Shown here piece by piece: positions 1 to 64,000 of a DNA stretch of 64,000 nt. How positions within the stretch are numbered: position 1 is the stretch's first letter; every line of letters begins with the position of its first letter. The DNA is taken from positions 62,001-126,000 of the forward strand of contig NZ_SNVW01000002.1 in NCBI RefSeq assembly GCF_004361695.1, read 5' to 3'. The notes beneath the pieces are model-generated. The model made no database searches. It saw nothing but the letters and a program-made list of their open reading frames with translations, and was not told where the DNA came from. This DNA is from Curtobacterium flaccumfaciens. Lineage in GTDB: Bacteria > Actinomycetota > Actinomycetes > Actinomycetales > Microbacteriaceae. The position numbers and the translations under genes were made by a program.

Positions 1-58
1 GCGCTCGGACGACGTGGGACCCGATGTACCCGGCACCGCCGGTGACCAGCCAACTCAT
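1..58 (-). CDS. galE: UDP-glucose 4-epimerase, N-terminal fragment (cut by window edge)
   Basis: Only the first 19 codons are inside the window. They read MSWLVTGGAGYIGSHVVRA, whose GGAGYIGSH is the NAD-binding glycine-rich loop of extended SDR sugar epimerases and is typical of GalE. The family interconverts UDP-glucose and UDP-galactose, which fits the neighbouring polysaccharide genes. A TAGCGT -10 box (71 to 66 on the minus strand) lies 7 nt before the ATG, suggesting a leaderless transcript. Other NAD-dependent sugar epimerases share this start, so the substrate is inferred. Confidence 0.8.
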   Translation of the reverse strand, partial: MSWLVTGGAGYIGSHVVRA

Positions 59-112
59 GCTGGCCACGCTAGCGGAACCGGATCGCCCCGCGCCTCGCCG
101 CGGCGTGCGGCT

Positions 113-1321
113 TCACGCACCCGTCGCGATGAACACCGTCGACGTGACACCGTCGGTCGAGTCGGCCTCGACCGTGACGTCGCCCTCGTCCGGCGTGATG
201 TAGCAGGACTCCCCCTGGCGGAGGAGCGTCGCGGAGGTCGCACCGACCAGGGTGACCACGCCGGCCGTGCAGATCGCGATGGACGGACCCGTCAGTGGGG
301 CGACGCCGCCGGAGCCCAGGCCGACCGGACGCCCGTCGCCGGTGACGCGCAGCAGGGCGAAGCCGACCCCCTCCGGAGCGAACCGGTCGACGCCCGGGCC
401 CGCGGCCTCGGGCTCGAGGACCGGTGCGGGGTAGGCGGTGAAGTCGAGGACGTGGAGGAGCTCCGCCACGTCGACGTGCTTCGGCGTGAGCCCGCCGCGG
501 AGCACGTTGTCCGACGGCGCCATCAGCTCGATGCCGAGGCCGTCGAGGTACGCGTGGATGTTGCCGGCGGGCAGGTACATCGCCTCGCCCGCAGCCAGGG
601 TGACGCGGTGCATGAGGAGGGAGACCACGACGCCCGGGTCGCCGGGGTAGGCCGCGGCGAGGTCCCGCGCGGTCGCGGTGTTCGGCGTCTGCGCGTCGTC
701 GGGCAGTGCGGCGGCGAGGTCGCTCACGGCCTGCACGACCGCCAGGGCCGAGGCGTCGGCGGTCTCGAGCCAGCGCACCGTGTCCTCGAGTCCGTGCTGC
801 AGGTGCACGTGCAGCGGCCCGAGGCGTCCGGTGCCGGCGTCGAGCAGGTCGACCTCGGCGATGGTCTCGTCGACCGGGCGGAAGCCGCTCAGCGCCTCGA
901 ACCGCTCGCTCAGCGCCACGACGAGCTCGGGCTTCGGGAACGGGTCCTTGTAGTTCCGCGCCGGGTCGTCGATCGGGATGCCGGCGGCTTCCTCACGCTC
1001 GAACCCCTCGCGCGCCTGCTCGGGCGTCGGGTGGGCCTGCAGCGACAGCGGGGCCGCGGCGGCGAGCACCTTGAGGAGGAACGGCAGCCCGGTCCGGTCG
1101 GCGCCGAGGGCGGTCTCCGGCTCGGCGGCGATCCAGTCGTGGAGCGTGTCGGCGCCGCCGACCATCGCGGGGTTCACGACGACGCTCGGGCTCCCCGGGT
1201 GCGCGCCGAGCCAGAGCTCGGCCTGCGGGGCTCCGGTGACGGTGCGGCCGAGGAGTTCGGGGATGGCGGTGACGGAACCCCAGGCGTAGTCGCGGGGCGT
1301 GTTCGTGATGCCGAGGAACAT
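113..1321 (-). CDS. manA: Mannose-6-phosphate isomerase, class I
   Basis: A 402-aa cytosolic zinc enzyme that interconverts fructose-6-phosphate and mannose-6-phosphate, the entry to GDP-mannose and mannosylated glycans. The sequence shows the class I start MFLGITNTPRDYAWGS, the zinc-binding QAHP segment and the family signature YKDPFPKPE. A later LPAGNIHAYL segment matches the cupin C-terminal part. The ATG at 1321 was preferred over the upstream in-frame start at 1390 because it begins at the conserved N terminus and has TAGGCT 7 nt before it. It is divergent from the acyltransferase gene and lies upstream of galE on the same strand. Confidence 0.95.
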   Translation of the reverse strand: MFLGITNTPRDYAWGSVTAIPELLGRTVTGAPQAELWLGAHPGSPSVVVNPAMVGGADTLHDWIAAEPETALGADRTGLPFLLKVLAAAAPLSLQAHPTPEQAREGFEREEAAGIPIDDPARNYKDPFPKPELVVALSERFEALSGFRPVDETIAEVDLLDAGTGRLGPLHVHLQHGLEDTVRWLETADASALAVVQAVSDLAAALPDDAQTPNTATARDLAAAYPGDPGVVVSLLMHRVTLAAGEAMYLPAGNIHAYLDGLGIELMAPSDNVLRGGLTPKHVDVAELLHVLDFTAYPAPVLEPEAAGPGVDRFAPEGVGFALLRVTGDGRPVGLGSGGVAPLTGPSIAICTAGVVTLVGATSATLLRQGESCYITPDEGDVTVEADSTDGVTSTVFIATGA

Positions 1322-1328
1322 GCGCACG

Positions 1329-1352
1329 AGCCTATCGGCGCCACCGTAGACT
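1329..1352. promoter_or_regulatory. Divergent leaderless promoters for manA and the acyltransferase gene
   Basis: Two actinobacterial -10 boxes face outward in this 38-bp spacer. TAGGCT on the minus strand (1334 to 1329) ends 7 nt before the manA ATG. TAGACT on the plus strand (1347-1352) ends 7 nt before the ATG at 1360. Both spacings put transcription starts at or next to the start codon. No -35 box is evident. Confidence 0.65.
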
Positions 1353-1359
1353 CTCCGCG

Positions 1360-3492
1360 ATGTCCAGCAGCACGGTGGAGATGCCCACACGACGGTCCCT
1401 CCGTACCTCGTCCCCGCGGTCGACCGACCCGACCAGGTGGGACATCCAGGGACTCCGCGCGTTCGCGGTGCTCGCCGTCGTGCTCTACCACCTGTGGCCG
1501 AACCGGCTGCCCGGCGGCTTCGTCGGCGTCGACGTCTTCTTCGTCATCTCCGGCTTCCTGATCACCGGGCACCTGCTCCGCGAGGTCGTGTCCACCGGCC
1601 GGATCGGGCTCGCCGGCTTCTGGTCACGGCGGGCGAAGCGCTTGCTGCCCGGTGCGTTCCTCACCATCCTCGCCACCGGCACCGCGGTCCTGCTCTGGGT
1701 GCCGAGCGCGCTCTGGGGGCAGTACGGCCGCGAGCTCATCGCCTCGACGGTCTACGTGCAGAACTGGCAGCTCGCGGCGGACGCGGTGGACTACCTCGCG
1801 CAGGGCAACCAGCCGTCGCCGTTCCAGCACTTCTGGTCGCTGTCGGTCGAGGAGCAGTTCTACATCGCACTGCCGCTGCTGCTGCTCGGTGCGCTCTGGC
1901 TCGGTCGCCGTGCCCGCCGCGGGCAGGTGTCACCGGTCACGGTGGCGCGGGTGCTGCTCGGCGCGGTCGTCGTGCTGTCGCTGGTGTGGAGCATCGTGCA
2001 GACGCAGACCTCCCCCGGCGTCGCCTACTTCTCCACCGCGACCCGCGCGTGGGAGTTCGCACTCGGTGGCCTCGCGGCGACGGTCCCGCTCACGGCGCCG
2101 CGCACCACGCCGGCTCGGACGGTGCGCGTCGTCGGTGCCTGGCTCGGCGCGGCCGCGCTCGTGGCGTCGCTGTTCCTCATCACGGCGTCGACGCCCTTCC
2201 CAGGGATCGCCGCGGCACTGCCCGTCGCCGGCGCGGGGCTCGTCGTGCTCCTCGGCGGCCACTCCGGCCTGCAGCGCATCGGTCGGTTCGCCCCGATCGG
2301 GTTCACCGGGCGGATCTCCTACGCCGTCTACCTCTGGCACTGGCCCGCCGTCGTCATCCTGCCGATCGCCCTGCGCCACGAGCTGAGGGCGAAGGACAAG
2401 GTCGCGATCCTGGTCGGCGCGTTCGTCATCGCCTCGATCACCACGCTGCTCATCGAGGAACCGCTCCGGTTCTCGGGCTGGGTGAAGGCCCTGCGCCCGC
2501 GCCGTGTCGCCCTCTACGGCGCGCTCGCCACGGTCCTCGTCGCCGCGCTCGGGGCCGCGTCGCTCACCGCGCTGCACGTGCAGCAGGTCCAGGCGGCACA
2601 GTTCGCCGACAACCTGCGCCGGGGCGACGTCGCGTGCTTCGGTGCCGCGGCCGACATCGCCGCCGCGAAGCCCTGCGTGAACCCGCGGCTCGCCGACGTC
2701 CGGGTGCCGGCGGCGTCGATCGCGGCGACGGACGACTCGAACCGGCCGGCGTGCTGGTCGAACGTGACGGACGACCTCAACATGTGCGAGCTCGGCCCGA
2801 AGACCGGGTACACGAAGCACCTCGTCGCGATCGGCGACTCGCACAACAACGTCTTCGTCGACGCCTACGAGAAGATCGCGAAGGAGCGGAACTGGCGCAT
2901 CGACGTCGCCGGGCACGCCGGGTGCTACCTGACGACGGCGCAGCAGAGCGCGAACAGCCAACAGCTCCAGCAGATCTGCGACCAGTGGAAGCAGAAGGCG
3001 CTGCAGTACCTGCGGTCCCAGTCCGACCTCGACGGCCTCATCGTCACGCACTCGAACGGCAACACCCCGGTGATCGCCTCCGGCGGCCGCTCGGCCGCGG
3101 ACACGGTCGTCGACGGCATGGTGGACGCCTGGAAGGTGGCCGCCGACGAGGGCATCCCGGTGATCGCGATCCGCGACAACCCGAACGCCCGTCGTGACGT
3201 CGTCGCGTGCGTCGGCCAGATGTCGGGACCGACCACGACCGCCTGCGACTCCGACCGGGCCGGGGCGCTCAAGGACTTCGACGGCAGCGCGCAGGCCGTC
3301 GCGCGGATGGACGGCCGAGCGCGGCTGATCGACTTCACCTCGGAGTACTGCACCGAGCAGACGTGCCCCGCCGTCATCGGTGGCGTGCTCGTCTACCGCG
3401 ACCGCACACACCTGACGAACACCTTCGCGATGACCCTCGCGCCGCAGCTCGGCACCGGCATCGCCGACGCGTTGCGGGCCGTGTCCCGGTGA
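1360..3492 (+). CDS. Acyltransferase-3 / SGNH membrane O-acyltransferase (OatA-like)
   Basis: A 710-aa two-domain protein. Residues about 30 to 400 form the multi-pass acyltransferase-3 domain, with YHLWPNRLPGGFVGVDVFFVISGFLIT near the start shown here only in part as GFVGVDVFFVISGFL, and the conserved SLSVEEQFY. The C-terminal part is an extracytoplasmic SGNH domain with GDSH at about 492-495 and the catalytic D-x-x-H at D681/H684. This architecture carries acetyl groups across the membrane and transfers them to peptidoglycan or cell-wall glycans. The setting among glycan genes favours a surface polysaccharide as acceptor, but that is inferred. The start is chosen from the upstream TAGACT box. 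Confidence 0.93.
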   Translation: MSSSTVEMPTRRSLRTSSPRSTDPTRWDIQGLRAFAVLAVVLYHLWPNRLPGGFVGVDVFFVISGFLITGHLLREVVSTGRIGLAGFWSRRAKRLLPGAFLTILATGTAVLLWVPSALWGQYGRELIASTVYVQNWQLAADAVDYLAQGNQPSPFQHFWSLSVEEQFYIALPLLLLGALWLGRRARRGQVSPVTVARVLLGAVVVLSLVWSIVQTQTSPGVAYFSTATRAWEFALGGLAATVPLTAPRTTPARTVRVVGAWLGAAALVASLFLITASTPFPGIAAALPVAGAGLVVLLGGHSGLQRIGRFAPIGFTGRISYAVYLWHWPAVVILPIALRHELRAKDKVAILVGAFVIASITTLLIEEPLRFSGWVKALRPRRVALYGALATVLVAALGAASLTALHVQQVQAAQFADNLRRGDVACFGAAADIAAAKPCVNPRLADVRVPAASIAATDDSNRPACWSNVTDDLNMCELGPKTGYTKHLVAIGDSHNNVFVDAYEKIAKERNWRIDVAGHAGCYLTTAQQSANSQQLQQICDQWKQKALQYLRSQSDLDGLIVTHSNGNTPVIASGGRSAADTVVDGMVDAWKVAADEGIPVIAIRDNPNARRDVVACVGQMSGPTTTACDSDRAGALKDFDGSAQAVARMDGRARLIDFTSEYCTEQTCPAVIGGVLVYRDRTHLTNTFAMTLAPQLGTGIADALRAVSR

Positions 3493-3517
3493 CACCGGTC
3501 GACGTCCGCACGCCCGG

Positions 3518-3523
3518 TAGCCT
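3518..3523 (+). promoter_or_regulatory. -10 box TAGCCT of the first ligase gene
   Basis: TAGCCT lies 6 nt before the GTG at 3530, the spacing expected for a leaderless transcript. It supports GTG 3530 as the start rather than the internal ATG 69 nt downstream. Confidence 0.55.
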
Positions 3524-3529
3524 GGCCTC

Positions 3530-4909
3530 GTGACGAACACCTGGCCGATCTCGCGCGGCACCGTACCCGAGCGCGAGGCGTTCGCCTTCGGTGCCACGAT
3601 GCTGTTCGTGCTCTTCGCCGGAGACGCCGTCCCCAACTCGCTCACCTGGGTGGGCGCCGGGATCCTCTGGGCACTCGTCGCGGTGTGGGGCGTCACCGTC
3701 CTGGTCCGTGCTCGGCCGCCGATCACGCGCACACCGCGGTCGCTCTGGTTCTTCCTGGCCTGGTGCCTGGTGTCCGTCCTCTGGTCGCACTGGCCGCAGG
3801 CGACGATCCCGAGCATCGTGGTGCAGGTGATCTGCGCCGCGATGGCGTTCACGGTCGCGTCGACACTGACGTGGCGGCGCATCCTCGACGCGCTCAGCCT
3901 CGCGTTCCGCTGGGTCCTCATGCTGTCGCTCGTCTTCGAGGCCGTGGTCGCCGTGGTGGTCCGGCACCCGATCGTGCCGGTGTGGACCGACTACGGCGAC
4001 CGGCACATCCCGGACGCCTTCTACTTCTCGCGCGCCGAGCTCTTCACGGGCGGTCGCATCCAGGGCCTCCCGGGCAACGCGAACCTGCTGGCCATGGTGG
4101 CCCTGCTCGCCGCGATCGCCGTGGCCGTGCAGTTCGCCGAGGGGCGGATCAGCCGGAACCGGACGATCGGCTGGCTCGTCGTGGCCGGGCTCGTCCTCGC
4201 CCTCACCCGGTCGTCGACCGTCCTCGTCGCGACCCTGGTCGTCGCGGTCGCGCTGGTCGTGGCGCTCTGGATCCGTCGGGTCCCGACCGAGCGGCGGACC
4301 CCGCGGTACCTGGTCGTCGTGGTCGGTGCGGTCGTCGCGGCCGTCGTGGCCTTCCTCGCCCGCGGCGCCGTGTCCGAGCTCCTCGGGAAGGGTGCCGACG
4401 CCACCGGCCGCGGCGTCATCTGGGAGCGCGTGACCGGGCTCATCGACCAGCACCCCGTCGTCGGCTGGGGCTGGATCGGCTACTGGTGGCCGTCCATCCC
4501 GACCCTGGCGGACCTCGCGCACCGGAAGGGCGTGACCTACCTGCAGGCGCACGACGCCTACCTCGACGTGTGGATGCAGACCGGGATCATCGGACTCCTG
4601 CTGTTCGCGCTCTACGTCGTCACCACCCTGAACCGCTCGTGGTCGTCGGCGACCCGGATCGGCTACGACGCGTCCCAGTCGCCGCGGCCGTTCGACCCGG
4701 TGTCGCTCCTGCCGTTGCTGGTGGTCGTCGCGCTGCTCGTGCAGTCCGTCGCCGAGTCACGCCTGCTCTACCAGGGGAACTGGGTGCTGTTCGCGCTCAT
4801 CGCGATCAAGTCGCGGATCGTCCTGGTCGGCGACGAGCCGCTCTCGACCGGGGACGGACCGCGCACGCCGCCCGCACGCCGCGAGTTCCGCCAGCCATCC
4901 CGGCGCTGA
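3530..4909 (+). CDS. O-antigen ligase/polymerase (Wzy_C) family membrane protein, copy 1
   Basis: A 459-aa protein with about ten hydrophobic segments and a large extracytoplasmic loop holding HPVVGWGWIGYW from about residue 308, the hallmark of the O-antigen ligase/polymerase fold. Family members join lipid-carried glycans to an acceptor or to each other on the outer face of the membrane. The opposing gene at 4995-6380 and this gene form a convergent pair that recurs at 6472-9340 with paralogous members. The gene end runs into a 27-bp tandem repeat. Whether it acts as ligase or polymerase cannot be told from sequence. Confidence 0.88.
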   Translation: MTNTWPISRGTVPEREAFAFGATMLFVLFAGDAVPNSLTWVGAGILWALVAVWGVTVLVRARPPITRTPRSLWFFLAWCLVSVLWSHWPQATIPSIVVQVICAAMAFTVASTLTWRRILDALSLAFRWVLMLSLVFEAVVAVVVRHPIVPVWTDYGDRHIPDAFYFSRAELFTGGRIQGLPGNANLLAMVALLAAIAVAVQFAEGRISRNRTIGWLVVAGLVLALTRSSTVLVATLVVAVALVVALWIRRVPTERRTPRYLVVVVGAVVAAVVAFLARGAVSELLGKGADATGRGVIWERVTGLIDQHPVVGWGWIGYWWPSIPTLADLAHRKGVTYLQAHDAYLDVWMQTGIIGLLLFALYVVTTLNRSWSSATRIGYDASQSPRPFDPVSLLPLLVVVALLVQSVAESRLLYQGNWVLFALIAIKSRIVLVGDEPLSTGDGPRTPPARREFRQPSRR

Positions 4910-5002
4910 CCCCCAGCGCCAACCGTCCCGGCGCTGCCCCCAGCGCCCGCCGTCCCCCCGCTGCCCCCGGCGCCCGCCGTCCCCCCGCTGCCCCTCAGCG
5001 CC
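4894..5002. repeat. 27-bp tandem repeat spanning two convergent stop codons
   Basis: Four imperfect units of 27, 27, 27 and 28 bp begin at 4894, 4921, 4948 and 4975. Each has a C-rich half followed by a GCGCTG or CGCTG core. The first unit contains the ligase stop codon and the last contains the stop of the opposing gene, so repeat slippage would change protein tails and the intergenic length. Confidence 0.85.
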
Positions 5003-6380
5003 CGCCGCCCGCGGGCAGCAGCCGCGTGCACGGCACGTCGGCGCCCCACGGCGCGGTCCGCACGTCGGCCGACCGCGCCGGATCGCCCGCGCACGACGCG
5101 ACCGCCCCCGGGATCTGCTCCGCCCAGACCGGCCCGTCGCTCCGCCGGGTCGGACCGGGCACGACGCCCGCAACCGCCACCACGACGACCAGCGCGACCA
5201 CGCACCACCCGGTGGCGGCCCCGGTGAGGCGAACCGCGCCTCCAGGCCGGGTGCGACGTCGGACGGCGGACGCCCACCGGGAGGACCCGACGAGGACCCC
5301 TGCGGCGACCAGGACCGCCGCGAGCAGCAGGAGTCCCGACGCGGCCGCGTAGCGGAGCGGCCCGACGGCGGCGAGCGCCTCGACGGGGTGCGCCCACCCG
5401 CGTGCCGCTCCCCCGTTCGCGATGAGGGCCGCCCACCACGTCCCGAGCGAGGCGAGCCCGAGCGCGACCGTCATCGCGCGGGCGCGCCAGGAGCCGACGA
5501 CGACGGCCGCCGCGACCACGAGCAGCACGAGCACCGCCGGTGCGACGACGACCGTCCAGCCTTGCGCGAGCACGGCTCGGACGACCGCGCCGACGTCCGG
5601 GTCCCAGATGCCGGCGAAGGGCTGCAGCAACCAGCCGGCGGCGACGTCGGAGACTGCGGGTGCGCCGGGTCGCGCCGTCCGCTCGGTCGTGAGCGCCGTG
5701 ACCACCTGGGCGAGACCGCCGGCGACCGTGACGACCGTCACCGGCAGCGCGCGCGGCCACGCCCGAGCCCCGGAGGGGTCCCGCAGCGGCAGCCAGGCGA
5801 GGAGCAGGAGCGGCAGGAACGCCACGGTCTGCAGCTCGGTGAGCACCAGGAACACGGCGAGGAGCGCCACCGCCCCCGACGCCCACCAGGTCCGCGCGCG
5901 GTACGCGAACACCCACGGTGCGGCGGCGAGCACGAACCAGTGCAGGTTGGCGGCGTTCCCGCTGATCTCGTGCGGCGCGAGCGGCAGGAGCGCCGGCGAC
6001 ACGGCGAGGAGGGCGCGGACGGGCGCGATCGGCACGACGTCGCGGGCGAGCAGGTACACCGCCGCGCCGAGCACGCCGACGACCAGGCACGCTCCGCCGG
6101 ACAGGACGAGCGCGTAGTCGGAGACGGGCAGTGCCCAGCCGACGTCGACGAGCAGCCGCGGCAGGAGGTGCAGGTACCCGGCGTACGGGTGCAGCAGCGA
6201 GTCGATGGGACCGAGGGCGATCCGCTCCCGGAGGAACAGTCCGCCGTCCTCTGCCCAGACCGTGCCGCGGGTCACGGGTCCGAGTCGCCACCAGGCGACG
6301 GCGGCGGTCGCGAGCCCGAGCAGGACCGCCACGCCGAGGCTGCCGAGCAGTCGACGGGTCGCGGGCGTCGGTCGTTCCAT
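4995..6380 (-). CDS. GT-C-like multi-pass membrane protein, copy 1 (function unknown)
   Basis: A 461-aa protein with roughly ten membrane segments. The first extracytoplasmic loop holds WAEDGG (42-47), followed by LHPYAGYLHLLPR from 63; acidic residues in this loop are typical of GT-C glycosyltransferases that use polyprenyl-phosphate sugars. Later features are GNAANLHWF and, at the C terminus, two cysteines in CAGDP and VPCTRLL. All these motifs recur in the paralogue at 7997-9340. I do not recognise a named family. A mannosyl- or glucosyltransferase using the Ppm1 product is possible but inferred. The ATG at 6380 has TAGCGT 9 nt upstream. Confidence 0.8.
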   Translation of the reverse strand: MERPTPATRRLLGSLGVAVLLGLATAAVAWWRLGPVTRGTVWAEDGGLFLRERIALGPIDSLLHPYAGYLHLLPRLLVDVGWALPVSDYALVLSGGACLVVGVLGAAVYLLARDVVPIAPVRALLAVSPALLPLAPHEISGNAANLHWFVLAAAPWVFAYRARTWWASGAVALLAVFLVLTELQTVAFLPLLLLAWLPLRDPSGARAWPRALPVTVVTVAGGLAQVVTALTTERTARPGAPAVSDVAAGWLLQPFAGIWDPDVGAVVRAVLAQGWTVVVAPAVLVLLVVAAAVVVGSWRARAMTVALGLASLGTWWAALIANGGAARGWAHPVEALAAVGPLRYAAASGLLLLAAVLVAAGVLVGSSRWASAVRRRTRPGGAVRLTGAATGWCVVALVVVVAVAGVVPGPTRRSDGPVWAEQIPGAVASCAGDPARSADVRTAPWGADVPCTRLLPAGGGR

Positions 6381-6471
6381 GGCGTGGCAACGCTAGCTGG
6401 TACATCGCGTATCGGTGATAGTCACGATCGGCGATTCCCCGGCTCCGAGGTGGGTGCGCCAAGATGGACGC

Positions 6472-7773
6472 GTGACGGACGGACGGCTGACGAAGCGCGC
6501 GCTGGCACGCCGCTACCTGTCCGCCTGGATCGGGTTCTCGGCGGGCGGGCGGTTCAGCCAGGCCCTCGCGACCGTGCTCGTCCTGTTCGCCTTCGGCCAG
6601 CCCGTGGTCCACGCACTCGTCGGACCCGCGGGCACCTGGGCCGTGCTCGTGACGCTCGTCGTCCTCGCCGGGCTGAGCCTGCTCGGGCAGCGCTACCGCA
6701 TCGAGTGGCACGGCGTCCTCCCCCTCTCGCTGCTCGCGTTCGTCGGGTACTGCGCGCTGAGCGTCCTCTGGAGCGAGTACTCGTGGGTCGCGCTCCGCGG
6801 CCTCGTCGCCACGGTGTGCTTCGCCGGGCTCGGGCTCTACCTCGCGCTCGGCCGCGACCTCGTGCAGGTCATCCGGGCCTCCGGGGACGCCTTCCGCATC
6901 CTGCTCGTCACCGCGCTCGGCCTCGAGGTCCTGTCCGGCCTCGTCCTCGACGTCCCCATCCCGACGTTCGGGATCCAGGGCAACATCGCGTACGGCGGTC
7001 CGATCCAGGGCATCGGCGGCACCCGGAACTTCATGGGGTTCATCGCCGCGATGGCCCTCGTCACGTTCGTGGTCGAGTTCCTCACCCGGTCGGTGACGAT
7101 GTGGCGCGCGATCGGGTCCACCGCCCTCGCCGTCATCGCCCTGATGCTCGTGCAGTCCCCCATCACCGGTCTGGCGATGATCGCCCTCGCCGTCACCGCG
7201 CTGGCGCTGTGGTCACTGCGACACGCGCGGCCGACCACCCGGCCGGTGGTCAACGGCGTGCTCGGTGGTGCGGTGCTCCTCATGCTCGTCGTCGGCGTCC
7301 TCGCCCGGCACCGGATCCTCGCCGAGATCGGCGCGGCCGGCGGGACGGCGACCCGGCTGGACCTCTGGTCGCAGCTCCGCGTGTTCATCGGCCAGTTCCC
7401 GATCCAGGGCTGGGGCTGGGTGGGCACCTGGCCGCACGAGGCCGTCGTGCCGTACGTCACGTTCGTCGACCCCGCCGGACACCGGTTCACCTCGGGGCTG
7501 AACGCGTTCATCGACGCGTGGCTGCAGATCGGGCTCGCGGGCACGATCCTGCTCGGGGTCACCGCGCTCCTGGCGTTCGCGCGGGCGTGGGTCACGGCGA
7601 CGACGTTCCCCGGGGTCGCCTACGTGTGGCCGGCCGCGGTGTTGGTGCTGCTCGGCGTCACGAGCACGGCGGAGAGCTACCTGCTGCACGGTGCGGGGCT
7701 GATGGTGTTCGTCGCGGTGCTGGTGATCGCCGCGCGGCGGCGGTCGTGGCGGCGGCACCTGCCGCGGTCCTGA
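6472..7773 (+). CDS. O-antigen ligase/polymerase (Wzy_C) family membrane protein, copy 2
   Basis: A 433-aa paralogue of the gene at 3530. The signature FPIQGWGWVG begins at about residue 309, almost exactly where copy 1 has it, and a GPIQGIGGTRNF segment corresponds to GRIQGLPGNANL. It is membrane-embedded, with a long outer loop before the last segments. GTG 6472 is chosen because CAAGAT sits 6 nt before it; an in-frame GTG at 6415 would add 19 residues. It faces the second GT-C-like gene. The two copies may attach or polymerise different glycans. Confidence 0.86.
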   Translation: MTDGRLTKRALARRYLSAWIGFSAGGRFSQALATVLVLFAFGQPVVHALVGPAGTWAVLVTLVVLAGLSLLGQRYRIEWHGVLPLSLLAFVGYCALSVLWSEYSWVALRGLVATVCFAGLGLYLALGRDLVQVIRASGDAFRILLVTALGLEVLSGLVLDVPIPTFGIQGNIAYGGPIQGIGGTRNFMGFIAAMALVTFVVEFLTRSVTMWRAIGSTALAVIALMLVQSPITGLAMIALAVTALALWSLRHARPTTRPVVNGVLGGAVLLMLVVGVLARHRILAEIGAAGGTATRLDLWSQLRVFIGQFPIQGWGWVGTWPHEAVVPYVTFVDPAGHRFTSGLNAFIDAWLQIGLAGTILLGVTALLAFARAWVTATTFPGVAYVWPAAVLVLLGVTSTAESYLLHGAGLMVFVAVLVIAARRRSWRRHLPRS

Positions 7774-7784
7774 CGGGCTGCCCC

Positions 7785-7960
7785 GAGGCGCGGTGCGGCT
7801 CCGGCGCGGTGCGGGTCCGGCACGCTGGCCCGGCGCGCGCGGGCCGACGGCCTGGAGGCGCGGTGCGGGTCCGGCGCGCTGGCCCGGGGCGCGCACGCCG
7901 ACGGCCCGGAGGCACGGTGCGGGCCCGACACGCAGGCCCGGCGCGCGCGGGTCCGGCGCG
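7785..7960. repeat. 54-bp GC-rich tandem repeat between convergent genes
   Basis: Units begin with GAGGCGCGGTGCGG or GAGGCACGGTGCGG at 7785, 7855 and 7909. The second unit is 54 bp. The first is 70 bp because a 16-bp GCGCGGTGCGGGTCCG-type block is duplicated within it. The third unit decays near 7960. The repeat fills most of the 223-bp gap between the stop of ligase copy 2 and that of GT-C-like copy 2. Confidence 0.8.
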
Positions 7961-7996
7961 CGACGGGTGCGGCCCGGCCGGGCGCGCACACGGCGA

Positions 7997-9340
7997 TCAG
8001 CGCTGGTCGAGGAGCGTGCAGGGCACGAAGGCGTCCCACTTCGGCTGGCCCGGAGCAGCGCGCAGCGTCATCGTGCCGCCCGGATCGTCCGCGCACGCGG
8101 CCCGGTGCTGCTGCACCTGCGTGGACCACGCGGGCACCGTCGTCTGCTCGCGGCGGGACACGACGTCCGTGTTGAGGACGGCCGCGGTCACGACGAGCAG
8201 CACGAGCAGCCACCCGAGCGCCGGGAAGAGCACCCGGCCCCGCGCGATGAACACGTCGGCGGCGACCACGATCCCGGCGATGAGGAACGCCGACGCGGCG
8301 GCCGCGTACCGGTAGGCGCCGAGCCACTCCCAGTCCTTCGCGGTGAAACCGAGCCAGTTCGTGACGACGTCGTTGACGCCGAGCGCGGCGAACCACACCA
8401 CCAGGGGTGCGAGCCCGAGCGCGGCCAGCACCCACCGTGCGCCACCGGACGCCCGCACGAACCCGAGCACGAGCACCGCGAACACCAGGACCGCCGGGAG
8501 TGCGACGACCCACCAGCCGTGGTCCTGGACGGCCAGGCCGACGGCGTGCACGTCGGCGTCCCAGCTGCCGGCGACGGGCTGCGCCGCGAACCCGGCGAGC
8601 AGGTCGACGACACCGCCGACGCGCCCCGCTGCCGCACCGGCGACGGGCGTCCGGGGGTCGAGCACGGTCGTCAGGAGCTGGGCGCCCGCACCGAGCACGC
8701 CCGCGACGATCGGCGGGACGGAACGGACGCTCCGGACGTGCCGGAAGAACAGCGGCAGGAACATCGCCGCCTGGATCTCGGTGAGGGTGATCACGAGGGC
8801 GATGACCGTGAGGACGGCCGAGGACCACCACGAGCGCGGCTTGTACAGGAACACCCACGGCGCGAGGAACAGCAGGAACCAGTGCAGGTTCGCGGTGTTC
8901 CCGGCGATCTCCACGGGGACGAGCGGCGTGAGCGCCGGCACGACCGCGAGGAGCGCGCGCAGGGGGACGCTCCGGACGACGTCACGCGCCAGGACGAACA
9001 CCGCGGCACCGACGAGCCCGACGACGACGCAGGACATCGCGCTGACCGCGACCGCGTACGACTCGATCGGGAAGAACCGCACCGCCAGGCCCACGACGAT
9101 GCGCGGGACGAGGTGCAGGTAGCCCTCGTAGGGGTGCAGCAGGGACCCCACGGCGCCGAGCTGGAGGCGCTCGTTGAGGAAGCGCCCGGAGTCCTCGGCC
9201 CAGGCGATGCCACGCGTCGTGGCCCCGAGGCGGTGCCAGAGGAGCGCGGTCGCCACGAGTGCCACGACGACGGCACCCACGGCGTTCGTCAGGAGGACCG
9301 CGCGGGAGGACCGGCGGACGTCGGGTCGCGTGGTCGTCAC
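7997..9340 (-). CDS. GT-C-like multi-pass membrane protein, copy 2 (function unknown)
   Basis: A 447-aa paralogue of 4995-6380. It keeps WAED (47-50), LHPYEGYLHLVPR from 68, GNTANLHWF and the two C-terminal cysteines in CADDP and VPCTLL. The GTG at 9340 overlaps the stop of the upstream ppm1 gene in a GTGA junction, so translation is probably coupled. A longer reading from 9388 would lie inside ppm1. Coupling to a polyprenyl-phosphomannose synthase makes a polyprenyl-phosphate-sugar-dependent glycosyltransferase the best guess; no substrate is shown. Confidence 0.82.
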   Translation of the reverse strand: MTTTRPDVRRSSRAVLLTNAVGAVVVALVATALLWHRLGATTRGIAWAEDSGRFLNERLQLGAVGSLLHPYEGYLHLVPRIVVGLAVRFFPIESYAVAVSAMSCVVVGLVGAAVFVLARDVVRSVPLRALLAVVPALTPLVPVEIAGNTANLHWFLLFLAPWVFLYKPRSWWSSAVLTVIALVITLTEIQAAMFLPLFFRHVRSVRSVPPIVAGVLGAGAQLLTTVLDPRTPVAGAAAGRVGGVVDLLAGFAAQPVAGSWDADVHAVGLAVQDHGWWVVALPAVLVFAVLVLGFVRASGGARWVLAALGLAPLVVWFAALGVNDVVTNWLGFTAKDWEWLGAYRYAAAASAFLIAGIVVAADVFIARGRVLFPALGWLLVLLVVTAAVLNTDVVSRREQTTVPAWSTQVQQHRAACADDPGGTMTLRAAPGQPKWDAFVPCTLLDQR

Positions 9341-10104
9341 CGTCGGCCGCCCGTCACGAGCTGCCGAGCACGCCGGGCGAGGCCCCACTGCGTGACGCGG
9401 AGCATGGCCTCGGCGACGATGCCGCGGCTCATCTTCGAGACGCCGTGCTCGCGGTCGCGGAAGGTGATCGGGACCTCGACCACGGCGCCGCCGAGGTCGT
9501 GCACGCGGAGCGTCATGTCGATCTGGAAGCAGTAGCCCTTGGAGTCGATCGTGCCGAGGTCCATCCGCGCGATCGCGTCCGACCGGTAGACCCGGAAGCC
9601 GGCGGTGACGTCCCGGACGTCGAGGCCGAGCATGACCCGGGCGTAGGCGTTACCGCCGCGACTGAGTACCTCGCGGTGCCACGGCCAGTCGACGACGGAG
9701 CCGCCCGCGGTCCAGCGGGACCCGATGGCGAGCATCACGTCGTCGGCGCGGTCGGCCCCGACGACGGCGTCGATCATCGCCGGGAGGCGCTCGGCCGGGT
9801 GGGACCCGTCGGCGTCCATCTCGATCAGGAGGTCGTACCCGCGCTCCAGGCCCCAGCGGAACCCCGCGACGTACGCCGTGCCGAGACCGCCCTTGCCGTC
9901 GCGGCGGAGCAGGTGCACGCGCTCGTCGGCCGCGGCCATCGCCGCCACGATGTCCCCGGTGCCGTCCGGGCTGCCGTCGTCGACGACGAGCAGGTGGGCG
10001 TCCGGCAGGACGGTGTGCAGCCCCGCGGTGATCGGGACGATGTTCTCCGCCTCGTCGTACGTGGGGACGATGACGAGCACGCGCGGTGCAGGGTCGACGC
10101 TCAT
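9337..10104 (-). CDS. ppm1: Polyprenol monophosphomannose synthase (GT2, Dpm1-like)
   Basis: A 255-aa GT2 enzyme with the N-terminal VIVPTYDEAENI, a VVDDGSPDGTG nucleotide-binding segment, the metal-binding MDADGSHP and the DPM1-type VPITFRDREHGVSKM near the end. It lacks C-terminal membrane helices, like the catalytic half of mycobacterial Ppm1. It would transfer mannose from GDP-mannose to a polyprenyl phosphate, supplying GT-C enzymes outside the membrane. AGAAGG lies just before the ATG at 10104. A TAGGCT -10 box lies about 45 nt upstream. The next gene overlaps it by 4 nt. Confidence 0.92.
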   Translation of the reverse strand: MSVDPAPRVLVIVPTYDEAENIVPITAGLHTVLPDAHLLVVDDGSPDGTGDIVAAMAAADERVHLLRRDGKGGLGTAYVAGFRWGLERGYDLLIEMDADGSHPAERLPAMIDAVVGADRADDVMLAIGSRWTAGGSVVDWPWHREVLSRGGNAYARVMLGLDVRDVTAGFRVYRSDAIARMDLGTIDSKGYCFQIDMTLRVHDLGGAVVEVPITFRDREHGVSKMSRGIVAEAMLRVTQWGLARRARQLVTGGRR

Positions 10105-10150
10105 TGCCTTCTTCCGCCACCGGTGGTCGGACCGATGACGGTGGACAAGC

Positions 10151-11911
<1,761 letters not shown>

Positions 11912-11937
11912 GGTGAGGAATCCTACGGTGAGACACC

Positions 11938-14019
11938 CTAGCGGACCGTGACCGACGCGCAGCCGAGCGTGGTGTTCGGCCCGCCGTTCGGGTCGATCCC
12001 GTAGGCGCAGACCCGGTGCGCGCCCTTCGCGGCCGCGATGGTCGCGCCGTAGCCGGCCTTCGCCCCGGCGACCGGGTACGCCTTCGCCACGTCGTCGCGT
12101 GCCTGGCCGGTCTTCAACGCGGTGCCCGCGGCGTCGACGTAGACGTGCACCGAGATCGGCGCGGCCTTCGTGTCGGGGTCGTACGCCCAGCCGCGCACGG
12201 CGACGCCGCCGGCGACCGCCGTGGCGGAGTCGAGCCGGCCGACGGGCGAGCTGCCCACCTGGACGGTCTGGCAGCCGAGCGTCGGGTTGCCCGAGCCCGC
12301 GCCGGTGTTGATCGCGTAGACGCACACCTGGTGCGGGCCGGGAGCGGCGGCGATCGTCGCCTTGTACCCGTGGGCGGCGCCGTACGCCGGGTAGACGCTG
12401 GCGATGTCGGGCCGCGAGACGTTGGCCGCGACGCGCCGGCCGACCCCGTCGACGTAGACGTCCACGTTGATCGGGGCCGCGGTGTCGCCGTCGATCGCCC
12501 AGCCCGTGACCGAGATGCCGCCCGCGACGGCCGTGACGGCGTCCACGCGACCGTCCGGCACCGAGGCCACGGCACGGACCGTGGTGCACGAGGCGAGGAG
12601 CTTGTCCCGCCCGTTGCCGACGTTCACGGCGGTGATGCAGACCTTGTGGGCACCGCTGGTGGCCGGGATGGTCGCCTCGTAGCCGTGTGCCGAGCCCGCC
12701 GCCGGGTACGCCTTGCCGACGTCCGTCCGCGCCTTGTCGGCCTTCAGCTGCGTGGTCTTGCCGTCGATGGCGACGTTGACCGCGAGGGCGGCCTTCGGCT
12801 GGTCGGGGTCGTAGGTCCAGCCGCGGACCTTGATCCCGCCGATGACCGCGCCGACCTGGTCCACGCGGCCGTCCGGAGAGGCCTTCGTGACCGTCACGTT
12901 CGTGCAGCCGATGCTCGTGTTCCGGGTGCCGTCCACGCTGATCGAGGCGGCGCACACCTTGTGCGTCCCGGGGCTCGCGGCGATGGTGAGGTCGAAGCCG
13001 TGCGCGTCGCCGTAGCCGGGGTACGCCTTGCCGACGTCCGTCCGGGTGGCGTTCGCGGTGTAGCCCGCTCCGGTCGAGTCGACGAAGACATGCACGCGGG
13101 TCGAGGCCGCGGTGGTCGGGTCGATCGCCCAGCCGCGCACGTGGACCGCGTCGCCGGCGTCCTGTGCCGAGTCGAGCTTGCCGATCGGCTTCGCGGACGC
13201 GGTCGGCGACCCGAACCAGTCGCTGTAGAGCCGCCAGAAGTTGCGGTTGCCGTAGGCAGAGCAGCCGTCACCGGTGCCGTAGAGGTTGTTCAGGGCCGCC
13301 TGGTTCGGCGTGTACGGCGTGTAGTAGTAGAGCGCGGCGGTCGCCTTGTTGGAGACGTAGACCGTCTTCGTGCCGCACGACGTCGGCACGTTGTACTGGA
13401 TCTGCCGGTTGCCGCCCGGGGCGAACCACGTGAAGTAGTTGCTCGTGCCCGCCGGGTTGCCGTACCGCTTCCACTGCCACGACGCCCAGTAGACCTGGTT
13501 GCCCACACCGGAGTACGCCGGGTCGCAGCCGCCGTTGGCGGTGTCGGGGCAGGCGTAGCCCATCGCGCGGGCGAGGACGGCGGCCGACGGGTTGCGGGCG
13601 ACGCCGCCGTTGATGAGCGTCTGCTCCTTCTGGAGCGTGACGATGATCACCTTCGGGCTGATGCTGCAGGCCGCCCCGACGCGCGCGATGATCTGCGCGG
13701 CGGTCAGCGACGAGCCGCCGGTGACCGCGCTGCACATTGCGTCCGCGCCGTGGCTGTTGAGCGAGTACCGCCCGACGTTGAGGCAGGACTTCGAGGAGCA
13801 GGTGCCGATCTGGGCGTTCAGGAACGACTGGATCTGCGCTTCGGTCATCGAGCGACCGTCGTAGAAGTTCGCGTCCGTGATGATGTTGCCGGCCTGGAAC
13901 GACGACCCGCTGAGCGCCGACGCGCTGTCCTGGGACGCCGAGGGACCGGCGACCTGCAGGCCGACGAGGACACTCGCGACGGCGAGCACGCTCGTGGCGA
14001 TGGCGAGGAACTTTTTCAC
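11938..14019 (-). CDS. Secreted cell-wall protein: lysozyme-like N-terminal region plus four ~100-aa repeats
   Basis: A 693-aa protein with a signal peptide (VKKFLAIATSVLAVASVLVG, cleavage near residue 30). Residues about 35-270 contain paired cysteines and VIIVTLQKEQTLI, followed by GYACPDTA and YSGVGNQVYWASWQWKRY. A Glu placed like this recalls lysozyme-like folds, but that is an inference. From about residue 279 four ~100-aa repeats follow, each with GWAxDP, VHVYVD, a YPxxGxxHGY block, HxVC and LGC. The same module ends the GH6 protein at 39391-40761. GTG 14019 follows a GGAAGG ribosome site. Two GTCACA-type direct repeats flank its promoter. Confidence 0.85.
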   Translation of the reverse strand: MKKFLAIATSVLAVASVLVGLQVAGPSASQDSASALSGSSFQAGNIITDANFYDGRSMTEAQIQSFLNAQIGTCSSKSCLNVGRYSLNSHGADAMCSAVTGGSSLTAAQIIARVGAACSISPKVIIVTLQKEQTLINGGVARNPSAAVLARAMGYACPDTANGGCDPAYSGVGNQVYWASWQWKRYGNPAGTSNYFTWFAPGGNRQIQYNVPTSCGTKTVYVSNKATAALYYYTPYTPNQAALNNLYGTGDGCSAYGNRNFWRLYSDWFGSPTASAKPIGKLDSAQDAGDAVHVRGWAIDPTTAASTRVHVFVDSTGAGYTANATRTDVGKAYPGYGDAHGFDLTIAASPGTHKVCAASISVDGTRNTSIGCTNVTVTKASPDGRVDQVGAVIGGIKVRGWTYDPDQPKAALAVNVAIDGKTTQLKADKARTDVGKAYPAAGSAHGYEATIPATSGAHKVCITAVNVGNGRDKLLASCTTVRAVASVPDGRVDAVTAVAGGISVTGWAIDGDTAAPINVDVYVDGVGRRVAANVSRPDIASVYPAYGAAHGYKATIAAAPGPHQVCVYAINTGAGSGNPTLGCQTVQVGSSPVGRLDSATAVAGGVAVRGWAYDPDTKAAPISVHVYVDAAGTALKTGQARDDVAKAYPVAGAKAGYGATIAAAKGAHRVCAYGIDPNGGPNTTLGCASVTVR

Positions 14020-14116
14020 GTCGGGGGGCCTTCCTGGGGGGCGTCGACGGGCGATGTGCACGCGCGATCACCCGGTTCCCGAGCGGCCCGATTCGGCTGA
14101 TCCTGATCCCAGCCGA

Positions 14117-14159
14117 GTCACACGTGTCACATCAGGCTACCTCGATCACAGTGGTTACA
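14117..14159 (-). promoter_or_regulatory. MtrA-like direct-repeat boxes around the promoter of the secreted repeat protein
   Basis: Box A is GTCACA-CGT-GTCACA (14117-14131). Box B is ATCACA-GTG-GTTACA (14145-14159). Each is a hexamer direct repeat with a 3-nt spacer, the arrangement described for the actinobacterial regulator MtrA. The minus-strand -10 box TAGCCT (14139 to 14134) lies between them, so box B covers the -35 position and box A the start site. The 5' leader would be about 108 nt. Confidence 0.5.
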
Positions 14160-14262
14160 CAGCCCCCGGTCCTTCCCCCGAACGGGAGGCACGGTGCGGG
14201 AACGCGGTCGATCGCACCCCCGACAGGTGGCCGGGCCGCGCCGGGGGCGCCTGTGGTCGCGC

Positions 14263-15291
14263 TCAGTCTCCACCCGTCATCGACGACTCCACCGCGCGAC
14301 GCGCGGCGGAGGGTACACCGTCTGCGCGCCGGGCGCGACGGGCGTGGCGGAGGACGGCAGGTGCCTCCCGGCCCAGTCGCGACCACTGCGCCCGCGTGAG
14401 CTGCGCGGACGACGGACGGAGGACGTCGACCACCGCGCGCACGACGGTCCGGACCACCACGCGCGCCGCGAAGCCGGCGGACGCGTTCCGCACCACGACC
14501 GCCAGCCGGTTCCGCATGCTCTGGTACCGCACCAGTGGCGAGTCGCTGCCGGAGCTCGCGGCGTGCCGGTGCACCACCACGGCATCCGGCGCGTGCCGGA
14601 TCTCCCACCCCGCGAGCCGGAGCCGCCACGAGACGTCGAGGTCCTCGTAGTACATGAAGAGGGACGGGTCGAAGCCGCCGACCTCGGCCAGCGCCTCGCG
14701 GCGGAGGAACACGGCGCCGCCGGAGAACCCGAAGAGGGGCGACCGTTCCGGGGCGTCCTGCAGCGGCCGGAGCCAGTCGCGGTCGCGGCCGTTGCCGGAG
14801 CGGTCGACGACGACCCCCGTCCCGTTCACGAGCGTCCGGCCCTCCGGGTCGCGGCGCCAGCGTCGTCCGTCGGGTGCCACGAGGTCGTCCGCGGACGGCG
14901 AACCGGACGGTGCCGGCACGAAGCCGCCCTCGAGCACGACCGTCGCGGCGACCGCCGCGGTCCGGGGTCCCCCGGCGCGGAGGGCACCGAGCCCGCGGTC
15001 CAGGAACCCGTGGTCCGCGACGGCGTCGTTGTTGAGCAGGACGAGCACGTCGCCGGACGCCGCGGCGATCCCCTTCGTGACCCCGCCGGCGAACCCGGCG
15101 TTCGTCCGCTCGGCCACGAGCACCACCGACGGCAGGTCCGCGCGGTAGGCCGCGAGGGTGTCGTCGTCGGCCTCGTTCACCACGAGCACGACCTCGACCT
15201 CGGCGTCGACGCGCTGCGAGCGGACGGAGGCGACGGCACGACGGGTGAGCTCCGGCTGGTGCCAGTCGACGATGATGACAGAGACGTCCAC
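14263..15291 (-). CDS. GT2 glycosyltransferase (rhamnosyltransferase-like)
   Basis: A 342-aa GT-A enzyme with VDVSVIIVDWHQPELTRR at its start, ERTNAGFAGGVTKG, the metal-binding LLNNDA segment, and LFMYYEDLDVSWRLRLAGW, a block typical of bacterial rhamnosyl- and related transferases acting on lipid-linked glycans. The start is GTG 15291, with no strong Shine-Dalgarno. It is divergent from the large fused glycosyltransferase at 15414. Donor and acceptor are not determinable; dTDP-rhamnose is plausible because the rml genes are nearby. Confidence 0.88.
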   Translation of the reverse strand: MDVSVIIVDWHQPELTRRAVASVRSQRVDAEVEVVLVVNEADDDTLAAYRADLPSVVLVAERTNAGFAGGVTKGIAAASGDVLVLLNNDAVADHGFLDRGLGALRAGGPRTAAVAATVVLEGGFVPAPSGSPSADDLVAPDGRRWRRDPEGRTLVNGTGVVVDRSGNGRDRDWLRPLQDAPERSPLFGFSGGAVFLRREALAEVGGFDPSLFMYYEDLDVSWRLRLAGWEIRHAPDAVVVHRHAASSGSDSPLVRYQSMRNRLAVVVRNASAGFAARVVVRTVVRAVVDVLRPSSAQLTRAQWSRLGREAPAVLRHARRARRADGVPSAARRAVESSMTGGD

Positions 15292-15343
15292 GGCCCCAGT
15301 CTCCCAGGCCGCGCGGGGACCCGGGGCCCGCGGGACCGCCGGG

Positions 15344-15349
15344 TATAGT
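15344..15349 (+). promoter_or_regulatory. -10 box TATAGT upstream of the fused glycosyltransferase
   Basis: TATAGT is the closest match to the TATAAT consensus in this divergent region. It lies 64 nt before GTG 15414, giving a leader of about 58 nt. GGAG sits 8 nt before the start codon. Confidence 0.5.
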
Positions 15350-15413
15350 GGTGCCGCCCTCCGGCCCGGCGGTCCGAGGGCACCACCGCCAGCCGACGTA
15401 TGGAGTCTGTTCC

Positions 15414-17981
15414 GTGTCCACTTTCGCGCCTCGCGTGTCCGTCGTCGTCATCAACTTCCGCGGGACGGATGACACGCTCGAGTGCATCGCCCGGCTCAGC
15501 GAGGTCGACTGGCCGGCGGACCGCCTCGAGATCGTGGTCGTCGAGAACGGCTCCGGCGACGACAGCGAGGCCCGACTCCGCGCGGCGCTCGGCGAGCAGG
15601 CGAACGTCCGCATCATCGTCTCCGCGGAGAACCTCGGCTTCACCGGCGGCAGCAACCTCGGTGCGCGCGAGGCGACCGGCGACGTGGTCGCGTTCCTCAA
15701 CAACGACGCCAAGCCCGACGTCAACTGGGTGAAGGAGGGCGTCGCCGGCTTCGCCCCGAGTCCCCGCGTCGCCGCCGTGGCCAGCAAGGTCCTCGACTGG
15801 GAGGGCAAGACGATCGACTTCGTCGAGTCCGGGCTCAGCTGGTTCGGCATGGGCTACAAGAACCACATCGCCGAGCTCGACGACGGCCGCTTCGACGAGC
15901 CGCAGGATCTGCTCTTCGGCACGGGCTCCGCGCTCTTCGTCCGCCGCGACGTCTTCCTCGAGGTCGGCGGCTTCGATGAGGGCCTGTTCATGTTCTACGA
16001 CGACGTGGACCTCGGCTGGCGCCTCAACCTGCTCGGCTACCGCGTCCGGTTCGCGCCGCGGTCGGTCGTCTACCACAAGCACCACGGCTCGATGAAGTCG
16101 TTCGGCGACCACCGCGAGATGTACCTGCTCGAGCGGAACGCCCTGCACCTGCTCTACAAGAACCTGTCCGACGAGAACCTCGGCACGTTCCTCCCCGCCG
16201 CCCTCGCGCTCCTCGCCCGCCGTGCGGTGGCGAAGAGCGGCCGCGACTCGAGCGAGTTCGACATCCGCCGCTTCACCGGCGCCCCCGACGAGTTCGACCC
16301 GACGACGCCGATGTCGAAGGAAGCGGTCGCCGGCCTCTACGCGCTCGACCAGTTCGTCGCCGACCTCCCCCGCCTGTCCGAGGACCGCCGCCGCATCCAG
16401 GGGCAGCGCGTGAAGACCGACAAGGAGGTCTTCCGGCTCTTCGGGGACGCCTTCAAGCCGCTGTTCGAGGACGGCTACTTCCTCGAGGGCTACCAGGCCA
16501 TCATCGAGGCGTTCGACGTCGAACAGCCGATGCACCGCACCCGCGTGCTCGTCATCACCGGCGACGCGCTCGGCGAGAAGATGGCCGGCCCCGGCATGCG
16601 GGCGTGGAAGATCTCCGAGGCCCTCAGCGAGCACAACGACGTCCGCCTGGTCACCTGGAACGTCGCGAACCGCAAGACCGACCGCTTCGAGGTCTCCCGG
16701 GTGCCGCTCCAGCACGAGCGCACCATGAAGGACCACGAAGAGTGGGCCGACGTCATCTTCTTCCAGGGCTACGCGCTCCACCACTTCCAGACCCTGCAGC
16801 GCTCGAACAAGATCATGGTCGTCGACCTGTACGACCCGATGCACCTCGAGCAGCTCGAGCAGGCGCGCGACAACGGTGACGTCGGCTGGCGCAACCAGGT
16901 GACCTCGACGACCGAGGTGATCAACGCGCAGCTCGAGCGCGGCGACTTCTTCCTCTGCGCGTCGGAGCGCCAGCGGCTGTTCTGGCTCGGCCAGCTCGCC
17001 GGCGTCGGCCGGGTGAACCCGGACAACTACCTGGCGGACGACAACCTCAACAAGCTCATCGCCATCGCACCGTTCGGCATGGACTCCACCCCGCCGAAGC
17101 ACGAGCGCAAGGCGATCCGCGGCGTCACGCCCGGCATCGGCGAGGACGACAAGGTCGTCATCTGGGGCGGCGGCATCTACAACTGGTTCGACACCCCGTC
17201 GCTCGTCCGCGCGGTCGCGAAGGTCGCCGAGACCCACGACGACATCCGCCTGTTCTTCCTCGGCGTCGCGCACCCGAACCCGGACGTGCCGGAGATGGCG
17301 ATCGTGTCCGAGACCCGCCGCATCAGCGACCAGCTCGGGCTCACGAACAAGCATGTCTTCTTCAACGAGCAGTGGGTCGCGCTCGACGACCGCCAGAACT
17401 ACCTGCTCGAGGCCGACGCCGGCGTGAGCACCCACTTCGCGCACATCGAGACGACGTTCTCGTTCCGCACCCGCATCCTCGACTACATGTGGGCGAACCT
17501 GCCCATCGTCACGACCGACGGCGACAGCTTCGGCGACCTCGTCGCGGCCGAGGGCATGGGCGTCGCGGTCAAGGAGCGCGACGTCGACGGCCTCGCCGCG
17601 GCGCTCGAGTCGATGCTCTACGACGAGCAGGCCGCACAGGCCGCCCGCGACGCCGTCAGCCGCGTCCGCGAGGACTTCACGTGGGAGCGCGCCCTCGCCC
17701 CGCTCGTCGACTTCTGCAAGGACCCGCACGTCGCCGCCGACCGTGCGCACGAGGTGGCCGTGCCGTCCGGCTCGGTCGCCGCCGGTGGCCGTGCCCGCGT
17801 CGCGCTGAGCCCGGCCCGGCAGCGCGAGCTCCGCTTCCACCAGATCGCGAACAGCCGCCACGGGCTCTCCCGCGACGTGCGGCTCGCCACCTGGTACCTG
17901 CGCGAGAACGGCGTGACCGGACTCCGCGACAAGGTGCAGAACCGGGTGCGCATCATGCGGGAGAGCAAGAACGGGCGCTGA
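15414..17981 (+). CDS. Two-domain glycosyltransferase (GT2 fused to a GT4-like domain)
   Basis: An 855-aa cytosolic protein. Residues 1 to about 285 form a GT2 domain (VSVVVINFRGTDDTLE, ENLGFTGGSN, FLNNDAKPD, LFMFYDDVDLGWRLNLLGY). After a linker, residues about 370-790 form a GT4-like Rossmann domain (GEKMAGPGMRAWKISEAL, VVIWGGGIYNWFD, SFRTRILDYMWANLPIVTTDGD). Fusing two transferases would let one protein add two consecutive sugars or a repeating unit, as in polymerising rhamnan or teichoic-type enzymes. GTG 15414 begins at the conserved domain start after GGAG. The Wzm/Wzt exporter follows directly, so this is probably the main chain-building enzyme for the exported glycan (inference). Confidence 0.9.
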   Translation: MSTFAPRVSVVVINFRGTDDTLECIARLSEVDWPADRLEIVVVENGSGDDSEARLRAALGEQANVRIIVSAENLGFTGGSNLGAREATGDVVAFLNNDAKPDVNWVKEGVAGFAPSPRVAAVASKVLDWEGKTIDFVESGLSWFGMGYKNHIAELDDGRFDEPQDLLFGTGSALFVRRDVFLEVGGFDEGLFMFYDDVDLGWRLNLLGYRVRFAPRSVVYHKHHGSMKSFGDHREMYLLERNALHLLYKNLSDENLGTFLPAALALLARRAVAKSGRDSSEFDIRRFTGAPDEFDPTTPMSKEAVAGLYALDQFVADLPRLSEDRRRIQGQRVKTDKEVFRLFGDAFKPLFEDGYFLEGYQAIIEAFDVEQPMHRTRVLVITGDALGEKMAGPGMRAWKISEALSEHNDVRLVTWNVANRKTDRFEVSRVPLQHERTMKDHEEWADVIFFQGYALHHFQTLQRSNKIMVVDLYDPMHLEQLEQARDNGDVGWRNQVTSTTEVINAQLERGDFFLCASERQRLFWLGQLAGVGRVNPDNYLADDNLNKLIAIAPFGMDSTPPKHERKAIRGVTPGIGEDDKVVIWGGGIYNWFDTPSLVRAVAKVAETHDDIRLFFLGVAHPNPDVPEMAIVSETRRISDQLGLTNKHVFFNEQWVALDDRQNYLLEADAGVSTHFAHIETTFSFRTRILDYMWANLPIVTTDGDSFGDLVAAEGMGVAVKERDVDGLAAALESMLYDEQAAQAARDAVSRVREDFTWERALAPLVDFCKDPHVAADRAHEVAVPSGSVAAGGRARVALSPARQRELRFHQIANSRHGLSRDVRLATWYLRENGVTGLRDKVQNRVRIMRESKNGR

Positions 17982-18010
17982 CGTCCGGCGGCCGCCCACG
18001 GCCGTCGATG

Positions 18011-18016
18011 TACAGT
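18011..18016 (+). promoter_or_regulatory. -10 box TACAGT upstream of wzm
   Basis: TACAGT lies about 35 nt before the wzm start and would drive the exporter operon separately from the upstream fused transferase. No clear -35 box is seen. Confidence 0.45.
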
Positions 18017-18050
18017 TGTCCGTCGCCCGAGTCGAACGTGAGGACCCCCT

Positions 18051-18947
18051 TTGAGCAACATCGTCAGCGAGCGGTTCGAGCGCCTCCGGCACGAACACAT
18101 GGTCCCGGCAGGCCGCCCGGCCACGGCCGTGATCGGGTCCCTGCGCGAGATCTTCGCGCACCGGCAGCTGCTCGACCTCCTGATCCGTCGTGACCTGAAG
18201 TCGCGGTACAAGGACAGCGCGCTCGGGTTCGCCTGGACCCTGATCCGGCCGCTCGTCCAGCTGGCGATCTACTACTTCGTGCTCGGCGAGATCCTCGGCG
18301 CGTCCCGGAACATCCCGGAGTTCGCGATCTACGTGTTCTCCGGCCTGACCCTCTACGGCCTGTTCAGCGAGATCGTCGCCGCCGGTACCGCGTCGATCGT
18401 CGGGAACGCCGGGTTGATCAAGAAGATCTACCTGCCCCGCGAGATCTACCCGCTGGCCAGCGTCGGCGCCGCGCTGTTCAACTTCGGCGTGCAGCTCATC
18501 GTGCTGCTCGCGGCCGCGATCCTGCAGAGCGGCTTCGCCTGGGTCCGCCTCGACCTGCTCTACTTCTTCCCCGCGACGCTCGTGATCCTCATCTGGGCCA
18601 CGGCCTTCGCACTGCTCCTCGCCGCCGCGAACGTGTACCTGCGCGACATGCAGTACCTCGTCGAGGTCCTCGTGCTGCTGCTGATGTGGGGCTCCCCCAT
18701 CGTCTACAGCTGGCAGATGGTCGCGACGCGTGCGCCCGAGTGGTTGCTGAGCATCTACACGTCCAACCCGATCACCCTGGCGGTCCTCGGCATCCACCGC
18801 GCGTTCTGGACCGCTGGTGCCGACTCCGAGTACCCGTCGCACCTGCTGCTCCGTCTCGTCATCGCCGGCGTCGTGGGCCTCGTCGCGCTGCTGGTCTGCC
18901 AGCGGGTGTTCGCCAAGCTGCAGGGCAACTTCGCCCAGGAGATCTGA
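18051..18947 (+). CDS. wzm: ABC-2 type polysaccharide exporter permease
   Basis: A 298-aa membrane protein with six hydrophobic segments. The N-terminal LIRRDLKSRYKDSALGFAW and the IKKIYLPREIYPL segment are typical of Wzm/TagG permeases that export lipid-linked polysaccharides. The start is TTG 18051, 6 nt after GAGGA; no better ATG exists before the conserved region. wzt begins 4 nt after its stop, so the pair forms one unit. The substrate would be the glycan built by the adjacent transferases. Confidence 0.95.
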   Translation: MSNIVSERFERLRHEHMVPAGRPATAVIGSLREIFAHRQLLDLLIRRDLKSRYKDSALGFAWTLIRPLVQLAIYYFVLGEILGASRNIPEFAIYVFSGLTLYGLFSEIVAAGTASIVGNAGLIKKIYLPREIYPLASVGAALFNFGVQLIVLLAAAILQSGFAWVRLDLLYFFPATLVILIWATAFALLLAAANVYLRDMQYLVEVLVLLLMWGSPIVYSWQMVATRAPEWLLSIYTSNPITLAVLGIHRAFWTAGADSEYPSHLLLRLVIAGVVGLVALLVCQRVFAKLQGNFAQEI

Positions 18948-18951
18948 TCCG

Positions 18952-20193
18952 ATGAGCATCGACAACGACATCGCCCAGGAGACCCGGTCCCCGTTCACCG
19001 ACGCACCCGCCGTCGTCACGGTGAAGAACGTCTCGAAGCGCTTCACGATCCGCAAGGACAACTCCCTCAAGGAGCGCATCGTCACCCTCGGCCGCGCCGG
19101 GCGTCGGCACAGCGAGGACTTCTGGGCCCTCAAGGACATCAGCCTCGACATCCCCGCCGGCACCACGATCGGGCTGCTCGGCCCGAACGGCTCCGGCAAG
19201 TCGACGCTGCTGAAGACCATCGGCGGCATCCTCGAGCCGACCACCGGGTCGGTCGAGCGACGCGGCCGCCTCGCCGCGCTCATCGAGCTCGGCGCCGGGT
19301 TCCACCCCGACCTGACCGGGCGCGAGAACGTCTACCTGAACGCCGCGATCCTCGGCCAGACGCAGGAGGAGACCGAGGCCCGCTTCGAGGACATCCTGCA
19401 GTTCTCCGGCATCGGCGACTTCATCGACACCCAGGTGAAGTTCTACTCATCCGGCATGTACGTCCGACTGGCGTTCGCGGTCGCGATCAACACCGACCCC
19501 GACGTGCTGCTCGTCGACGAGGTCCTCGCCGTGGGCGACGAGCAGTTCCAGAAGAAGTGCCTCGACAAGATCCGCGAGTTCCAGGCGCAGGGCCGCACCA
19601 TCATCCTCGTGTCGCACTCCCTCGGCCAGGTGCAGGAACTCTGCGACTCCGCCGTCGTGCTGCACCACGGTGAGGTCAAGTTTCAGGGCTCCGCCCGCCT
19701 CGCCGTGAAGAACTTCCGCGAGATCCTCGAGGGCCGCCGCATCGCCGAGGCCGAGGCCGCGCACCCCGAAGAAGACGCCAACCCGGGGAAGGTCGAGCGC
19801 GTCGAGCTCGAGATCCCCGGCCGTGCGCCCGGTGCCGAGCACCACCACGGCGACGACCTGGTGATCCGTGCGACGTTCTCGCACAAGGACGTCCTGCCCG
19901 AGTGGCGCGCCGGCATCAAGATCGAGAACCACCTCGGCAACCCGGCGTACGGCGTCGACAGCCGCCAGCTGCAGACGCGGCACGACCCGCTCCGCGGCAC
20001 GGCGACGGTCGAGTGGCACTTGACCGACCTGCGTCTCGGCGGCGGGCAGTACTTCGTCCACGTCTTCCTCGCGAAGCCCAACGGCGAGCACATCGTCATC
20101 GAGCGCGAGGCGGCGCGCTTCGTCGTCGTCGACGAGGACACCCAGTCCGGGATCGCCTGGACGAAGGCCACCGAACGCCAGGTCAAGGGCTGA
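18952..20193 (+). CDS. wzt: Polysaccharide exporter ATP-binding protein with C-terminal carbohydrate-binding domain
   Basis: A 413-aa ATPase with Walker A GPNGSGKST (77-85), signature SSGMY (166-170), Walker B VLLVDE (185-190) and the H-loop SH at 221-222. Residues about 270-413 are an extra beta-rich domain. In Wzt proteins this domain recognises the finished, often modified, chain end and couples export to chain termination. The ATG at 18952 follows AGGAG inside the end of wzm. The following GT4 gene starts 1 nt after its stop, so the operon continues. Confidence 0.96.
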   Translation: MSIDNDIAQETRSPFTDAPAVVTVKNVSKRFTIRKDNSLKERIVTLGRAGRRHSEDFWALKDISLDIPAGTTIGLLGPNGSGKSTLLKTIGGILEPTTGSVERRGRLAALIELGAGFHPDLTGRENVYLNAAILGQTQEETEARFEDILQFSGIGDFIDTQVKFYSSGMYVRLAFAVAINTDPDVLLVDEVLAVGDEQFQKKCLDKIREFQAQGRTIILVSHSLGQVQELCDSAVVLHHGEVKFQGSARLAVKNFREILEGRRIAEAEAAHPEEDANPGKVERVELEIPGRAPGAEHHHGDDLVIRATFSHKDVLPEWRAGIKIENHLGNPAYGVDSRQLQTRHDPLRGTATVEWHLTDLRLGGGQYFVHVFLAKPNGEHIVIEREAARFVVVDEDTQSGIAWTKATERQVKG

Positions 20194-20194
20194 C

Positions 20195-21334
20195 GTGCGG
20201 GAACTCCCGGTGCTGATCGACGCCACGTCGGTCCCGCCGAACCGCGGCGGGGTGGCCCGGTACATCTCCGGGCTCCTCACCGGGCTCGCGGACCTCGACG
20301 TCCGCGTCGACGTCATCGCGAAGTCCGGCGACCTCGCCTGGCTCCGCGGTCTGGCACCGAGCCACCGGTACCACGCCGCGCCGGGCTGGACCGCGTCGCG
20401 TCCGCTGCGCCTGGTGTGGGAGCAGCTCGGCCTGCCGAGGGCCGTGCGGCGGTCGGGGGCGACCATCCTGCACAGCCCGCACTACACGTTCCCGGTGATC
20501 CGTGCCTCCCGGACCGTCGTCACCCTGCACGACGCGACGTTCTTCAGCGACCCGGCCGCGCACTCGCGGCTCAAGGTCCGCTTCTTCCGCACCTGGACCC
20601 GCCTCGCCCGCCGGTTCGCACGCGCGACGGTGGCGCCGAGCGCCGCGACGGCAGCCGAACTCGACCGCCTCGCCGGTCGTGCCCGCCGGGCGACGGTGGT
20701 CGCGCACCTCGGGGTCGACGCCGAGACGTTCCACGCGCCGACCGAGGCCGAGGTCGCGGCGTTCCGGACGACGCACCGGATCGCCGACGGCGAGGACTGG
20801 ATCGCGTTCCTCGGCACCGTCGAGCCCCGCAAGCGCGTCCCGGCGCTCATCGCCGCGCACCGGGCGCTCACCGAACGCGCCGACGGCGCGACCCCGACCC
20901 TGCTCGTCGCCGGCGGCCTCGGCTGGGACGACGACGCCCGCCGCGCCCTCGAAGCTGCCGGCGACCGACCGGGAGCGCCCCTGCGGTACCTCGGCTACCT
21001 GCCGATCGAGGAACTCCGCGCGTTCCTCGGTGGCGCCCGCGTCGTCGCCTACCCGAGCATCGCCGAGGGCTTCGGACTGCCCGTGCTCGAGGCGATGGCG
21101 TCGCGAGCCGACGTCCTGACGACCGACCGACTCGCGATCCCGGAGATCGGCGGCGACACCGTGACGTACACCGAACCGGACGCGGGCCCGATCGCCGAGG
21201 CACTCGAGCGGCTCCTCGCCGACGACCCCGCCGCGCGGGCCGCACGCGCCGACCGCGTCGCGCGCGCCGGGGCCCGGGCCGACGGGTTCACCTGGGCTGC
21301 CTGCGCCCGCGCCCACCTCGGGGTGTTCGCATGA
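20195..21334 (+). CDS. GT4 family glycosyltransferase
   Basis: A 379-aa GT-B enzyme with an N-terminal RGGVARYISGLL acceptor loop, VVTLHDATFF, FLGTVEPRKRVPALI and the donor-binding YPSIAEGFGLPVLEAMA, whose EGFGLPVLE is the GT4 E-x7-E region. GTG 20195 is 1 nt after the wzt stop, and its own stop overlaps the next ATG (ATGA). It therefore belongs to the exporter operon and probably adds a sugar such as rhamnose or mannose to the carrier-linked chain on the cytosolic face. Confidence 0.9.
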   Translation: MRELPVLIDATSVPPNRGGVARYISGLLTGLADLDVRVDVIAKSGDLAWLRGLAPSHRYHAAPGWTASRPLRLVWEQLGLPRAVRRSGATILHSPHYTFPVIRASRTVVTLHDATFFSDPAAHSRLKVRFFRTWTRLARRFARATVAPSAATAAELDRLAGRARRATVVAHLGVDAETFHAPTEAEVAAFRTTHRIADGEDWIAFLGTVEPRKRVPALIAAHRALTERADGATPTLLVAGGLGWDDDARRALEAAGDRPGAPLRYLGYLPIEELRAFLGGARVVAYPSIAEGFGLPVLEAMASRADVLTTDRLAIPEIGGDTVTYTEPDAGPIAEALERLLADDPAARAARADRVARAGARADGFTWAACARAHLGVFA

Positions 21335-22176
21335 GCGCACGCGCCGCGATCGTCACCGTCTCGTACGACTCCGTCGACGTCCTGCCGCCGTTCCTCGCGT
21401 CGACCGCCGACGCCAGCGCGGACCCGGTCGAGGTCGTCGTCGCCGACAACCACTCCGCCCAGGAACCCGCGCTCCGGCGGATCACCGAGGAAGCCGGCGC
21501 ACGCTTCCTCGAACTCGGCGAGAACCGCGGGTACGGCGCCGCCGCGAACCGGGCGGTCGCGACACTCGACCCCGACGTCCGGTGGGTGCTCGTGTCGAAC
21601 CCCGACGTCGTGCTCGAGCCGCTCGCGCTCGACCGGATGATCGCCACGGCCGCGGCCGATCCCTCCATCGGAGCCGTCGGCCCGCGACTGCTCGAACCCA
21701 CCGGCGAGGTCTACCCGTCCGCCCGCCTGGTGCCCTCACTCCGCACCGGCCTCGGCCACGCGGCGTTCGCGAACGTGTGGCCCGGCAACCCGTGGACGAA
21801 GCGGTACCGCCAGGACGGCGACCACTCCGGCCGTCGCGACGCCGGCTGGCTCTCCGGGGCGTGCGTGCTCCTCCGCCGCGACGTCTTCGACCGACTCGGC
21901 GGGTTCGACGAGGGCTACTTCATGTACTTCGAGGACGTCGACCTCGGCTGGCGGATCGGCAGGGCGGGCATGCGGAACGTGTACGAGCCCGCGGCCACCG
22001 CCACGCACATCGGCGGGACCGCGACGCAGGGGTCGTCCGAACGCATGCGCAAGGCCCACCACGAGAGTGCGTACCGGTTCCTGGCGCAGAAGTACTCGGC
22101 GTGGTGGTTGTGGCCACTGCGGGCCGTGCTCCGTGTCGCCCTCGCCGTGCGCGCCCGCGCGACCCACACCCGCTGA
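21331..22176 (+). CDS. GT2 rhamnosyltransferase, WbbL-like
   Basis: A 281-aa GT2 enzyme that starts at ATG 21331, overlapping the preceding stop by 4 nt. It shows IVTVSYDSVDVLPPFL, ENRGYGAAANRAV, VSNPDVVLEP, and YFMYFEDVDLGWRIGRAGM followed by an ATHIGGTATQ segment. The same order of motifs occurs in mycobacterial WbbL, which transfers rhamnose to the GlcNAc-diphosphoprenyl linkage unit. That match suggests it primes the linkage to the wall, but other dTDP-rhamnose transferases look alike. Confidence 0.88.
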   Translation: MSARAAIVTVSYDSVDVLPPFLASTADASADPVEVVVADNHSAQEPALRRITEEAGARFLELGENRGYGAAANRAVATLDPDVRWVLVSNPDVVLEPLALDRMIATAAADPSIGAVGPRLLEPTGEVYPSARLVPSLRTGLGHAAFANVWPGNPWTKRYRQDGDHSGRRDAGWLSGACVLLRRDVFDRLGGFDEGYFMYFEDVDLGWRIGRAGMRNVYEPAATATHIGGTATQGSSERMRKAHHESAYRFLAQKYSAWWLWPLRAVLRVALAVRARATHTR

Positions 22177-22233
22177 AGCGGTATCGTCGCTCGACCCGCC
22201 CCGTCCCCTCCCTCCCCCCGACCGGAAGTGCCC

Positions 22234-23379
22234 ATGATCCTCGCCGTCACGCTGATGGTCCGCGACGAAGCCGACATCCTCCCCGCCTGGCTCGACTACC
22301 ACGTCGCCCAGGGGTTCGACGTCTTCGTCATCACCGACAACGGCTCCGTGGACGGGACGACGGAGCTCCTGACCGCGTTCGCCGAGCGCGACGACGTCAC
22401 GGTGGACCTGCGGCACGATCCGGTGCACCGGAAGCAGCAGGGCACCGTCGTGACGGGCATGGCACGCGACGCCGCCACCGTCCACCACGCGGACTGGGTC
22501 GTCAACGCCGACGCCGACGAGTTCGTCATCCCGGTGGACCGGTCCCTGACGGTGCGGCAGGTGTTCGAGCGGCTCGACCCCGCGATCGGCGCGTTCACCG
22601 TGCCGGTCGTCAACCTCACCGGGCGCCTCGCGAAGTCGGGCGGCGGCGTCGAACGCCTGCACTGGCGCGACGAGCGATCCCTCGACGAGCTCCGCGCCGC
22701 CGGCCTCGTCGCACCGCCCACCACGAACGCGGTGCACGTCGGCACGCCCGACGTCACGGTCGTGCAGGGCAACCACCAGGTCAGCGTCGCGAACGGCGCG
22801 CCCGTGCCCGACGAGCTGCGGCTCGAGGTCCTGCACCTGCCGTGGCGGTCCTGGAAGCAGTACGAGCACCGGGTCGACGTGAGCGGTCGGGCGTACGAGG
22901 CGAACCCCGACCTCACCCCGAGCCCGCGGCACCACGGCATGCGCGACTACCGGCGCCTGCACGAGGGCGTCCTGCAGTCGACGTTCGCGCTCCGCTTCGT
23001 CACCGACCCGGAAGCCGCCGACGGTCCCTTCAGCCGCGACGACGGCGTGGCGGAGGTCCTGCGCCGCGCCGCGTCGACCGCGGTCGGCACCGGTTCGGAC
23101 CCGCTCGTGCCGGTCGCCGAGCTCACCCGCCTGCAGACCCTGGGTCGCGCGATCGTCCGACGCGACCTGCGGATCGAGGAGCTCGAGGACGAGGTCCGGG
23201 CCGCCGACGAGACGGCGAACACGCTCCGGTCGGCGGTGCAGTTCGAGCGCGAGCGTGCCGAGGCGGCGATCCGCGAGACGGCCGACCGCGACGCCGAGCT
23301 CGCCGCGATGCACGCCCGACGGGTCGTCCGGATCGCGGACGCGGTCGGGGACGTCGCCCGCCGGATCCGCAGCCGGTAG
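22234..23379 (+). CDS. GT2-type glycosyltransferase with C-terminal coiled coil
   Basis: A 381-aa protein. The N-terminal half resembles the GT2/GT92-like group: TLMVRDEADILPAWLDYHVAQGFD, VITDNGSVDGT and the metal motif NADADEFV. A long extension after about residue 300 (RIEELEDEVRAADETANTL and onward) is charged and helical with heptad-like leucines, probably a coiled coil, and ends with a basic tail. ATG 22234 is chosen because GGAAG lies 5-6 nt before it; GTG 22228 is an alternative. TATCGT at 22182-22187 may be its promoter. Confidence 0.8.
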   Translation: MILAVTLMVRDEADILPAWLDYHVAQGFDVFVITDNGSVDGTTELLTAFAERDDVTVDLRHDPVHRKQQGTVVTGMARDAATVHHADWVVNADADEFVIPVDRSLTVRQVFERLDPAIGAFTVPVVNLTGRLAKSGGGVERLHWRDERSLDELRAAGLVAPPTTNAVHVGTPDVTVVQGNHQVSVANGAPVPDELRLEVLHLPWRSWKQYEHRVDVSGRAYEANPDLTPSPRHHGMRDYRRLHEGVLQSTFALRFVTDPEAADGPFSRDDGVAEVLRRAASTAVGTGSDPLVPVAELTRLQTLGRAIVRRDLRIEELEDEVRAADETANTLRSAVQFERERAEAAIRETADRDAELAAMHARRVVRIADAVGDVARRIRSR

Positions 23380-23394
23380 CGCGGAAGCGGGCCG

Positions 23395-25299
23395 TCAGCG
23401 CACCCGCTCCCGCCGCACCGCGTCGAGCAGCACCCGCGCACGCGCCACGAACGCGTGCTCGGCCCCGATGCGCGCGCCCCGGGCGGCACGCTCCGCCGCA
23501 GTGGTCGCGTCGCCGGCCCGCAGCGCCTCGCGGAGCTCGTCCACCGACGCGTACGTCCGCACGGCCCCGTGGAACAACTCGTCGACACCGGGAACGGGAT
23601 CGGTGACGACGAGCGCCCCGGACGCCGCGGCGTCGAACAACCGGTTGGACAGGAAGCCGTCCCGCGCCATGTCGTCCCAGTGGTCGTTGAGGACGACCCG
23701 CGCGCTGCGGTACAGCGCCGGCAGCCGGTCGTTCGGCACGAACACGCCGCGGTGCACCCCGTCCGGGAGGAGTCCCTCCCAGCCCTCGCCCCAGACGGCC
23801 AGGTCCGCTCCGGCCTCGACCGCGTCGCGCACCACCGGTCGGAACACCTCGCGCGTCTTCCCGACGAACGCCGTGTCCAGGTCCGGGTACTGCGGGTCGG
23901 GGTCCCCGGGGTGGAAGCGCGCCGGGTCGGTGGCCTGCAGGAGCGGTGCCGTCGCGAGGCCGGTCGCCTCGGTCGTCCGGGCCGCCCAGACCGGACCGGC
24001 GGCGAACCGCAGGTCGTACCGGGCGAGTTCCGCGGGGGTGACCAAGTCGGGGTGCGAGATCACCCAGAGCACGTTCGTCGCGGAGGGGTGCACGGGGGTG
24101 TCGTCGAGTCCGCGGAGGGTCAGCGCGACGTCGTCGAGGTGCTCCGACGACGGCCGAACGTGGGACTCGCGGTGGTCCACCACGACCTCTTGTCCGAGCG
24201 ATCGGAGCGCGTCGGCGAGGTCGCGTGCGAAGAACGTGTCGCCCCAGTCGTCCCCTCGGGGCCCCGGGTGCGCGGCGATCCGGATCGACCAGCGGAGCCG
24301 CTCGCCGCGGTCGACGAGTGAGAGGCGCTCGCGACCGCGTTCGGCGCGCACGATCGGTTCGCGCAGGGCGACGGGCGCTCCGACGGCGTCCGCCGACGGC
24401 TCCCCCGGCACGAGGCCGAGTCGCCCGAGCGCGTCCGCCGCGGTGTCGTCGGCACGGTCGCGCCACACGAGCAGCGCGTCGGCCGCATCGGTGTCGTAGC
24501 GGCGCTCTCGCAGCGTGGCGGAACGGTAGACACGGCCGAGGGGCACGACGACGCAGTCGCCCCCGGCGCGGTCTGCGGAGTCCCGGGTCAGTCGCGCGAC
24601 GGCCGTCCGCGTGTCGACGGTCCGGACCGGCACCGCCAGGTCCGCGGTGCGGACCGCGAAGCAGGGTTCGTCACCCGCGAAGACGGCGACGCCGTCGAGG
24701 GCCTCCGCGTCCTCCGAGGGGTGGCCGCGCAGCAGCGACGCGACGGGTGCCGTCCCCTGCGGCAGCACCGCGCCGGCGCTCGCGACCACGTCGTCGGCGG
24801 TCCGGACGACGGCCAGGGTGACCCGGGCCTCCTGGCTGAGCGCAGCCACCAGCCGGCCGTACCCGTCGACCGGCACCGCGATCGAGGCGTCCTGCACGAC
24901 GACCGTCGCGCTCGTCAGGAGCGGCCGTGCCGCGGCGACCGCGCCACCCCAGGTGGCCGCGACCGTCGCGCGTGCGGCGACGTGGTCGTCACCGTCCACG
25001 ACCGGCGGGTAGACGCTCGTCGGACCGGCGTGCACGTCGTACGGGCTCACCACGACGGACGACGCGCCGGCCCTGCGCGCCGCGGTGACGGCGGGCAGGT
25101 GCGCGCCGTCACGGTACGCGGACTCCGCGACGGTGACGACGACGTCGAAGCCGTCGTCACCGGGTCGCGGTGCCTCGGTCACGAGTGACGTGTCGACCGG
25201 GAGGCGCGGCTCGGCCCCGGTGGACGGGTCCGGTTCCGGCATGGCCGGCTCGGGTGCCCCCGGTCGTCCCAGCAACCGGCGCAGCCCTGCCCGGGCCAT
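23395..25299 (-). CDS. CgeB-like glycosyltransferase with long N-terminal region
   Basis: A 634-aa protein. The C-terminal third matches the glycosyl transferases family 1-like domain of CgeB/spore-maturation proteins (VPNDRLPALYRSARVVLNDHWDDMA, then FLSNRLFDAAASGALVVTD). A Rossmann-like block from about residue 330 contains HPGPRGDDWGDTFFARDLADAL. Residues 40-300 have GT-A-like patches but no clear DxD, so their role is unknown. It ends 2 nt upstream of the rmlA stop region in convergent-free order: it is the gene transcribed before none, since rmlA (stop 25302) lies immediately upstream on the same strand. It is therefore probably the last gene of the rmlC-rmlA transcript. Confidence 0.82.
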   Translation of the reverse strand: MARAGLRRLLGRPGAPEPAMPEPDPSTGAEPRLPVDTSLVTEAPRPGDDGFDVVVTVAESAYRDGAHLPAVTAARRAGASSVVVSPYDVHAGPTSVYPPVVDGDDHVAARATVAATWGGAVAAARPLLTSATVVVQDASIAVPVDGYGRLVAALSQEARVTLAVVRTADDVVASAGAVLPQGTAPVASLLRGHPSEDAEALDGVAVFAGDEPCFAVRTADLAVPVRTVDTRTAVARLTRDSADRAGGDCVVVPLGRVYRSATLRERRYDTDAADALLVWRDRADDTAADALGRLGLVPGEPSADAVGAPVALREPIVRAERGRERLSLVDRGERLRWSIRIAAHPGPRGDDWGDTFFARDLADALRSLGQEVVVDHRESHVRPSSEHLDDVALTLRGLDDTPVHPSATNVLWVISHPDLVTPAELARYDLRFAAGPVWAARTTEATGLATAPLLQATDPARFHPGDPDPQYPDLDTAFVGKTREVFRPVVRDAVEAGADLAVWGEGWEGLLPDGVHRGVFVPNDRLPALYRSARVVLNDHWDDMARDGFLSNRLFDAAASGALVVTDPVPGVDELFHGAVRTYASVDELREALRAGDATTAAERAARGARIGAEHAFVARARVLLDAVRRERVR

Positions 25300-25301
25300 C
25301 G

Positions 25302-26165
25302 TCAGCCGCGCAGCAGGTTCTGCAGGTAGACGCCGTAGCCGCCCTTGACGAGCGGTGCGGCGAGGTCGGCGAGCTGTGCGTCGTCGATCCAGCCGTTGCG
25401 CCAGGCGATCTCCTCGATGCAGCCGATCTTGAAGCCCTGTCGGTCCTCGATGACCTTCACGTACTCGGACGCCTGCATCATCGACTCGAACGTGCCGGTG
25501 TCGAGCCAGGCGGTGCCGCGGTCGAGGACCTGCACGCCGAGCTCCCCCGCCTCGAGGTAGCGCTCGTTGACCGTCGAGATCTCGAGCTCCCCGCGGGCGC
25601 TCGGCTCGATGGTCTTCGCGATCTCGATGACCTTGTTGTCGTAGAAGTACAGGCCGGGGACGGCGTAGTTCGACTTCGGCTCGGCCGGCTTCTCCTCGAT
25701 GGAGACCGCGGTGAAGGCGTCGTCGAACTCGACGACGCCGTACGCCTTCGGGTCGGCCACGTGGTACGCGAAGATCGTGGCGCCGTCGACCTCGGTGTTC
25801 TTGCGGAGGTTCGTGCCGAGGCCCGTGCCGTGGAAGATGTTGTCGCCGAGGACGAGCGCGACGCTGTCGTCCCCGATGAAGTCCTCACCGATGACGAAGG
25901 CCTGCGCGAGTCCGTCCGGGGACGGCTGCACGGCGTACTGGATGTCCATGCCGAGCGACGAGCCGTCGCCGAGCAGGGCGCGGAACTGGTCGTTGTACTC
26001 CGGCGTCGTGATGACCAGGACCTCTTGGATGCCGGCCATCATGAGCGTCGACAGCGGGTAGTAGACCATCGGCTTGTCGTAGATCGGCATGAGCTGCTTG
26101 CTGATGCCCTTGGTGATCGGCCACAGGCGCGTGCCGGAACCGCCGGCGAGGATGATGCCCTTCAT
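25302..26165 (-). CDS. rmlA: Glucose-1-phosphate thymidylyltransferase
   Basis: A 287-aa enzyme that makes dTDP-glucose, step 1 of dTDP-L-rhamnose synthesis. It starts with [18 protein letters not shown], the nucleotidyltransferase signature, followed by [17 protein letters not shown] and [10 protein letters not shown]. The length is standard. A canonical AAGGAG lies 5 nt before the ATG. The stop of rmlC is 9 nt upstream, so rmlC and rmlA are cotranscribed. Confidence 0.98.
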
Positions 26166-26174
26166 CGGGACTCC

Positions 26175-26783
26175 TTAGTTCTTGGTCCGGAGGGACTCGG
26201 TGTAGGCGACGCACTCCTCGTACGTCGGCAGCAGCCCCTGCGCCGCCGCTTCCTCGAGGGTGGGGGCGCTGGTGTCCTTCTCGGAGAGGACCGGCTCGCC
26301 GAGCCCGTCCGGCAGCGTCAGCCCGACGGTCGGGTCGAGGATGGTGATCCCCTTCTCGCGCTGGGGGTCGTAGTGGGCGCTGACGAGGTAGTTCACGGTC
26401 GACCGGTCCTCGAGCGCGACGATCGCGTGGCCCAGGCCCTCGGACAGGTAGACGGCCTTGCGGTCCACGTCGTCGATGCGGACCGAGTCCCACTGGCCGA
26501 ACGTCGGCGATCCGACGCGGATGTCGACGATGTAGTCGATGAACGCGCCGCGGACCGCGGTCACGTACTTCGCCTGGCTCGGCGCGACGAGGGCGTAGTG
26601 GATGCCCCGGGCGACACCGGCCGACGAGATCGACATGTTCACCTGCCGCAGGTCGAGCGGGTGACCGACGGTCTCCTCGAGGACGTCGGCCCGGTACGCC
26701 TCGAGGAATGCTCCTCGTGCGTCGCCGTGCTGGACGGGCGTGAACTCCCACGCGCCGGGGATCTTCAGTTCGCGGATCTGCAC
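26175..26783 (-). CDS. rmlC: dTDP-4-dehydrorhamnose 3,5-epimerase
   Basis: A 202-aa cupin enzyme, step 3 of dTDP-L-rhamnose synthesis. It shows EFTPVQHGDARGAFLEAY, the catalytic-region RGIHYALVAPSQAKYV (the usual His within RGxH), and VYLSEGLGHAIVALEDRS. GTG 26783 has TAGGCT 6 nt upstream, so the rmlC-rmlA unit probably starts with a leaderless message. Confidence 0.96.
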   Translation of the reverse strand: MQIRELKIPGAWEFTPVQHGDARGAFLEAYRADVLEETVGHPLDLRQVNMSISSAGVARGIHYALVAPSQAKYVTAVRGAFIDYIVDIRVGSPTFGQWDSVRIDDVDRKAVYLSEGLGHAIVALEDRSTVNYLVSAHYDPQREKGITILDPTVGLTLPDGLGEPVLSEKDTSAPTLEEAAAQGLLPTYEECVAYTESLRTKN

Positions 26784-26789
26784 CGGGGC

Positions 26790-26795
26790 AGCCTA
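26790..26795 (-). promoter_or_regulatory. -10 box TAGGCT of the rmlC-rmlA unit
   Basis: TAGGCT on the minus strand, 6 nt before the rmlC GTG. It lies in the 37-nt spacer after the upstream glycosyltransferase gene, indicating an independent promoter. Confidence 0.6.
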
Positions 26796-26820
26796 GCAAG
26801 CCGCCGACGCGGGGACCCGG

Positions 26821-27939
26821 TCAGACGCCGAGCGCGCGTCGCCAGGGGCCGTCGGCGGTGACGACACGCTCGGCACGGACGTGGGCCCTGGCCCGCGCGA
26901 CGCGGTCGTCGCCCTCGGCGAAGGCCGTCAGGAGCGCCCGCCGCCAGGCCGCCGGGTCGTCCCCGACGAGCAGTCCGCCGTACGCGTCGGTGCCGCGGTA
27001 GGACGGCCGGTCCGATCCGACGAACGGCAGCCCGAGCATCGAGTACTCGAGGAACTTGAGGTCGCTCTTCGCGTCGTTGAAGCGGTCGTCCGTGAGCGGT
27101 GCCACGCCCGCCGACCACCGGCTCGTCCGGGAACGGAGGAACGCCACGAAGTCCGGGTAGTGCGTGCCGCCCTCGGGGAGCGGCAGTCGGTCGTACCAGG
27201 CGTCGTCGTCCCCGGTGACGCCGACGACCTCGAGGCGGACCGGTTGCCCGTCGGCGTCGACGAACCCGTCGAAGACGGGCCGGAGGAGGTCGAGGTCCCC
27301 GCCGTGCGTGGCGGACCCCATGTAGAGGACCCGTCGCGACACCGCCGGGCGGGGGCGGGTCGTCCCGTCGTCCCACATCCCCGGCTGCACGGCGTTCGGC
27401 ACCACGACCGACTCGACGCCCACGGCGGCGAGGACCGCGCGCAGGGTCTCCGTCGACGTGACGACGGCGTCCGCACCGCGGACGAGACGGTCGACCGAGG
27501 CGAGCCGCTCCGGGTCGTACTCCGCCCGCGCGAGCCGGCCCCGCGCCTCCTGGCTGAAGAAGTCGTCGTCCACCTCCGCGACGATCCGCGTGCCCTCCCG
27601 CGCGGCGCGGTCGAAGGCCGCGTCCAGCGCGGCGACCGGGAACGCGTCCCGCTGGACCAGCAGGACGTCGAGGTGCGCGGTGTCGGACCCGTCCGCCCAT
27701 CGGACCGGGTCGACCTGCGCGACGCGAGCGGCACCGGAGGCCGCGAGCGCCGACATCCGGCCGGTCACCCGGATGTGCGCCGATGCGGGGTGGACACCGC
27801 CCGCTCCGTGCACCACGAACCCGACCAGGGGCGGCGCGGACACGGGGTCGGCGTCGGTGGGGACGGGGTCGGCGTCGGGCGAGGGCGCGGACCGGAGACC
27901 ACGGACCAGGCGGGCGACGGACGAGCGGAAGGCAGGCAC
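26821..27939 (-). CDS. GT4-like glycosyltransferase
   Basis: A 372-aa GT-B-like protein. It has an N-terminal Pro-rich lead, VHPASAHIRVTGRMSAL, VDDDFFSQEARGRLAR, a central VLYMGSATHGGDLDLLRPVF marking the start of the second Rossmann domain, and DLKFLEYSMLGLPFVGSD near the end. The KFLEY-S-LGLP segment corresponds to the nucleotide-sugar site of GT4 enzymes. GTG 27939 has no visible Shine-Dalgarno, so the start is uncertain. It lies upstream of rmlC and may act on the same glycan. Confidence 0.8.
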   Translation of the reverse strand: MPAFRSSVARLVRGLRSAPSPDADPVPTDADPVSAPPLVGFVVHGAGGVHPASAHIRVTGRMSALAASGAARVAQVDPVRWADGSDTAHLDVLLVQRDAFPVAALDAAFDRAAREGTRIVAEVDDDFFSQEARGRLARAEYDPERLASVDRLVRGADAVVTSTETLRAVLAAVGVESVVVPNAVQPGMWDDGTTRPRPAVSRRVLYMGSATHGGDLDLLRPVFDGFVDADGQPVRLEVVGVTGDDDAWYDRLPLPEGGTHYPDFVAFLRSRTSRWSAGVAPLTDDRFNDAKSDLKFLEYSMLGLPFVGSDRPSYRGTDAYGGLLVGDDPAAWRRALLTAFAEGDDRVARARAHVRAERVVTADGPWRRALGV

Positions 27940-27991
27940 CGCACCATGGTGGCACGGCGTGGTCCCGGTCCGATCGCCGTCCGGCTCTGCG

Positions 27992-28042
27992 TAGAATGTG
28001 TCAGTTCCGCCCCCGATGCGGACCGTCCGGGCGACCTAGGAT
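27992..28042 (+). promoter_or_regulatory. Two candidate -10 boxes for the plus-strand GT2-DUF2142-rmlBD operon
   Basis: TAGAAT (27992-27997) and TAGGAT (28037-28042) both point toward GTG 28101. They lie in the 161-bp divergent region between the minus-strand GT4 gene and the plus-strand operon. Which is used cannot be decided from sequence. Confidence 0.45.
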
Positions 28043-28100
28043 CGTCACGACCTGCGAGTCGGAACCCGCCGACCGATGACACACAGGGACCAACCACTCC

Positions 28101-29042
28101 GTGAAACTGTTCGTTCAGATCCCCTGCCTCAACGAGGAAGGGACCCTCGCCAGCGTCATCGACTCGATCCCGCGTGAGATCGACGGCATCGACGAGATCG
28201 AGATCCTGGTCATCAACGACGGGAGCACCGACCGCACCGTCGAGGTCGCGAAGGAGCACGGCGTCAAGCACTTCGTGCACCACACGACGAACATGGGTCT
28301 CGCCCGCTCGTTCCGTGACGGCGTCGACTACGCGCTCCTGCACGGGGCGGACATCGTCGTGAACACCGACGGCGACAACCAGTACCCGCAGGCGCAGATC
28401 GCCGAGCTCGTCCAGCCGATCCTCCGCCGCGAAGCGGAGATCGTCATCGGCGACCGGCAGACCCGGACGATCGAGCACTTCTCCGGTTTCAAGAAGACCA
28501 TGCAGCGCTTCGGCTCGTGGGTCGCCTCGCGCGCCGCGGGGCTGGACCTGCCGGACGCGGCGAGCGGCTTCCGGGCGTACTCGAAGTACTCGCTCATCCG
28601 ACTCAACATCGTGACGCGCTTCAGCTACTGCATGGAGACGATCGTGCAGGCCGGGTACAAGCGGCTGGCGATCGCGAGCGTGCCGATCACGACGAACCCG
28701 AAGACCCGGGAGTCCCGGCTGTTCAGCAACATCTGGCAGCACATGTTCCAGTCCGGGTCGGCGATCGCCCGCGTGTACCTGATGTACCGCCCGATGGCAC
28801 TGTTCCTCTGGGTGGCGGCGGTCCTCGGGGCGCTCGGCCTCTGGCCGCTCGTCCGCTACCTCGTGCTCATCGCGATGCACACCGGCGGCAACCACCTGCA
28901 GTCGATCATCCTCGGGGTGGTCCTCCTCATCACCGCGGTGTTGTCCATCGTGATCGGCGTCGTCGCCGACCTCACACGCCTGAACCGGACCCTGACGGAA
29001 GAGCAGCTCGACCTGCAGAAGCTCCAGCGGTATGGCGACTGA
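28101..29042 (+). CDS. GT2 polyprenyl-phosphate glycosyltransferase with two membrane helices
   Basis: A 313-aa enzyme. It has IPCLNEEGTLASVI, INDGSTDRT, NTDGDNQYP (the metal site) and a GFRAYSK segment, all typical of the DPM1/ArnC group. Two hydrophobic helices at about 230-290 anchor it, followed by a short charged tail. It would load a sugar onto polyprenyl phosphate at the inner face for use by GT-C enzymes outside. The next gene, a GT-C-like DUF2142 protein, overlaps it by 11 nt, which supports that pairing. Confidence 0.9.
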   Translation: MKLFVQIPCLNEEGTLASVIDSIPREIDGIDEIEILVINDGSTDRTVEVAKEHGVKHFVHHTTNMGLARSFRDGVDYALLHGADIVVNTDGDNQYPQAQIAELVQPILRREAEIVIGDRQTRTIEHFSGFKKTMQRFGSWVASRAAGLDLPDAASGFRAYSKYSLIRLNIVTRFSYCMETIVQAGYKRLAIASVPITTNPKTRESRLFSNIWQHMFQSGSAIARVYLMYRPMALFLWVAAVLGALGLWPLVRYLVLIAMHTGGNHLQSIILGVVLLITAVLSIVIGVVADLTRLNRTLTEEQLDLQKLQRYGD

Positions 29043-30627
29043 GGTCGCGCACGACCATCGGTCGACCGCTCCGGGAGCACGCACCAGCGCCCCGGACGCG
29101 GGAGCCCGTCGGATCCGTCGGCCGGAGCTCCTCGTCGTCCTCGCGGTGACGGCGGGCTTCGCCATCGTCCTCTTCCTCTGGGCCGCGGTCGTGCCGGCGT
29201 TCCAGGCCCCCGACGAGAAGGCGCACTTCGACGCCGCCGTCCACGTCGCGATCGGTGACGGCTGGCCGGACCCCGGGCACCTGCACGTGCTCGAGGCGGT
29301 GGACCGTGCGGCCGGCGCGAAGGACCCGTCCTCGTCCCCGACCATGGGAGAGCTGCTCGACCAGACCGGTGCCGGGCAGACCGACACGGTCGACCAGATG
29401 ACGCAGCACCCGCCGACGTACTACGTGGTCGCGGCCAGCGTGCTGCACCTCGTGCACTTCGAGTCGCTGCAGCCTTCCGAGGCACTGTTCGCGGTGCGCC
29501 TGCTCGGCGCGCTCTTCGTCCTGCCGCTGCCGCTGCTCGCCTGGGCGACCGTGCGACGCGTGACCCGGTCGCCCCGGGCCGCGGTGACCGGGGCCTTCGC
29601 CGTGCTGGCGGTGCCGCAGCTCGCGTCCATCGGCGCCTCGGCCTCGAACGACGCCCCCGTGATGCTCTTCGCCGCCACGACCGTCTGGCTCGCCGCCCGC
29701 GTCCTGACCGGGGACCGGCGGCTCCGCACCACGATCGCGCTCGCGGTGTCCCTCGGGATCGCCATCACCTGGAAGGGCACGGCGCTCCCGCTCATCCCGT
29801 TCGCCGGTGTCGCCCTCTTCCTGGGCGCTCCCGGCCCGGCCCGCCTCGGGTCGCGGATCGTCCGCACGCTCTGGCCCCTCGCGCTCGCGGCCGTCATCGG
29901 CGCGTGGTGGTGGCTCCGCAACCTGGTCGTCTTCCACACGCTGCAGCCGAACGGCTTCGAGTCGCTGCGGCCCCCGAAGCCGTTCCCGGCCGGCACCGGA
30001 CCGGACCCGGTGACCTTCGCGGACGTCTCGTGGTCGACCATCGCCCGCACCTTCTGGGGCAGCTTCGGCGGCCGGGCGCAGTGGATCATCTCCCCCGTCG
30101 TGTTCGAGACGGCCACGGTGCTCGCCCTCGGCGCGATCCTGGTGTGGGCGTTCCGTCGCGCCCCCGGACTCCGCGTCGCGATCACGCTCGCGGTCCTGCC
30201 GGCGACGATCCTCGTGCTGCAGACGTCGAACTCGTGGGGCAGCTACCTGTCGACCACGTTCGTCGGAGCGACCCAGGGGCGCTACTACTTCCCCGCGATC
30301 GTGGCGTTCATCGCCCTGAGCGCCATCGCCTGGCGCCGCGCGTTCGGGACGCCGACCGGCCGACGGCGGGCTTCGCTCGTGGTGTCCGCACTCGGCGCCG
30401 CGCTGGCGCTCTACGGGGTGCTGTTCGTGTACGCCTCCTTCGCCGAGCACTCGCGCGTCCGGGTCACACCACGGGGCCTCGACGTCCTCGACGCCTCGTC
30501 CCCGGTCGCGGTGCCGCTCGTCGTCGTGTGCTGGCTCCTCGCGCTGGTCGTGCTCGCCGCCGCGGTGGTCACCAGCGTCCGTGTGCCGTCCGCGACCACC
30601 CCGACCGAGACGGAGGAGCTGGCATGA
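29032..30627 (+). CDS. DUF2142 family membrane protein (GT-C-like), copy B
   Basis: A 531-aa multi-pass protein with PDEKAHFDAAVHVAIGDGW after the first helix, DQMTQHPPTYYV, and TQGRYYFPAIVAFIALSAIAW. The acidic PDE in the first outer loop corresponds to the catalytic position of GT-C enzymes, but activity is unproven. It overlaps the upstream polyprenyl-phosphate transferase by 11 nt and the next gene by 4 nt (ATGA), so the three are translationally coupled. Confidence 0.88.
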   Translation: MATEVAHDHRSTAPGARTSAPDAGARRIRRPELLVVLAVTAGFAIVLFLWAAVVPAFQAPDEKAHFDAAVHVAIGDGWPDPGHLHVLEAVDRAAGAKDPSSSPTMGELLDQTGAGQTDTVDQMTQHPPTYYVVAASVLHLVHFESLQPSEALFAVRLLGALFVLPLPLLAWATVRRVTRSPRAAVTGAFAVLAVPQLASIGASASNDAPVMLFAATTVWLAARVLTGDRRLRTTIALAVSLGIAITWKGTALPLIPFAGVALFLGAPGPARLGSRIVRTLWPLALAAVIGAWWWLRNLVVFHTLQPNGFESLRPPKPFPAGTGPDPVTFADVSWSTIARTFWGSFGGRAQWIISPVVFETATVLALGAILVWAFRRAPGLRVAITLAVLPATILVLQTSNSWGSYLSTTFVGATQGRYYFPAIVAFIALSAIAWRRAFGTPTGRRRASLVVSALGAALALYGVLFVYASFAEHSRVRVTPRGLDVLDASSPVAVPLVVVCWLLALVVLAAAVVTSVRVPSATTPTETEELA

Positions 30628-32363
30628 CCCGCTGGTCCGCCCACCGCCGAGACGTCGTCCCGGTGATCGTGCTCACCCTGCTGTTCGGCGTCCTGCTCAC
30701 CACCTGGGCCTACGTGACCCCGGCGCTGCACGGACCGGACGAGCTCGCGAACGTCGACGCCGCGATCCAGCTGGCGATGGGCCGGTCCTGGCCCGCCGCC
30801 GGTGACCTGCACTACCTGCAGGGCCTCCTCGCCCAGAACGTCCCGCAGCAGCTCGTCCCCGTGACGGGCCGTGGGTCCTTCGCGGACGTGGTCGGCGACG
30901 GCTCGGTCAACACGCTCGTCAACCCGATGTCGCAGCACCCGCCGACGTACTTCCTCGCGCAGGCGGTCGTCGCCCACGTGCTCGACTTCACGACCCGGCG
31001 CTGGGACATCGTCGTGCTGGGGATGCGGCTCGTCGACGTGCTCGTGATGCTGCCCCTGCCCGCCCTCGTGTGGGCGACCGTCCGCCGGGTGACCCGGTCG
31101 CCGCGCACCGCCCTCGCCGCGACCGTCGCGCTGTTCGCCGTCCCGCAGATCGCGCAGCTCGGGTCGTCCGTGTCGGTCTGGGTCCCCGTGATCACGGCGG
31201 GTGCGACCGCGACGTGGCTCGGCGTCCGCATCCTCACCGGCGACCGCTCGTGGTGGACGGTCCTCGCCCTCGGCGGGACGCTCGCGATCGCGACCGCGGT
31301 CATGGCGGGCGGCTTCATGCTCGTGCCCTTCGCGATCGTCGTCGTCCTGGCCGGGCGCACGGTCTCTGCACACACGACGGCAGGGCTCACGACGTCCGGG
31401 CACACGACGGCCGGGCACACGGCTGCCGGGCTCGCGGCGTCCGGCAACGCGACGTCCGGGCACGCCGTCGACGGCATCGGCCGACGCGTCCTCCGCGCCG
31501 TCGTCGTGGTGGCCGTCCCTGCCGTGACCACCGGCTGGTGGTACCTCCGGCAGTTCGTCCGCACCGGCACCCCGCAGCCCGACGCCTTCCCGGCGGTGAC
31601 CCAGCCGTGGCCGCGCTACGAGTCCCCCGCACCGACGCAGTTCGCCGGCGCCTTCTGGGACGGTCTGTCGAACTCGTTCTGGGGCAGGCTCGGCCGCTAC
31701 GAGTGGCCGCTCTCCCCGATCATCGTCGACGTCTTCACCGTGGTCGCACTGACCGTGGTCGTCTGGGCGGCGACCCGGCGCGTGGCGGCACGGCGCACCA
31801 TGCTTCTCGTGGCGGTGCTGCCGGCCACGGCGCTCGTCGTGGTGCTCGTCCGCGACTGGGCGACCTACGCCGGCCACCTCGGGGTCACCGTGAACCAGGG
31901 GCGCTTCCTGTTCCCCTCGATCGCCGCCCTGCTCCTGCTGCAGGCGCTCGCCTGGGCGACGCTCGTCGTGTCGCCCGTCGCACGCGTCCGGCTCGCGCGC
32001 ACCGCGCTGGTGGTGGCGCCGCTCATGGTCGTCGCCTCGCTCGGGCTGCTCTACAGCGGTGCGTTCCAGAACACGGTGTTCGGTGTCCTGCGCAGCGGTG
32101 TCGGCGCGCTGTCGACGTCCGTCGCGTACGGCCTGAAGGGCGTCGCCGTGCTCCTCGTCCTGCTCGCGGTGGTCGGCGTCGTGGCGTTCGTGCTGCTGTG
32201 GCGCGCGTTCGCCGCCCCGGCTCCGGAACCCGCCGACGCCACCGCCGCCCCGGCCCCGGAACCCGCCGACGCCACCGCTGCGACGGCGCCGGGAGGGCCC
32301 GACGAGGGCGACCCGCTAAACTCACCGCCGACCGTTGAACCGACACAAAGGAACATTCCGTGA
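30624..32363 (+). CDS. DUF2142 family membrane protein (GT-C-like), copy C, with in-frame repeats
   Basis: A 579-aa paralogue of the preceding gene, with PDELANVDAAIQLAMGRSW, NPMSQHPPTYFL and NQGRFLFPSIAALLLLQAL. The family His after PDE is replaced by Asn (PDELANVD against PDEKAHFD). Two tandem repeats are unique to this copy: a loop of six pentapeptides (HTTAG, LTTSG, HTTAG, HTAAG, LAASG, NATSG) and a C-terminal 11-aa repeat APAPEPADATA x2. Its stop overlaps the rmlB GTG in a GTGA junction. Confidence 0.86.
   Translation: MTRWSAHRRDVVPVIVLTLLFGVLLTTWAYVTPALHGPDELANVDAAIQLAMGRSWPAAGDLHYLQGLLAQNVPQQLVPVTGRGSFADVVGDGSVNTLVNPMSQHPPTYFLAQAVVAHVLDFTTRRWDIVVLGMRLVDVLVMLPLPALVWATVRRVTRSPRTALAATVALFAVPQIAQLGSSVSVWVPVITAGATATWLGVRILTGDRSWWTVLALGGTLAIATAVMAGGFMLVPFAIVVVLAGRTVSAHTTAGLTTSGHTTAGHTAAGLAASGNATSGHAVDGIGRRVLRAVVVVAVPAVTTGWWYLRQFVRTGTPQPDAFPAVTQPWPRYESPAPTQFAGAFWDGLSNSFWGRLGRYEWPLSPIIVDVFTVVALTVVVWAATRRVAARRTMLLVAVLPATALVVVLVRDWATYAGHLGVTVNQGRFLFPSIAALLLLQALAWATLVVSPVARVRLARTALVVAPLMVVASLGLLYSGAFQNTVFGVLRSGVGALSTSVAYGLKGVAVLLVLLAVVGVVAFVLLWRAFAAPAPEPADATAAPAPEPADATAATAPGGPDEGDPLNSPPTVEPTQRNIP
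31371..31460 (+). repeat. 15-bp in-frame tandem repeat (six units)
   Basis: Six 15-bp units, each encoding a pentapeptide of the form H/L/N-T/A-T/A-A/S-G, lie between two hydrophobic segments of DUF2142 copy C. Units carry silent and replacement differences, so this is not a recent perfect expansion. Confidence 0.9.
32214..32279 (+). repeat. 33-bp direct repeat in the DUF2142 copy C tail
   Basis: Two adjacent 33-bp copies encode APAPEPADATA twice, immediately after the last membrane helix. They differ by two bases. Confidence 0.9.
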
Positions 32364-33343
32364 AGATCCTCGTCACCGGAGGGGCCGGCTTCATCGGCTC
32401 GAACTTCGTCCGGCGCACCCTGCAGGACGCCTACCCCGGCCTCGAGGGGGCGGACGTCGTCGTCTACGACGCGCTGACCTACTCGGGCAACCTCGAGAAC
32501 CTCGCTCCGGTGGCGGACTCGCCGCGGTACACGTTCGTCAAGGGCGACATCACCGACGCCGCGAAGCTCGACGAGGTCGTCCCCGGCATCGACGCGATCG
32601 TCCACTTCGCCGCCGAGTCGCACGTCGACCGCTCGGTCCGCGACTCCGGTGTCTTCGTCGAGACGAACGTCGTGGGCACCCAGCGTCTGCTCGACGCCGC
32701 GCTCCGCCACGGCACCCCGCGCTTCGTGCACGTCTCCACCGACGAGGTCTACGGCTCGATCAGCGAGGGCTCGTGGGACGAGGACCGCCCGCTCGAGCCG
32801 AACTCGCCGTACTCGGCGTCGAAGGCCGGCAGCGACCTGCTCGCGCGCAGCTACCACCGCACGCACGGGCTGAACCTCTCGATCACGCGCTGCTCGAACA
32901 ACTACGGGCCGTACCACTTCCCCGAGAAGGTCATCCCGCTGTTCGTCACGAACCTCATCGACGACAAGCACGTCCCGCTCTACGGCGAGGGCAACAACAT
33001 CCGCGACTGGCTGCACGTCGACGACCACACCCGCGGCATCGCCCTGGTGCTCACCAAGGGCCGCGCGGGCGAGATCTACAACATCGGTGGCGGCACCGAA
33101 CTCACGAACAAGGAGCTCACCGAGCTCCTCCTCGAGGCGACCGGCAAGGACTGGTCGTACGTCGACCGCGTGCAGGACCGTCTCGGCCACGACCTCCGCT
33201 ACTCGGTCGACATCTCGAAGATCCAAGCCGAGCTCGGCTACGAGCCGCAGGTGCCCTTCGAGCAGGGTCTCGCCGACGTCGTGCAGTGGTACCGCGACAA
33301 CCGCGCGTGGTGGGAGCCGCTCAAGGAACGCGCCGCACTGTGA
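32360..33343 (+). CDS. rmlB: dTDP-glucose 4,6-dehydratase
   Basis: A 327-aa SDR enzyme, step 2 of dTDP-L-rhamnose synthesis. It has VTGGAGFIGSNFVRR at the NAD site, HVSTDEVYGS, the catalytic YSASKAGSD, and TRCSNNYGPYHFPEKVIPL. GTG 32360 overlaps the upstream stop, with AAGGA 8 nt before it. It overlaps rmlD by 4 nt. Confidence 0.98.
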   Translation: MKILVTGGAGFIGSNFVRRTLQDAYPGLEGADVVVYDALTYSGNLENLAPVADSPRYTFVKGDITDAAKLDEVVPGIDAIVHFAAESHVDRSVRDSGVFVETNVVGTQRLLDAALRHGTPRFVHVSTDEVYGSISEGSWDEDRPLEPNSPYSASKAGSDLLARSYHRTHGLNLSITRCSNNYGPYHFPEKVIPLFVTNLIDDKHVPLYGEGNNIRDWLHVDDHTRGIALVLTKGRAGEIYNIGGGTELTNKELTELLLEATGKDWSYVDRVQDRLGHDLRYSVDISKIQAELGYEPQVPFEQGLADVVQWYRDNRAWWEPLKERAAL

Positions 33344-34191
33344 CCCGCTTCCTCGTCACCGGCGCCGCCGGCATGCTCGGCCAGGACCTCCAGCAGGCCC
33401 TGGCCGGCCGTGAGGTCACCGCACTCGGTCGAGCCGACCTCGACATCACCGACGCCGCGGCGGTCGCCGCCGCGGTCGAGGGCCACGACGTCGTGATCAA
33501 CAGCGCCGCTTACACCAAGGTCGACGACGCCGAATCGCACGAGGACGACGCCGCCGCGGTGAACGCCCGCGGCCCCGAGGTCCTCGCGACGGCGACGGCA
33601 GCAGTCGGCGCGAAGCTCGTGCACGTGTCCACCGACTACGTGTTCGACGGCACCGGCACCACGCCGTACGCCGAGGACGCCCCGCTCGCCCCGATCGGCG
33701 CCTACGGTCGCACGAAGGCCGCGGGCGAGCAGGCCATCCGCCGGATCGCTCCGGACTCGTCGTACATCGTGCGCGGTGCGTGGCTCTACGGCGCACACGG
33801 GCCGAACTTCGCGAAGACGATGATCCGCCTCGCCGGCTCGCACGACACGGTGAGCGTCGTCACCGACCAGATCGGTCAGCCGACCTGGACCGGGGACCTC
33901 GCCCGCCAGATCGTCGCGCTCGTCGACGCCGACGCACCCGCTGGCACCTACCACGGGACGAACGGCGGCCAGGGGTCCTGGTTCGACTTCACGAAGGCGA
34001 TCTTCGCCGAGGTCGGCCTCGACCCCGAGCGGGTCCTGCCGACCGACAGCTCGGCCTTCGTGCGGCCCGCGCCGCGGCCCGCGTACAGCGTGCTCGGCCA
34101 CGACGGGTGGTCGCGTGCCGGCCTCGCACCGATGCGGGACTGGCGCGAAGCGCTCACCGCCGCGGTGGCCGCGGGCGTCCTCGACGCCTGA
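33340..34191 (+). CDS. rmlD: dTDP-4-dehydrorhamnose reductase
   Basis: A 283-aa SDR-type reductase for the last step of dTDP-L-rhamnose synthesis. It shows LVTGAAGMLGQDL, INSAAYTKVDDAE, HVSTDYVFDG and the catalytic YGRTKAAGE. GTG 33340 overlaps the rmlB stop (GTGA). It ends 12 nt before a strong hairpin, closing the operon that begins at 28101. Confidence 0.97.
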   Translation: MTRFLVTGAAGMLGQDLQQALAGREVTALGRADLDITDAAAVAAAVEGHDVVINSAAYTKVDDAESHEDDAAAVNARGPEVLATATAAVGAKLVHVSTDYVFDGTGTTPYAEDAPLAPIGAYGRTKAAGEQAIRRIAPDSSYIVRGAWLYGAHGPNFAKTMIRLAGSHDTVSVVTDQIGQPTWTGDLARQIVALVDADAPAGTYHGTNGGQGSWFDFTKAIFAEVGLDPERVLPTDSSAFVRPAPRPAYSVLGHDGWSRAGLAPMRDWREALTAAVAAGVLDA

Positions 34192-34203
34192 TCAGAACGG
34201 TTC

Positions 34204-34261
34204 GGACTGGAGGCCCGGATCACGTCCGCAACACGCGGAACGTGATCCGGGCCTCCAGTCC
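34204..34261. terminator. Long perfect hairpin between rmlD and the convergent GT gene
   Basis: A 22-bp perfect inverted repeat (34204-34225 and 34240-34261). A smaller CCGC/GCGG stem lies inside the 14-nt loop. There is no T-tract, as is common for high-GC actinobacterial terminators. It can serve both convergent transcripts. Confidence 0.85.
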
Positions 34262-34267
34262 TTCTCC

Positions 34268-34351
34268 GTCAGTTCCGGTCTTCCTGTCGGTTCCGGACCG
34301 GCTGTCGGTTCCGGACCGGCTGTCGGTTCCGGTCTGGCCGTCGGTCCCGGT
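34268..34351. repeat. 18-bp tandem repeat downstream of the rmlD terminator
   Basis: Units start at 34268, 34286, 34304, 34322 and 34340, with consensus GTCGGTTCCGGACCGGCT. The second and third are identical and the last is partial. The repeat lies just downstream of the stop of the minus-strand GT gene. Confidence 0.9.
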
Positions 34352-34368
34352 TTCCTCGCTTGTCCGGG

Positions 34369-35478
34369 TCAGCGCGCGCCGGCGCGGAGCCGGTCGTCGA
34401 GCGGCGCGACCGCCGCTGCGGGACGGAACCGCTCGGCCGCCTGCGCGGCGGCCGTCCGGCGTTCGGCGAGCAGCGCGCGGTCCGCGGCCAGCGCCCGCAC
34501 CGCCGCCGCGAGGGCCGCGGCGTCCCCGGCCGGCACCGCGGTGACCGCGTCACCGAAGGTCCGGCGCTGGGGCGCGGTGTCGCTCGTGACGACCGCGAGC
34601 CCGGCGGCGGCGCACTGGTAGACCTTGTTCGGCACGACCTTGAGCGCCTTCGGCGTCGTGCCCATGATGCCGATCCCGACGTCGTGGGACGCGACCAGCG
34701 CGGGGAGCTCCGCAGCGTCGACCCACGGGATCCACTCCGTCGGCGCTCCGCCCTCGGCCGCGGCGCGCGACGCGTCGAGGTCCTGCCCCGACCCCACCAT
34801 CGTCACCGTGACGGACCCGTCGGACGGCAGCAGCCCGATCGCCGCACCGATCGTCTCGGCACCCTGCAGCGGGGTGAACAGGCCGTAGAACACCACGCGG
34901 AGCGGTCCGTCCGTGTCGATGCTGCCCGAGGCCGCCGCGTCGTACCACGACTCCTGCGCACCGACCGGCACCACGACCGCCTTCGACCGGAGCCGCTCCG
35001 GCACGAGGTCGCGGTGCTCCTCGGTGTCGACGACGACCACGTCGGCGATCCGGAGCGCCGACGCGTCGAGGAATCGGAGCAGCCGCTGCTTCAGGCCGGC
35101 GTCACCGACCCCGCGGTCCTGCGCCGTCGTGGCCGCGAAGACGAGGTGGTCGAGCGCGATCGTGGTCCGGGGGAAGAGGGCCCGGGCGAGCCACACGTCG
35201 AAGTGCCCCATGTACCCGACGAGCACGGCGTCGGGACGACCGGAGCGTCGGGCGCGCAGGGCCTTGCCGACCAGGCGCGACCAGCTGCTCGCGAGGCGAC
35301 CGGCCATCTGCAGCGCACCGGAACGGGCACCGAGCATCGCGACCCGGTCGCGGGTGGACAGCCCGAGCGGGACGTTCGCCTCGGCTACCTGGTGGCCCCG
35401 TTCCCGGAGCCCGTCGGCGAGCACACGCACCCGGGGGTGATCCGAGGCCTGGTATGTTCCGAAGGTCAGGATCCGCAC
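34369..35478 (-). CDS. GT4-like glycosyltransferase
   Basis: A 369-aa GT-B protein. VRILTFGTYQASDHPRVRVLADGL opens the acceptor domain, VVFYGLFTPLQGAETIGAAI starts the donor domain, and GIGIMGTTPKALKVVPNKVYQCAAAGLAVV corresponds to the donor site (KVVPNKVYQ-AAG-). GTG 35478 begins at the conserved start, with GAGG 8 nt upstream. A TAGGGT -10 box (35543 to 35538, minus) sits in the divergent spacer. Longer upstream reading frames are shadow ORFs over the opposite gene. Confidence 0.85.
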   Translation of the reverse strand: MRILTFGTYQASDHPRVRVLADGLRERGHQVAEANVPLGLSTRDRVAMLGARSGALQMAGRLASSWSRLVGKALRARRSGRPDAVLVGYMGHFDVWLARALFPRTTIALDHLVFAATTAQDRGVGDAGLKQRLLRFLDASALRIADVVVVDTEEHRDLVPERLRSKAVVVPVGAQESWYDAAASGSIDTDGPLRVVFYGLFTPLQGAETIGAAIGLLPSDGSVTVTMVGSGQDLDASRAAAEGGAPTEWIPWVDAAELPALVASHDVGIGIMGTTPKALKVVPNKVYQCAAAGLAVVTSDTAPQRRTFGDAVTAVPAGDAAALAAAVRALAADRALLAERRTAAAQAAERFRPAAAVAPLDDRLRAGAR

Positions 35479-35537
35479 GTGTGTCGCCTCTTCTCGGTTC
35501 GATGTGCGCGCCGTCTCGGTCCTGACGCACCCGATCA

Positions 35538-35543
35538 ACCCTA
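35538..35543 (-). promoter_or_regulatory. -10 box TAGGGT for the minus-strand GT gene
   Basis: It lies in the 72-bp divergent spacer, about 60 nt before GTG 35478. It overlaps a CCTAGG palindrome next to the start of the plus-strand flippase-like gene, so the two promoters may compete. Confidence 0.4.
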
Positions 35544-35550
35544 GGTGAGA

Positions 35551-36546
35551 ATGACCGACGTCCCCCAGCCCGCAAAGCGCTCCCGAGCCAAGTCCGTCGT
35601 CCGCGTGGTGGCCCTCGTCGTCGCCCTCGCACTCTGCGTGGCGTTCCTCGTCCCCCGGGCCGGCGACATCGCCGACGCCTTCAGCCGGCAGAACCCGTGG
35701 ACGCTCGTCGCGGCGCTCGTCGTCGGCGCGGCGGCGACCTACGTGACGTTCCTGTCCTGGCGCGCGCTGATGGCCGGCGCCGGGCACCACATCCCGCTCG
35801 CCGCGGCCCAGCGGGTGTTCTTCCTGTCGCAGATCGGCAAGTACATCCCCGGGTCGGTGTGGCCGATCGTGGCCCAGGCCGACCTCGGCCGCGAGCACAA
35901 GGTGCCGCCGGCGCGCAGCGTGGCCGTCGGCATGCTGACGCTCCTCGTCAGCTGCGGCGCCGGCGTGTGCGTGGCCGCCGTCACGATCCCGTTCGTGCAG
36001 CCGGACGCGTTCGCCCGCTACTGGTTCGTCGTCCTCCTCGTCCCGATCGTGCTCGCCGCGCTGCACCCGGCGGTGCTCCGGTTCGGTCTCCGGCTGGCGT
36101 CCAAGGTCACCCGGCGCGACCTCGGCACGATCGACATCCGCCTCGGAGCGGTCGTCCGTGCGTTCGGCTGGGCGGCGCTCGCGTGGCTCGTGTTCGGGCT
36201 GCACATCACCCTCGTCCTCGTCCCGCTCGGCCACGTCGACCTGCGGGTCGTGGTGCTCACCATCGGGGCGTACGCGCTCGCCTGGCTCGTCGGGTTCCTC
36301 GTCTTCTTCCTGCCGGCCGGTCTCGGCGGGCGCGAGGCCGTGCTGACGGCGATGCTCACCGCGGGCGTCCCGCTCGGCGCCTCGGCCGCGGTCAGCGTCG
36401 CCGTGATGTCGCGCGTGCTGCTCACCGTCGTCGACCTGCTGTTCGCCCTCGGTGCCGTCCTCGGCGAGCGTCGACACCGCCGCGCTCGGGCCGCCGCCGG
36501 AGCCGCGTCGCCGGTGCACGCCGACCCCGGAGCGGCTGCGGAGTAG
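35551..36546 (+). CDS. Flippase-like integral membrane protein (LPG synthase TM-region family)
   Basis: A 331-aa protein with about eight hydrophobic segments. The pattern RVFFLSQIGKYIPGSVWPIVAQ and FLPAGLGGREAVLTAML is typical of the UPF0104/lysylphosphatidylglycerol-synthase transmembrane region family, found alone next to glycosyltransferases and often called flippase-like. It lacks the soluble aminoacyl-transferase domain of MprF. The ATG at 35551 or GTG 35545 may start it; AGGTGAG is very close. A role in moving lipid-linked sugars is suggested only by context. Confidence 0.85.
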   Translation: MTDVPQPAKRSRAKSVVRVVALVVALALCVAFLVPRAGDIADAFSRQNPWTLVAALVVGAAATYVTFLSWRALMAGAGHHIPLAAAQRVFFLSQIGKYIPGSVWPIVAQADLGREHKVPPARSVAVGMLTLLVSCGAGVCVAAVTIPFVQPDAFARYWFVVLLVPIVLAALHPAVLRFGLRLASKVTRRDLGTIDIRLGAVVRAFGWAALAWLVFGLHITLVLVPLGHVDLRVVVLTIGAYALAWLVGFLVFFLPAGLGGREAVLTAMLTAGVPLGASAAVSVAVMSRVLLTVVDLLFALGAVLGERRHRRARAAAGAASPVHADPGAAAE

Positions 36547-36656
36547 TCGTCGCCGGCGTCGAGGAGTCGTCGTCGGCGGCGCTGGGGGGCCGTCGTCGGC
36601 GTCGCTCGGGGCCGTCGTCGGCGTCGCTCGGGAGCCGTCGTCGGCGTCGAGGAGTC
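36544..36656. repeat. Imperfect 20-24-bp tandem repeat before the GT4 gene
   Basis: Five imperfect units built on GTCGTCGGCGTCG and separated by CTCGGG or AGGA fill the space between the flippase-like stop and the promoter at 36673. The first unit touches the stop codon of the upstream gene. Confidence 0.75.
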
Positions 36657-36672
36657 GCCCGGCGCGCGCTGG

Positions 36673-36678
36673 TATGGT
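36673..36678 (+). promoter_or_regulatory. -10 box TATGGT for the GT4 gene
   Basis: TATGGT lies 36 nt before ATG 36714. GAGGAG follows 10 nt before the start codon, giving a normal leader with a Shine-Dalgarno site. Confidence 0.5.
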
Positions 36679-36713
36679 CGTGCGACGTCCGCAACACCGA
36701 GGAGCTCCACGAG

Positions 36714-37856
36714 ATGACCACACTCCGCGTGATCGTCGACCAGGTGATCGCCCCCGTCCCGGGTGGCATCGGCCGGTACGCCGAAGAACTCACGCGGGAG
36801 CTCATCGCCACCGCTCCGGCGGGCTGCGACGTCGTCGGCCTGGTGTCCGCCGCTCCCCGCGACCAGACCGACCACCTCCGGAAACTGCTCCCCGGACTCG
36901 CCGACCTCGAACGGCTGGCGCTCCCCCGCCGCGAACTCGCACTCGCCTGGCAGGGCGGCTTCGCCCGCGGTGCCTCGCAGGGCATGGTGCACGCTCCGAG
37001 CGTCCTCGCGCCGCTCGTGAAGCACGACCGCTCGCTCGAGCCCGGCCGACAGACCGTGGTCACCGTCCACGACACCGTGCCGTGGACCCACCCCGAGACG
37101 CTCACCCCGCGCGGCGTGCAGTTCCACCGGGCGATGGTGAAGCGCGCGTACAAGTACGCGGACGCCGTCGTCGTGCCGACCCACGCGGTCGCCGGTGAAC
37201 TGAACGGCGTGCACCCGTTCGGCGACCGGCTCCGGGTGATCGGCGGCGCACCGAGCGGGCGACTGCGGGTGCCCGTCGACGCCGACCTCCGCGCGGAACG
37301 CCTCGGGCTGCCGCCGCGGTACGTGCTCGCCGTGGGCACGCTCGAGCCGCGGAAGGGCCTCGCCCACCTCATCGCCGCGATGGCGCACCCCGACGCACCG
37401 CAGGAGCTCCCACTCGTCATCGCCGGACCCGACGGCTGGGGCGACGTCGACGTGCACAGCGAAGCGGAGCGGGTCGGGCTCGCGCCGGAACGACTCAAGG
37501 TCCTCGGTCGCGTCGAGGACGCCGACCTCGCCGTGGCCTACGATCGCGCGACCGCGTTCGTCTTCCCGAGCCTCGCCGAGGGCTTCGGTCTGCCCGTGAT
37601 CGAGGCGATGAGCCTGGGCACGCCGGTGATCCACTCCGACGACGCCGCGGTGTGCGAGGTCGCTTCGGACGCCGGCGTGGTCGTCGCCCGCAACCCGCGG
37701 GAGTCCTACGCGGAACGACTCGCCCAGGCCGTGTACCAGGTGGCGAACGACCGCCGTCTCGCCGCCCAGCTGGCGATCGCCGGCCCCGACCGCGCCCGGA
37801 TGTTCACCTGGCGGGACTCCGCGTCCGAGACCTGGCAGCTGCACGCGGACCTCTGA
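36714..37856 (+). CDS. GT4 family glycosyltransferase
   Basis: A 380-aa GT-B enzyme with PVPGGIGRYAEELTRELI, VVTVHDTVPWTHPETL, VLAVGTLEPRKGLAHLI and FPSLAEGFGLPVIEAMSLGTPVI. These are the standard GT4 acceptor and donor-site motifs; close relatives include rhamnosyl and mannosyl transferases of wall glycans. ATG 36714 has a GAGGAG site. It is the last glycosyltransferase of the island and is monocistronic. Confidence 0.9.
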   Translation: MTTLRVIVDQVIAPVPGGIGRYAEELTRELIATAPAGCDVVGLVSAAPRDQTDHLRKLLPGLADLERLALPRRELALAWQGGFARGASQGMVHAPSVLAPLVKHDRSLEPGRQTVVTVHDTVPWTHPETLTPRGVQFHRAMVKRAYKYADAVVVPTHAVAGELNGVHPFGDRLRVIGGAPSGRLRVPVDADLRAERLGLPPRYVLAVGTLEPRKGLAHLIAAMAHPDAPQELPLVIAGPDGWGDVDVHSEAERVGLAPERLKVLGRVEDADLAVAYDRATAFVFPSLAEGFGLPVIEAMSLGTPVIHSDDAAVCEVASDAGVVVARNPRESYAERLAQAVYQVANDRRLAAQLAIAGPDRARMFTWRDSASETWQLHADL

Positions 37857-37907
37857 TCCGAACTCGACGGCGTCCAGACCTCGACGGTGCGCCGACCTCG
37901 GGGGCAC

Positions 37908-38027
37908 CGACCTCGGTGTCGCCGATCACGGGGACACCGACCTCGGTGTCGCCGATCACGGGGACACCGACCTCGGTGTCGCCGATCACGGGGTCACGGA
38001 CGTCGGCGTCGCCGATCACGGATCCGT
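37908..38027. repeat. 30-bp tandem repeat (four units)
   Basis: Units at 37908, 37938, 37968 and 37998. The first two are identical, the third differs by one base and the fourth is more diverged. Each contains GTCGCCGATCACGG. The array ends in a perfect 14-bp palindrome, TCACGGATCCGTGA. It fills the 235-bp gap before the lipoprotein gene and has no spacers, so it is not a CRISPR. Confidence 0.93.
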
Positions 38028-38091
38028 GACGATCGGTCGAGCCCACCGTGTCCTCCGTCGTCGGCGCGCGTCCCGCTGCCAAGATCGGGGC

Positions 38092-38772
38092 ATGACGCGT
38101 CGACACCCGCTCACCATCCTGACCGTTCCGCTGGCGCTCGGCGTCGCGACGGCCACCCTGCTGACCGGCTGCTCGGGCGGCGACACCCCGGACCGCACAC
38201 CGTCCGCCACCAGCACCTCGAGCGCCTCGTCGACCCCGACCGCGACCCGGACGGCCGACCCGCTGCCGACGCCGGAGCCGACGACCGCCCCGACGGACGA
38301 CCAGACCGGCTCCGCCGACGACGGCACCGGCCCGGGCACCGGCAACGGCAGCGGCGCCGACGCCCCGGCGAACGTCGACTTCACGAAGATCGCCAAGCAG
38401 GGCGTGGCTGCCGCGGGTGGTGGCACCGTGATCTCGCTCGCCGGCTCGGGCGACTCGTGGACCGTCGTCGTCGCTGGCCCCGACGGGTCGCTCACGCAGT
38501 CGGTCGTGTCGGCGACGCTCGACCGGGTGACGTCCGGCCCGTTCCCCAAGGACTCCGACGCGGGCACGAAGGCCGCGAACGTCGCGCGAGCGGCAGCGCT
38601 CAAGGTGGACGCGACCGCGGCGGCCTCGCGAGCTGCGACCGCAGCCGGGGGCACCGTCACCGGCATCGTGCTGGGTGGGAGCGGTTCGGCACCGACGTGG
38701 TCCGTGTCCGTGTCGGTCGGCGGGGCTGCCAAGACCGTCACCGTGAACGGGGTCAGCGGCGCGACGAGCTGA
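38092..38772 (+). CDS. Secreted lipoprotein, function unknown
   Basis: A 226-aa protein with a type II signal peptide: MTRRHPLTILTVPLALG, then the lipobox LLTGC with the lipidated Cys at about residue 27. A Thr/Ser/Pro-rich linker of about 60 residues follows, then a C-terminal domain (about 95-226) with VVAGPDGSLTQSVVSATLDRV and a repeated GGTVTGI pattern that faintly recalls PepSY-type folds. ATG 38092 has CAAGAT 6 nt upstream, the same box-and-spacing as at 6472. It is convergent with purE. Confidence 0.87.
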   Translation: MTRRHPLTILTVPLALGVATATLLTGCSGGDTPDRTPSATSTSSASSTPTATRTADPLPTPEPTTAPTDDQTGSADDGTGPGTGNGSGADAPANVDFTKIAKQGVAAAGGGTVISLAGSGDSWTVVVAGPDGSLTQSVVSATLDRVTSGPFPKDSDAGTKAANVARAAALKVDATAAASRAATAAGGTVTGIVLGGSGSAPTWSVSVSVGGAAKTVTVNGVSGATS

Positions 38773-38780
38773 CGCTCGAC

Positions 38781-39293
38781 TCAGAGCGCGTCGCGGAGTC
38801 GCGCAGCCTTCTCCTCGACGATCCGCTCGAGGTCCTCGGCGTGCTGCTGCAGCCGCGCGGAGACCGCCGCGTCCGTCGACCCGATGATCCGTGCCGCGAG
38901 GAGTCCGGCGTTCGCGGCCCCGTTGATCGCCATCGTCGCGACGGGGATGCCGGCCGGCATCTGCACGATGGAGAGCAGCGAGTCGAGCCCGTCCAGGCGC
39001 GCGAGCTGTACGGGCACGCCGATCACGGGGAGCGTCGTCATCGATGCGACCATCCCGGGCAGGTGCGCCGCTCCCCCGGCACCGGCGATCACGACCCGGA
39101 TGCCGCGTGCCGCTGCACCGCGCGCGAAACGGGTCATCTTGTCCGGGGTCCGGTGCGCTGACACGACGTCCGCCTCGAAGGCGATGCCGAGTTCCGTCAG
39201 GGTGTCCGCGGCGGCCCGCATGGTCGGCCAGTCCGAGTCGGAGCCCATGATGATCGAGACGAGCGGCTGGGCGGGGGCTGCGGTGTCGGTCAC
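38781..39293 (-). CDS. purE: N5-carboxyaminoimidazole ribonucleotide mutase
   Basis: A 170-aa class I PurE of purine synthesis. It shows [23 protein letters not shown] and [14 protein letters not shown], the substrate-binding signature. GTG 39293 has TAGGCT 6 nt upstream. It normally follows purK; here a GH6 gene separates the two. Confidence 0.97.
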
Positions 39294-39324
39294 GGCACGA
39301 GCCTACTGGAGGCACCGACGGCCC

Positions 39325-39396
39325 CACGGGGACGCGTCAGCGCACGGGGACGCGTCAGCGCACGGGGACGCGTCAGCGCACGGGGACGCGTCAGCG
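39325..39396. repeat. 18-bp tandem repeat carrying copies of the GH6 stop codon
   Basis: Four perfect units of CACGGGGACGCGTCAGCG begin at 39325, 39343, 39361 and 39379, with a fifth, partial unit inside the gene. Read on the minus strand, each unit contains a TGA within the same local context as the GH6 stop at 39393-39391, so the 3' end of the gene has been amplified. Confidence 0.93.
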
Positions 39397-40761
39397 CACG
39401 GCGACGGTCGTGCAGCCCAGTGCCCGGTCGCCACCAGCCCCGATGCCGAGCGCGGTGAGGCACACCGAACGCTTCCCGCTCGCGGCGGCCACCGTGACCT
39501 CGTACCCGTGGTTCTTCCCGACCCCGTGCACCCGGTCGACGTCCGGCCGTGCGACGCTCGCGGGCCACGACCCGACGGTCTTGCCGTCCACCGTCATCCG
39601 CACGGTCACCGGCTTCGTGGTGTCGTCACGGTCGAACGCCCACCCGCGGACGCTGAGGCGCCGCTTCGCGGTCGAGGTCGCCGAGTCCCGCTTCGCCACC
39701 GGCGCCACCGACGGTGCGCGGGGTGCGGTTGCGGGTGCGGCCTGCGCGGCCGGGGTGCCGAGACGGGCGTTCGCGACGAGGCCCTGCGCAGCCGCCGACC
39801 ACCACTTGCCGGCAGCCGGGCCGCCGTTGCAGAGTCCGTCGCTCGCGCCGGGCGTCTTCACCCAGAGCAGTGCGTCGAGCGCGGTGCCGTCGGACACGAC
39901 GCGCGGCGTCGTCCCGAGTCCCGCACCCGGACCGTTGCACCAGGTCCCGCGCCAGCCCTGCCCGTTCCGTGAGGTGTCGATGACGTAGTGCGAGCCGCCG
40001 GTGAGCGCGGAGACCTTCTCGGCGTAGGCCTGCTCCTGCGCGGTCGGGTAGTAGTTCGCGACGTTCGTGAAGAACCCGCGTGCCTGCTGCACGCCGGCAC
40101 TCTGCAACCGCGACGCCATGACCACCGGCTGGACCCAGTTCGAGTTCCCGGCGTCGAGGTAGGCGGGGACGCCCGCCGCGGTGAGGGCGGCGACCTCGCG
40201 GGAGAGGATCCGGAAGCGCTGCTGCCCGAGCGACGCGTCGCACGCGCTGTTGCTCAGCATCGCGAGCGAGTCCGGTTCGACGACGACCGCGGCGCGGTGT
40301 CCGGCGAGGCGGGACACGACCTGGTCCACCCACGCGGTGTAGGTGGCCTCGTCGAAGCCGCCCGCGGAGTGCCCGCCGCAGTCACGGTCGGGGATCGCGT
40401 ACGTGACGAAGACCGCGGTCGTGCCGGCCCGGTCGGCCGCCGTGACCGCCGTGTCGATCGTCCGTGTGAGGGTCGCACCCTGCGTCCAGTCGCCGAGCCA
40501 GGTCGCGACGGGGTACTGGGCGATGACCTTCGCCGCGGCAGCGCCGGCGGGATCGGTCGTGGCGAGCGCGGAGACCTGCTTCGCCGCCTCGCTCGTGTCC
40601 GACCGGTACGGCCCCTTCCCGTACAGCGTCGCGGACGAGGCCGCCCGCATCGACGCGGCCGTGGTCGCCGCCGACGCGGCGACCGGCGTCAGCGCCCCCG
40701 CGGCGAACGCGACGAGCGCGCTGAGCGCTCCGGACACGGCGAGCACACGGACGCGGCGCAT
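39391..40761 (-). CDS. Secreted glycoside hydrolase family 6 enzyme with C-terminal repeat module
   Basis: A 456-aa exported enzyme. The signal peptide is MRRVRVLAVSGALSALVAF. The GH6 domain (about 40-340) has DRDCGGHSAGG, VVVEPDSLAML with the predicted acid Asp at about 164, SHYVIDTSRNGQG, and LWVKTPGASDGLC, all family landmarks for endoglucanases or cellobiohydrolases cutting beta-1,4-glucan. After an Ala/Pro linker, the last ~95 residues form a module also repeated in the 11938-14019 protein (GWAFDRDD, NHGYEVTV, SVCLTALGIG, LGCTTVAVR). ATG 40761 follows AGGAG. A plant-associated lifestyle would fit. Confidence 0.92.
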   Translation of the reverse strand: MRRVRVLAVSGALSALVAFAAGALTPVAASAATTAASMRAASSATLYGKGPYRSDTSEAAKQVSALATTDPAGAAAAKVIAQYPVATWLGDWTQGATLTRTIDTAVTAADRAGTTAVFVTYAIPDRDCGGHSAGGFDEATYTAWVDQVVSRLAGHRAAVVVEPDSLAMLSNSACDASLGQQRFRILSREVAALTAAGVPAYLDAGNSNWVQPVVMASRLQSAGVQQARGFFTNVANYYPTAQEQAYAEKVSALTGGSHYVIDTSRNGQGWRGTWCNGPGAGLGTTPRVVSDGTALDALLWVKTPGASDGLCNGGPAAGKWWSAAAQGLVANARLGTPAAQAAPATAPRAPSVAPVAKRDSATSTAKRRLSVRGWAFDRDDTTKPVTVRMTVDGKTVGSWPASVARPDVDRVHGVGKNHGYEVTVAAASGKRSVCLTALGIGAGGDRALGCTTVAVR

Positions 40762-40859
40762 GACGGACTCCTGTGGATTGGTCGACCCCTGACCGCTCCA
40801 TGGGAGCACGCGCCCCGGGCACCCGTACACACGCCAGATCGGGTGCCACCCGACCGGGT

Positions 40860-40877
40860 GTCCGCTGTTCTGCGGAC
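40860..40877 (-). terminator. Short hairpin downstream of purK
   Basis: GTCCGC and GCGGAC enclose a 6-nt loop 26 nt after the purK stop. It has no T-tract and is weaker than the other hairpins. The 141-bp gap otherwise shows only the GH6 Shine-Dalgarno and no convincing GH6 promoter. Confidence 0.4.
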
Positions 40878-40902
40878 CGCTTCAGGCCCGTTCGGACCGG
40901 CC

Positions 40903-42039
40903 TCAGTCGTCGAAGTGCGCAGCCGCCGAACGCGCGCGGTACGTCACGTCGTCGACGTCGTCACCGATCACGGTCACGTGCCCGATCTTCCGCCCCGGCC
41001 GCGGCGCCTTGCCGTAGAAGTGGTACTTCGCCTCGGGGAAGGCCTCGAGCGCTGCCGGGTACCGCGCGGCGAGGTCGCCGTCGGCCGGACCACCGAGCAC
41101 GTTGATCATCACGGCGGACGGCGCGTGCATGCCGGTCGCGCCGAGCGGCAGGTCGAGGACGGCGCGGAGGTGCTGTTCGAACTGGCTCGTCGTCGCGCCG
41201 TCGATCGACCAGTGCCCCGTGTTGTGCGGACGCATGGCCAGCTCGTTGATGAGGATCCGCTCGTCGTCGGTCTGGAAGAGCTCGACCGCGAGCACGCCCG
41301 TGACGCCGAGCTCGGTCGCGATCCGGACGGCGATGTCCTCGGCCAGGTCGGCGAGTCGTCCGGCGCTGTCCCGCGCCGGGGCGAACACCTCGGCGCAGAC
41401 ACCGTCGCGCTGCACGGTCTCGACGATCGGCCAGGCGACGACCTCGCCCGAGGGCCGACGGGCGACGGACTGCGCGAGCTCACGGGTGAACGGCACGAGC
41501 TCTTCGACGAGCAGGGCCTGCCCACCGCCGGCCTCGGCGACCGCGATGAACCAGTCGGAGACGTCCGCCGGGTCGGTGACGACGCGGACGCCCTTGCCGT
41601 CGTACCCGCCGCGCGCGGTCTTCACGACGGCACGGCCGCCGTGGTCGTCGAGGAACGCCTGCAGCTCGTCGGGATCCTGCACGGCGGCCCAGTCCGGCAC
41701 CGGCAGGCCGAGCTCGGACAGGCGCTGACGCATGGTGATCTTGTCCTGCGCGACGGCGAGCGCATCGGGCCCGGGACGCACCGCGACGCCGGCGTCCACG
41801 AGGGCGCGGAGGACGTCCTGCGGGACGTGTTCGTGGTCGAAGGTGACGACGTCGACGTCGCGCGCGAAGGCGAGGACGGTGTCGAGGTCGTGGTAGTCCC
41901 CTTCGGCGGTGGCGGCGATCGCTGCGGACATGCCCGGCCCCTCGGCGAGCACCCGGATGTCGATCCCGAGCTCCACCGCGGCGGGCACCATCATCCGTGC
42001 CAGCTGTCCTCCACCGATGACCCCGACGCGCAACGCCAT
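40903..42039 (-). CDS. purK: 5-(carboxyamino)imidazole ribonucleotide synthase
   Basis: A 378-aa ATP-grasp enzyme of purine synthesis that works just before PurE. It has VGVIGGGQLARMM, VVKTARGGYDGKGV, and INELAMRPHNTGHWSID, the PurK signature. ATG 42039 (MALRVGVIGGG) is chosen over the upstream start at 42066 by conservation and a GGAAGG site 9 nt before it. Confidence 0.97.
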   Translation of the reverse strand: MALRVGVIGGGQLARMMVPAAVELGIDIRVLAEGPGMSAAIAATAEGDYHDLDTVLAFARDVDVVTFDHEHVPQDVLRALVDAGVAVRPGPDALAVAQDKITMRQRLSELGLPVPDWAAVQDPDELQAFLDDHGGRAVVKTARGGYDGKGVRVVTDPADVSDWFIAVAEAGGGQALLVEELVPFTRELAQSVARRPSGEVVAWPIVETVQRDGVCAEVFAPARDSAGRLADLAEDIAVRIATELGVTGVLAVELFQTDDERILINELAMRPHNTGHWSIDGATTSQFEQHLRAVLDLPLGATGMHAPSAVMINVLGGPADGDLAARYPAALEAFPEAKYHFYGKAPRPGRKIGHVTVIGDDVDDVTYRARSAAAHFDD

Positions 42040-42088
42040 GCTGTGTGTTCCTTCCGTCGTTCTCACCGTGCCGGGAGAGCGCCCTGTC

Positions 42089-42094
42089 TACAAT
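42089..42094 (+). promoter_or_regulatory. -10 box TACAAT upstream of the GtrA gene
   Basis: TACAAT is a near-consensus -10, 84 nt before GTG 42179, in the divergent spacer with purK. GGAG lies 5 nt before the start codon. Confidence 0.5.
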
Positions 42095-42178
42095 CGCTAC
42101 TCGGGTCGCACCGTCCGTGCGACCGCTCGAGACGTGCACTGCACGACCAGCGACAACTCTACGGACCCTGGAGAACCC

Positions 42179-42670
42179 GTGCGGCGACTGATAGCCCAAC
42201 TGGCACGCTTCGGCGTGGTCGGTGCCGTCGGCTTCGTCGTCGACACCGCGATCTTCAACGTGCTGCGCGCGACCGTCCTGAACCCGGACGACGTCCACTC
42301 CGGCCCGTTCTGGGCGAAGGTGGTCTCGACCGTGGCCGCGATCTTCGTCAACTGGATGGGGAACCGGTACTGGACCTTCCGTGACCAGCGCCGCTCCGTG
42401 GCGGCGCGCGAGGGCGTGGAGTTCGTCATCGTCTCCCTCGGCGGCATGGTCATCTCGCTCGGCTGCCTCGCCGTCTCCCACTACGTGCTCGGGTTCACCT
42501 CGGCACTCGCGGACAACGTCTCCGGCAACGTGATCGGGCTCCTGCTCGGCACCGCGTTCCGCTTCTGGCTCTACAAGGTGTGGGTGTACCACCCCGAGCG
42601 CACGGACCGGCCGACGAACGAGGCCGAGCCGACCGGCACCGACGGGGAACGGGTCTCCTCCGGGGTGTGA
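42179..42670 (+). CDS. GtrA family membrane protein
   Basis: A 163-aa protein with four hydrophobic helices: RFGVVGAVGFVVDTAIFNVL, then FWAKVVSTVAAIFVNWMGNRYWTF shown here in part as NWMGNRYWTF, and FRFWLYKVWVYH at the end. GtrA-type proteins are proposed to flip polyprenyl-phosphate sugars or assist arabinan or teichoic acid glycosylation. GTG 42179 follows CTGGAG. It is convergent with ugd and separated from it by a strong hairpin. Confidence 0.93.
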   Translation: MRRLIAQLARFGVVGAVGFVVDTAIFNVLRATVLNPDDVHSGPFWAKVVSTVAAIFVNWMGNRYWTFRDQRRSVAAREGVEFVIVSLGGMVISLGCLAVSHYVLGFTSALADNVSGNVIGLLLGTAFRFWLYKVWVYHPERTDRPTNEAEPTGTDGERVSSGV

Positions 42671-42718
42671 CCCGCTCGGCTCAGCGGTGCGGCCCGCTCG
42701 GCGGCGCTGGCCCCCTTC

Positions 42719-42752
42719 GGCGCCGTCGTCGTCGCCGAACGACGACGGCGCC
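42719..42752. terminator. Hairpin between gtrA-like gene and ugd (bidirectional)
   Basis: A perfect 14-bp stem (42719-42732 and 42739-42752) with loop CGCCGA, between two convergent stop codons. There is no T-tract. Confidence 0.75.
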
Positions 42753-42808
42753 GACGCCGTGCCGGAGCACGTCGTCGGCGCCGTCGGGGAACGCCGGTCG
42801 CCGGGTGG

Positions 42809-44116
42809 CTAGCGGCCCATGCCGCGGAGGCGGAAGCCGGCAGCGGTCCACGCGTCGCGGTCGAGGCAGTTCCGGCCGTCGATGACGACCGCGCTGGACA
42901 CGAGGGACGCGGCGTGCACCGGGTCGAGCTCGCGGAACGCGTTCCACTCGGTGAGCACGAGCACCAGGTCGGCGCCGCGGAGCGCGTCGTCGGCGGTCTC
43001 GACGTAGTCCAGCTCGGGGTGGATCCGACGCGCGGTGACGATCGCCTCGGGGTCGTAGGCGGCGACCGATGCGCCGAGGTCGTGCAGTCGCGCCGCGATG
43101 TCGAGCGCGGGCGAGTCGCGGACGTCGTCCGAGTTCGGCTTGAAGGCCAGGCCGAGCACGGCGACGCGCTTGCCCTGGACGGCTCCGTCGAGGAGCTCCT
43201 GCGCGAGCTCGACGACGTACGCGCGACGACGCAGGTTGGTGGCGTCGACGTCGGCGAGGAACGCCAGCGACTCCCCCACCCCGAGCTCGTTCGCCCGCGC
43301 CTGGAACGCGCGGATGTCCTTCGGCAGGCAGCCGCCGCCGAAGCCGAGGCCCGCGTTGAGGAACTTCCGGCCGATGCGGGCGTCGTGGCCGATGGCGTCG
43401 GCGAGCGCCGTGACGTCGGCGCCGGTGACCTCGGCGATCTCGGCCATCGAGTTGATGAACGAGATCTTCGTCGCGAGGAACGCGTTCGCGCTGATCTTGA
43501 CGAGCTCGGCCGTGGGGAGGTTCACGACGAGTCGGGGCGTGCCGCTGGCGAGTGCCTCGGCGTAGACCTCGTCGAGGGTGTCCACGGCGCGCTGGCCGGT
43601 CTCGCCGTCCGGGACGCCGTACACGAAGCGGTCCGGGGAGATCGTGTCCTGCACCGCGAAGCCCTCGCGGAGGAACTCCGGGTTCCAGACGAGCGACGCG
43701 CCGGGCACGGCGGCCTCGACCTCGGCGGCGAGCCGAGCGGCGGTCCCCACCGGCACCGTCGACTTGCCGACGACGAACTCGCCCGCGGACAGGTGCGGGG
43801 TGAGCGCGGCGACGGCGGCGTCGACGTAGGTGAGGTCCGCGGCGCCGGTCGGGCCCTGCGGGGTGCCGACGGCGAGGAAGTGCACGCGCGCGCCGGCGAC
43901 CTCGGCCATGTCGGTCGTGAACCGGATGCGTCCGGACGCGAGCGCCTCGGACAGGATCTCGGGGAGACCCGGCTCGAAGAACGGGGCCTCGCCCGCCGCG
44001 AGCCGCTCGATCTTGACCGGGTCCACGTCGACGGCGACGACGTCGTGCCCGAGCTTGGCCATGGATGCGGCGTGCACGGCACCGAGGTACCCGCAGCCGA
44101 TGACAGAGATTCGCAC
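42809..44116 (-). CDS. ugd: UDP-glucose 6-dehydrogenase
   Basis: A 435-aa NAD enzyme making UDP-glucuronate for surface glycans. It shows ISVIGCGYLGAVHAA, FLAVGTPQG, WNPEFLREGFAV, and the catalytic Cys in GFGGGCLPKDIRAF. GTG 44116 has TAGCGT 6 nt upstream, so it is probably leaderless. It lies alone at the edge of the polysaccharide region. Confidence 0.96.
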   Translation of the reverse strand: MRISVIGCGYLGAVHAASMAKLGHDVVAVDVDPVKIERLAAGEAPFFEPGLPEILSEALASGRIRFTTDMAEVAGARVHFLAVGTPQGPTGAADLTYVDAAVAALTPHLSAGEFVVGKSTVPVGTAARLAAEVEAAVPGASLVWNPEFLREGFAVQDTISPDRFVYGVPDGETGQRAVDTLDEVYAEALASGTPRLVVNLPTAELVKISANAFLATKISFINSMAEIAEVTGADVTALADAIGHDARIGRKFLNAGLGFGGGCLPKDIRAFQARANELGVGESLAFLADVDATNLRRRAYVVELAQELLDGAVQGKRVAVLGLAFKPNSDDVRDSPALDIAARLHDLGASVAAYDPEAIVTARRIHPELDYVETADDALRGADLVLVLTEWNAFRELDPVHAASLVSSAVVIDGRNCLDRDAWTAAGFRLRGMGR

Positions 44117-44220
44117 GGGAAGACGCTACCGGGTTCTCGTCGGACTTCCACCGAGTGTGCTGGGAGCGAGCCCGCGGGGAGCGAGTGCGCTGGGCCGACG
44201 CGCCGGAGCGGGACACGGGG

Positions 44221-44769
44221 TCAGGGTCGGACGTCGCCCCACTGCGGCCGCTCGGCGCCGCCGACGATCTCGTCCCAGTCGGGCTCCCGGTGTCGGCGGC
44301 GCGCTTCGTGCGCCTCGACCATGTCGTGCAGGACCGCCACGACGAGGTCGGCGTACGGCACGTCCGCCAGCACCATCGCGGGTTCGTCGCCCGGGAACAC
44401 GAGGACGTCCCCGGAGCGGAACACACCCTGCAGCCCCCGGCGCCGGACCGTCACGTCGTAGCCCCGGGAGTGCAGGAGCTCCCGCCGGGTCCGGGTGCCG
44501 AGCCCGTGCACGACGACGAGGCGCCTCGTGGTCACCACGTACCGCTCGGACATCCACCGGAACAGCGGCAGTGCGCCGCCGAGGAACAGCAGGAGCAGCA
44601 CGAGCCCGGCGACGACGGCGTTGAGCCACGCCAGCTCGGCACGGAAGACACCGAAACCGAACCCGCCGGCGAGCGTGACGAGCACCACGAAGACCGCGGG
44701 CCGCACGAGCCGACGCGCGTGCGGCCGCAGGCGTGCGACGACGCGTTCGGGCGGCGGCTCGTCGGTCAT
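44221..44769 (-). CDS. PH domain-containing membrane protein
   Basis: A 182-aa protein with two adjacent hydrophobic helices (about 25-75) and a bacterial PH-like domain (RYVVTTRRLVVVHGLGTRTRRELL, FRSGDVLVFPGD). The ATG at 44769 begins 5 nt after the birA stop, so it is probably cotranscribed; an in-frame ATG at 44781 is possible. This gene follows birA in many actinobacteria. Its role is unknown. Confidence 0.85.
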   Translation of the reverse strand: MTDEPPPERVVARLRPHARRLVRPAVFVVLVTLAGGFGFGVFRAELAWLNAVVAGLVLLLLFLGGALPLFRWMSERYVVTTRRLVVVHGLGTRTRRELLHSRGYDVTVRRRGLQGVFRSGDVLVFPGDEPAMVLADVPYADLVVAVLHDMVEAHEARRRHREPDWDEIVGGAERPQWGDVRP

Positions 44770-44773
44770 GCCG

Positions 44774-45586
44774 TCATGCATACCGCAGGTGGGTGACGTC
44801 CCCCACGGCGACGCCCCTGCGGACGCCCTGTCGATCCCGGATCGTGATGCGGCCCTCGTCGTCGATGCCGGTGGCGTCGGCCTCCAGGTGGGTGCCGTCC
44901 GGCAGCTCGATCCGGACGCGCTGCCCGATCGTGCCGCAGGCCGACCGGACGTGGGACCGGACCGTCCCGGCGGCCGGACCGCCCGTGACCAGCGCGGCCA
45001 CTGCCTCCAGGACGGCGCGGTGAAAGGCGACCAGCACTCGGTCGGCGAGCACGTCGGCGGACCCCGTCGCACCGGCGACGGCCAGGGAGGTCGACGTGGG
45101 TGTCGGGAGCCGGTCCGCGGGGATCGTGAGGTTCACGCCGGCGCCGACCACGACGCTGCCGTCGGCGGCGACCTGGCAGAGGATGCCGCACACCTTCCGG
45201 CCGCCGATCTGCACGTCGTTCGGCCACTTCACCGCGACGTCGGCGCCGAGCTGTTCGTCGCCGGGCAGGACCGCGGCGACCGCGTCGCGCATCGCCGCGC
45301 CGGCGACCAACGGGAGCCAGCCGCGGTCGCGCTCGTCGAGGTCCGCGCGGACGAGGAGGCTCACGGCGAGGGTCTCACCGGCCGGGGCCGTCCACGAGCG
45401 GTCCAGACGGCCGCGCCCCGCGGTCTGGTCCAGCGTGACCAGCACGCTGCCGTGCGGCTGCTCCGGCGCGGCCTGGAGCAGGTCCGCGTTCGTCGAGCCC
45501 GTCGTCGCCGGGGCGGTGAACACGGCGCCGGCCGCGGCGACGGCCGCTCGGCTCGTCGGGAACGGCGGCGACGCAGGTGTGGACAT
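44774..45586 (-). CDS. birA: Biotin-[acetyl-CoA carboxylase] ligase, no DNA-binding domain
   Basis: A 270-aa enzyme that attaches biotin to the BCCP lysine of acyl-CoA carboxylases. It shows TGSTNADLL, QTAGRGRLDRSW, VKWPNDV and a C-terminal barrel (IGQRVRIELPDG). It lacks the N-terminal winged helix, so it cannot repress transcription. TACATT lies 7 nt before the ATG. It is divergent from a carboxylase beta subunit, its probable partner pathway. Confidence 0.95.
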   Translation of the reverse strand: MSTPASPPFPTSRAAVAAAGAVFTAPATTGSTNADLLQAAPEQPHGSVLVTLDQTAGRGRLDRSWTAPAGETLAVSLLVRADLDERDRGWLPLVAGAAMRDAVAAVLPGDEQLGADVAVKWPNDVQIGGRKVCGILCQVAADGSVVVGAGVNLTIPADRLPTPTSTSLAVAGATGSADVLADRVLVAFHRAVLEAVAALVTGGPAAGTVRSHVRSACGTIGQRVRIELPDGTHLEADATGIDDEGRITIRDRQGVRRGVAVGDVTHLRYA

Positions 45587-45593
45587 GCACGCA

Positions 45594-45654
45594 AATGTAC
45601 GGGCAGGAACCGTGGGGGTCCTCCAACCAGCCGCGTCGTCACCGCCGGTAGGGT
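45594..45654. promoter_or_regulatory. Divergent leaderless promoters for birA and accD
   Basis: TACATT on the minus strand (45599 to 45594) lies 7 nt before the birA ATG. TAGGGT on the plus strand (45649-45654) lies 6 nt before the GTG at 45661. The pairing would let both genes respond together. Confidence 0.6.
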
Positions 45655-45660
45655 GAGCGG

Positions 45661-47256
45661 GTGACTTCAGGAGACACCCCCGATCTCTCGACGACGGCCG
45701 GTCGGCTCGCCGACCTCCGCGAGCGGTACCACGAAGCAGTGACCGCCGCGGGCGAGGCCGCGATCGCCAAGCAGCACGCCAAGGGCAAGGGCACGGCGCG
45801 CGAACGGATCGAGCAGCTGCTCGACGAGAACTCCTTCGTGGAGTTCGACGAGTTCGTCCGCCACCGCACCACCGCGTTCGGCATGGACGCCAAGCGGCCG
45901 TACGGCGACGCGGTCGTCACCGGCGTCGGCACCATCCACGGCCGGAACGTCGCCGTGTACGCGCAGGACTTCACCGTCTTCGGTGGCTCCCTCGGCGAGG
46001 TCGCCGGCGAGAAGATCATCAAGGTGATGCAGCACGCGATCAAGACCGGCGTGCCGATCATCGGCATCCTCGACTCGGGCGGCGCCCGCATCCAGGAAGG
46101 CGTCGTCGCCCTCGGCAAGTACGGCGAGATCTTCCGCCTCAACACGCAGGCGTCCGGGGTCATCCCGCAGCTCTCCATCGTGATGGGTCCGGCGGCCGGC
46201 GGTGCCGTGTACTCCCCCGCCCTCACCGACTTCGTGATCATGGTCGACAAGACCAGTCACATGTTCGTCACCGGCCCCGACGTCATCAAGACTGTCACCG
46301 GCGAGGACGTCGGCTTCGAGGAGCTCGGTGGCGCACAGACGCACAACGCCGTCTCCGGCGTCGCGCACTACCTCGCCGAGGACGAGTCCGACGCCCTCGA
46401 CTACGCCCGGTCGCTCATCGGCTTCCTGCCGGACAACAACCTGTCCGACCCGCCCGCGTACGACGTCGCCCCGGAGCTCGAGACCACCGACGCCGACCAC
46501 GAGCTCGACGTCGTCATCCCGGACTCGGCCAACCAGCCGTACGACGTCACGACGATCATCGAGCACCTCGTCGACGACGGCGAGTTCCTCGAGGTCCAGC
46601 CGCTCTTCGCGCCGAACATCCTGATCGGCTTCGGCCGGGTCGAGGGCCGCACGGTCGGCATCATCGCGAACCAGCCGCAGGCCATGGCCGGCACGCTCAA
46701 CATCGACGCCGGCGAGAAGGCAGCCCGCTTCGTGCGGTTCTGCGACGCGTTCGGCATCCCGATCCTCACCCTCGTGGACGTCCCCGGCTACCTGCCCGGC
46801 ACCGACCAGGAGTGGACCGGGGTCATCCGCCGCGGCGCGAAGCTCCTCTACGCGTACGCCGAGGCCACCGTGCCGCTCGTCACCGTCATCACGCGCAAGG
46901 CCTACGGCGGCGCGTACATCGTGATGGGCTCGAAGCAGCTCGGCGCCGACATCAACCTCGCGTGGCCGACCGCCGAGATCGCCGTGATGGGTGGTCAGGG
47001 CGCCGTCAACATCCTGTACCGCGCCGAGATCAAGCGTGCCGAGGAATCCGGCGAGGACGTCGCCGCCGTGCGTGCGAAGCTCGCGAACGAGTACACCTAC
47101 AACGTGGCGTCGCCGTACCTGGCGGCCGAGCGCGGTGAGCTCGACGGGATCATCCAGCCGCACGCCACGCGCGTCTCGGTGATCAAGGCGCTCCGTGCCC
47201 TGCGCGGCAAGCGTGCATCGCTGCCGCCGAAGAAGCACGGGAACATCCCGCTGTGA
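45661..47256 (+). CDS. Acyl-CoA carboxylase beta (carboxyltransferase) subunit
   Basis: A 531-aa crotonase-fold enzyme that moves a carboxyl group from biotin to acetyl- or propionyl-CoA. It shows [28 protein letters not shown] and [16 protein letters not shown], the two oxyanion-hole regions. The length and the C-terminal HGNIPL match actinobacterial AccD5/PccB. GTG 45661 is leaderless. An epsilon subunit follows. The alpha subunit lies at 53787. Substrate preference is inferred. Confidence 0.96.
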
Positions 47257-47269
47257 TCGAGGTGCGCTG

Positions 47270-47527
47270 ATGGGCCGCCACGCCGCCGCCGTCCCCGCCG
47301 AGGAACCCGTGTCGGTCGGGGCGGACGTCCGCGTCGTCTCCGGCGACCCGACGCCCGAGGAACTCGCCGCCGTCATCGCCGTCCTGCAGCGGCAGGCGGA
47401 CGAGGCCGCGTCGCTCGGCCGGCCCGAGGTCACGGTGTCGCCGCGGACCGGGTGGGACGTGTCGGCCCGTGGGCTGCGCCGGCCGCTCGAGCACGGCGCG
47501 GGGGCCTGGGCGCGGTCGCTGCGCTGA
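47270..47527 (+). CDS. Acyl-CoA carboxylase epsilon subunit-like small protein
   Basis: An 85-aa protein with VVSGDPTPEELAAVIAVLQ, the conserved core of actinobacterial AccE, and a Trp-containing end (GAGAWARSLR). AccE binds the beta subunit and raises activity. GAGGTG lies 5 nt before ATG 47270, 13 nt after the upstream stop, so the two are in one operon. Confidence 0.85.
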   Translation: MGRHAAAVPAEEPVSVGADVRVVSGDPTPEELAAVIAVLQRQADEAASLGRPEVTVSPRTGWDVSARGLRRPLEHGAGAWARSLR

Positions 47528-47732
47528 GTTCGGCGCGGTCCGCCGAGCGCACGGTCCGTTTTTCGCACGGTCCGTCTTGCGCACGACCGCGCGTCGGCGT
47601 CGCCCGGGGCTTGCGCTCCCCCGCCAGGACGGGCGACCATGTACCCCTGGGTATCGAGTCGTCTGCAGCGTTGCAGGGTGCACTTCCCGGTCGGTCTCCC
47701 CTCAGACGGGGGACATCTGCGGTCGACGGGGT

Positions 47733-47761
47733 CTGAAATCGCACGATTTGTCCCCCATAAT
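47733..47761 (+). promoter_or_regulatory. Sigma70-type promoter for a candidate small RNA
   Basis: CTGAAA (47733-47738), a 17-bp spacer, and CATAAT (47756-47761). This is the best -35/-10 pair seen in the window. Transcription would start near 47768. Confidence 0.6.
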
Positions 47762-47767
47762 GACGAC

Positions 47768-47946
47768 TGACAGACCAGTTGGCGGCAGGCATAGTAGTTG
47801 TTGTTCGGTGTCCTTCAACGAAGAACATCGCAGGCGGTGGCCGACTAGGGTACGAAGCCACCACCAGCTACGAGTCAGGGCGATATTCGGGTTGTCGCTC
47901 AGACTCGGGTCGTGAACGGGCCGGTCGGATTCCGACCGGCCCGTTC
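47768..47946 (+). ncRNA. Candidate ~180-nt structured small RNA
   Basis: Downstream of the promoter lie four consecutive hairpins. HP1: 47799-47807 with 47819-47827, one G-G mismatch. HP2: GGTGGC 47836-47841 with GCCACC 47857-47862. HP3: 47871-47883 with 47895-47907, a 13-position stem with one A-A mismatch and one G-U. HP4: a 15-bp stem, 47914-47928 with 47932-47946, loop ATT, which looks like the terminator. No plus-strand gene follows before the end of the gap, so it is not a leader. I do not recognise the family; 6S RNA and 6C RNA were considered without a decisive match. Confidence 0.55.
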
Positions 47947-48043
47947 CCCGTTTCCGGGCGTGTGCGTTGCCGTGCCGCCGGGTCGGTCGTTGTCGTCGTT
48001 GTCGTCGTCGTCGTCGAAACATGTACACGCGTGTTGCGACCCT

Positions 48044-48143
48044 GCACCAGTCGATCGACGCGTGGTTCGTCGTCTCATGCGCACACAACGAGTGCGTGTG
48101 CATGTTCCGACGCCGCACCAGTCGATCGACGCGTGGTTCGTCG
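48044..48143. repeat. 29-bp direct repeat pair within ~71-bp imperfect units
   Basis: Copies at 48044-48072 and 48115-48143 are identical over 29 bp and include the palindrome GTCGATCGAC and ACGCGT. Flanks also resemble each other (TGTACACGCGTGTT against GTGCGTGTGCATGTT; CATGCGCAC against GATGCGCAC), so the true unit is about 71 bp. Confidence 0.88.
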
Positions 48144-48176
48144 CACGATGCGCACGCACCGACCGGCGCGGCCAAC

Positions 48177-48260
48177 GGCACGGCGACACCAGCGACCACC
48201 GACCGGCACGGCGACCGGCGCCACCGACCGGCACGGCGACACCAGCGACCACCGACCGGC
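48177..48260. repeat. 31-bp direct repeat pair
   Basis: Identical 31-bp copies at 48177-48207 and 48230-48260, separated by 22 bp that also contain GACCGGC motifs. They lie just downstream of the kinase-like gene stop at 48315. Confidence 0.88.
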
Positions 48261-48314
48261 TCGCCAGCGCAGGCGCCAGCGACCGGCAGCCCCGCAGCCC
48301 CGCCGCGCCAGCCG

Positions 48315-49364
48315 CTACGCGGACACGTGCCGCGGGATCTCCAGCCACACGACCACGGAGTCGTCCTCGTCGCCGTCGTCGTCGTCCGCCCCAGCCCCGA
48401 GCGCGGCGGACTCGCTCGCCGCCAGGTCGAGCCGGAGCCCCACGACGGTGACCGCCGAGTCGGACCCCTCGGACACGGTGCGGACGATGACGTTGTCGGC
48501 CTCACGGGCCTGGCGCAGCGCGTCGGCGATCCGGGCGTGCACCCGGCGCAGGTCGTCGATCTCGAGGTCGTCGAGCCCACCGTCGTCGTGGAGCTGGACC
48601 GTGGCGCCGCGGCGACGAAGGCGCATGACTTCCTCGCGGACGTCCTCGGAGAGCAGGGACCGGCCACGGATCTCGTCGCGGATGGCCTGCTCGAGGTGCA
48701 GGCACTCGTCACGCTCGGCGTCGTCGAGGTCGCCCCCGGTGTCGATGATCCGCTGCAGCATCGGCAGCGCCATCCGCGTCGTCTGGCTGAGGCGGAACTG
48801 CCGCTCGAACACGTGGGCGTCCTGCGCCGCCTGCCAGTCCGCCGTCTCCTGCTCGGCACGGACGAAGTCGCGGGTGACCCGGGTCGCCCGGTTCATGGCG
48901 AAGGCGAACCCGGTGGCGATGGCGACCCAGGACACACTGCCGAGCACCCCGAGGGACCCCAGCGCGCCGAGTCCGGCCCACGCGACGGTGTGGACCGCGA
49001 GGAACCCGACGCCGATCCACGCGAACGGCCCGCGCCCGCGGACGACGAGCACCACCATCAGCGTGCCGACGGCGGCGATCCACCACGTGTTGTACGAGGG
49101 GCCGGAGCGGAGCTCGACCACCGGTGACGCGACGACCGGCATGACGACCGCGGTCGCGAGTGCGAAGCACGTCGCCCAGATCGGGAGCGTCCGGCCGGAC
49201 ACGAAGAGCGCGACGCCCGTCGCGGCGGCGTAGAGGACCATGCACGCGACCACGGGGCCGACCTCGAGGACACGCGGCAGCGTGGTGACGGCGAGGAGCA
49301 GGTGGTAGACGGAGAACAGCGCCGCGAGACCGATCGCGACGCCCGCAGGGATGGAGACCTTCAC
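48315..49364 (-). CDS. Histidine-kinase-like membrane protein lacking catalytic motifs
   Basis: A 349-aa protein. Residues 1 to about 155 hold about five hydrophobic segments, and a long helical region follows (FVRAEQETADWQAAQDAHVF, EEVMRLRRRGATVQLHDDGG). Its layout matches the kinase encoded just upstream. The phospho-acceptor His is absent, and the region where an N box is expected reads ALRQAREAD; no DxGxG or G2 loop is visible. The C terminus has a run DDDDGDEDD. GTG 49364 overlaps the kinase stop (GTGA), so the two are coupled. It may be a sensor partner or inhibitor. Confidence 0.75.
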   Translation of the reverse strand: MKVSIPAGVAIGLAALFSVYHLLLAVTTLPRVLEVGPVVACMVLYAAATGVALFVSGRTLPIWATCFALATAVVMPVVASPVVELRSGPSYNTWWIAAVGTLMVVLVVRGRGPFAWIGVGFLAVHTVAWAGLGALGSLGVLGSVSWVAIATGFAFAMNRATRVTRDFVRAEQETADWQAAQDAHVFERQFRLSQTTRMALPMLQRIIDTGGDLDDAERDECLHLEQAIRDEIRGRSLLSEDVREEVMRLRRRGATVQLHDDGGLDDLEIDDLRRVHARIADALRQAREADNVIVRTVSEGSDSAVTVVGLRLDLAASESAALGAGADDDDGDEDDSVVVWLEIPRHVSA

Positions 49365-50683
49365 CGTGCCGCCCCCGATCGGGGTGCCCAGTCGAGCCGG
49401 ACACGGGTGCCCGCGCCGGGAGCGGTGTCGACCTCGGCGTGCCCCTCGACGGCCACCACGCGTTCGACGATCGACCGGCGGACACCGAGGCGTTCGGCCG
49501 GGATCGCGTCGAGCGCGAAGCCGGCGCCGTCGTCACCGATCTCGATGCGGGCTCCGGCACCGTGCTGCTCGACGACGATCCAGCGGTCGACCTCGGCACC
49601 TCCGGCGTGCTGCACGCTGTTGACGGCCGCCTGCAGCGCCGCGGAGGCGAGTGCGTCGGCGACGGTGGCGGGGACGCGGACACTGCCGGCGCGTTCGCCC
49701 TGCACGCGGACCGGGGCGGCCAGTGCGCCCACGGCGTCGGCGATCCGGGCGCGGAGGTCTGCGAGGGACACCGGTGGCGCCCCGGCCGGGTCGTCGGAGG
49801 CGGCTGCCTCGAGGTGGTCGATGGCGTTCCGTGCCATCCGCGCCGCGAGCATCTCCGCGTCACGGGTCTCGGCCCGGGCGGCGGACAACAGCGTGGTGAG
49901 GACGCTGTCGTGCACGATCGCGTCGACCTGGACGCGCTCGACCTCGGTCGCGTGCTCCCGGATCGCGTGCGAGTACCGGCGGACGGCGGTGGCCTGCGCG
50001 GCGTCGACCGCCGTGGCCGCGCGGCGCAGCACGACGGCGATGACGAGCACCGCACCGCTGAGGATCGCCGTGTACACGCCGTCGAGGAGCGCTCGGAGGC
50101 CGGCGTCGCCACCGACGGGGGTGAGCCGGATGACGACGTACACGGTGGGGACGAGCGCGGTGTAGACCGTCGCCCGCCACGGCGCGAAGCCCATCGCGGC
50201 GGCGGTCGAGCCGACCGTGCAGAGCCACCACGGCCAGGGCACCTGGTCCGTCGGGATCGGCTCGCGCACCGTCAGCGGCCACGTCACCAGCGCGACGAGG
50301 AAGAGCAGCGCGCAGAGGATCTGCGCGAGCTGGGCGACCCGACGGATGAACACCGAGGCGCCGACGAACAGGAACGACGCCGCGAGCCCGCACGCCACGA
50401 CCGGACCCCAGACGGGGTCGAGGTACGGCAACTGGTTGAGCACGGCCGGCACCGTGGTGGCGCCGAAGCCGAGCGCCGCGACGGCGAGCAGGATCGCGAA
50501 CGCCCGCTCGACCGACGCCTGCGTGATCGTGGCCCGGACGCTGCGCGACGGGTCCGCACCGAACGGCGCGTCGTCACTCCCCGGGGAGCCGACGCTCGAC
50601 GCGGCGCCCGCCCGGGCGGCCGGACGGGCCGCCCGGGTGGCGCGCGCCGGTCCGGACGTGGGTGCCGCGTCAGCCGCAGCCAT
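49361..50683 (-). CDS. Sensor histidine kinase (NarL-partner type)
   Basis: A 440-aa membrane kinase. An Ala-rich cytosolic lead of about 55 residues precedes five or six hydrophobic segments (about 60-200). The dimerisation/acceptor region has AIVHDSVLTTLL, with the His of the HD pair. The ATPase domain shows ALQAAVNSVQHAG (N box), IEIGDDGAGF (G1) and GAGTRVRLDW (G2). It would phosphorylate the response regulator whose stop is 5 nt upstream of its ATG. The signal is unknown. Confidence 0.88.
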   Translation of the reverse strand: MAAADAAPTSGPARATRAARPAARAGAASSVGSPGSDDAPFGADPSRSVRATITQASVERAFAILLAVAALGFGATTVPAVLNQLPYLDPVWGPVVACGLAASFLFVGASVFIRRVAQLAQILCALLFLVALVTWPLTVREPIPTDQVPWPWWLCTVGSTAAAMGFAPWRATVYTALVPTVYVVIRLTPVGGDAGLRALLDGVYTAILSGAVLVIAVVLRRAATAVDAAQATAVRRYSHAIREHATEVERVQVDAIVHDSVLTTLLSAARAETRDAEMLAARMARNAIDHLEAAASDDPAGAPPVSLADLRARIADAVGALAAPVRVQGERAGSVRVPATVADALASAALQAAVNSVQHAGGAEVDRWIVVEQHGAGARIEIGDDGAGFALDAIPAERLGVRRSIVERVVAVEGHAEVDTAPGAGTRVRLDWAPRSGAAR

Positions 50684-50688
50684 GGTGC

Positions 50689-51402
50689 TCAGCGACCGTC
50701 GCCGTCGGGGTCGATCCCCGAGTCGAGCCCGGGCAGGATGCCGTCCTCGACCGCACGGCGGAGGAGGTCGACCTTCGTCGGAGCCGGACGACCGACCTCG
50801 ACGTACTTCACGCGGATGCGGTCGAGGTACTCGCGCGCCGTCGAGTACCCGATGCCGAGCTGCTGCGCGGCGAGCTTGAGCGGCAGGCCCGAGGCGTAGA
50901 GGTGGAGGATCTCGCGCTCGCGCCGTCCGAGCTGCGCCTTCGCGAAGTCGCGGTCGGCGTCGATCGCACTCGCCCACTCGAGGTTGTTGAGCACGTCGCC
51001 GCGTGCGACCGTCGCGACGGCCGCCATCACGGTCTTCGTCGCCGAGGACTTCGGGATCACACCCGCAGCCCCGGCGGCCAGTGCCTCGCGGACGTTCGCG
51101 ACGCGGTCGGCGATGGAGTGCACCAGGACCGCGGAACCGGTGCCCTGAACACCCTTCACGTTCGCGGTCACGGTGGAGCCGTCGCCGAGCGACAGGTCGA
51201 GGACGACGACGTCGACCTCACGCCCGTCGAGGTGCTCGATGTACTCGGGCACGCTCGCGGCGGTGAGGACCACCTCGAACCCCTCGTTCTGGCACGCTGC
51301 CTGGATCCCGAGTCGCACGGACTCGTGGTCGTCGACGATCGCGACACGGACGGGCTTGATCGCCAGTCCGGTCGTTCCGGTGGTGGTCGTGTCTGTTGCC
51401 AC
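50689..51402 (-). CDS. LuxR/NarL-type response regulator
   Basis: A 237-aa regulator. The receiver has VAIVDDHESVRLGI, the phospho-acceptor Asp in VVVLDLSLGDG and the Lys in VIPKSSA. The LuxR-type helix-turn-helix is QLGRREREILHLYASG to AQQLGIGYSTAREYLDRI. GTG 51402 follows GAGAGG. It is the first gene of a three-gene unit with the kinase and the kinase-like protein. Confidence 0.93.
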   Translation of the reverse strand: MATDTTTTGTTGLAIKPVRVAIVDDHESVRLGIQAACQNEGFEVVLTAASVPEYIEHLDGREVDVVVLDLSLGDGSTVTANVKGVQGTGSAVLVHSIADRVANVREALAAGAAGVIPKSSATKTVMAAVATVARGDVLNNLEWASAIDADRDFAKAQLGRREREILHLYASGLPLKLAAQQLGIGYSTAREYLDRIRVKYVEVGRPAPTKVDLLRRAVEDGILPGLDSGIDPDGDGR

Positions 51403-51427
51403 GGTGGCCTCTCTCGTCGATGCGCAC

Positions 51428-51469
51428 CCCCGGCCCCTGAAACCGGGGAGCCATCACCGACCAAGGATA
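51428..51469 (-). promoter_or_regulatory. Promoter and leader hairpin of the response-regulator operon
   Basis: A TATCCT -10 box (51469 to 51464, minus) lies about 60 nt before GTG 51402. In the leader, CCCCGG and CCGGGG (51428-51433 and 51443-51448) form a 6-bp stem with a 9-nt loop. The rest of the 227-bp gap to the methyltransferase stop holds CGACAAGCG-type short repeats only. Confidence 0.4.
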
Positions 51470-51629
51470 CCCAGGTCGGACTCAGGCAGCGGCGCGATCC
51501 GATCGCGACACGGCGAAGCGTGTTGCAGGACGCGACAAGCGGCCCGACACGGACCGCGCGCGGGCCGACCCCGACAAGCGACGAGCGACCCGACGAGCGC
51601 ACCGCGCCCGGGCCGACCCGCGACGACCG

Positions 51630-52889
51630 TCAGCCGACCGGCACCAGGCGCGCCACGGCCTCCAGGTGGTGGGTGTGCGGGAAGAGGTCGAACGCGCGGA
51701 GTGCCTCCAGGCGGTACCCGAGGTCCGCGAACGTCGCGACGTCGCGGGCCAACGCCACCGGGTCGCAGGCCACGTAGACGACCTGGGCGGGCTGGAGCGC
51801 CGCGATCTGCACGACGACCTCGCGGCCGGCGCCGGAACGGGGCGGGTCGAGCACGATCGTGCCGGCACGGTACCGCTGCCGCTCGCTCGGCGAGAGCGCG
51901 GCGACGGTGCGCTGGAGCCACCGGTCGACGCGGCCGGTCTCGGCGCGGGCGCCGATCCACTCGACGAGGTTCTCCTGCGCGTGCTCGGTGGCACGGGGCG
52001 CGCTCTCGACACTCGTGAGCCGGGCCTTCGGACCGACGAGGTCGCCGAGCGCGGCGGCGAGCAGGCCGACGCCGCCGTAGAGGTCGAGGTGCTGCCCCTC
52101 GGGGTCGAGCCGATCCCGGTCGACCAGGTCCTGCACGGCCGCGGTCAGGACGACCGGGGCCGCCCGGTGCACCTGCCAGAAGCCGTTGTCGTCGACCTGG
52201 AACGTGCGCTCCCCGACGACCTCGGTGACGACCGTGGGCTTCTGCTCGTCGATGACCAGCCGTGCTCCCTCGGAACCGCTCGGCGCGAGGACGTCGACGA
52301 CCGAGGCGCCCGGCATCGCACCGCGGCCGAGGGGCGCGCTGTCCTGCACCACCCGGGTCGCGAGCGGCAGGGACGCGACCGGCACGACGGTGTGCGAGCG
52401 GGAGGCGAAGGGCCCCGCGGTGCCGTCCTCGTCGACGTGCAGGCGGACGCGGGTGCGCCAGCCGGTGCCGTTCGCCTCGTCGTCGCCGGGCGCGGCCTCG
52501 ACGACGACGTCGGCTCCGAGCAGCGCGGCGAGGTCGGTGCGGGCGAAGCGCGCGAACGAGTCCACCAGGACGTCGTGCTTCAGCGTGCGCTGGTGCGCGA
52601 GGGCGATGTGCCCGAACTCGGCTCCGCCGGCGCGGTCGGCCGGGTCGCGGTCGAGTGCGGCTTCCGGCCAGACATGGTCCACGCGGTGCTCGCTCGGCGT
52701 GACGACCGACACGGTGTCGGCGCGCCAGAACGACTTCTTGCGGTCCTCCGTCACCCGGGCAACGACGCGTTCGCCGGGGATCGCGTCCGACACGAACACC
52801 ACGCGCCCGTCGTGCCGTGCCACCGAGATGCCGCCGTGGGCGATCCCGGTGACGTCGAGTTCGAGCAGCGTTCCGACCGATTCACCCAT
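51630..52889 (-). CDS. TRAM-domain class I SAM-dependent RNA methyltransferase (TrmA/RlmD-like)
   Basis: A 419-aa enzyme that makes 5-methyluridine in tRNA or rRNA. An N-terminal TRAM domain (GTLLELDVTGIAHGGISVAR) precedes the SAM-binding LDLYGGVGLLAAAL, the catalytic TIVLDPPRSGAG and the nucleophilic Cys in VVYVACDPVALARD. The cluster-binding Cys set of RlmD is not evident. ATG 52889 was chosen at the start of the TRAM domain. It is divergent from maf with only 14 bp between. Confidence 0.92.
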   Translation of the reverse strand: MGESVGTLLELDVTGIAHGGISVARHDGRVVFVSDAIPGERVVARVTEDRKKSFWRADTVSVVTPSEHRVDHVWPEAALDRDPADRAGGAEFGHIALAHQRTLKHDVLVDSFARFARTDLAALLGADVVVEAAPGDDEANGTGWRTRVRLHVDEDGTAGPFASRSHTVVPVASLPLATRVVQDSAPLGRGAMPGASVVDVLAPSGSEGARLVIDEQKPTVVTEVVGERTFQVDDNGFWQVHRAAPVVLTAAVQDLVDRDRLDPEGQHLDLYGGVGLLAAALGDLVGPKARLTSVESAPRATEHAQENLVEWIGARAETGRVDRWLQRTVAALSPSERQRYRAGTIVLDPPRSGAGREVVVQIAALQPAQVVYVACDPVALARDVATFADLGYRLEALRAFDLFPHTHHLEAVARLVPVG

Positions 52890-52903
52890 GGTGAGATGTT
52901 CCC

Positions 52904-53707
52904 ATGCGTCTGTACCTCGCGAGTACCTCTCCCGCCCGCCGAGCCCTCCTCGCCCAGACCGGGATCGAACCGGTGCTCGTCGCGCCCGGGGTCGACGAGG
53001 ACGCCGCCGTCGCCGCGACCGCGTCGGCACTCGGCCGTGCGCTGACCGGTCCGGAGCTGGTCGCACTGCTCGCGGAGGCGAAGGCCGCCGCCGTCGCGGA
53101 CGCCACCACTCCGGTCGACGGCTTCGTGTTCGGCGGCGACTCCGCCTTCGAGGTCGACGGCGTCCTGTACGGCAAGCCCCACGACCCCGACGTCGCGCGC
53201 GAGCGCTGGCGGCAGATGCTCGCCGCGGGCGGCGGCACGCTGTGGAGCGGACACTGCGTCATCGACCGGCGCGTGCCGTCGTCCGTCCCCACGGTGCCGT
53301 CGTCCGCACCCACGGGCGGGCCTGGAGGCGCGGGGCGGGCCGGCACCGTGCCTCCCGTCCGCACCGTGGACGCGTCGGGCGGCGGGCCGCTCGGCCTGGC
53401 CGGGTCCTTCGGCGACGTCGCGCCCGGTGGGTCCGGGCTCGTCGCCTCCGGCGACCGCGTCGTCGCGGTCGACAGCGCGGTGCTCACCTTCGCCGACGAC
53501 ATGTCGTCCGAGGAGATCGACGCGTACGTCGCGACGGGCGAGCCGCTCGAGGTCGCTGGCGCCTTCACCATCGACGGACGGGCCGCCGCGTACATCACCC
53601 GGATCGACGGGGCGCCGTCGGCCGTGGTGGGATTGTCGCTGCCGGTGCTCCGCTCGATGCTGCTGCGGGGCTTCGGCATCGCGTGGCACGACCTCTGGGC
53701 ACTGTAG
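52904..53707 (+). CDS. maf: Maf-like nucleotide pyrophosphatase with an internal insertion
   Basis: A 267-aa protein. LYLASTSPARRALLAQTGI is the family start, followed by GGDSAFEVDG and YGKPHDPDVARERWRQML. Maf proteins hydrolyse non-canonical or pyrimidine nucleoside triphosphates and are usually about 190-215 aa. Here about 50 Gly/Pro/Ser-rich residues (VPSSVPTVPSSAPTGGPGG and onward) interrupt the fold after HCVIDRR, near residues 125-180, and the conserved part resumes at VVAVDSAVLTFADD. Confidence 0.9.
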   Translation: MRLYLASTSPARRALLAQTGIEPVLVAPGVDEDAAVAATASALGRALTGPELVALLAEAKAAAVADATTPVDGFVFGGDSAFEVDGVLYGKPHDPDVARERWRQMLAAGGGTLWSGHCVIDRRVPSSVPTVPSSAPTGGPGGAGRAGTVPPVRTVDASGGGPLGLAGSFGDVAPGGSGLVASGDRVVAVDSAVLTFADDMSSEEIDAYVATGEPLEVAGAFTIDGRAAAYITRIDGAPSAVVGLSLPVLRSMLLRGFGIAWHDLWAL

Positions 53708-53772
53708 ACATCCACACTTGTTCGGGGTGGTTCTTTGTGGACGCCAGTCAATTCACACCTCCGCCGCACGAA

Positions 53773-53778
53773 TACGCT
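53773..53778 (+). promoter_or_regulatory. -10 box TACGCT of the biotin carboxylase gene
   Basis: TACGCT lies 8 nt before ATG 53787, again consistent with a leaderless or very short leader. The 79-bp spacer after maf is AT-richer than its neighbours; TCAATT lies about 20 bp upstream as a weak -35 candidate. Confidence 0.5.
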
Positions 53779-53786
53779 GATGTCTC

Positions 53787-55565
53787 ATGCCCCGTATCAG
53801 CAAGGTCCTCATCGCGAACCGCGGCGAGATCGCCGTCCGCATCATCCGCGCGGCCCGCGACGCAGGCAAGGCTTCGGTGGCGGTCTACGCCGACCAGGAC
53901 CGCGACGCCCTCCACGCCCGCCTCGCTGACGAGGCCTACGCACTGAACGGCACCACGAGCGCCGACACCTACCTCGTCATCGACAAGATCATCTCGGTCG
54001 CCCGACGGTCCGGCGCCGACGCCGTGCACCCCGGGTACGGGTTCCTCGCCGAGAACGCCGACTTCGCCCGCGCCGTCATCGACGCCGGGCTGACGTGGAT
54101 CGGCCCGTCGCCGTCGTCCATCGAACAGCTCGGCGACAAGGTCTCCGCGCGCCACGTGGCCGAGAAGGTCGGCGCGCCGCTCGCCCCGGGCACCATCGAA
54201 CCCGTGCAGGACGTGTCCGAGGTCTTCGACTTCGTCGACCAGGTCGGCCTGCCCGTCGCGATCAAGGCGGCGTTCGGCGGCGGCGGTCGTGGGCTCAAGG
54301 TCGTCCGCGACCGTGCCTCGGTCGAGGAGCTCTTCGAGTCCGCCACGCGCGAGGCCATCGCGGCGTTCGGTCGGGGCGAGTGCTTCGTCGAGAAGTACCT
54401 CGACAAGCCCCGCCACGTCGAGACGCAGTGCCTCGCCGACGAGCACGGCAACGTCGTCGTCGTCTCGACCCGCGACTGCTCGCTCCAGCGGCGGCACCAG
54501 AAGCTCGTCGAGGAAGCCCCGGCGCCGTACCTGACCGATGCCCAGACGGAGCGCCTGTACGAGTCGTCCAAGGCCATCCTCCGCGAGGTCGGCTACGTCG
54601 GTGCCGGCACCTGCGAGTTCCTCATCGGCGCCGACGGCACCGTGTCGTTCCTCGAGGTGAACACCCGCCTGCAGGTCGAGCACTGCGTCTCGGAAGAGGT
54701 CACCGGCATCGACCTCGTGCGCGAGCAGTTCCGCATCGCCGAGGGTGGCGTGCTCGACTACGCCGACCCCGTCGCCCGCGGCCACTCGTTCGAGTTCCGC
54801 ATCAACGGCGAGGACCCGGGCCGCAACTTCTTCCCGGCGCCCGGCCCCGTGCACGCGTTCAACGCGCCGTCCGGCCCCGGCGTCCGCGTCGACTCCGGCG
54901 TGGTCTCCGGCGACGTCGTCTCCGGCTCGTTCGACTCCATGCTCGCGAAGCTCATCGTCACGGGCGCCACTCGCGCCGAGGCCCTGGAGCGTTCGCGTCG
55001 CGCACTCGCCGAGTTCGAGGTCACCGGGCTGCCGACCGTGCTGCCCTTCCACCGTGCCGTCGTGTCGGACCCGGCGTTCGCGACGCCGGACGACTCGCCG
55101 TTCAGCATCTACACGCAGTGGATCGAGACCGACTTCGTCAACGAGATCCCGGCGTGGAGCGGCTCCCCCGAGTCGCTGCCCGAGCCCGGCGCCCGCGAGT
55201 CGGTCGTCGTCGAGGTCCAGGGCAAGCGCATCGAGGTCACGATGCCGTCGATCGTCGGCGGCGGCGCTGCCGGTGCCACCGGTCGTCGTCCGGCCGGCCC
55301 GTCCGCTCCCCCGAAGCGCCGGACCTCCGGCGTGCGTGGCGGCCTCGCGTCGTCCGGCTCGGTCACGTCGCCGATGCAGGCCACCGTGGTGAAGCTCGCG
55401 GTCGCCGAGGGTGACACCGTGGTGAAGGGCGACCTGCTCGTCGTCCTCGAGGCCATGAAGATGGAACAGCCCGTGCAGGCCCCGCGCGACGGCGTCGTCA
55501 CCGGGCTGAACGCCCCCGTCGGCCAGACGATCTCGTCCGGCCACGTGCTGCTCGAGCTCGCGTAG
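53787..55565 (+). CDS. Acyl-CoA carboxylase alpha subunit (biotin carboxylase plus BCCP)
   Basis: A 592-aa protein: biotin carboxylase N domain ([17 protein letters not shown]), ATP-grasp ([28 protein letters not shown]), a Pro/Gly-rich linker near 490-520, and a C-terminal biotinyl domain with EAMKMEQ and the biotin-accepting Lys at about 558. It carboxylates biotin using bicarbonate and ATP, then feeds the beta subunit encoded at 45661. BirA at 44774 would biotinylate it. Its size and order match actinobacterial AccA3. Confidence 0.97.
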
Positions 55566-55583
55566 GCGCGCGGCGCCGCGCGC
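55566..55583. repeat. 18-bp perfect GC-only palindrome after the carboxylase stop
   Basis: The 18-bp sequence centred on GGCGCC consists only of G and C and alternates purine and pyrimidine over most of its length. Further CGCGCGGCGC runs follow to 55600. It may help terminate transcription. Confidence 0.7.
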
Positions 55584-55622
55584 CGCGCGCGGCGCTCCGG
55601 CCGCGCCGCCGCCTGCCGTCTC

Positions 55623-55682
55623 GCACAACCAAAGTCACCCCGAGCCCGCTCTTCGCGCGGCTCGGGGTGACTTTCGTTGTGC
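55623..55682. terminator. Long hairpin, left copy (carboxylase / nuclease-like gene)
   Basis: Arms 55623-55646 and 55659-55682 pair over 24 bp with one mismatch; the loop is 12 nt. The arm begins GCACAACCAAAGTCACCCCG. It lies between convergent stops and can terminate both genes. A near copy lies at 56773-56832, on the other side of the next gene. Confidence 0.9.
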
Positions 55683-55713
55683 GGCGTGCAGCCCGCCTCG
55701 ACGACCGCGTCCA

Positions 55714-56667
55714 TCAGCGGAGCCGTGTGAACGCCCGCGGCTCGGTCGGGACGCCGATGCTGTGCAACACCTCGCGGAGCGCCGCCGCGTCGTTCGCCTC
55801 CCGCCAGCCGAACCGTCCGAAAGAGCGAACCTCCGGATGCCTCCGAAGCCGGTCTTCGCGGCGTTTCTCAGCCACGAGCACGTCGGCAGCCGTCGCTCCC
55901 GCAGCCCTCAGAGCGGGGTCCGTGTACTTCGCACGGCCGTCGAACTCGAGCACCGCGCCGTGCTCGGGGAACCAGAAGTCCACGCGACCGACGAGCCCCG
56001 CGGCGTCTCGGAACTCCTGTTGCAGGACGGGTCGTGGCGCGCCTTGTTCGTCGAGGGCCACCCTGCCGACCGATTCACCTGGCGACCCGCTCGCAGGGTC
56101 TGCGAGGTCGATCGCGGTCACGGCTCGATGTCGTCCGTGGACCGCGTTCCGCCGTTCGAGTTCGTCCTCGAGGTCGCGGCGTGCGGGGCCGAGCTGCAAC
56201 ACGACGTCGAGCGCCGGGACCGAGATCCGCAGGTCGTACGAGATCGCGAGGTCGACGGCGGTCGTGACGAGGTCCGTGAGCGGTCGGCCGTTCGCCACCA
56301 TCGAGGCGGTGCGCAGCGTGCGCCCCACCCCCGGACGCTTCCGGACGTGGGCCAGTCCCTGCGACGTCGTGCGCCGCGGGTCGATGACCTCGACGACGTC
56401 GGGGAACTCTCCGGACCAGGGCAGGCCGTGCAGCGCCGCTGCGGACGCGTGCGAGACGACGAGTCGCTCGGCGAGGCGATCGTGGACGGCTTTCACGCGT
56501 GCGATGTGTCGCTCCCCCGGCGTCGCTCGCCGCCATTCGTCGGCGTCGACGAACCGTCCAGGGGTCAGTCGGATGAGTGTGCCGGCGTCGGCCCGACGGC
56601 GGAGCGAACGCCCACGGCGTCCGCTCGTGTCCGACGCGCCACCGGTGATGATCGACAGTCGTGCCAT
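55714..56667 (-). CDS. AbiEi-like / DUF559 (Vsr-type nuclease fold) protein
   Basis: A 317-aa protein. The N-terminal ~100 residues resemble the AbiEi antitoxin-type winged-helix region (LIRLTPGRFVDADEW, LVVSHASAAALHGLPW). The C-terminal ~90 residues match DUF559 with a PD-(D/E)XK-like pattern: GRVDFWFPEHGAVLEFDGRAKY and EKRREDRLRRHP. A role in defence or DNA metabolism is inferred from these folds; no partner toxin gene is adjacent. ATG 56667 was chosen at the conserved start; an upstream reading begins inside the hairpin. It is bracketed by two near-identical hairpins. Confidence 0.82.
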   Translation of the reverse strand: MARLSIITGGASDTSGRRGRSLRRRADAGTLIRLTPGRFVDADEWRRATPGERHIARVKAVHDRLAERLVVSHASAAALHGLPWSGEFPDVVEVIDPRRTTSQGLAHVRKRPGVGRTLRTASMVANGRPLTDLVTTAVDLAISYDLRISVPALDVVLQLGPARRDLEDELERRNAVHGRHRAVTAIDLADPASGSPGESVGRVALDEQGAPRPVLQQEFRDAAGLVGRVDFWFPEHGAVLEFDGRAKYTDPALRAAGATAADVLVAEKRREDRLRRHPEVRSFGRFGWREANDAAALREVLHSIGVPTEPRAFTRLR

Positions 56668-56772
56668 CCCCGGAGCTTCCCGTACTGCACCGCACGGCAC
56701 GCAGGTGCCGCGTCGATCTGTGGACGGCCGGACTCGACGCGCCCGCTGTGGAGGACCGGCGATCGGCGCCCC

Positions 56773-56832
56773 GCACAACCAAAGTCACCCCGAGCCGCGT
56801 GATTGCGCGGTTCGGGGTGACTTTGGTTGTGC
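56773..56832. terminator. Long hairpin, right copy (upstream of nuclease-like gene, downstream of the phosphomutase)
   Basis: Arms 56773-56799 and 56806-56832 pair over 27 bp with a single G-T difference; the loop is TGATTG. The outer 20 bases equal the left copy at 55623. It lies just after the phosphomutase stop, so it can terminate the nucleoside-salvage transcript, and 105 nt upstream of the nuclease-like gene start. Confidence 0.9.
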
Positions 56833-56871
56833 GAACGGCGGCAGGCGCGGTACCCGCCGCGCCGCGCGGCG

Positions 56872-58554
56872 CTACGACACCAGGGGGCGGACCGCGGCGG
56901 CCAGGGCGTCGACGAGCGCCTGCGCCTCGGCGGGGGTGGACGCCACCGTGTCGATGTAGACCTTCACCTTGGGCTCCGTCCCGCTCGGGCGGACGATCAC
57001 CCGCGCGTCACCGGTGAGGTCGTAGCGCAGGATGTCCGAGGGCGGGAAGCCCTCCACCCCGTCGAGGTAGTCCGTCGTCACGGTGACGTCGAGGCCACCG
57101 AGCGAGGCCGGCGGCGAGGACCGCAGCGACGCCATGATCTCGCCGATGCGGGAGAGGTCGTCCACGCGGGTCGCGACCTGCCCGGAGGCGAACGCCCCGA
57201 ACTCCGCGGCGAAGGCCTCGAGGTGGTCGGCGATCGTAGAACCGGCGGCCGCCAGCTCGTCGGCGAGGGACAGCAGGTCGAGCGCCGCCGAGATGCCGTC
57301 CTTGTCGCGGACGACCGTCGGGTCGACGAGGTAGCCGAGCGCCTCTTCGTAGCCGAAGAGCAGGTCCGGCACGCGTGACACCCACTTGAAGCCGGTCAGG
57401 GTGTCCCGGTACGCCAGACCGTGCCGGGCGGCGACGCGGGACAGCGCCGGCGACGACACGATCGACGCGGCGAGGGTGCCGGTGACGCCGGCCGCGGCGG
57501 CGCGGGCGGCCGCACGCCACCCGAGCAGCCAGCCGACCTCGTTGCCGGAGAGCCGGCAGAACGTCGGCGACTCGGACCCGGACCCGGACCTGTCAGGGAT
57601 CGCCAGCGCCAGACGGTCGGCGTCGGGGTCGTTCGCGATGACGAGGTCAGCGCCGACCGCGACGCCGCGGGCGATCGCCAGGTCCATCGCGCCGGGCTCT
57701 TCGGGGTTCGGGAAGGCGACCGTCGGGAACGCCCCGTCCGGCTCGATCTGCTCCGGCACCACCGCCGGCTCCGCGAAGCCGGCAGCGGCGAACACCGCGC
57801 GCGCGGTCTCCCACCCGACGCCGTGCATGGCCGTGTAGACGACCTTCGGCTGGTCGGTCGGTGCGAGCACGGGTGCCGACACAGTCGCGGCCGTGGCGGC
57901 CACGTAGGCGTCGACGAGGGCGGACGTGGCGACGGTGTGGTCGGTCGCGCGAGGGAGGTCGGTGATCGACCCGGCGGCGACGGCGTCGATGGCGCTCGCG
58001 ATGAGGCCGTCGACCGGCGGCACGATCTGCGAGCCCTCGTCGTCACCCCCGAGGTACACCTTGTAGCCGTTGTCCCGCGGCGGGTTGTGGCTGGCGGTCA
58101 CCATGACACCGGCGCCGACACCGAGGTGCCGCACGGCGAACGCGAGCACGGGCGTGGGGAGCGCCGAGGGCAGCAGGGTGACGTCGAGCCCGAGGCCGCG
58201 CATGACCTCGGCGGAGTCGCGGGCGAACACGTCGGAGTTCACGCGGCCGTCGTAGCCGATGACCACGCTGCGCTGCCGACCCGTGTCGATGAGGAAGCGG
58301 GCGAGTCCGGCTGCCGCCTGCGTGACGACGACTCGGTTCATCCGGAGCGGGCCGTACCCGAGCTCGGCACGGAGGCCGGCGGTGCCGAACGCCAGTCGAC
58401 CGGCGAACCGGGCCGCGAGTGCCTGGACGGCAGGACCGGAGCCGTCGACCGCCGCGGCGATCGCGGACTCGAGCTCGCCCCGGGTGACGGGATCGGGGTC
58501 CTGCGCAGCCCAGGCCCGTGCGGTGTCGAGCAGGCCGGGGAGATCGATCTTCAC
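56872..58554 (-). CDS. Alpha-D-phosphohexomutase (phosphoglucomutase / phosphopentomutase-type)
   Basis: A 560-aa enzyme. It has FGTAGLRAELGYGPLRMN, the phosphoserine loop VMVTASHNPPRDNGYKVY, the metal-binding ANDPDADRLALAIP, the sugar-binding GYEEALGYLV and the C-terminal RPSGTEPKVKVY phosphate loop. GTG 58554 overlaps the punA stop (GTGA). Coupling to purine nucleoside phosphorylase suggests that it converts ribose- or deoxyribose-1-phosphate to the 5-phosphate, as PGM2-like enzymes do, but glucose or mannose phosphates are possible. Confidence 0.93.
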   Translation of the reverse strand: MKIDLPGLLDTARAWAAQDPDPVTRGELESAIAAAVDGSGPAVQALAARFAGRLAFGTAGLRAELGYGPLRMNRVVVTQAAAGLARFLIDTGRQRSVVIGYDGRVNSDVFARDSAEVMRGLGLDVTLLPSALPTPVLAFAVRHLGVGAGVMVTASHNPPRDNGYKVYLGGDDEGSQIVPPVDGLIASAIDAVAAGSITDLPRATDHTVATSALVDAYVAATAATVSAPVLAPTDQPKVVYTAMHGVGWETARAVFAAAGFAEPAVVPEQIEPDGAFPTVAFPNPEEPGAMDLAIARGVAVGADLVIANDPDADRLALAIPDRSGSGSESPTFCRLSGNEVGWLLGWRAAARAAAAGVTGTLAASIVSSPALSRVAARHGLAYRDTLTGFKWVSRVPDLLFGYEEALGYLVDPTVVRDKDGISAALDLLSLADELAAAGSTIADHLEAFAAEFGAFASGQVATRVDDLSRIGEIMASLRSSPPASLGGLDVTVTTDYLDGVEGFPPSDILRYDLTGDARVIVRPSGTEPKVKVYIDTVASTPAEAQALVDALAAAVRPLVS

Positions 58555-59393
58555 GAGGCGGCCGGACCGAGGGCGGTCACCACGCGGGCCAGCAGGTCCG
58601 CGATCACCGGCTCGGCCTGCTTGCCGGCCTCGAGCACCTCGGCGTGCGACAGCGGCGTCTTCTGGATCCCCGCGGCGAGGTTCGTGATGAGCGAGAAGCC
58701 GAGGATCTCCATGCCGGCCTGGCGGGCGGCGATGGCCTCGAGCGCGGTCGACATGCCGACGATGTGGCCGCCGATGGTCTTCGCCATCTGCACCTCGGCC
58801 GGGGTCTCGTAGTGCGGACCGCGGAACTGCGTGTAGACGCCCTCGTCGAGGGACGGGTCGACGGACTTCGCGACCGAGCGCAGCCGCGCCGAGTACAGGT
58901 CGGTCAGGTCGACGAACGTCGCGCCCTCGAGCGGGCTGTCCGCGGTCAGGTTGATGTGGTCGCTGATGAGGACCGGGGTGCCCGGCGTCCAGTGCTCCTT
59001 GATGCCACCGGCACCGTTCGTGAGGACCATGATCGACGCACCGGTCGCCGCGGCCGTCCGGACGCTGTGCACCACGCGTCGGACGCCGTGGCCCTCGTAG
59101 TAGTGCGTGCGGGCGCCGATGACGAGCGCGTGGCGACCGTCGGCGAGGCGGATCGAGCGGACGGTGCCGGAGTGCCCGGGGACGGCCGAGGCGCTGAAGC
59201 CGGGGACCTCCGACGCGGGGATCTCGGACACGGTCTCGCCGATGAGGTCCGCGGCCTTGCCCCAGCCGGAACCGAGGGTGAGGGCGATGTCGTGGCGCTC
59301 GATCCCGGACTTCGCGGCGATGACGGCTGCGGCGTCGCGCGCGACCTCGAACGGGTCGGCAGCGGGGTCGTTCAGCGGGTTCTCGGTGCTCAT
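58551..59393 (-). CDS. punA: Purine nucleoside phosphorylase
   Basis: A 280-aa class II (trimeric-type) phosphorylase splitting purine nucleosides into base and pentose-1-phosphate. It shows LTLGSGWGKAADLIG, GARTHYYEGHG, VLTNGAGGIK, FRGPHYETPAEVQM and GMSTALEAIAARQ. TAGAGT lies 6 nt before the ATG, so it has its own leaderless promoter within the cluster. Confidence 0.96.
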   Translation of the reverse strand: MSTENPLNDPAADPFEVARDAAAVIAAKSGIERHDIALTLGSGWGKAADLIGETVSEIPASEVPGFSASAVPGHSGTVRSIRLADGRHALVIGARTHYYEGHGVRRVVHSVRTAAATGASIMVLTNGAGGIKEHWTPGTPVLISDHINLTADSPLEGATFVDLTDLYSARLRSVAKSVDPSLDEGVYTQFRGPHYETPAEVQMAKTIGGHIVGMSTALEAIAARQAGMEILGFSLITNLAAGIQKTPLSHAEVLEAGKQAEPVIADLLARVVTALGPAAS

Positions 59394-59399
59394 GCCCCA

Positions 59400-59405
59400 A
59401 CTCTA
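59400..59405 (-). promoter_or_regulatory. -10 box TAGAGT of punA
   Basis: TAGAGT lies 6 nt before the punA ATG, just after the IIB stop, giving the last two genes of the cluster a promoter of their own. Confidence 0.55.
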
Positions 59406-59413
59406 AAGGGCGC

Positions 59414-59692
59414 TCAGTGCTCCCCGAGCGCCCGGTCCACCGCGGCCGTGATCTCGCCCTGGTCGAAGTGGTTCCGGATCACGATGACCTCGGCGTAGGT
59501 GTCCCCGATGGCCTCGACGAACTCCTGGCTGGTGAGGATCACGTTGGCGTCGTCGGACACCTTCCGCACCGATGCGACGTCGGCGGCGATGACGGAGGCG
59601 GTCAGTCCGAGGGCGGCGAGCGCCTTCTCGGCGTTCACCTTGAGGATCGCGCTGGCGCCGATCCCGGCGCCGCAGATGGTCACGATCTTCAC
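59414..59692 (-). CDS. PTS IIB-like protein (ascorbate/lactose IIB type)
   Basis: A 92-aa protein starting MKIVTICGAGIGASAILK. The Cys in ICGAGIG is at the phosphorylation position of SgaB/UlaB-type IIB domains. The start is GTG 59692 with no clear Shine-Dalgarno. The IIA-like gene is 19 nt upstream. No IIC permease gene lies in the window, so its substrate or regulatory role is open. Confidence 0.88.
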   Translation of the reverse strand: MKIVTICGAGIGASAILKVNAEKALAALGLTASVIAADVASVRKVSDDANVILTSQEFVEAIGDTYAEVIVIRNHFDQGEITAAVDRALGEH

Positions 59693-59711
59693 GAGGACAC
59701 CCGATCGGTCG

Positions 59712-60158
59712 TCATGCGGAGACCCCCATGATCGCGCGGACCTCGTCCGCCGTCGTCGCTTCCGCCAGCCGTCCGGTGACGGTGGCGTCGTTGAACAGGT
59801 TCGCGATCTCGCCGATCGACTCGAGGTGCGTGCCGACCCCGGCCACCGCGAGCCCGAGCACGACGCGCACCGGGTCGTTGTGCGGGTGCCCGAACACGAC
59901 GGGCGACGCGAGCGTCACGACGGACAGCCCGTCACGGAGCACGGTGGGCCCCGGCCGTGCGTGCGCGAAGGCCAGCCCGGGCGAGATGACGATGTACGGC
60001 CCGTGCTCGTCCACCAGGTCGATCATGGCCTCGGTGTAGGGGTCGGTCGACGCCCCCGAGGCGACGAGGGCGCCGCCGGCCAGCCGGAGCGCCTCGCGCC
60101 ACGAGGACGCGGTCGCCCCGAGCACGACGGCGTCGTCCGGCAGTGGCGGCAGTGGCAT
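59712..60158 (-). CDS. PTS IIA-like protein (mannitol/fructose/ascorbate IIA type)
   Basis: A 148-aa protein with YIVISPGLAFAHARPG, where the His is the phosphorylation site of this IIA family, and VVFGHPHNDPVRVVLGLA. A strong AGGAGG lies 9 nt before ATG 60158 and overlaps the end of add (stop 60163), so the two are coupled. Confidence 0.9.
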   Translation of the reverse strand: MPLPPLPDDAVVLGATASSWREALRLAGGALVASGASTDPYTEAMIDLVDEHGPYIVISPGLAFAHARPGPTVLRDGLSVVTLASPVVFGHPHNDPVRVVLGLAVAGVGTHLESIGEIANLFNDATVTGRLAEATTADEVRAIMGVSA

Positions 60159-60162
60159 GCGT

Positions 60163-61275
60163 TCAGGCCTCCTGGTGTCCGGCCGTGATCGTCGCGATGA
60201 TCTCCTCGCGGTCCTCGAGCGGCAGGAAGGAGCCGAGGGCCGCGTTGATCTGGAACGCCGCGAGGTCGTCGAGGTCGTACCCGAAGGTGCCGGCCAGCAG
60301 CGCGAGCTCGCGGGACAGCGTGGTGTCGCTCATCAGGCGGTTGTCGGTGTTCACCGTGACGCGGAACCCGAGCTGGTAGAGCACGTCGATCGGGTGGTCG
60401 GCGAGGTCGTCGCCCCACGCCGCGATCGCACCGGTCTGCAGGTTCGACGACGGCGCGACCTCGAGCGGGATCTCGCGGTCGCGCACCCACGCGGCGACCT
60501 CGCCGAGGGACGCCAGGGTCGAGCCGTCGCCGGCGTCGGAGAGCGTGATGTCCTCGAAGATCCGGACGCCGTGGCCGAGGCGCAGTGCACGACCGTCGAC
60601 GAGGGCCGATCGGATCGAGGCGAGCCCGTCGGCCTCGCCCGCGTGCACGGTGACCGGGAACAGCTCGGACGCCAGGTAGTCGAACGCGGCGCGGTGGTTC
60701 GAGGCGGGGAACCCGGCCTCGGCGCCGGCGATGTCGAAGCCCACGACGCCACGGTCGCGGTGCCGCACGGCGAGCTCGGCGATCTCGAGGGACCGGTCGG
60801 CGTGGCGCATGGCGGTGACGAGCTGTCCGACGCGGATCCGGCCGTCGGCGGCGTCGACCGCTTCCTCGATGCCGGCCTGCACGGCCTCGACCGTCTCGTC
60901 GAGGGTCAGGCCACCCTGCAGGTGCTGCTCGGGTGCCCAGCGGACCTCGCCGTAGACGACGCCGTCGGCGACGAGGTCCTCGACGAACTCGCGGGCGATG
61001 CGCGTGAGCTGCGGGGCCGTCTGCATCACCGACGTGGTGACGTCGAACGTCTTGAGGTACTCGACGAGCGAACCGGAGTTCGACTGGTCGGCGAACCACT
61101 GCCCGAGTTCGGCCGGGTCGGTGGTCGGCAGTTCCACGCCCGACGCAGCAGCGAGGTCGATGATCGTCGCCGGTCGCAGACCACCGTCGAGGTGGTCGTG
61201 CAGCGAGACCTTCGGCAGGTCGTTGATGACCGCCCCGGCGTCGGGCAGGCGGTAGGTCGGGGCGTCGGCGCTCAT
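60163..61275 (-). CDS. add: Adenosine deaminase
   Basis: A 370-aa zinc enzyme. It shows LPKVSLHDHLDGGL, VTVHAGEADG, LGHGVRIFED and VTVNTDNRLMS, which supply the zinc and catalytic residues. It converts (deoxy)adenosine to (deoxy)inosine, the substrate for PunA downstream. ATG 61275 has TAGGTT 7 nt upstream. Confidence 0.97.
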   Translation of the reverse strand: MSADAPTYRLPDAGAVINDLPKVSLHDHLDGGLRPATIIDLAAASGVELPTTDPAELGQWFADQSNSGSLVEYLKTFDVTTSVMQTAPQLTRIAREFVEDLVADGVVYGEVRWAPEQHLQGGLTLDETVEAVQAGIEEAVDAADGRIRVGQLVTAMRHADRSLEIAELAVRHRDRGVVGFDIAGAEAGFPASNHRAAFDYLASELFPVTVHAGEADGLASIRSALVDGRALRLGHGVRIFEDITLSDAGDGSTLASLGEVAAWVRDREIPLEVAPSSNLQTGAIAAWGDDLADHPIDVLYQLGFRVTVNTDNRLMSDTTLSRELALLAGTFGYDLDDLAAFQINAALGSFLPLEDREEIIATITAGHQEA

Positions 61276-61282
61276 GCCCTCA

Positions 61283-61288
61283 AACCTA
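61283..61288 (-). promoter_or_regulatory. -10 box TAGGTT of add
   Basis: TAGGTT lies 7 nt before the add ATG in the 22-nt spacer after deoA, giving add and the PTS-like genes a possible internal promoter. Confidence 0.5.
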
Positions 61289-61297
61289 CCGGAGCCG

Positions 61298-62584
61298 TCA
61301 ACCGATGCGCTCCCGCACGATCGGCCCGCGTTCCGGCGCGGTGTCGCCGATCGACCAGGCACCGTCGAGGGACTCCAGCGCACGGTCGAAGCGGTCGGGC
61401 TCGTCGGTGTGGAGGGTCCAGAGTGGCTGCCCTTCGGTCACGGTGTCGCCCGGCTTGACGTGCAGTTCGATGCCGGCTCCGGCCTGCACCGGGTCCTGCG
61501 CGCGGGCACGACCGGCGCCGAGGCGCCAGGCCGAGACACCGAACGGCAGGGCGTCCTGCTGGACGAGCACGCCGGACGACGGCGCCGTGACGACGTGCTG
61601 CTCGCGGGCGACCGGCAGCGCGGCGGAGGGGTCCCCACCCTGCGCGGCGATCATCCGCCGCCAGGTGTCCATCGCGCGACCGTCGGCCAGTGCCGCGGCC
61701 GGGTCGGCGTCCGGCAGCCCCGCCAGCGTGAGCATCTCGGACGCGAGCGCCACGGTCAGCGACACGACATCGGCCGGACCGCCGCCCTCGAGCACCTCGA
61801 CGGACTCCCGCACCTCGAGCGCGTTGCCGATCGTCAGCCCGAGCGGGACCTCCATGTCGGTGAGCAGCGCCGAGGTCGCGACGCCGGCGTCGTTCCCGAG
61901 GTCCACCATCGTCTGCGCGAGCTCGCGCGACGCCTCGTACGTCGGCATGAACGCCCCCGAGCCGAACTTCACGTCGAGCACGAGCGCACCGGTGCCCTCG
62001 GCGATCTTCTTCGACATGATGCTCGAGGCGATGAGCGGGATGCACTCGACGGTGCCGGTGATGTCCCGCAGCGCGTAGAGCTTCTTGTCCGCCGGGGCGA
62101 GACCCGAACCGGCGGCGCAGATGACCGCGCCGACGTCGGACAGGATCTCGAGGAGACGCGAGTTCGACAGCGCCGCCTGCCACCCCGGGATCGACTCGAG
62201 CTTGTCGAGCGTCCCCCCGGTGTGGCCGAGGCCGCGCCCGGACAGCTGCGGCACGGCGACGCCGAACGACGCCACGAGGGGCGCGAGCGGCAGGGTGATC
62301 TTGTCTCCCACGCCGCCGGTGGAGTGCTTGTCGACGGTGGTCTTGCCGAGCGAGCCGAACGACATCCGCTCCCCCGACGCGATCATCGCGAGCGTGAGGT
62401 CCTTGATCTCGCGCCGCTCCATCCCGTTGAGGAAGATCGCCATCGCCATCGCCGCCATCTGCGGGTCCTCGACGTACCCGCGCGTGTACGCGTCGACGAG
62501 CCAGTCCACCTCGGCGGTGCTCAGCGCGCCGCCGGAGCGCTTCGTGCGGATGAGGTCGACGGTGTCGAAGGGCTCGACGGCCAT
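61298..62584 (-). CDS. deoA: Thymidine (pyrimidine-nucleoside) phosphorylase
   Basis: A 428-aa enzyme splitting thymidine, and perhaps uridine or deoxyuridine. It shows DKHSTGGVGDKITLPLAP, the phosphate and nucleoside-binding signature, and SGRGLGHTGGTLDKLESI. The start is 4 nt after the cdd stop, so the two are coupled. CAGGAG lies about 10 nt before the ATG. Confidence 0.97.
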   Translation of the reverse strand: MAVEPFDTVDLIRTKRSGGALSTAEVDWLVDAYTRGYVEDPQMAAMAMAIFLNGMERREIKDLTLAMIASGERMSFGSLGKTTVDKHSTGGVGDKITLPLAPLVASFGVAVPQLSGRGLGHTGGTLDKLESIPGWQAALSNSRLLEILSDVGAVICAAGSGLAPADKKLYALRDITGTVECIPLIASSIMSKKIAEGTGALVLDVKFGSGAFMPTYEASRELAQTMVDLGNDAGVATSALLTDMEVPLGLTIGNALEVRESVEVLEGGGPADVVSLTVALASEMLTLAGLPDADPAAALADGRAMDTWRRMIAAQGGDPSAALPVAREQHVVTAPSSGVLVQQDALPFGVSAWRLGAGRARAQDPVQAGAGIELHVKPGDTVTEGQPLWTLHTDEPDRFDRALESLDGAWSIGDTAPERGPIVRERIG

Positions 62585-62588
62585 GGGA

Positions 62589-63068
62589 TCAGTGCTCCTG
62601 CTGGTAGGTGGCGAGGGTGCGCGGCCCGAACGCGTCGGGGAGGACCTCGTCGATGGTGCGGATGCCGGAAACGGTCTCGAGGAGCATGCCCTCGGTCGAG
62701 TGCTCGAACAGCAGCTGGCGGCAGCGTCCGCACGGCATCAGGGTCGCCCCGTCGCCGTCGACGCACGTGAACGCGACGAGCTTGCCGCCGCCGGTCATGT
62801 GCAGCTGCGACACGAGCGAGCACTCCGCGCAGAGCGTGACGCCGTACGACGCGTTCTCGACGTTGCAGCCGGACACGATCCGGCCGTCGTCGGTGAGCGC
62901 CGCGGCGCCCACCGGGAACGACGAGTACGGCGCGTAGGCATGGCGCATCGCGGCCGTCGCTGCGGTCCGCAGGGCGGTCCAGTCCACGTCGGACTGGAGG
63001 CGCGGGGCGGCGTCCGCCCCGGCGGTGGCGGTGACCGCCTGGTCACCCTGGGCGTTCGTGTGGGTCAT
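62589..63068 (-). CDS. cdd: Cytidine deaminase
   Basis: A 159-aa zinc enzyme with GCNVENASYGVTLCAECSL (catalytic Glu in CAE) and MPCGRCRQLL, which give the three zinc cysteines. An extra ~25-residue N-terminal tail precedes the core. GGAGG lies 8 nt before ATG 63068. It makes (deoxy)uridine for the following phosphorylase. Confidence 0.96.
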   Translation of the reverse strand: MTHTNAQGDQAVTATAGADAAPRLQSDVDWTALRTAATAAMRHAYAPYSSFPVGAAALTDDGRIVSGCNVENASYGVTLCAECSLVSQLHMTGGGKLVAFTCVDGDGATLMPCGRCRQLLFEHSTEGMLLETVSGIRTIDEVLPDAFGPRTLATYQQEH

Positions 63069-63098
63069 GTGCCGCGCCTCCAGGCCGGTCGCTCGGGA

Positions 63099-64000
63099 CT
63101 AACTCTTGATGTAGGGCTTGCCGGACGCGGCCGGGCCGCGCGACTGACCGACCAGGCCGGCCACCGCGAAGATCGTCACCACGTAGGGCAGCATCAGCAG
63201 GAATTCGCTCGGCACGGGCGAGTTGATCGCCCCGAGCGTGTTCTGCAGGTTCGACGCGAAGCCGAACAGCAGCGCCGCGAGCGTCGCGCGGATCGGGTCC
63301 CAGCGCCCGAAGATGACCGCGGCGAGCGCGATGTAGCCCGCGCCGGCCGTCATGTCCTTCGTGAACGGACCGACCGCGTCGAGGGTGAAGTACGCGCCAC
63401 CGAGACCGGCGATCGCACCCGCGAGCGAGACGTTCCAGAACCGCGTGCTGGTGACGTTGATGCCCACCGTGTCGGCGGCCTGCGGGTGCTCGCCGACCGC
63501 GCGGAGGCGGAGGCCCCAGCGGGTCTTGAACAGCGCGAAGGTGACGACCGCGACGGCGATGTACGCCAGGTAGACGACCACGGTCTGCTCGAAGAAGATC
63601 GGGCCGATCACCGGGATCTGGTGGAGCAGCGGGATCTCGATCTTCGGGAACCGGATGCCGACGTTGAGCGACTCCTCGTTCGGCGAGAGCACCTGCGAGT
63701 ACAGGAAGCCGGTGAGGCCCGAGATGAACGCGTTGATGACGACACCCACGATGACCTGGTCGACGAGGTACTTGATGCTGAACGCCGCGAGGACGAACGA
63801 CACCAGCACACCGGCGACGAGCGCACCGACGAGGCCGACCCACGGCGAACCGGAGATCGACGCGATGAGCGCCGAGGTGAACGCGCCGGCGAGGAACTGG
63901 CCCTCGATCGCGATGTTCACGACACCCACGCGCTCCGAGATGACGCCGCCGAGGGCACCGAACACGAGCGGGACGCTCAGGCCGAGCGCACCGACGAGGA
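63099..64000 (-). CDS. Nucleoside-type ABC transporter permease (partial, start beyond window)
   Basis: At least 300 residues are present, and the reading frame stays open to the window edge. ERVGVVNIAIEGQFLAGAF is typical of BPD_transp_2 permeases such as NupQ/YufQ, and about eight hydrophobic segments follow, ending PAASGKPYIKS. It sits 30 nt upstream of cdd, so it is probably the nucleoside importer of this salvage operon. Confidence 0.93.
   Translation of the reverse strand, partial: LVGALGLSVPLVFGALGGVISERVGVVNIAIEGQFLAGAFTSALIASISGSPWVGLVGALVAGVLVSFVLAAFSIKYLVDQVIVGVVINAFISGLTGFLYSQVLSPNEESLNVGIRFPKIEIPLLHQIPVIGPIFFEQTVVVYLAYIAVAVVTFALFKTRWGLRLRAVGEHPQAADTVGINVTSTRFWNVSLAGAIAGLGGAYFTLDAVGPFTKDMTAGAGYIALAAVIFGRWDPIRATLAALLFGFASNLQNTLGAINSPVPSEFLLMLPYVVTIFAVAGLVGQSRGPAASGKPYIKS

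Follow-up and report, generated by a model that had tools for sequence, protein, structure and literature searches.

A four-hairpin RNA element, very probably a regulator, beside two-component system genes in Curtobacterium and other Microbacteriaceae

The GacA-controlled small RNAs of the gammaproteobacteria, RsmX, RsmY, RsmZ and CsrB, are the nearest described counterparts of the RNA discussed here. They share with it a dedicated upstream operator, a NarL/GacA-type regulator as the likely activator, several hairpins displaying a repeated short loop motif, and an intrinsic terminator. Members of the CsrB/RsmZ family are recognized by multiple GGA motifs in their loops, and by the presence in the host of the protein that they titrate, CsrA (or RsmA), a protein not usually associated with Actinobacteria. 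Within the Actinobacteria, 6C RNA (RF01066) is a small RNA (sRNA) of two hairpins with C-rich loops. Ms1 (scr3559), reported in 824 actinobacterial species, is 6S-like in structure, binds core RNA polymerase, and is recognized by that structure together with its synteny with a HAD-hydrolase gene (PMC9130861).

The present RNA, about 150 nt long, is predicted to occupy positions 47802..47955 of the plus strand in a 64,000-nucleotide stretch of the Curtobacterium flaccumfaciens genome (‘the window’). It differs from the Rsm and Csr RNAs in that its loops hold GGGU rather than GGA, many of its hosts lack CsrA, and its gene is directly linked to genes for a two-component system, the partner here being putative. 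It resembles 6C in having hairpin loops rich in one base, but the base is G instead of C; 6C has no match in this genome, Rfam none at the locus, and we rejected this assignment. Like Ms1, it is widespread and recognizable through conserved synteny, but in place of a long 6S-like helix with a HAD-hydrolase gene nearby it has four separate hairpins, and its linkage is to accE and two-component genes.

Structure and conservation of the RNA

On one side of the tract is accE, which ends at 47527; on the other is a gene for a membrane protein, on the minus strand at 48315-49364. Its GC content is 0.575, versus 0.70-0.78 in the surroundings, an AT-richness already remarked upon in the first-pass annotation of the window. 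Hairpin P1 (47806..47830) is followed by P2 (47833..47865), the loop of which contains ACTAGGGTA at 47844-47852, and by P3 (47871..47907), which has the loop ATTCGGGTT at 47885-47893 and a 13-position stem with one A-A mismatch. P4, finally, is a palindrome: a 15-bp stem of the intrinsic-terminator kind (47914-47928 paired with 47932-47946) closed by the loop ATT, with a weak U tract, CCCCGTTTCC, directly 3' of it. All of these elements are on the plus strand. Four successive hairpins, the mismatched third stem and the terminator-like fourth were all claimed in the first-pass annotation, whose statements about the sequence proved exact in position. Folding of 47765-47950, which it recommended, yields -89.8 kcal/mol, compared with -67.3 ± 4.3 for dinucleotide shuffles (z = -5.3), a value reached by none of the shuffles (0/200). 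For 47801-47955 the corresponding values are -79.2 and -56.5 ± 4.5 (z = -5.0).

With 47725-47950 as the query, 59 of 60 further genomes of the genus proved to contain the tract (74-99% identity; the window's own genome is not counted), and none of 39 genomes of other families did. Conservation by column in 60 Curtobacterium copies is high from 47748 to approximately 47950, interrupted by a variable gap at 47774-47787, and lower outside; within the genus, that is, the RNA is better conserved than its flanks. A covariance model built from 59 sequences matches 189 of 300 Microbacteriaceae genomes, representing 55 of 85 genera. Among those named by an exact-pattern scan of public genomes are Curtobacterium, Leifsonia, Herbiconiux, Frondihabitans, Frigoribacterium, Cryobacterium, Salinibacterium, Glaciihabitans and Naasia. 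In other families of the order, the covariance search returned no convincing match, only background (all E ≥ 0.0026, and mostly terminator-like stems). The RNA is ‘lineage-specific’, as first proposed, when the term is taken to mean the family Microbacteriaceae and not the genus alone. One MAG labelled Acidobacteria (L254) also carries the RNA, on the same 22204-base contig as a locus from the family (L141), and is probably a mislabelled bin.

Covariation in related genomes was the second check recommended at the outset, and the hairpins are kept. In an alignment of 56 diverse copies, fitted to the covariance model, 93.5% of the cells at paired positions are paired, versus 74.4% when shuffled and 33-48% in slid registers, and 41 of 44 pairs display changes on both sides. 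Such changes affect all 10 modelled pairs of P1, 10 of 12 in P3 (97.8% of cells paired) and, as compensatory changes, 12 of 13 in P4; P2 shows compensatory changes too. The lower figure for P1, 85% of cells paired, is due to its outermost pair, which does not form in most genera other than Curtobacterium. The compensatory changes persist in gapless, loop-anchored arms of P2 and P3, which are independent of the model fit. G-U cells number 147 and A-C cells 19, and the plus strand is therefore the RNA sense. We take these comparisons to show that the four-hairpin structure is under selection.

A coding sequence was considered and rejected: indel lengths in P1 and P2 are not divisible by three. 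The first-pass annotation could assign the RNA to no known family, and a search of 4227 Rfam families agrees. Nothing scored at or above its family threshold, sub-threshold matches (miRNA and PtaRNA1) fell on the terminator stem only, and six loci from other genera gave no Rfam match. Nor did we find a description of this RNA in the literature on sRNAs of Curtobacterium, Clavibacter, Leifsonia and the Microbacteriaceae. From the comparative evidence, it is almost certain that the locus encodes a real RNA element, and very probable that this is a real, previously undescribed regulator.

Promoter, predicted operator and neighboring genes

The promoter first proposed for this RNA paired CTGAAA at 47733 with CATAAT at 47756, and was thought to yield a transcript of some 180 nt. 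A second pair, CTGACA at 47767 and CATAGT at 47790 (47767..47795, plus strand; 17-nt spacer), scores equally well, and it is the one that is conserved. Within the genus, CTGAAA drifts, and divergent members have CGAAAT or CTAAAT in place of CATAAT; we rejected this pair as the promoter for lack of conservation across Curtobacterium. CTGACA, a spacer of constant length and varied sequence, and GGCATMRT are retained in most copies. Because only this pair is conserved, we infer that transcription starts near 47802, which leaves in place the proposal of an sRNA transcribed independently from a promoter of its own, and reduces the size to about 150 nt; the segment 47733-47800 is, on this reading, promoter and predicted operator. 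Comparative evidence, including two features of the sequence, the fixed spacing of -35 and -10 and the covarying terminator stem, strongly supports an sRNA that is independent of its neighbors and has a promoter and a terminator to itself.

The predicted operator, TTGTCCCCCATAATGACGACTG (47748..47769, plus strand), is near-invariant in the genus and overlaps the -35, a probable site for an activator; this is the natural reading of TTGTCCCCCATAATGACGACT at the CTGACA-17-CATAGT promoter. An inverted copy of the TGTCCCCC half-site, GGGGGACA, is present at 47708..47715 on the minus strand and is well conserved among the 60 Curtobacterium copies; the same inverted arrangement is found at fliA/flgN. 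In most other genera the operator is TGTCCCCCNAAATGACGACT, often as a direct repeat with a spacing of about 11 bp, the duplicated form being TGTCCCCC-N3-TGTCCCCC-N-AAATGACGACT. The -35 is poor in genera other than Curtobacterium, and the combination of poor -35 and duplicated operator would fit an activator-dependent promoter. The half-sites TGTCCCCC and TGTACCCC resemble the NarL heptamer, TACYYMT, a resemblance that we regard as a lead only.

When 13 genomes were searched for the operator, exactly or with one mismatch, nearly all of the matches were at the RNA itself, and the sRNA locus was the best match of the genome in most of those tested. A relaxed form, GTCCCCCNAAATGMCGAC, allowed up to two mismatches, has 42 matches in nine Curtobacterium genomes (2 for the reversed pattern). 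All nine have it both at the sRNA and between the flagellar genes fliA and flgN; in several of them it is also present at a TetR-type gene and at a pnuC-like gene, the latter divergent from the gene for a small exported protein. The site in the divergent fliA-like/flgN intergenic region (L167 3261-3280, which is C10:130760-130779 of the window's own genome) is conserved in 30 Curtobacterium genomes (L174-L203), and suggests that one activator serves both the sRNA and the flagellar genes. Two further operator-like sites in the own genome, C15:60526 and C6:16610 (L338, L330), are upstream of a pnuC-like transporter gene and a TetR-family regulator; the small exported protein beside the former is, by eye, SipW/TasA-like.

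In the window, the RNA is preceded by accD (45661..47256) and accE (47270..47527), plus-strand genes for the beta and epsilon subunits of acyl-CoA carboxylase (Pfam Carboxyl_trans and ACC_epsilon). It is followed, on the minus strand, by kin1 (48315..49364), a membrane protein resembling a sensor kinase; kin2 (49361..50722), a sensor histidine kinase with a HATPase_c domain (Pfam); and a response regulator of the NarL/LuxR type (50689..51402), with a receiver and a GerE-like HTH. Kin1 is without a match in Pfam and NCBIfam, and may be a degenerate sensor kinase conserved beside the HATPase kinase. Kin2 is weakly similar to MacS, scoring 58 bits where the cut-off is 300. Between the RNA and kin1, at 48029-48162 and 48176-48263, are two 63-nt direct repeats, 84% identical, as well as further short repeats.

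Within the genus, the RNA adjoins accE and the kinase gene in every copy that has flanking sequence. Across about 38 genera, represented by 39 true loci, the gene order is birA-accD-accE-RNA-kin1-kin2-response regulator-trmA, and in most of them kin1 or the regulator is no more than 1 kb from the RNA. ‘Orphan’, the term first applied to the RNA, is thus only partly apt, since its gene almost always adjoins a two-component system. In two loci (L142 and L148) the RNA is inverted yet intact, which argues for a promoter of its own. L127 has lost both kinases; the response regulator is still adjacent to the RNA (4453-4615), in which the P2 and P3 loops are off consensus. In L128 and L153 the RNA has no kin1 nearby. 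In L164 the kinase-kinase-regulator set is duplicated in tandem, and the RNA is a single, diverged copy.

A tally by hand over the 300 family genomes puts RNA and regulator together in 185, with 4 that have only the RNA, 37 that have only the regulator, and 74 that have neither. Part of the association stems from phylogeny, and it is therefore support and not proof. Six of the ‘regulator only’ genomes were examined (G132, G206, G263, G176, G238 and G286), and in all six the RNA is at the expected place, in copies that fell below the stricter whole-genome filter. Control of the RNA by the adjacent two-component system has, in our estimation, about an even chance of being correct. The operator occurs also at the fliA/flgN, pnuC-like and TetR-family genes, and its binding protein could thus be the product of a gene elsewhere.

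Exposed loops and mode of action

The P2 and P3 loops share a 9-nt motif, A-Y-U-M-GGGU-W. The P2 loop is nearly invariant within Curtobacterium, and the P3 loop is found in nearly all of the loci from other genera. One Curtobacterium lineage (L060) carries ATTCGGGTT as its P2 loop too, so that P2 and P3 have the same loop; in a distant genus (L101) the P2 loop shrinks to CGGGTA, which makes GGGU the common core. The linker between P2 and P3 contains a conserved GGGGG outside Curtobacterium. The convergence of two loops on one motif suggests one ligand.

It is likely that the element is a trans-acting sRNA. The explanation that best accommodates the whole, and that we consider somewhat favored, is an independently transcribed trans-acting sRNA that is induced by the two-component system and acts through its exposed loops. 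Transcription would proceed from near 47802 to P4. An activator bound at TGTCCCCC-N-AAATGACGACT, most likely the neighboring NarL-type response regulator, would switch the RNA on, and the RNA would then act in trans via its two GGGU loops, either by binding a protein or by pairing with mRNAs through short seeds. We slightly prefer protein binding because the loops share one motif, and because the genomes tested have no recurring site of extended complementarity; titration of a protein is put forward as a tentative mode of action, with rather less than an even chance.

Pairing, in which the two G-rich loops would serve as short seeds for C-rich sites in mRNAs, is a possible but doubtful alternative. 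Among the unpaired parts of the molecule, the loops are conserved best, and sRNAs with several seed loops are common in Gram-positive bacteria. Against it, no extended loop complement recurs: with one mismatch allowed, the P2 loop has 9 non-self complements in five genomes, a background level (15 for the reversed control). P3-loop complements are in excess in the same number of genomes, which may reflect codon usage, and the search with both loops in five genomes produced no convincing antisense target. In the syntenic genes there is about one complement per locus, the RNA copies themselves, and none recurs beyond these.

Any titrated protein is most unlikely to be CsrA. A repeated loop motif, an adjacent NarL-type regulator and the flagellar link of the operator would all suit a sponge of the CsrB/RsmZ kind, and CsrA is encoded in 92 of the 300 family genomes, this one included (C10:88219-88371). 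But the conserved loops, ACTAGGGTA and ATTCGGGTT, hold GGGU and not the GGA core of CsrA sites, and at least 97 of the 189 RNA-bearing genomes are without CsrA, which makes it an unlikely general partner; we rejected this candidate on loop motif and distribution.

A plus-strand gene might have the RNA as its leader, riboswitch or attenuator, or the accDE operon might have it as its 3' UTR; we think this as improbable as the CsrA sponge, and it is already disfavored. The RNA lies about 275 bp downstream of accE and runs in the same direction, but in this and most other genomes a minus-strand gene comes next, and the missing plus-strand gene downstream was the argument first made against a leader; both a promoter and a terminator are conserved for the RNA itself; and in L142 and L148 it points the other way with respect to accD. 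Slightly less credible again is antisense action on the convergent kinase mRNA at its 3' end. The RNA is convergent with kin1, or keeps the same relation to accD, in 37 of the 39 loci, but overlap would be limited to the 3' UTR of kin1; the RNA persists where it is inverted, where kin1 is not nearby, and where both kinases are lost; and it is the folded structure that is conserved, not linear sequence alone. Least probable of all is a 6S- or Ms1-type RNA that binds RNA polymerase, which the breadth of Ms1 among actinobacteria might commend and which we rejected on the four-hairpin array, the accE and two-component neighbors, and the lack of an Rfam match.

The reading that we prefer, a two-component-induced sRNA acting through its loops, can be extended to a Csr-like module common to the Microbacteriaceae, in which the sRNA would titrate a GGGU-loop-binding protein, and motility, surface and other genes would be coordinated through the shared operator; we consider this extension rather unlikely as it stands. 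To our knowledge, few regulatory RNAs are known in these plant- and soil-associated Actinobacteria, and Hfq and ProQ are absent from most members of the phylum. A covarying, family-wide sRNA with an operator and a linked two-component system would offer a handle on sRNA regulation in the absence of known chaperones, and the RNA may be a route to a new RNA-binding protein.
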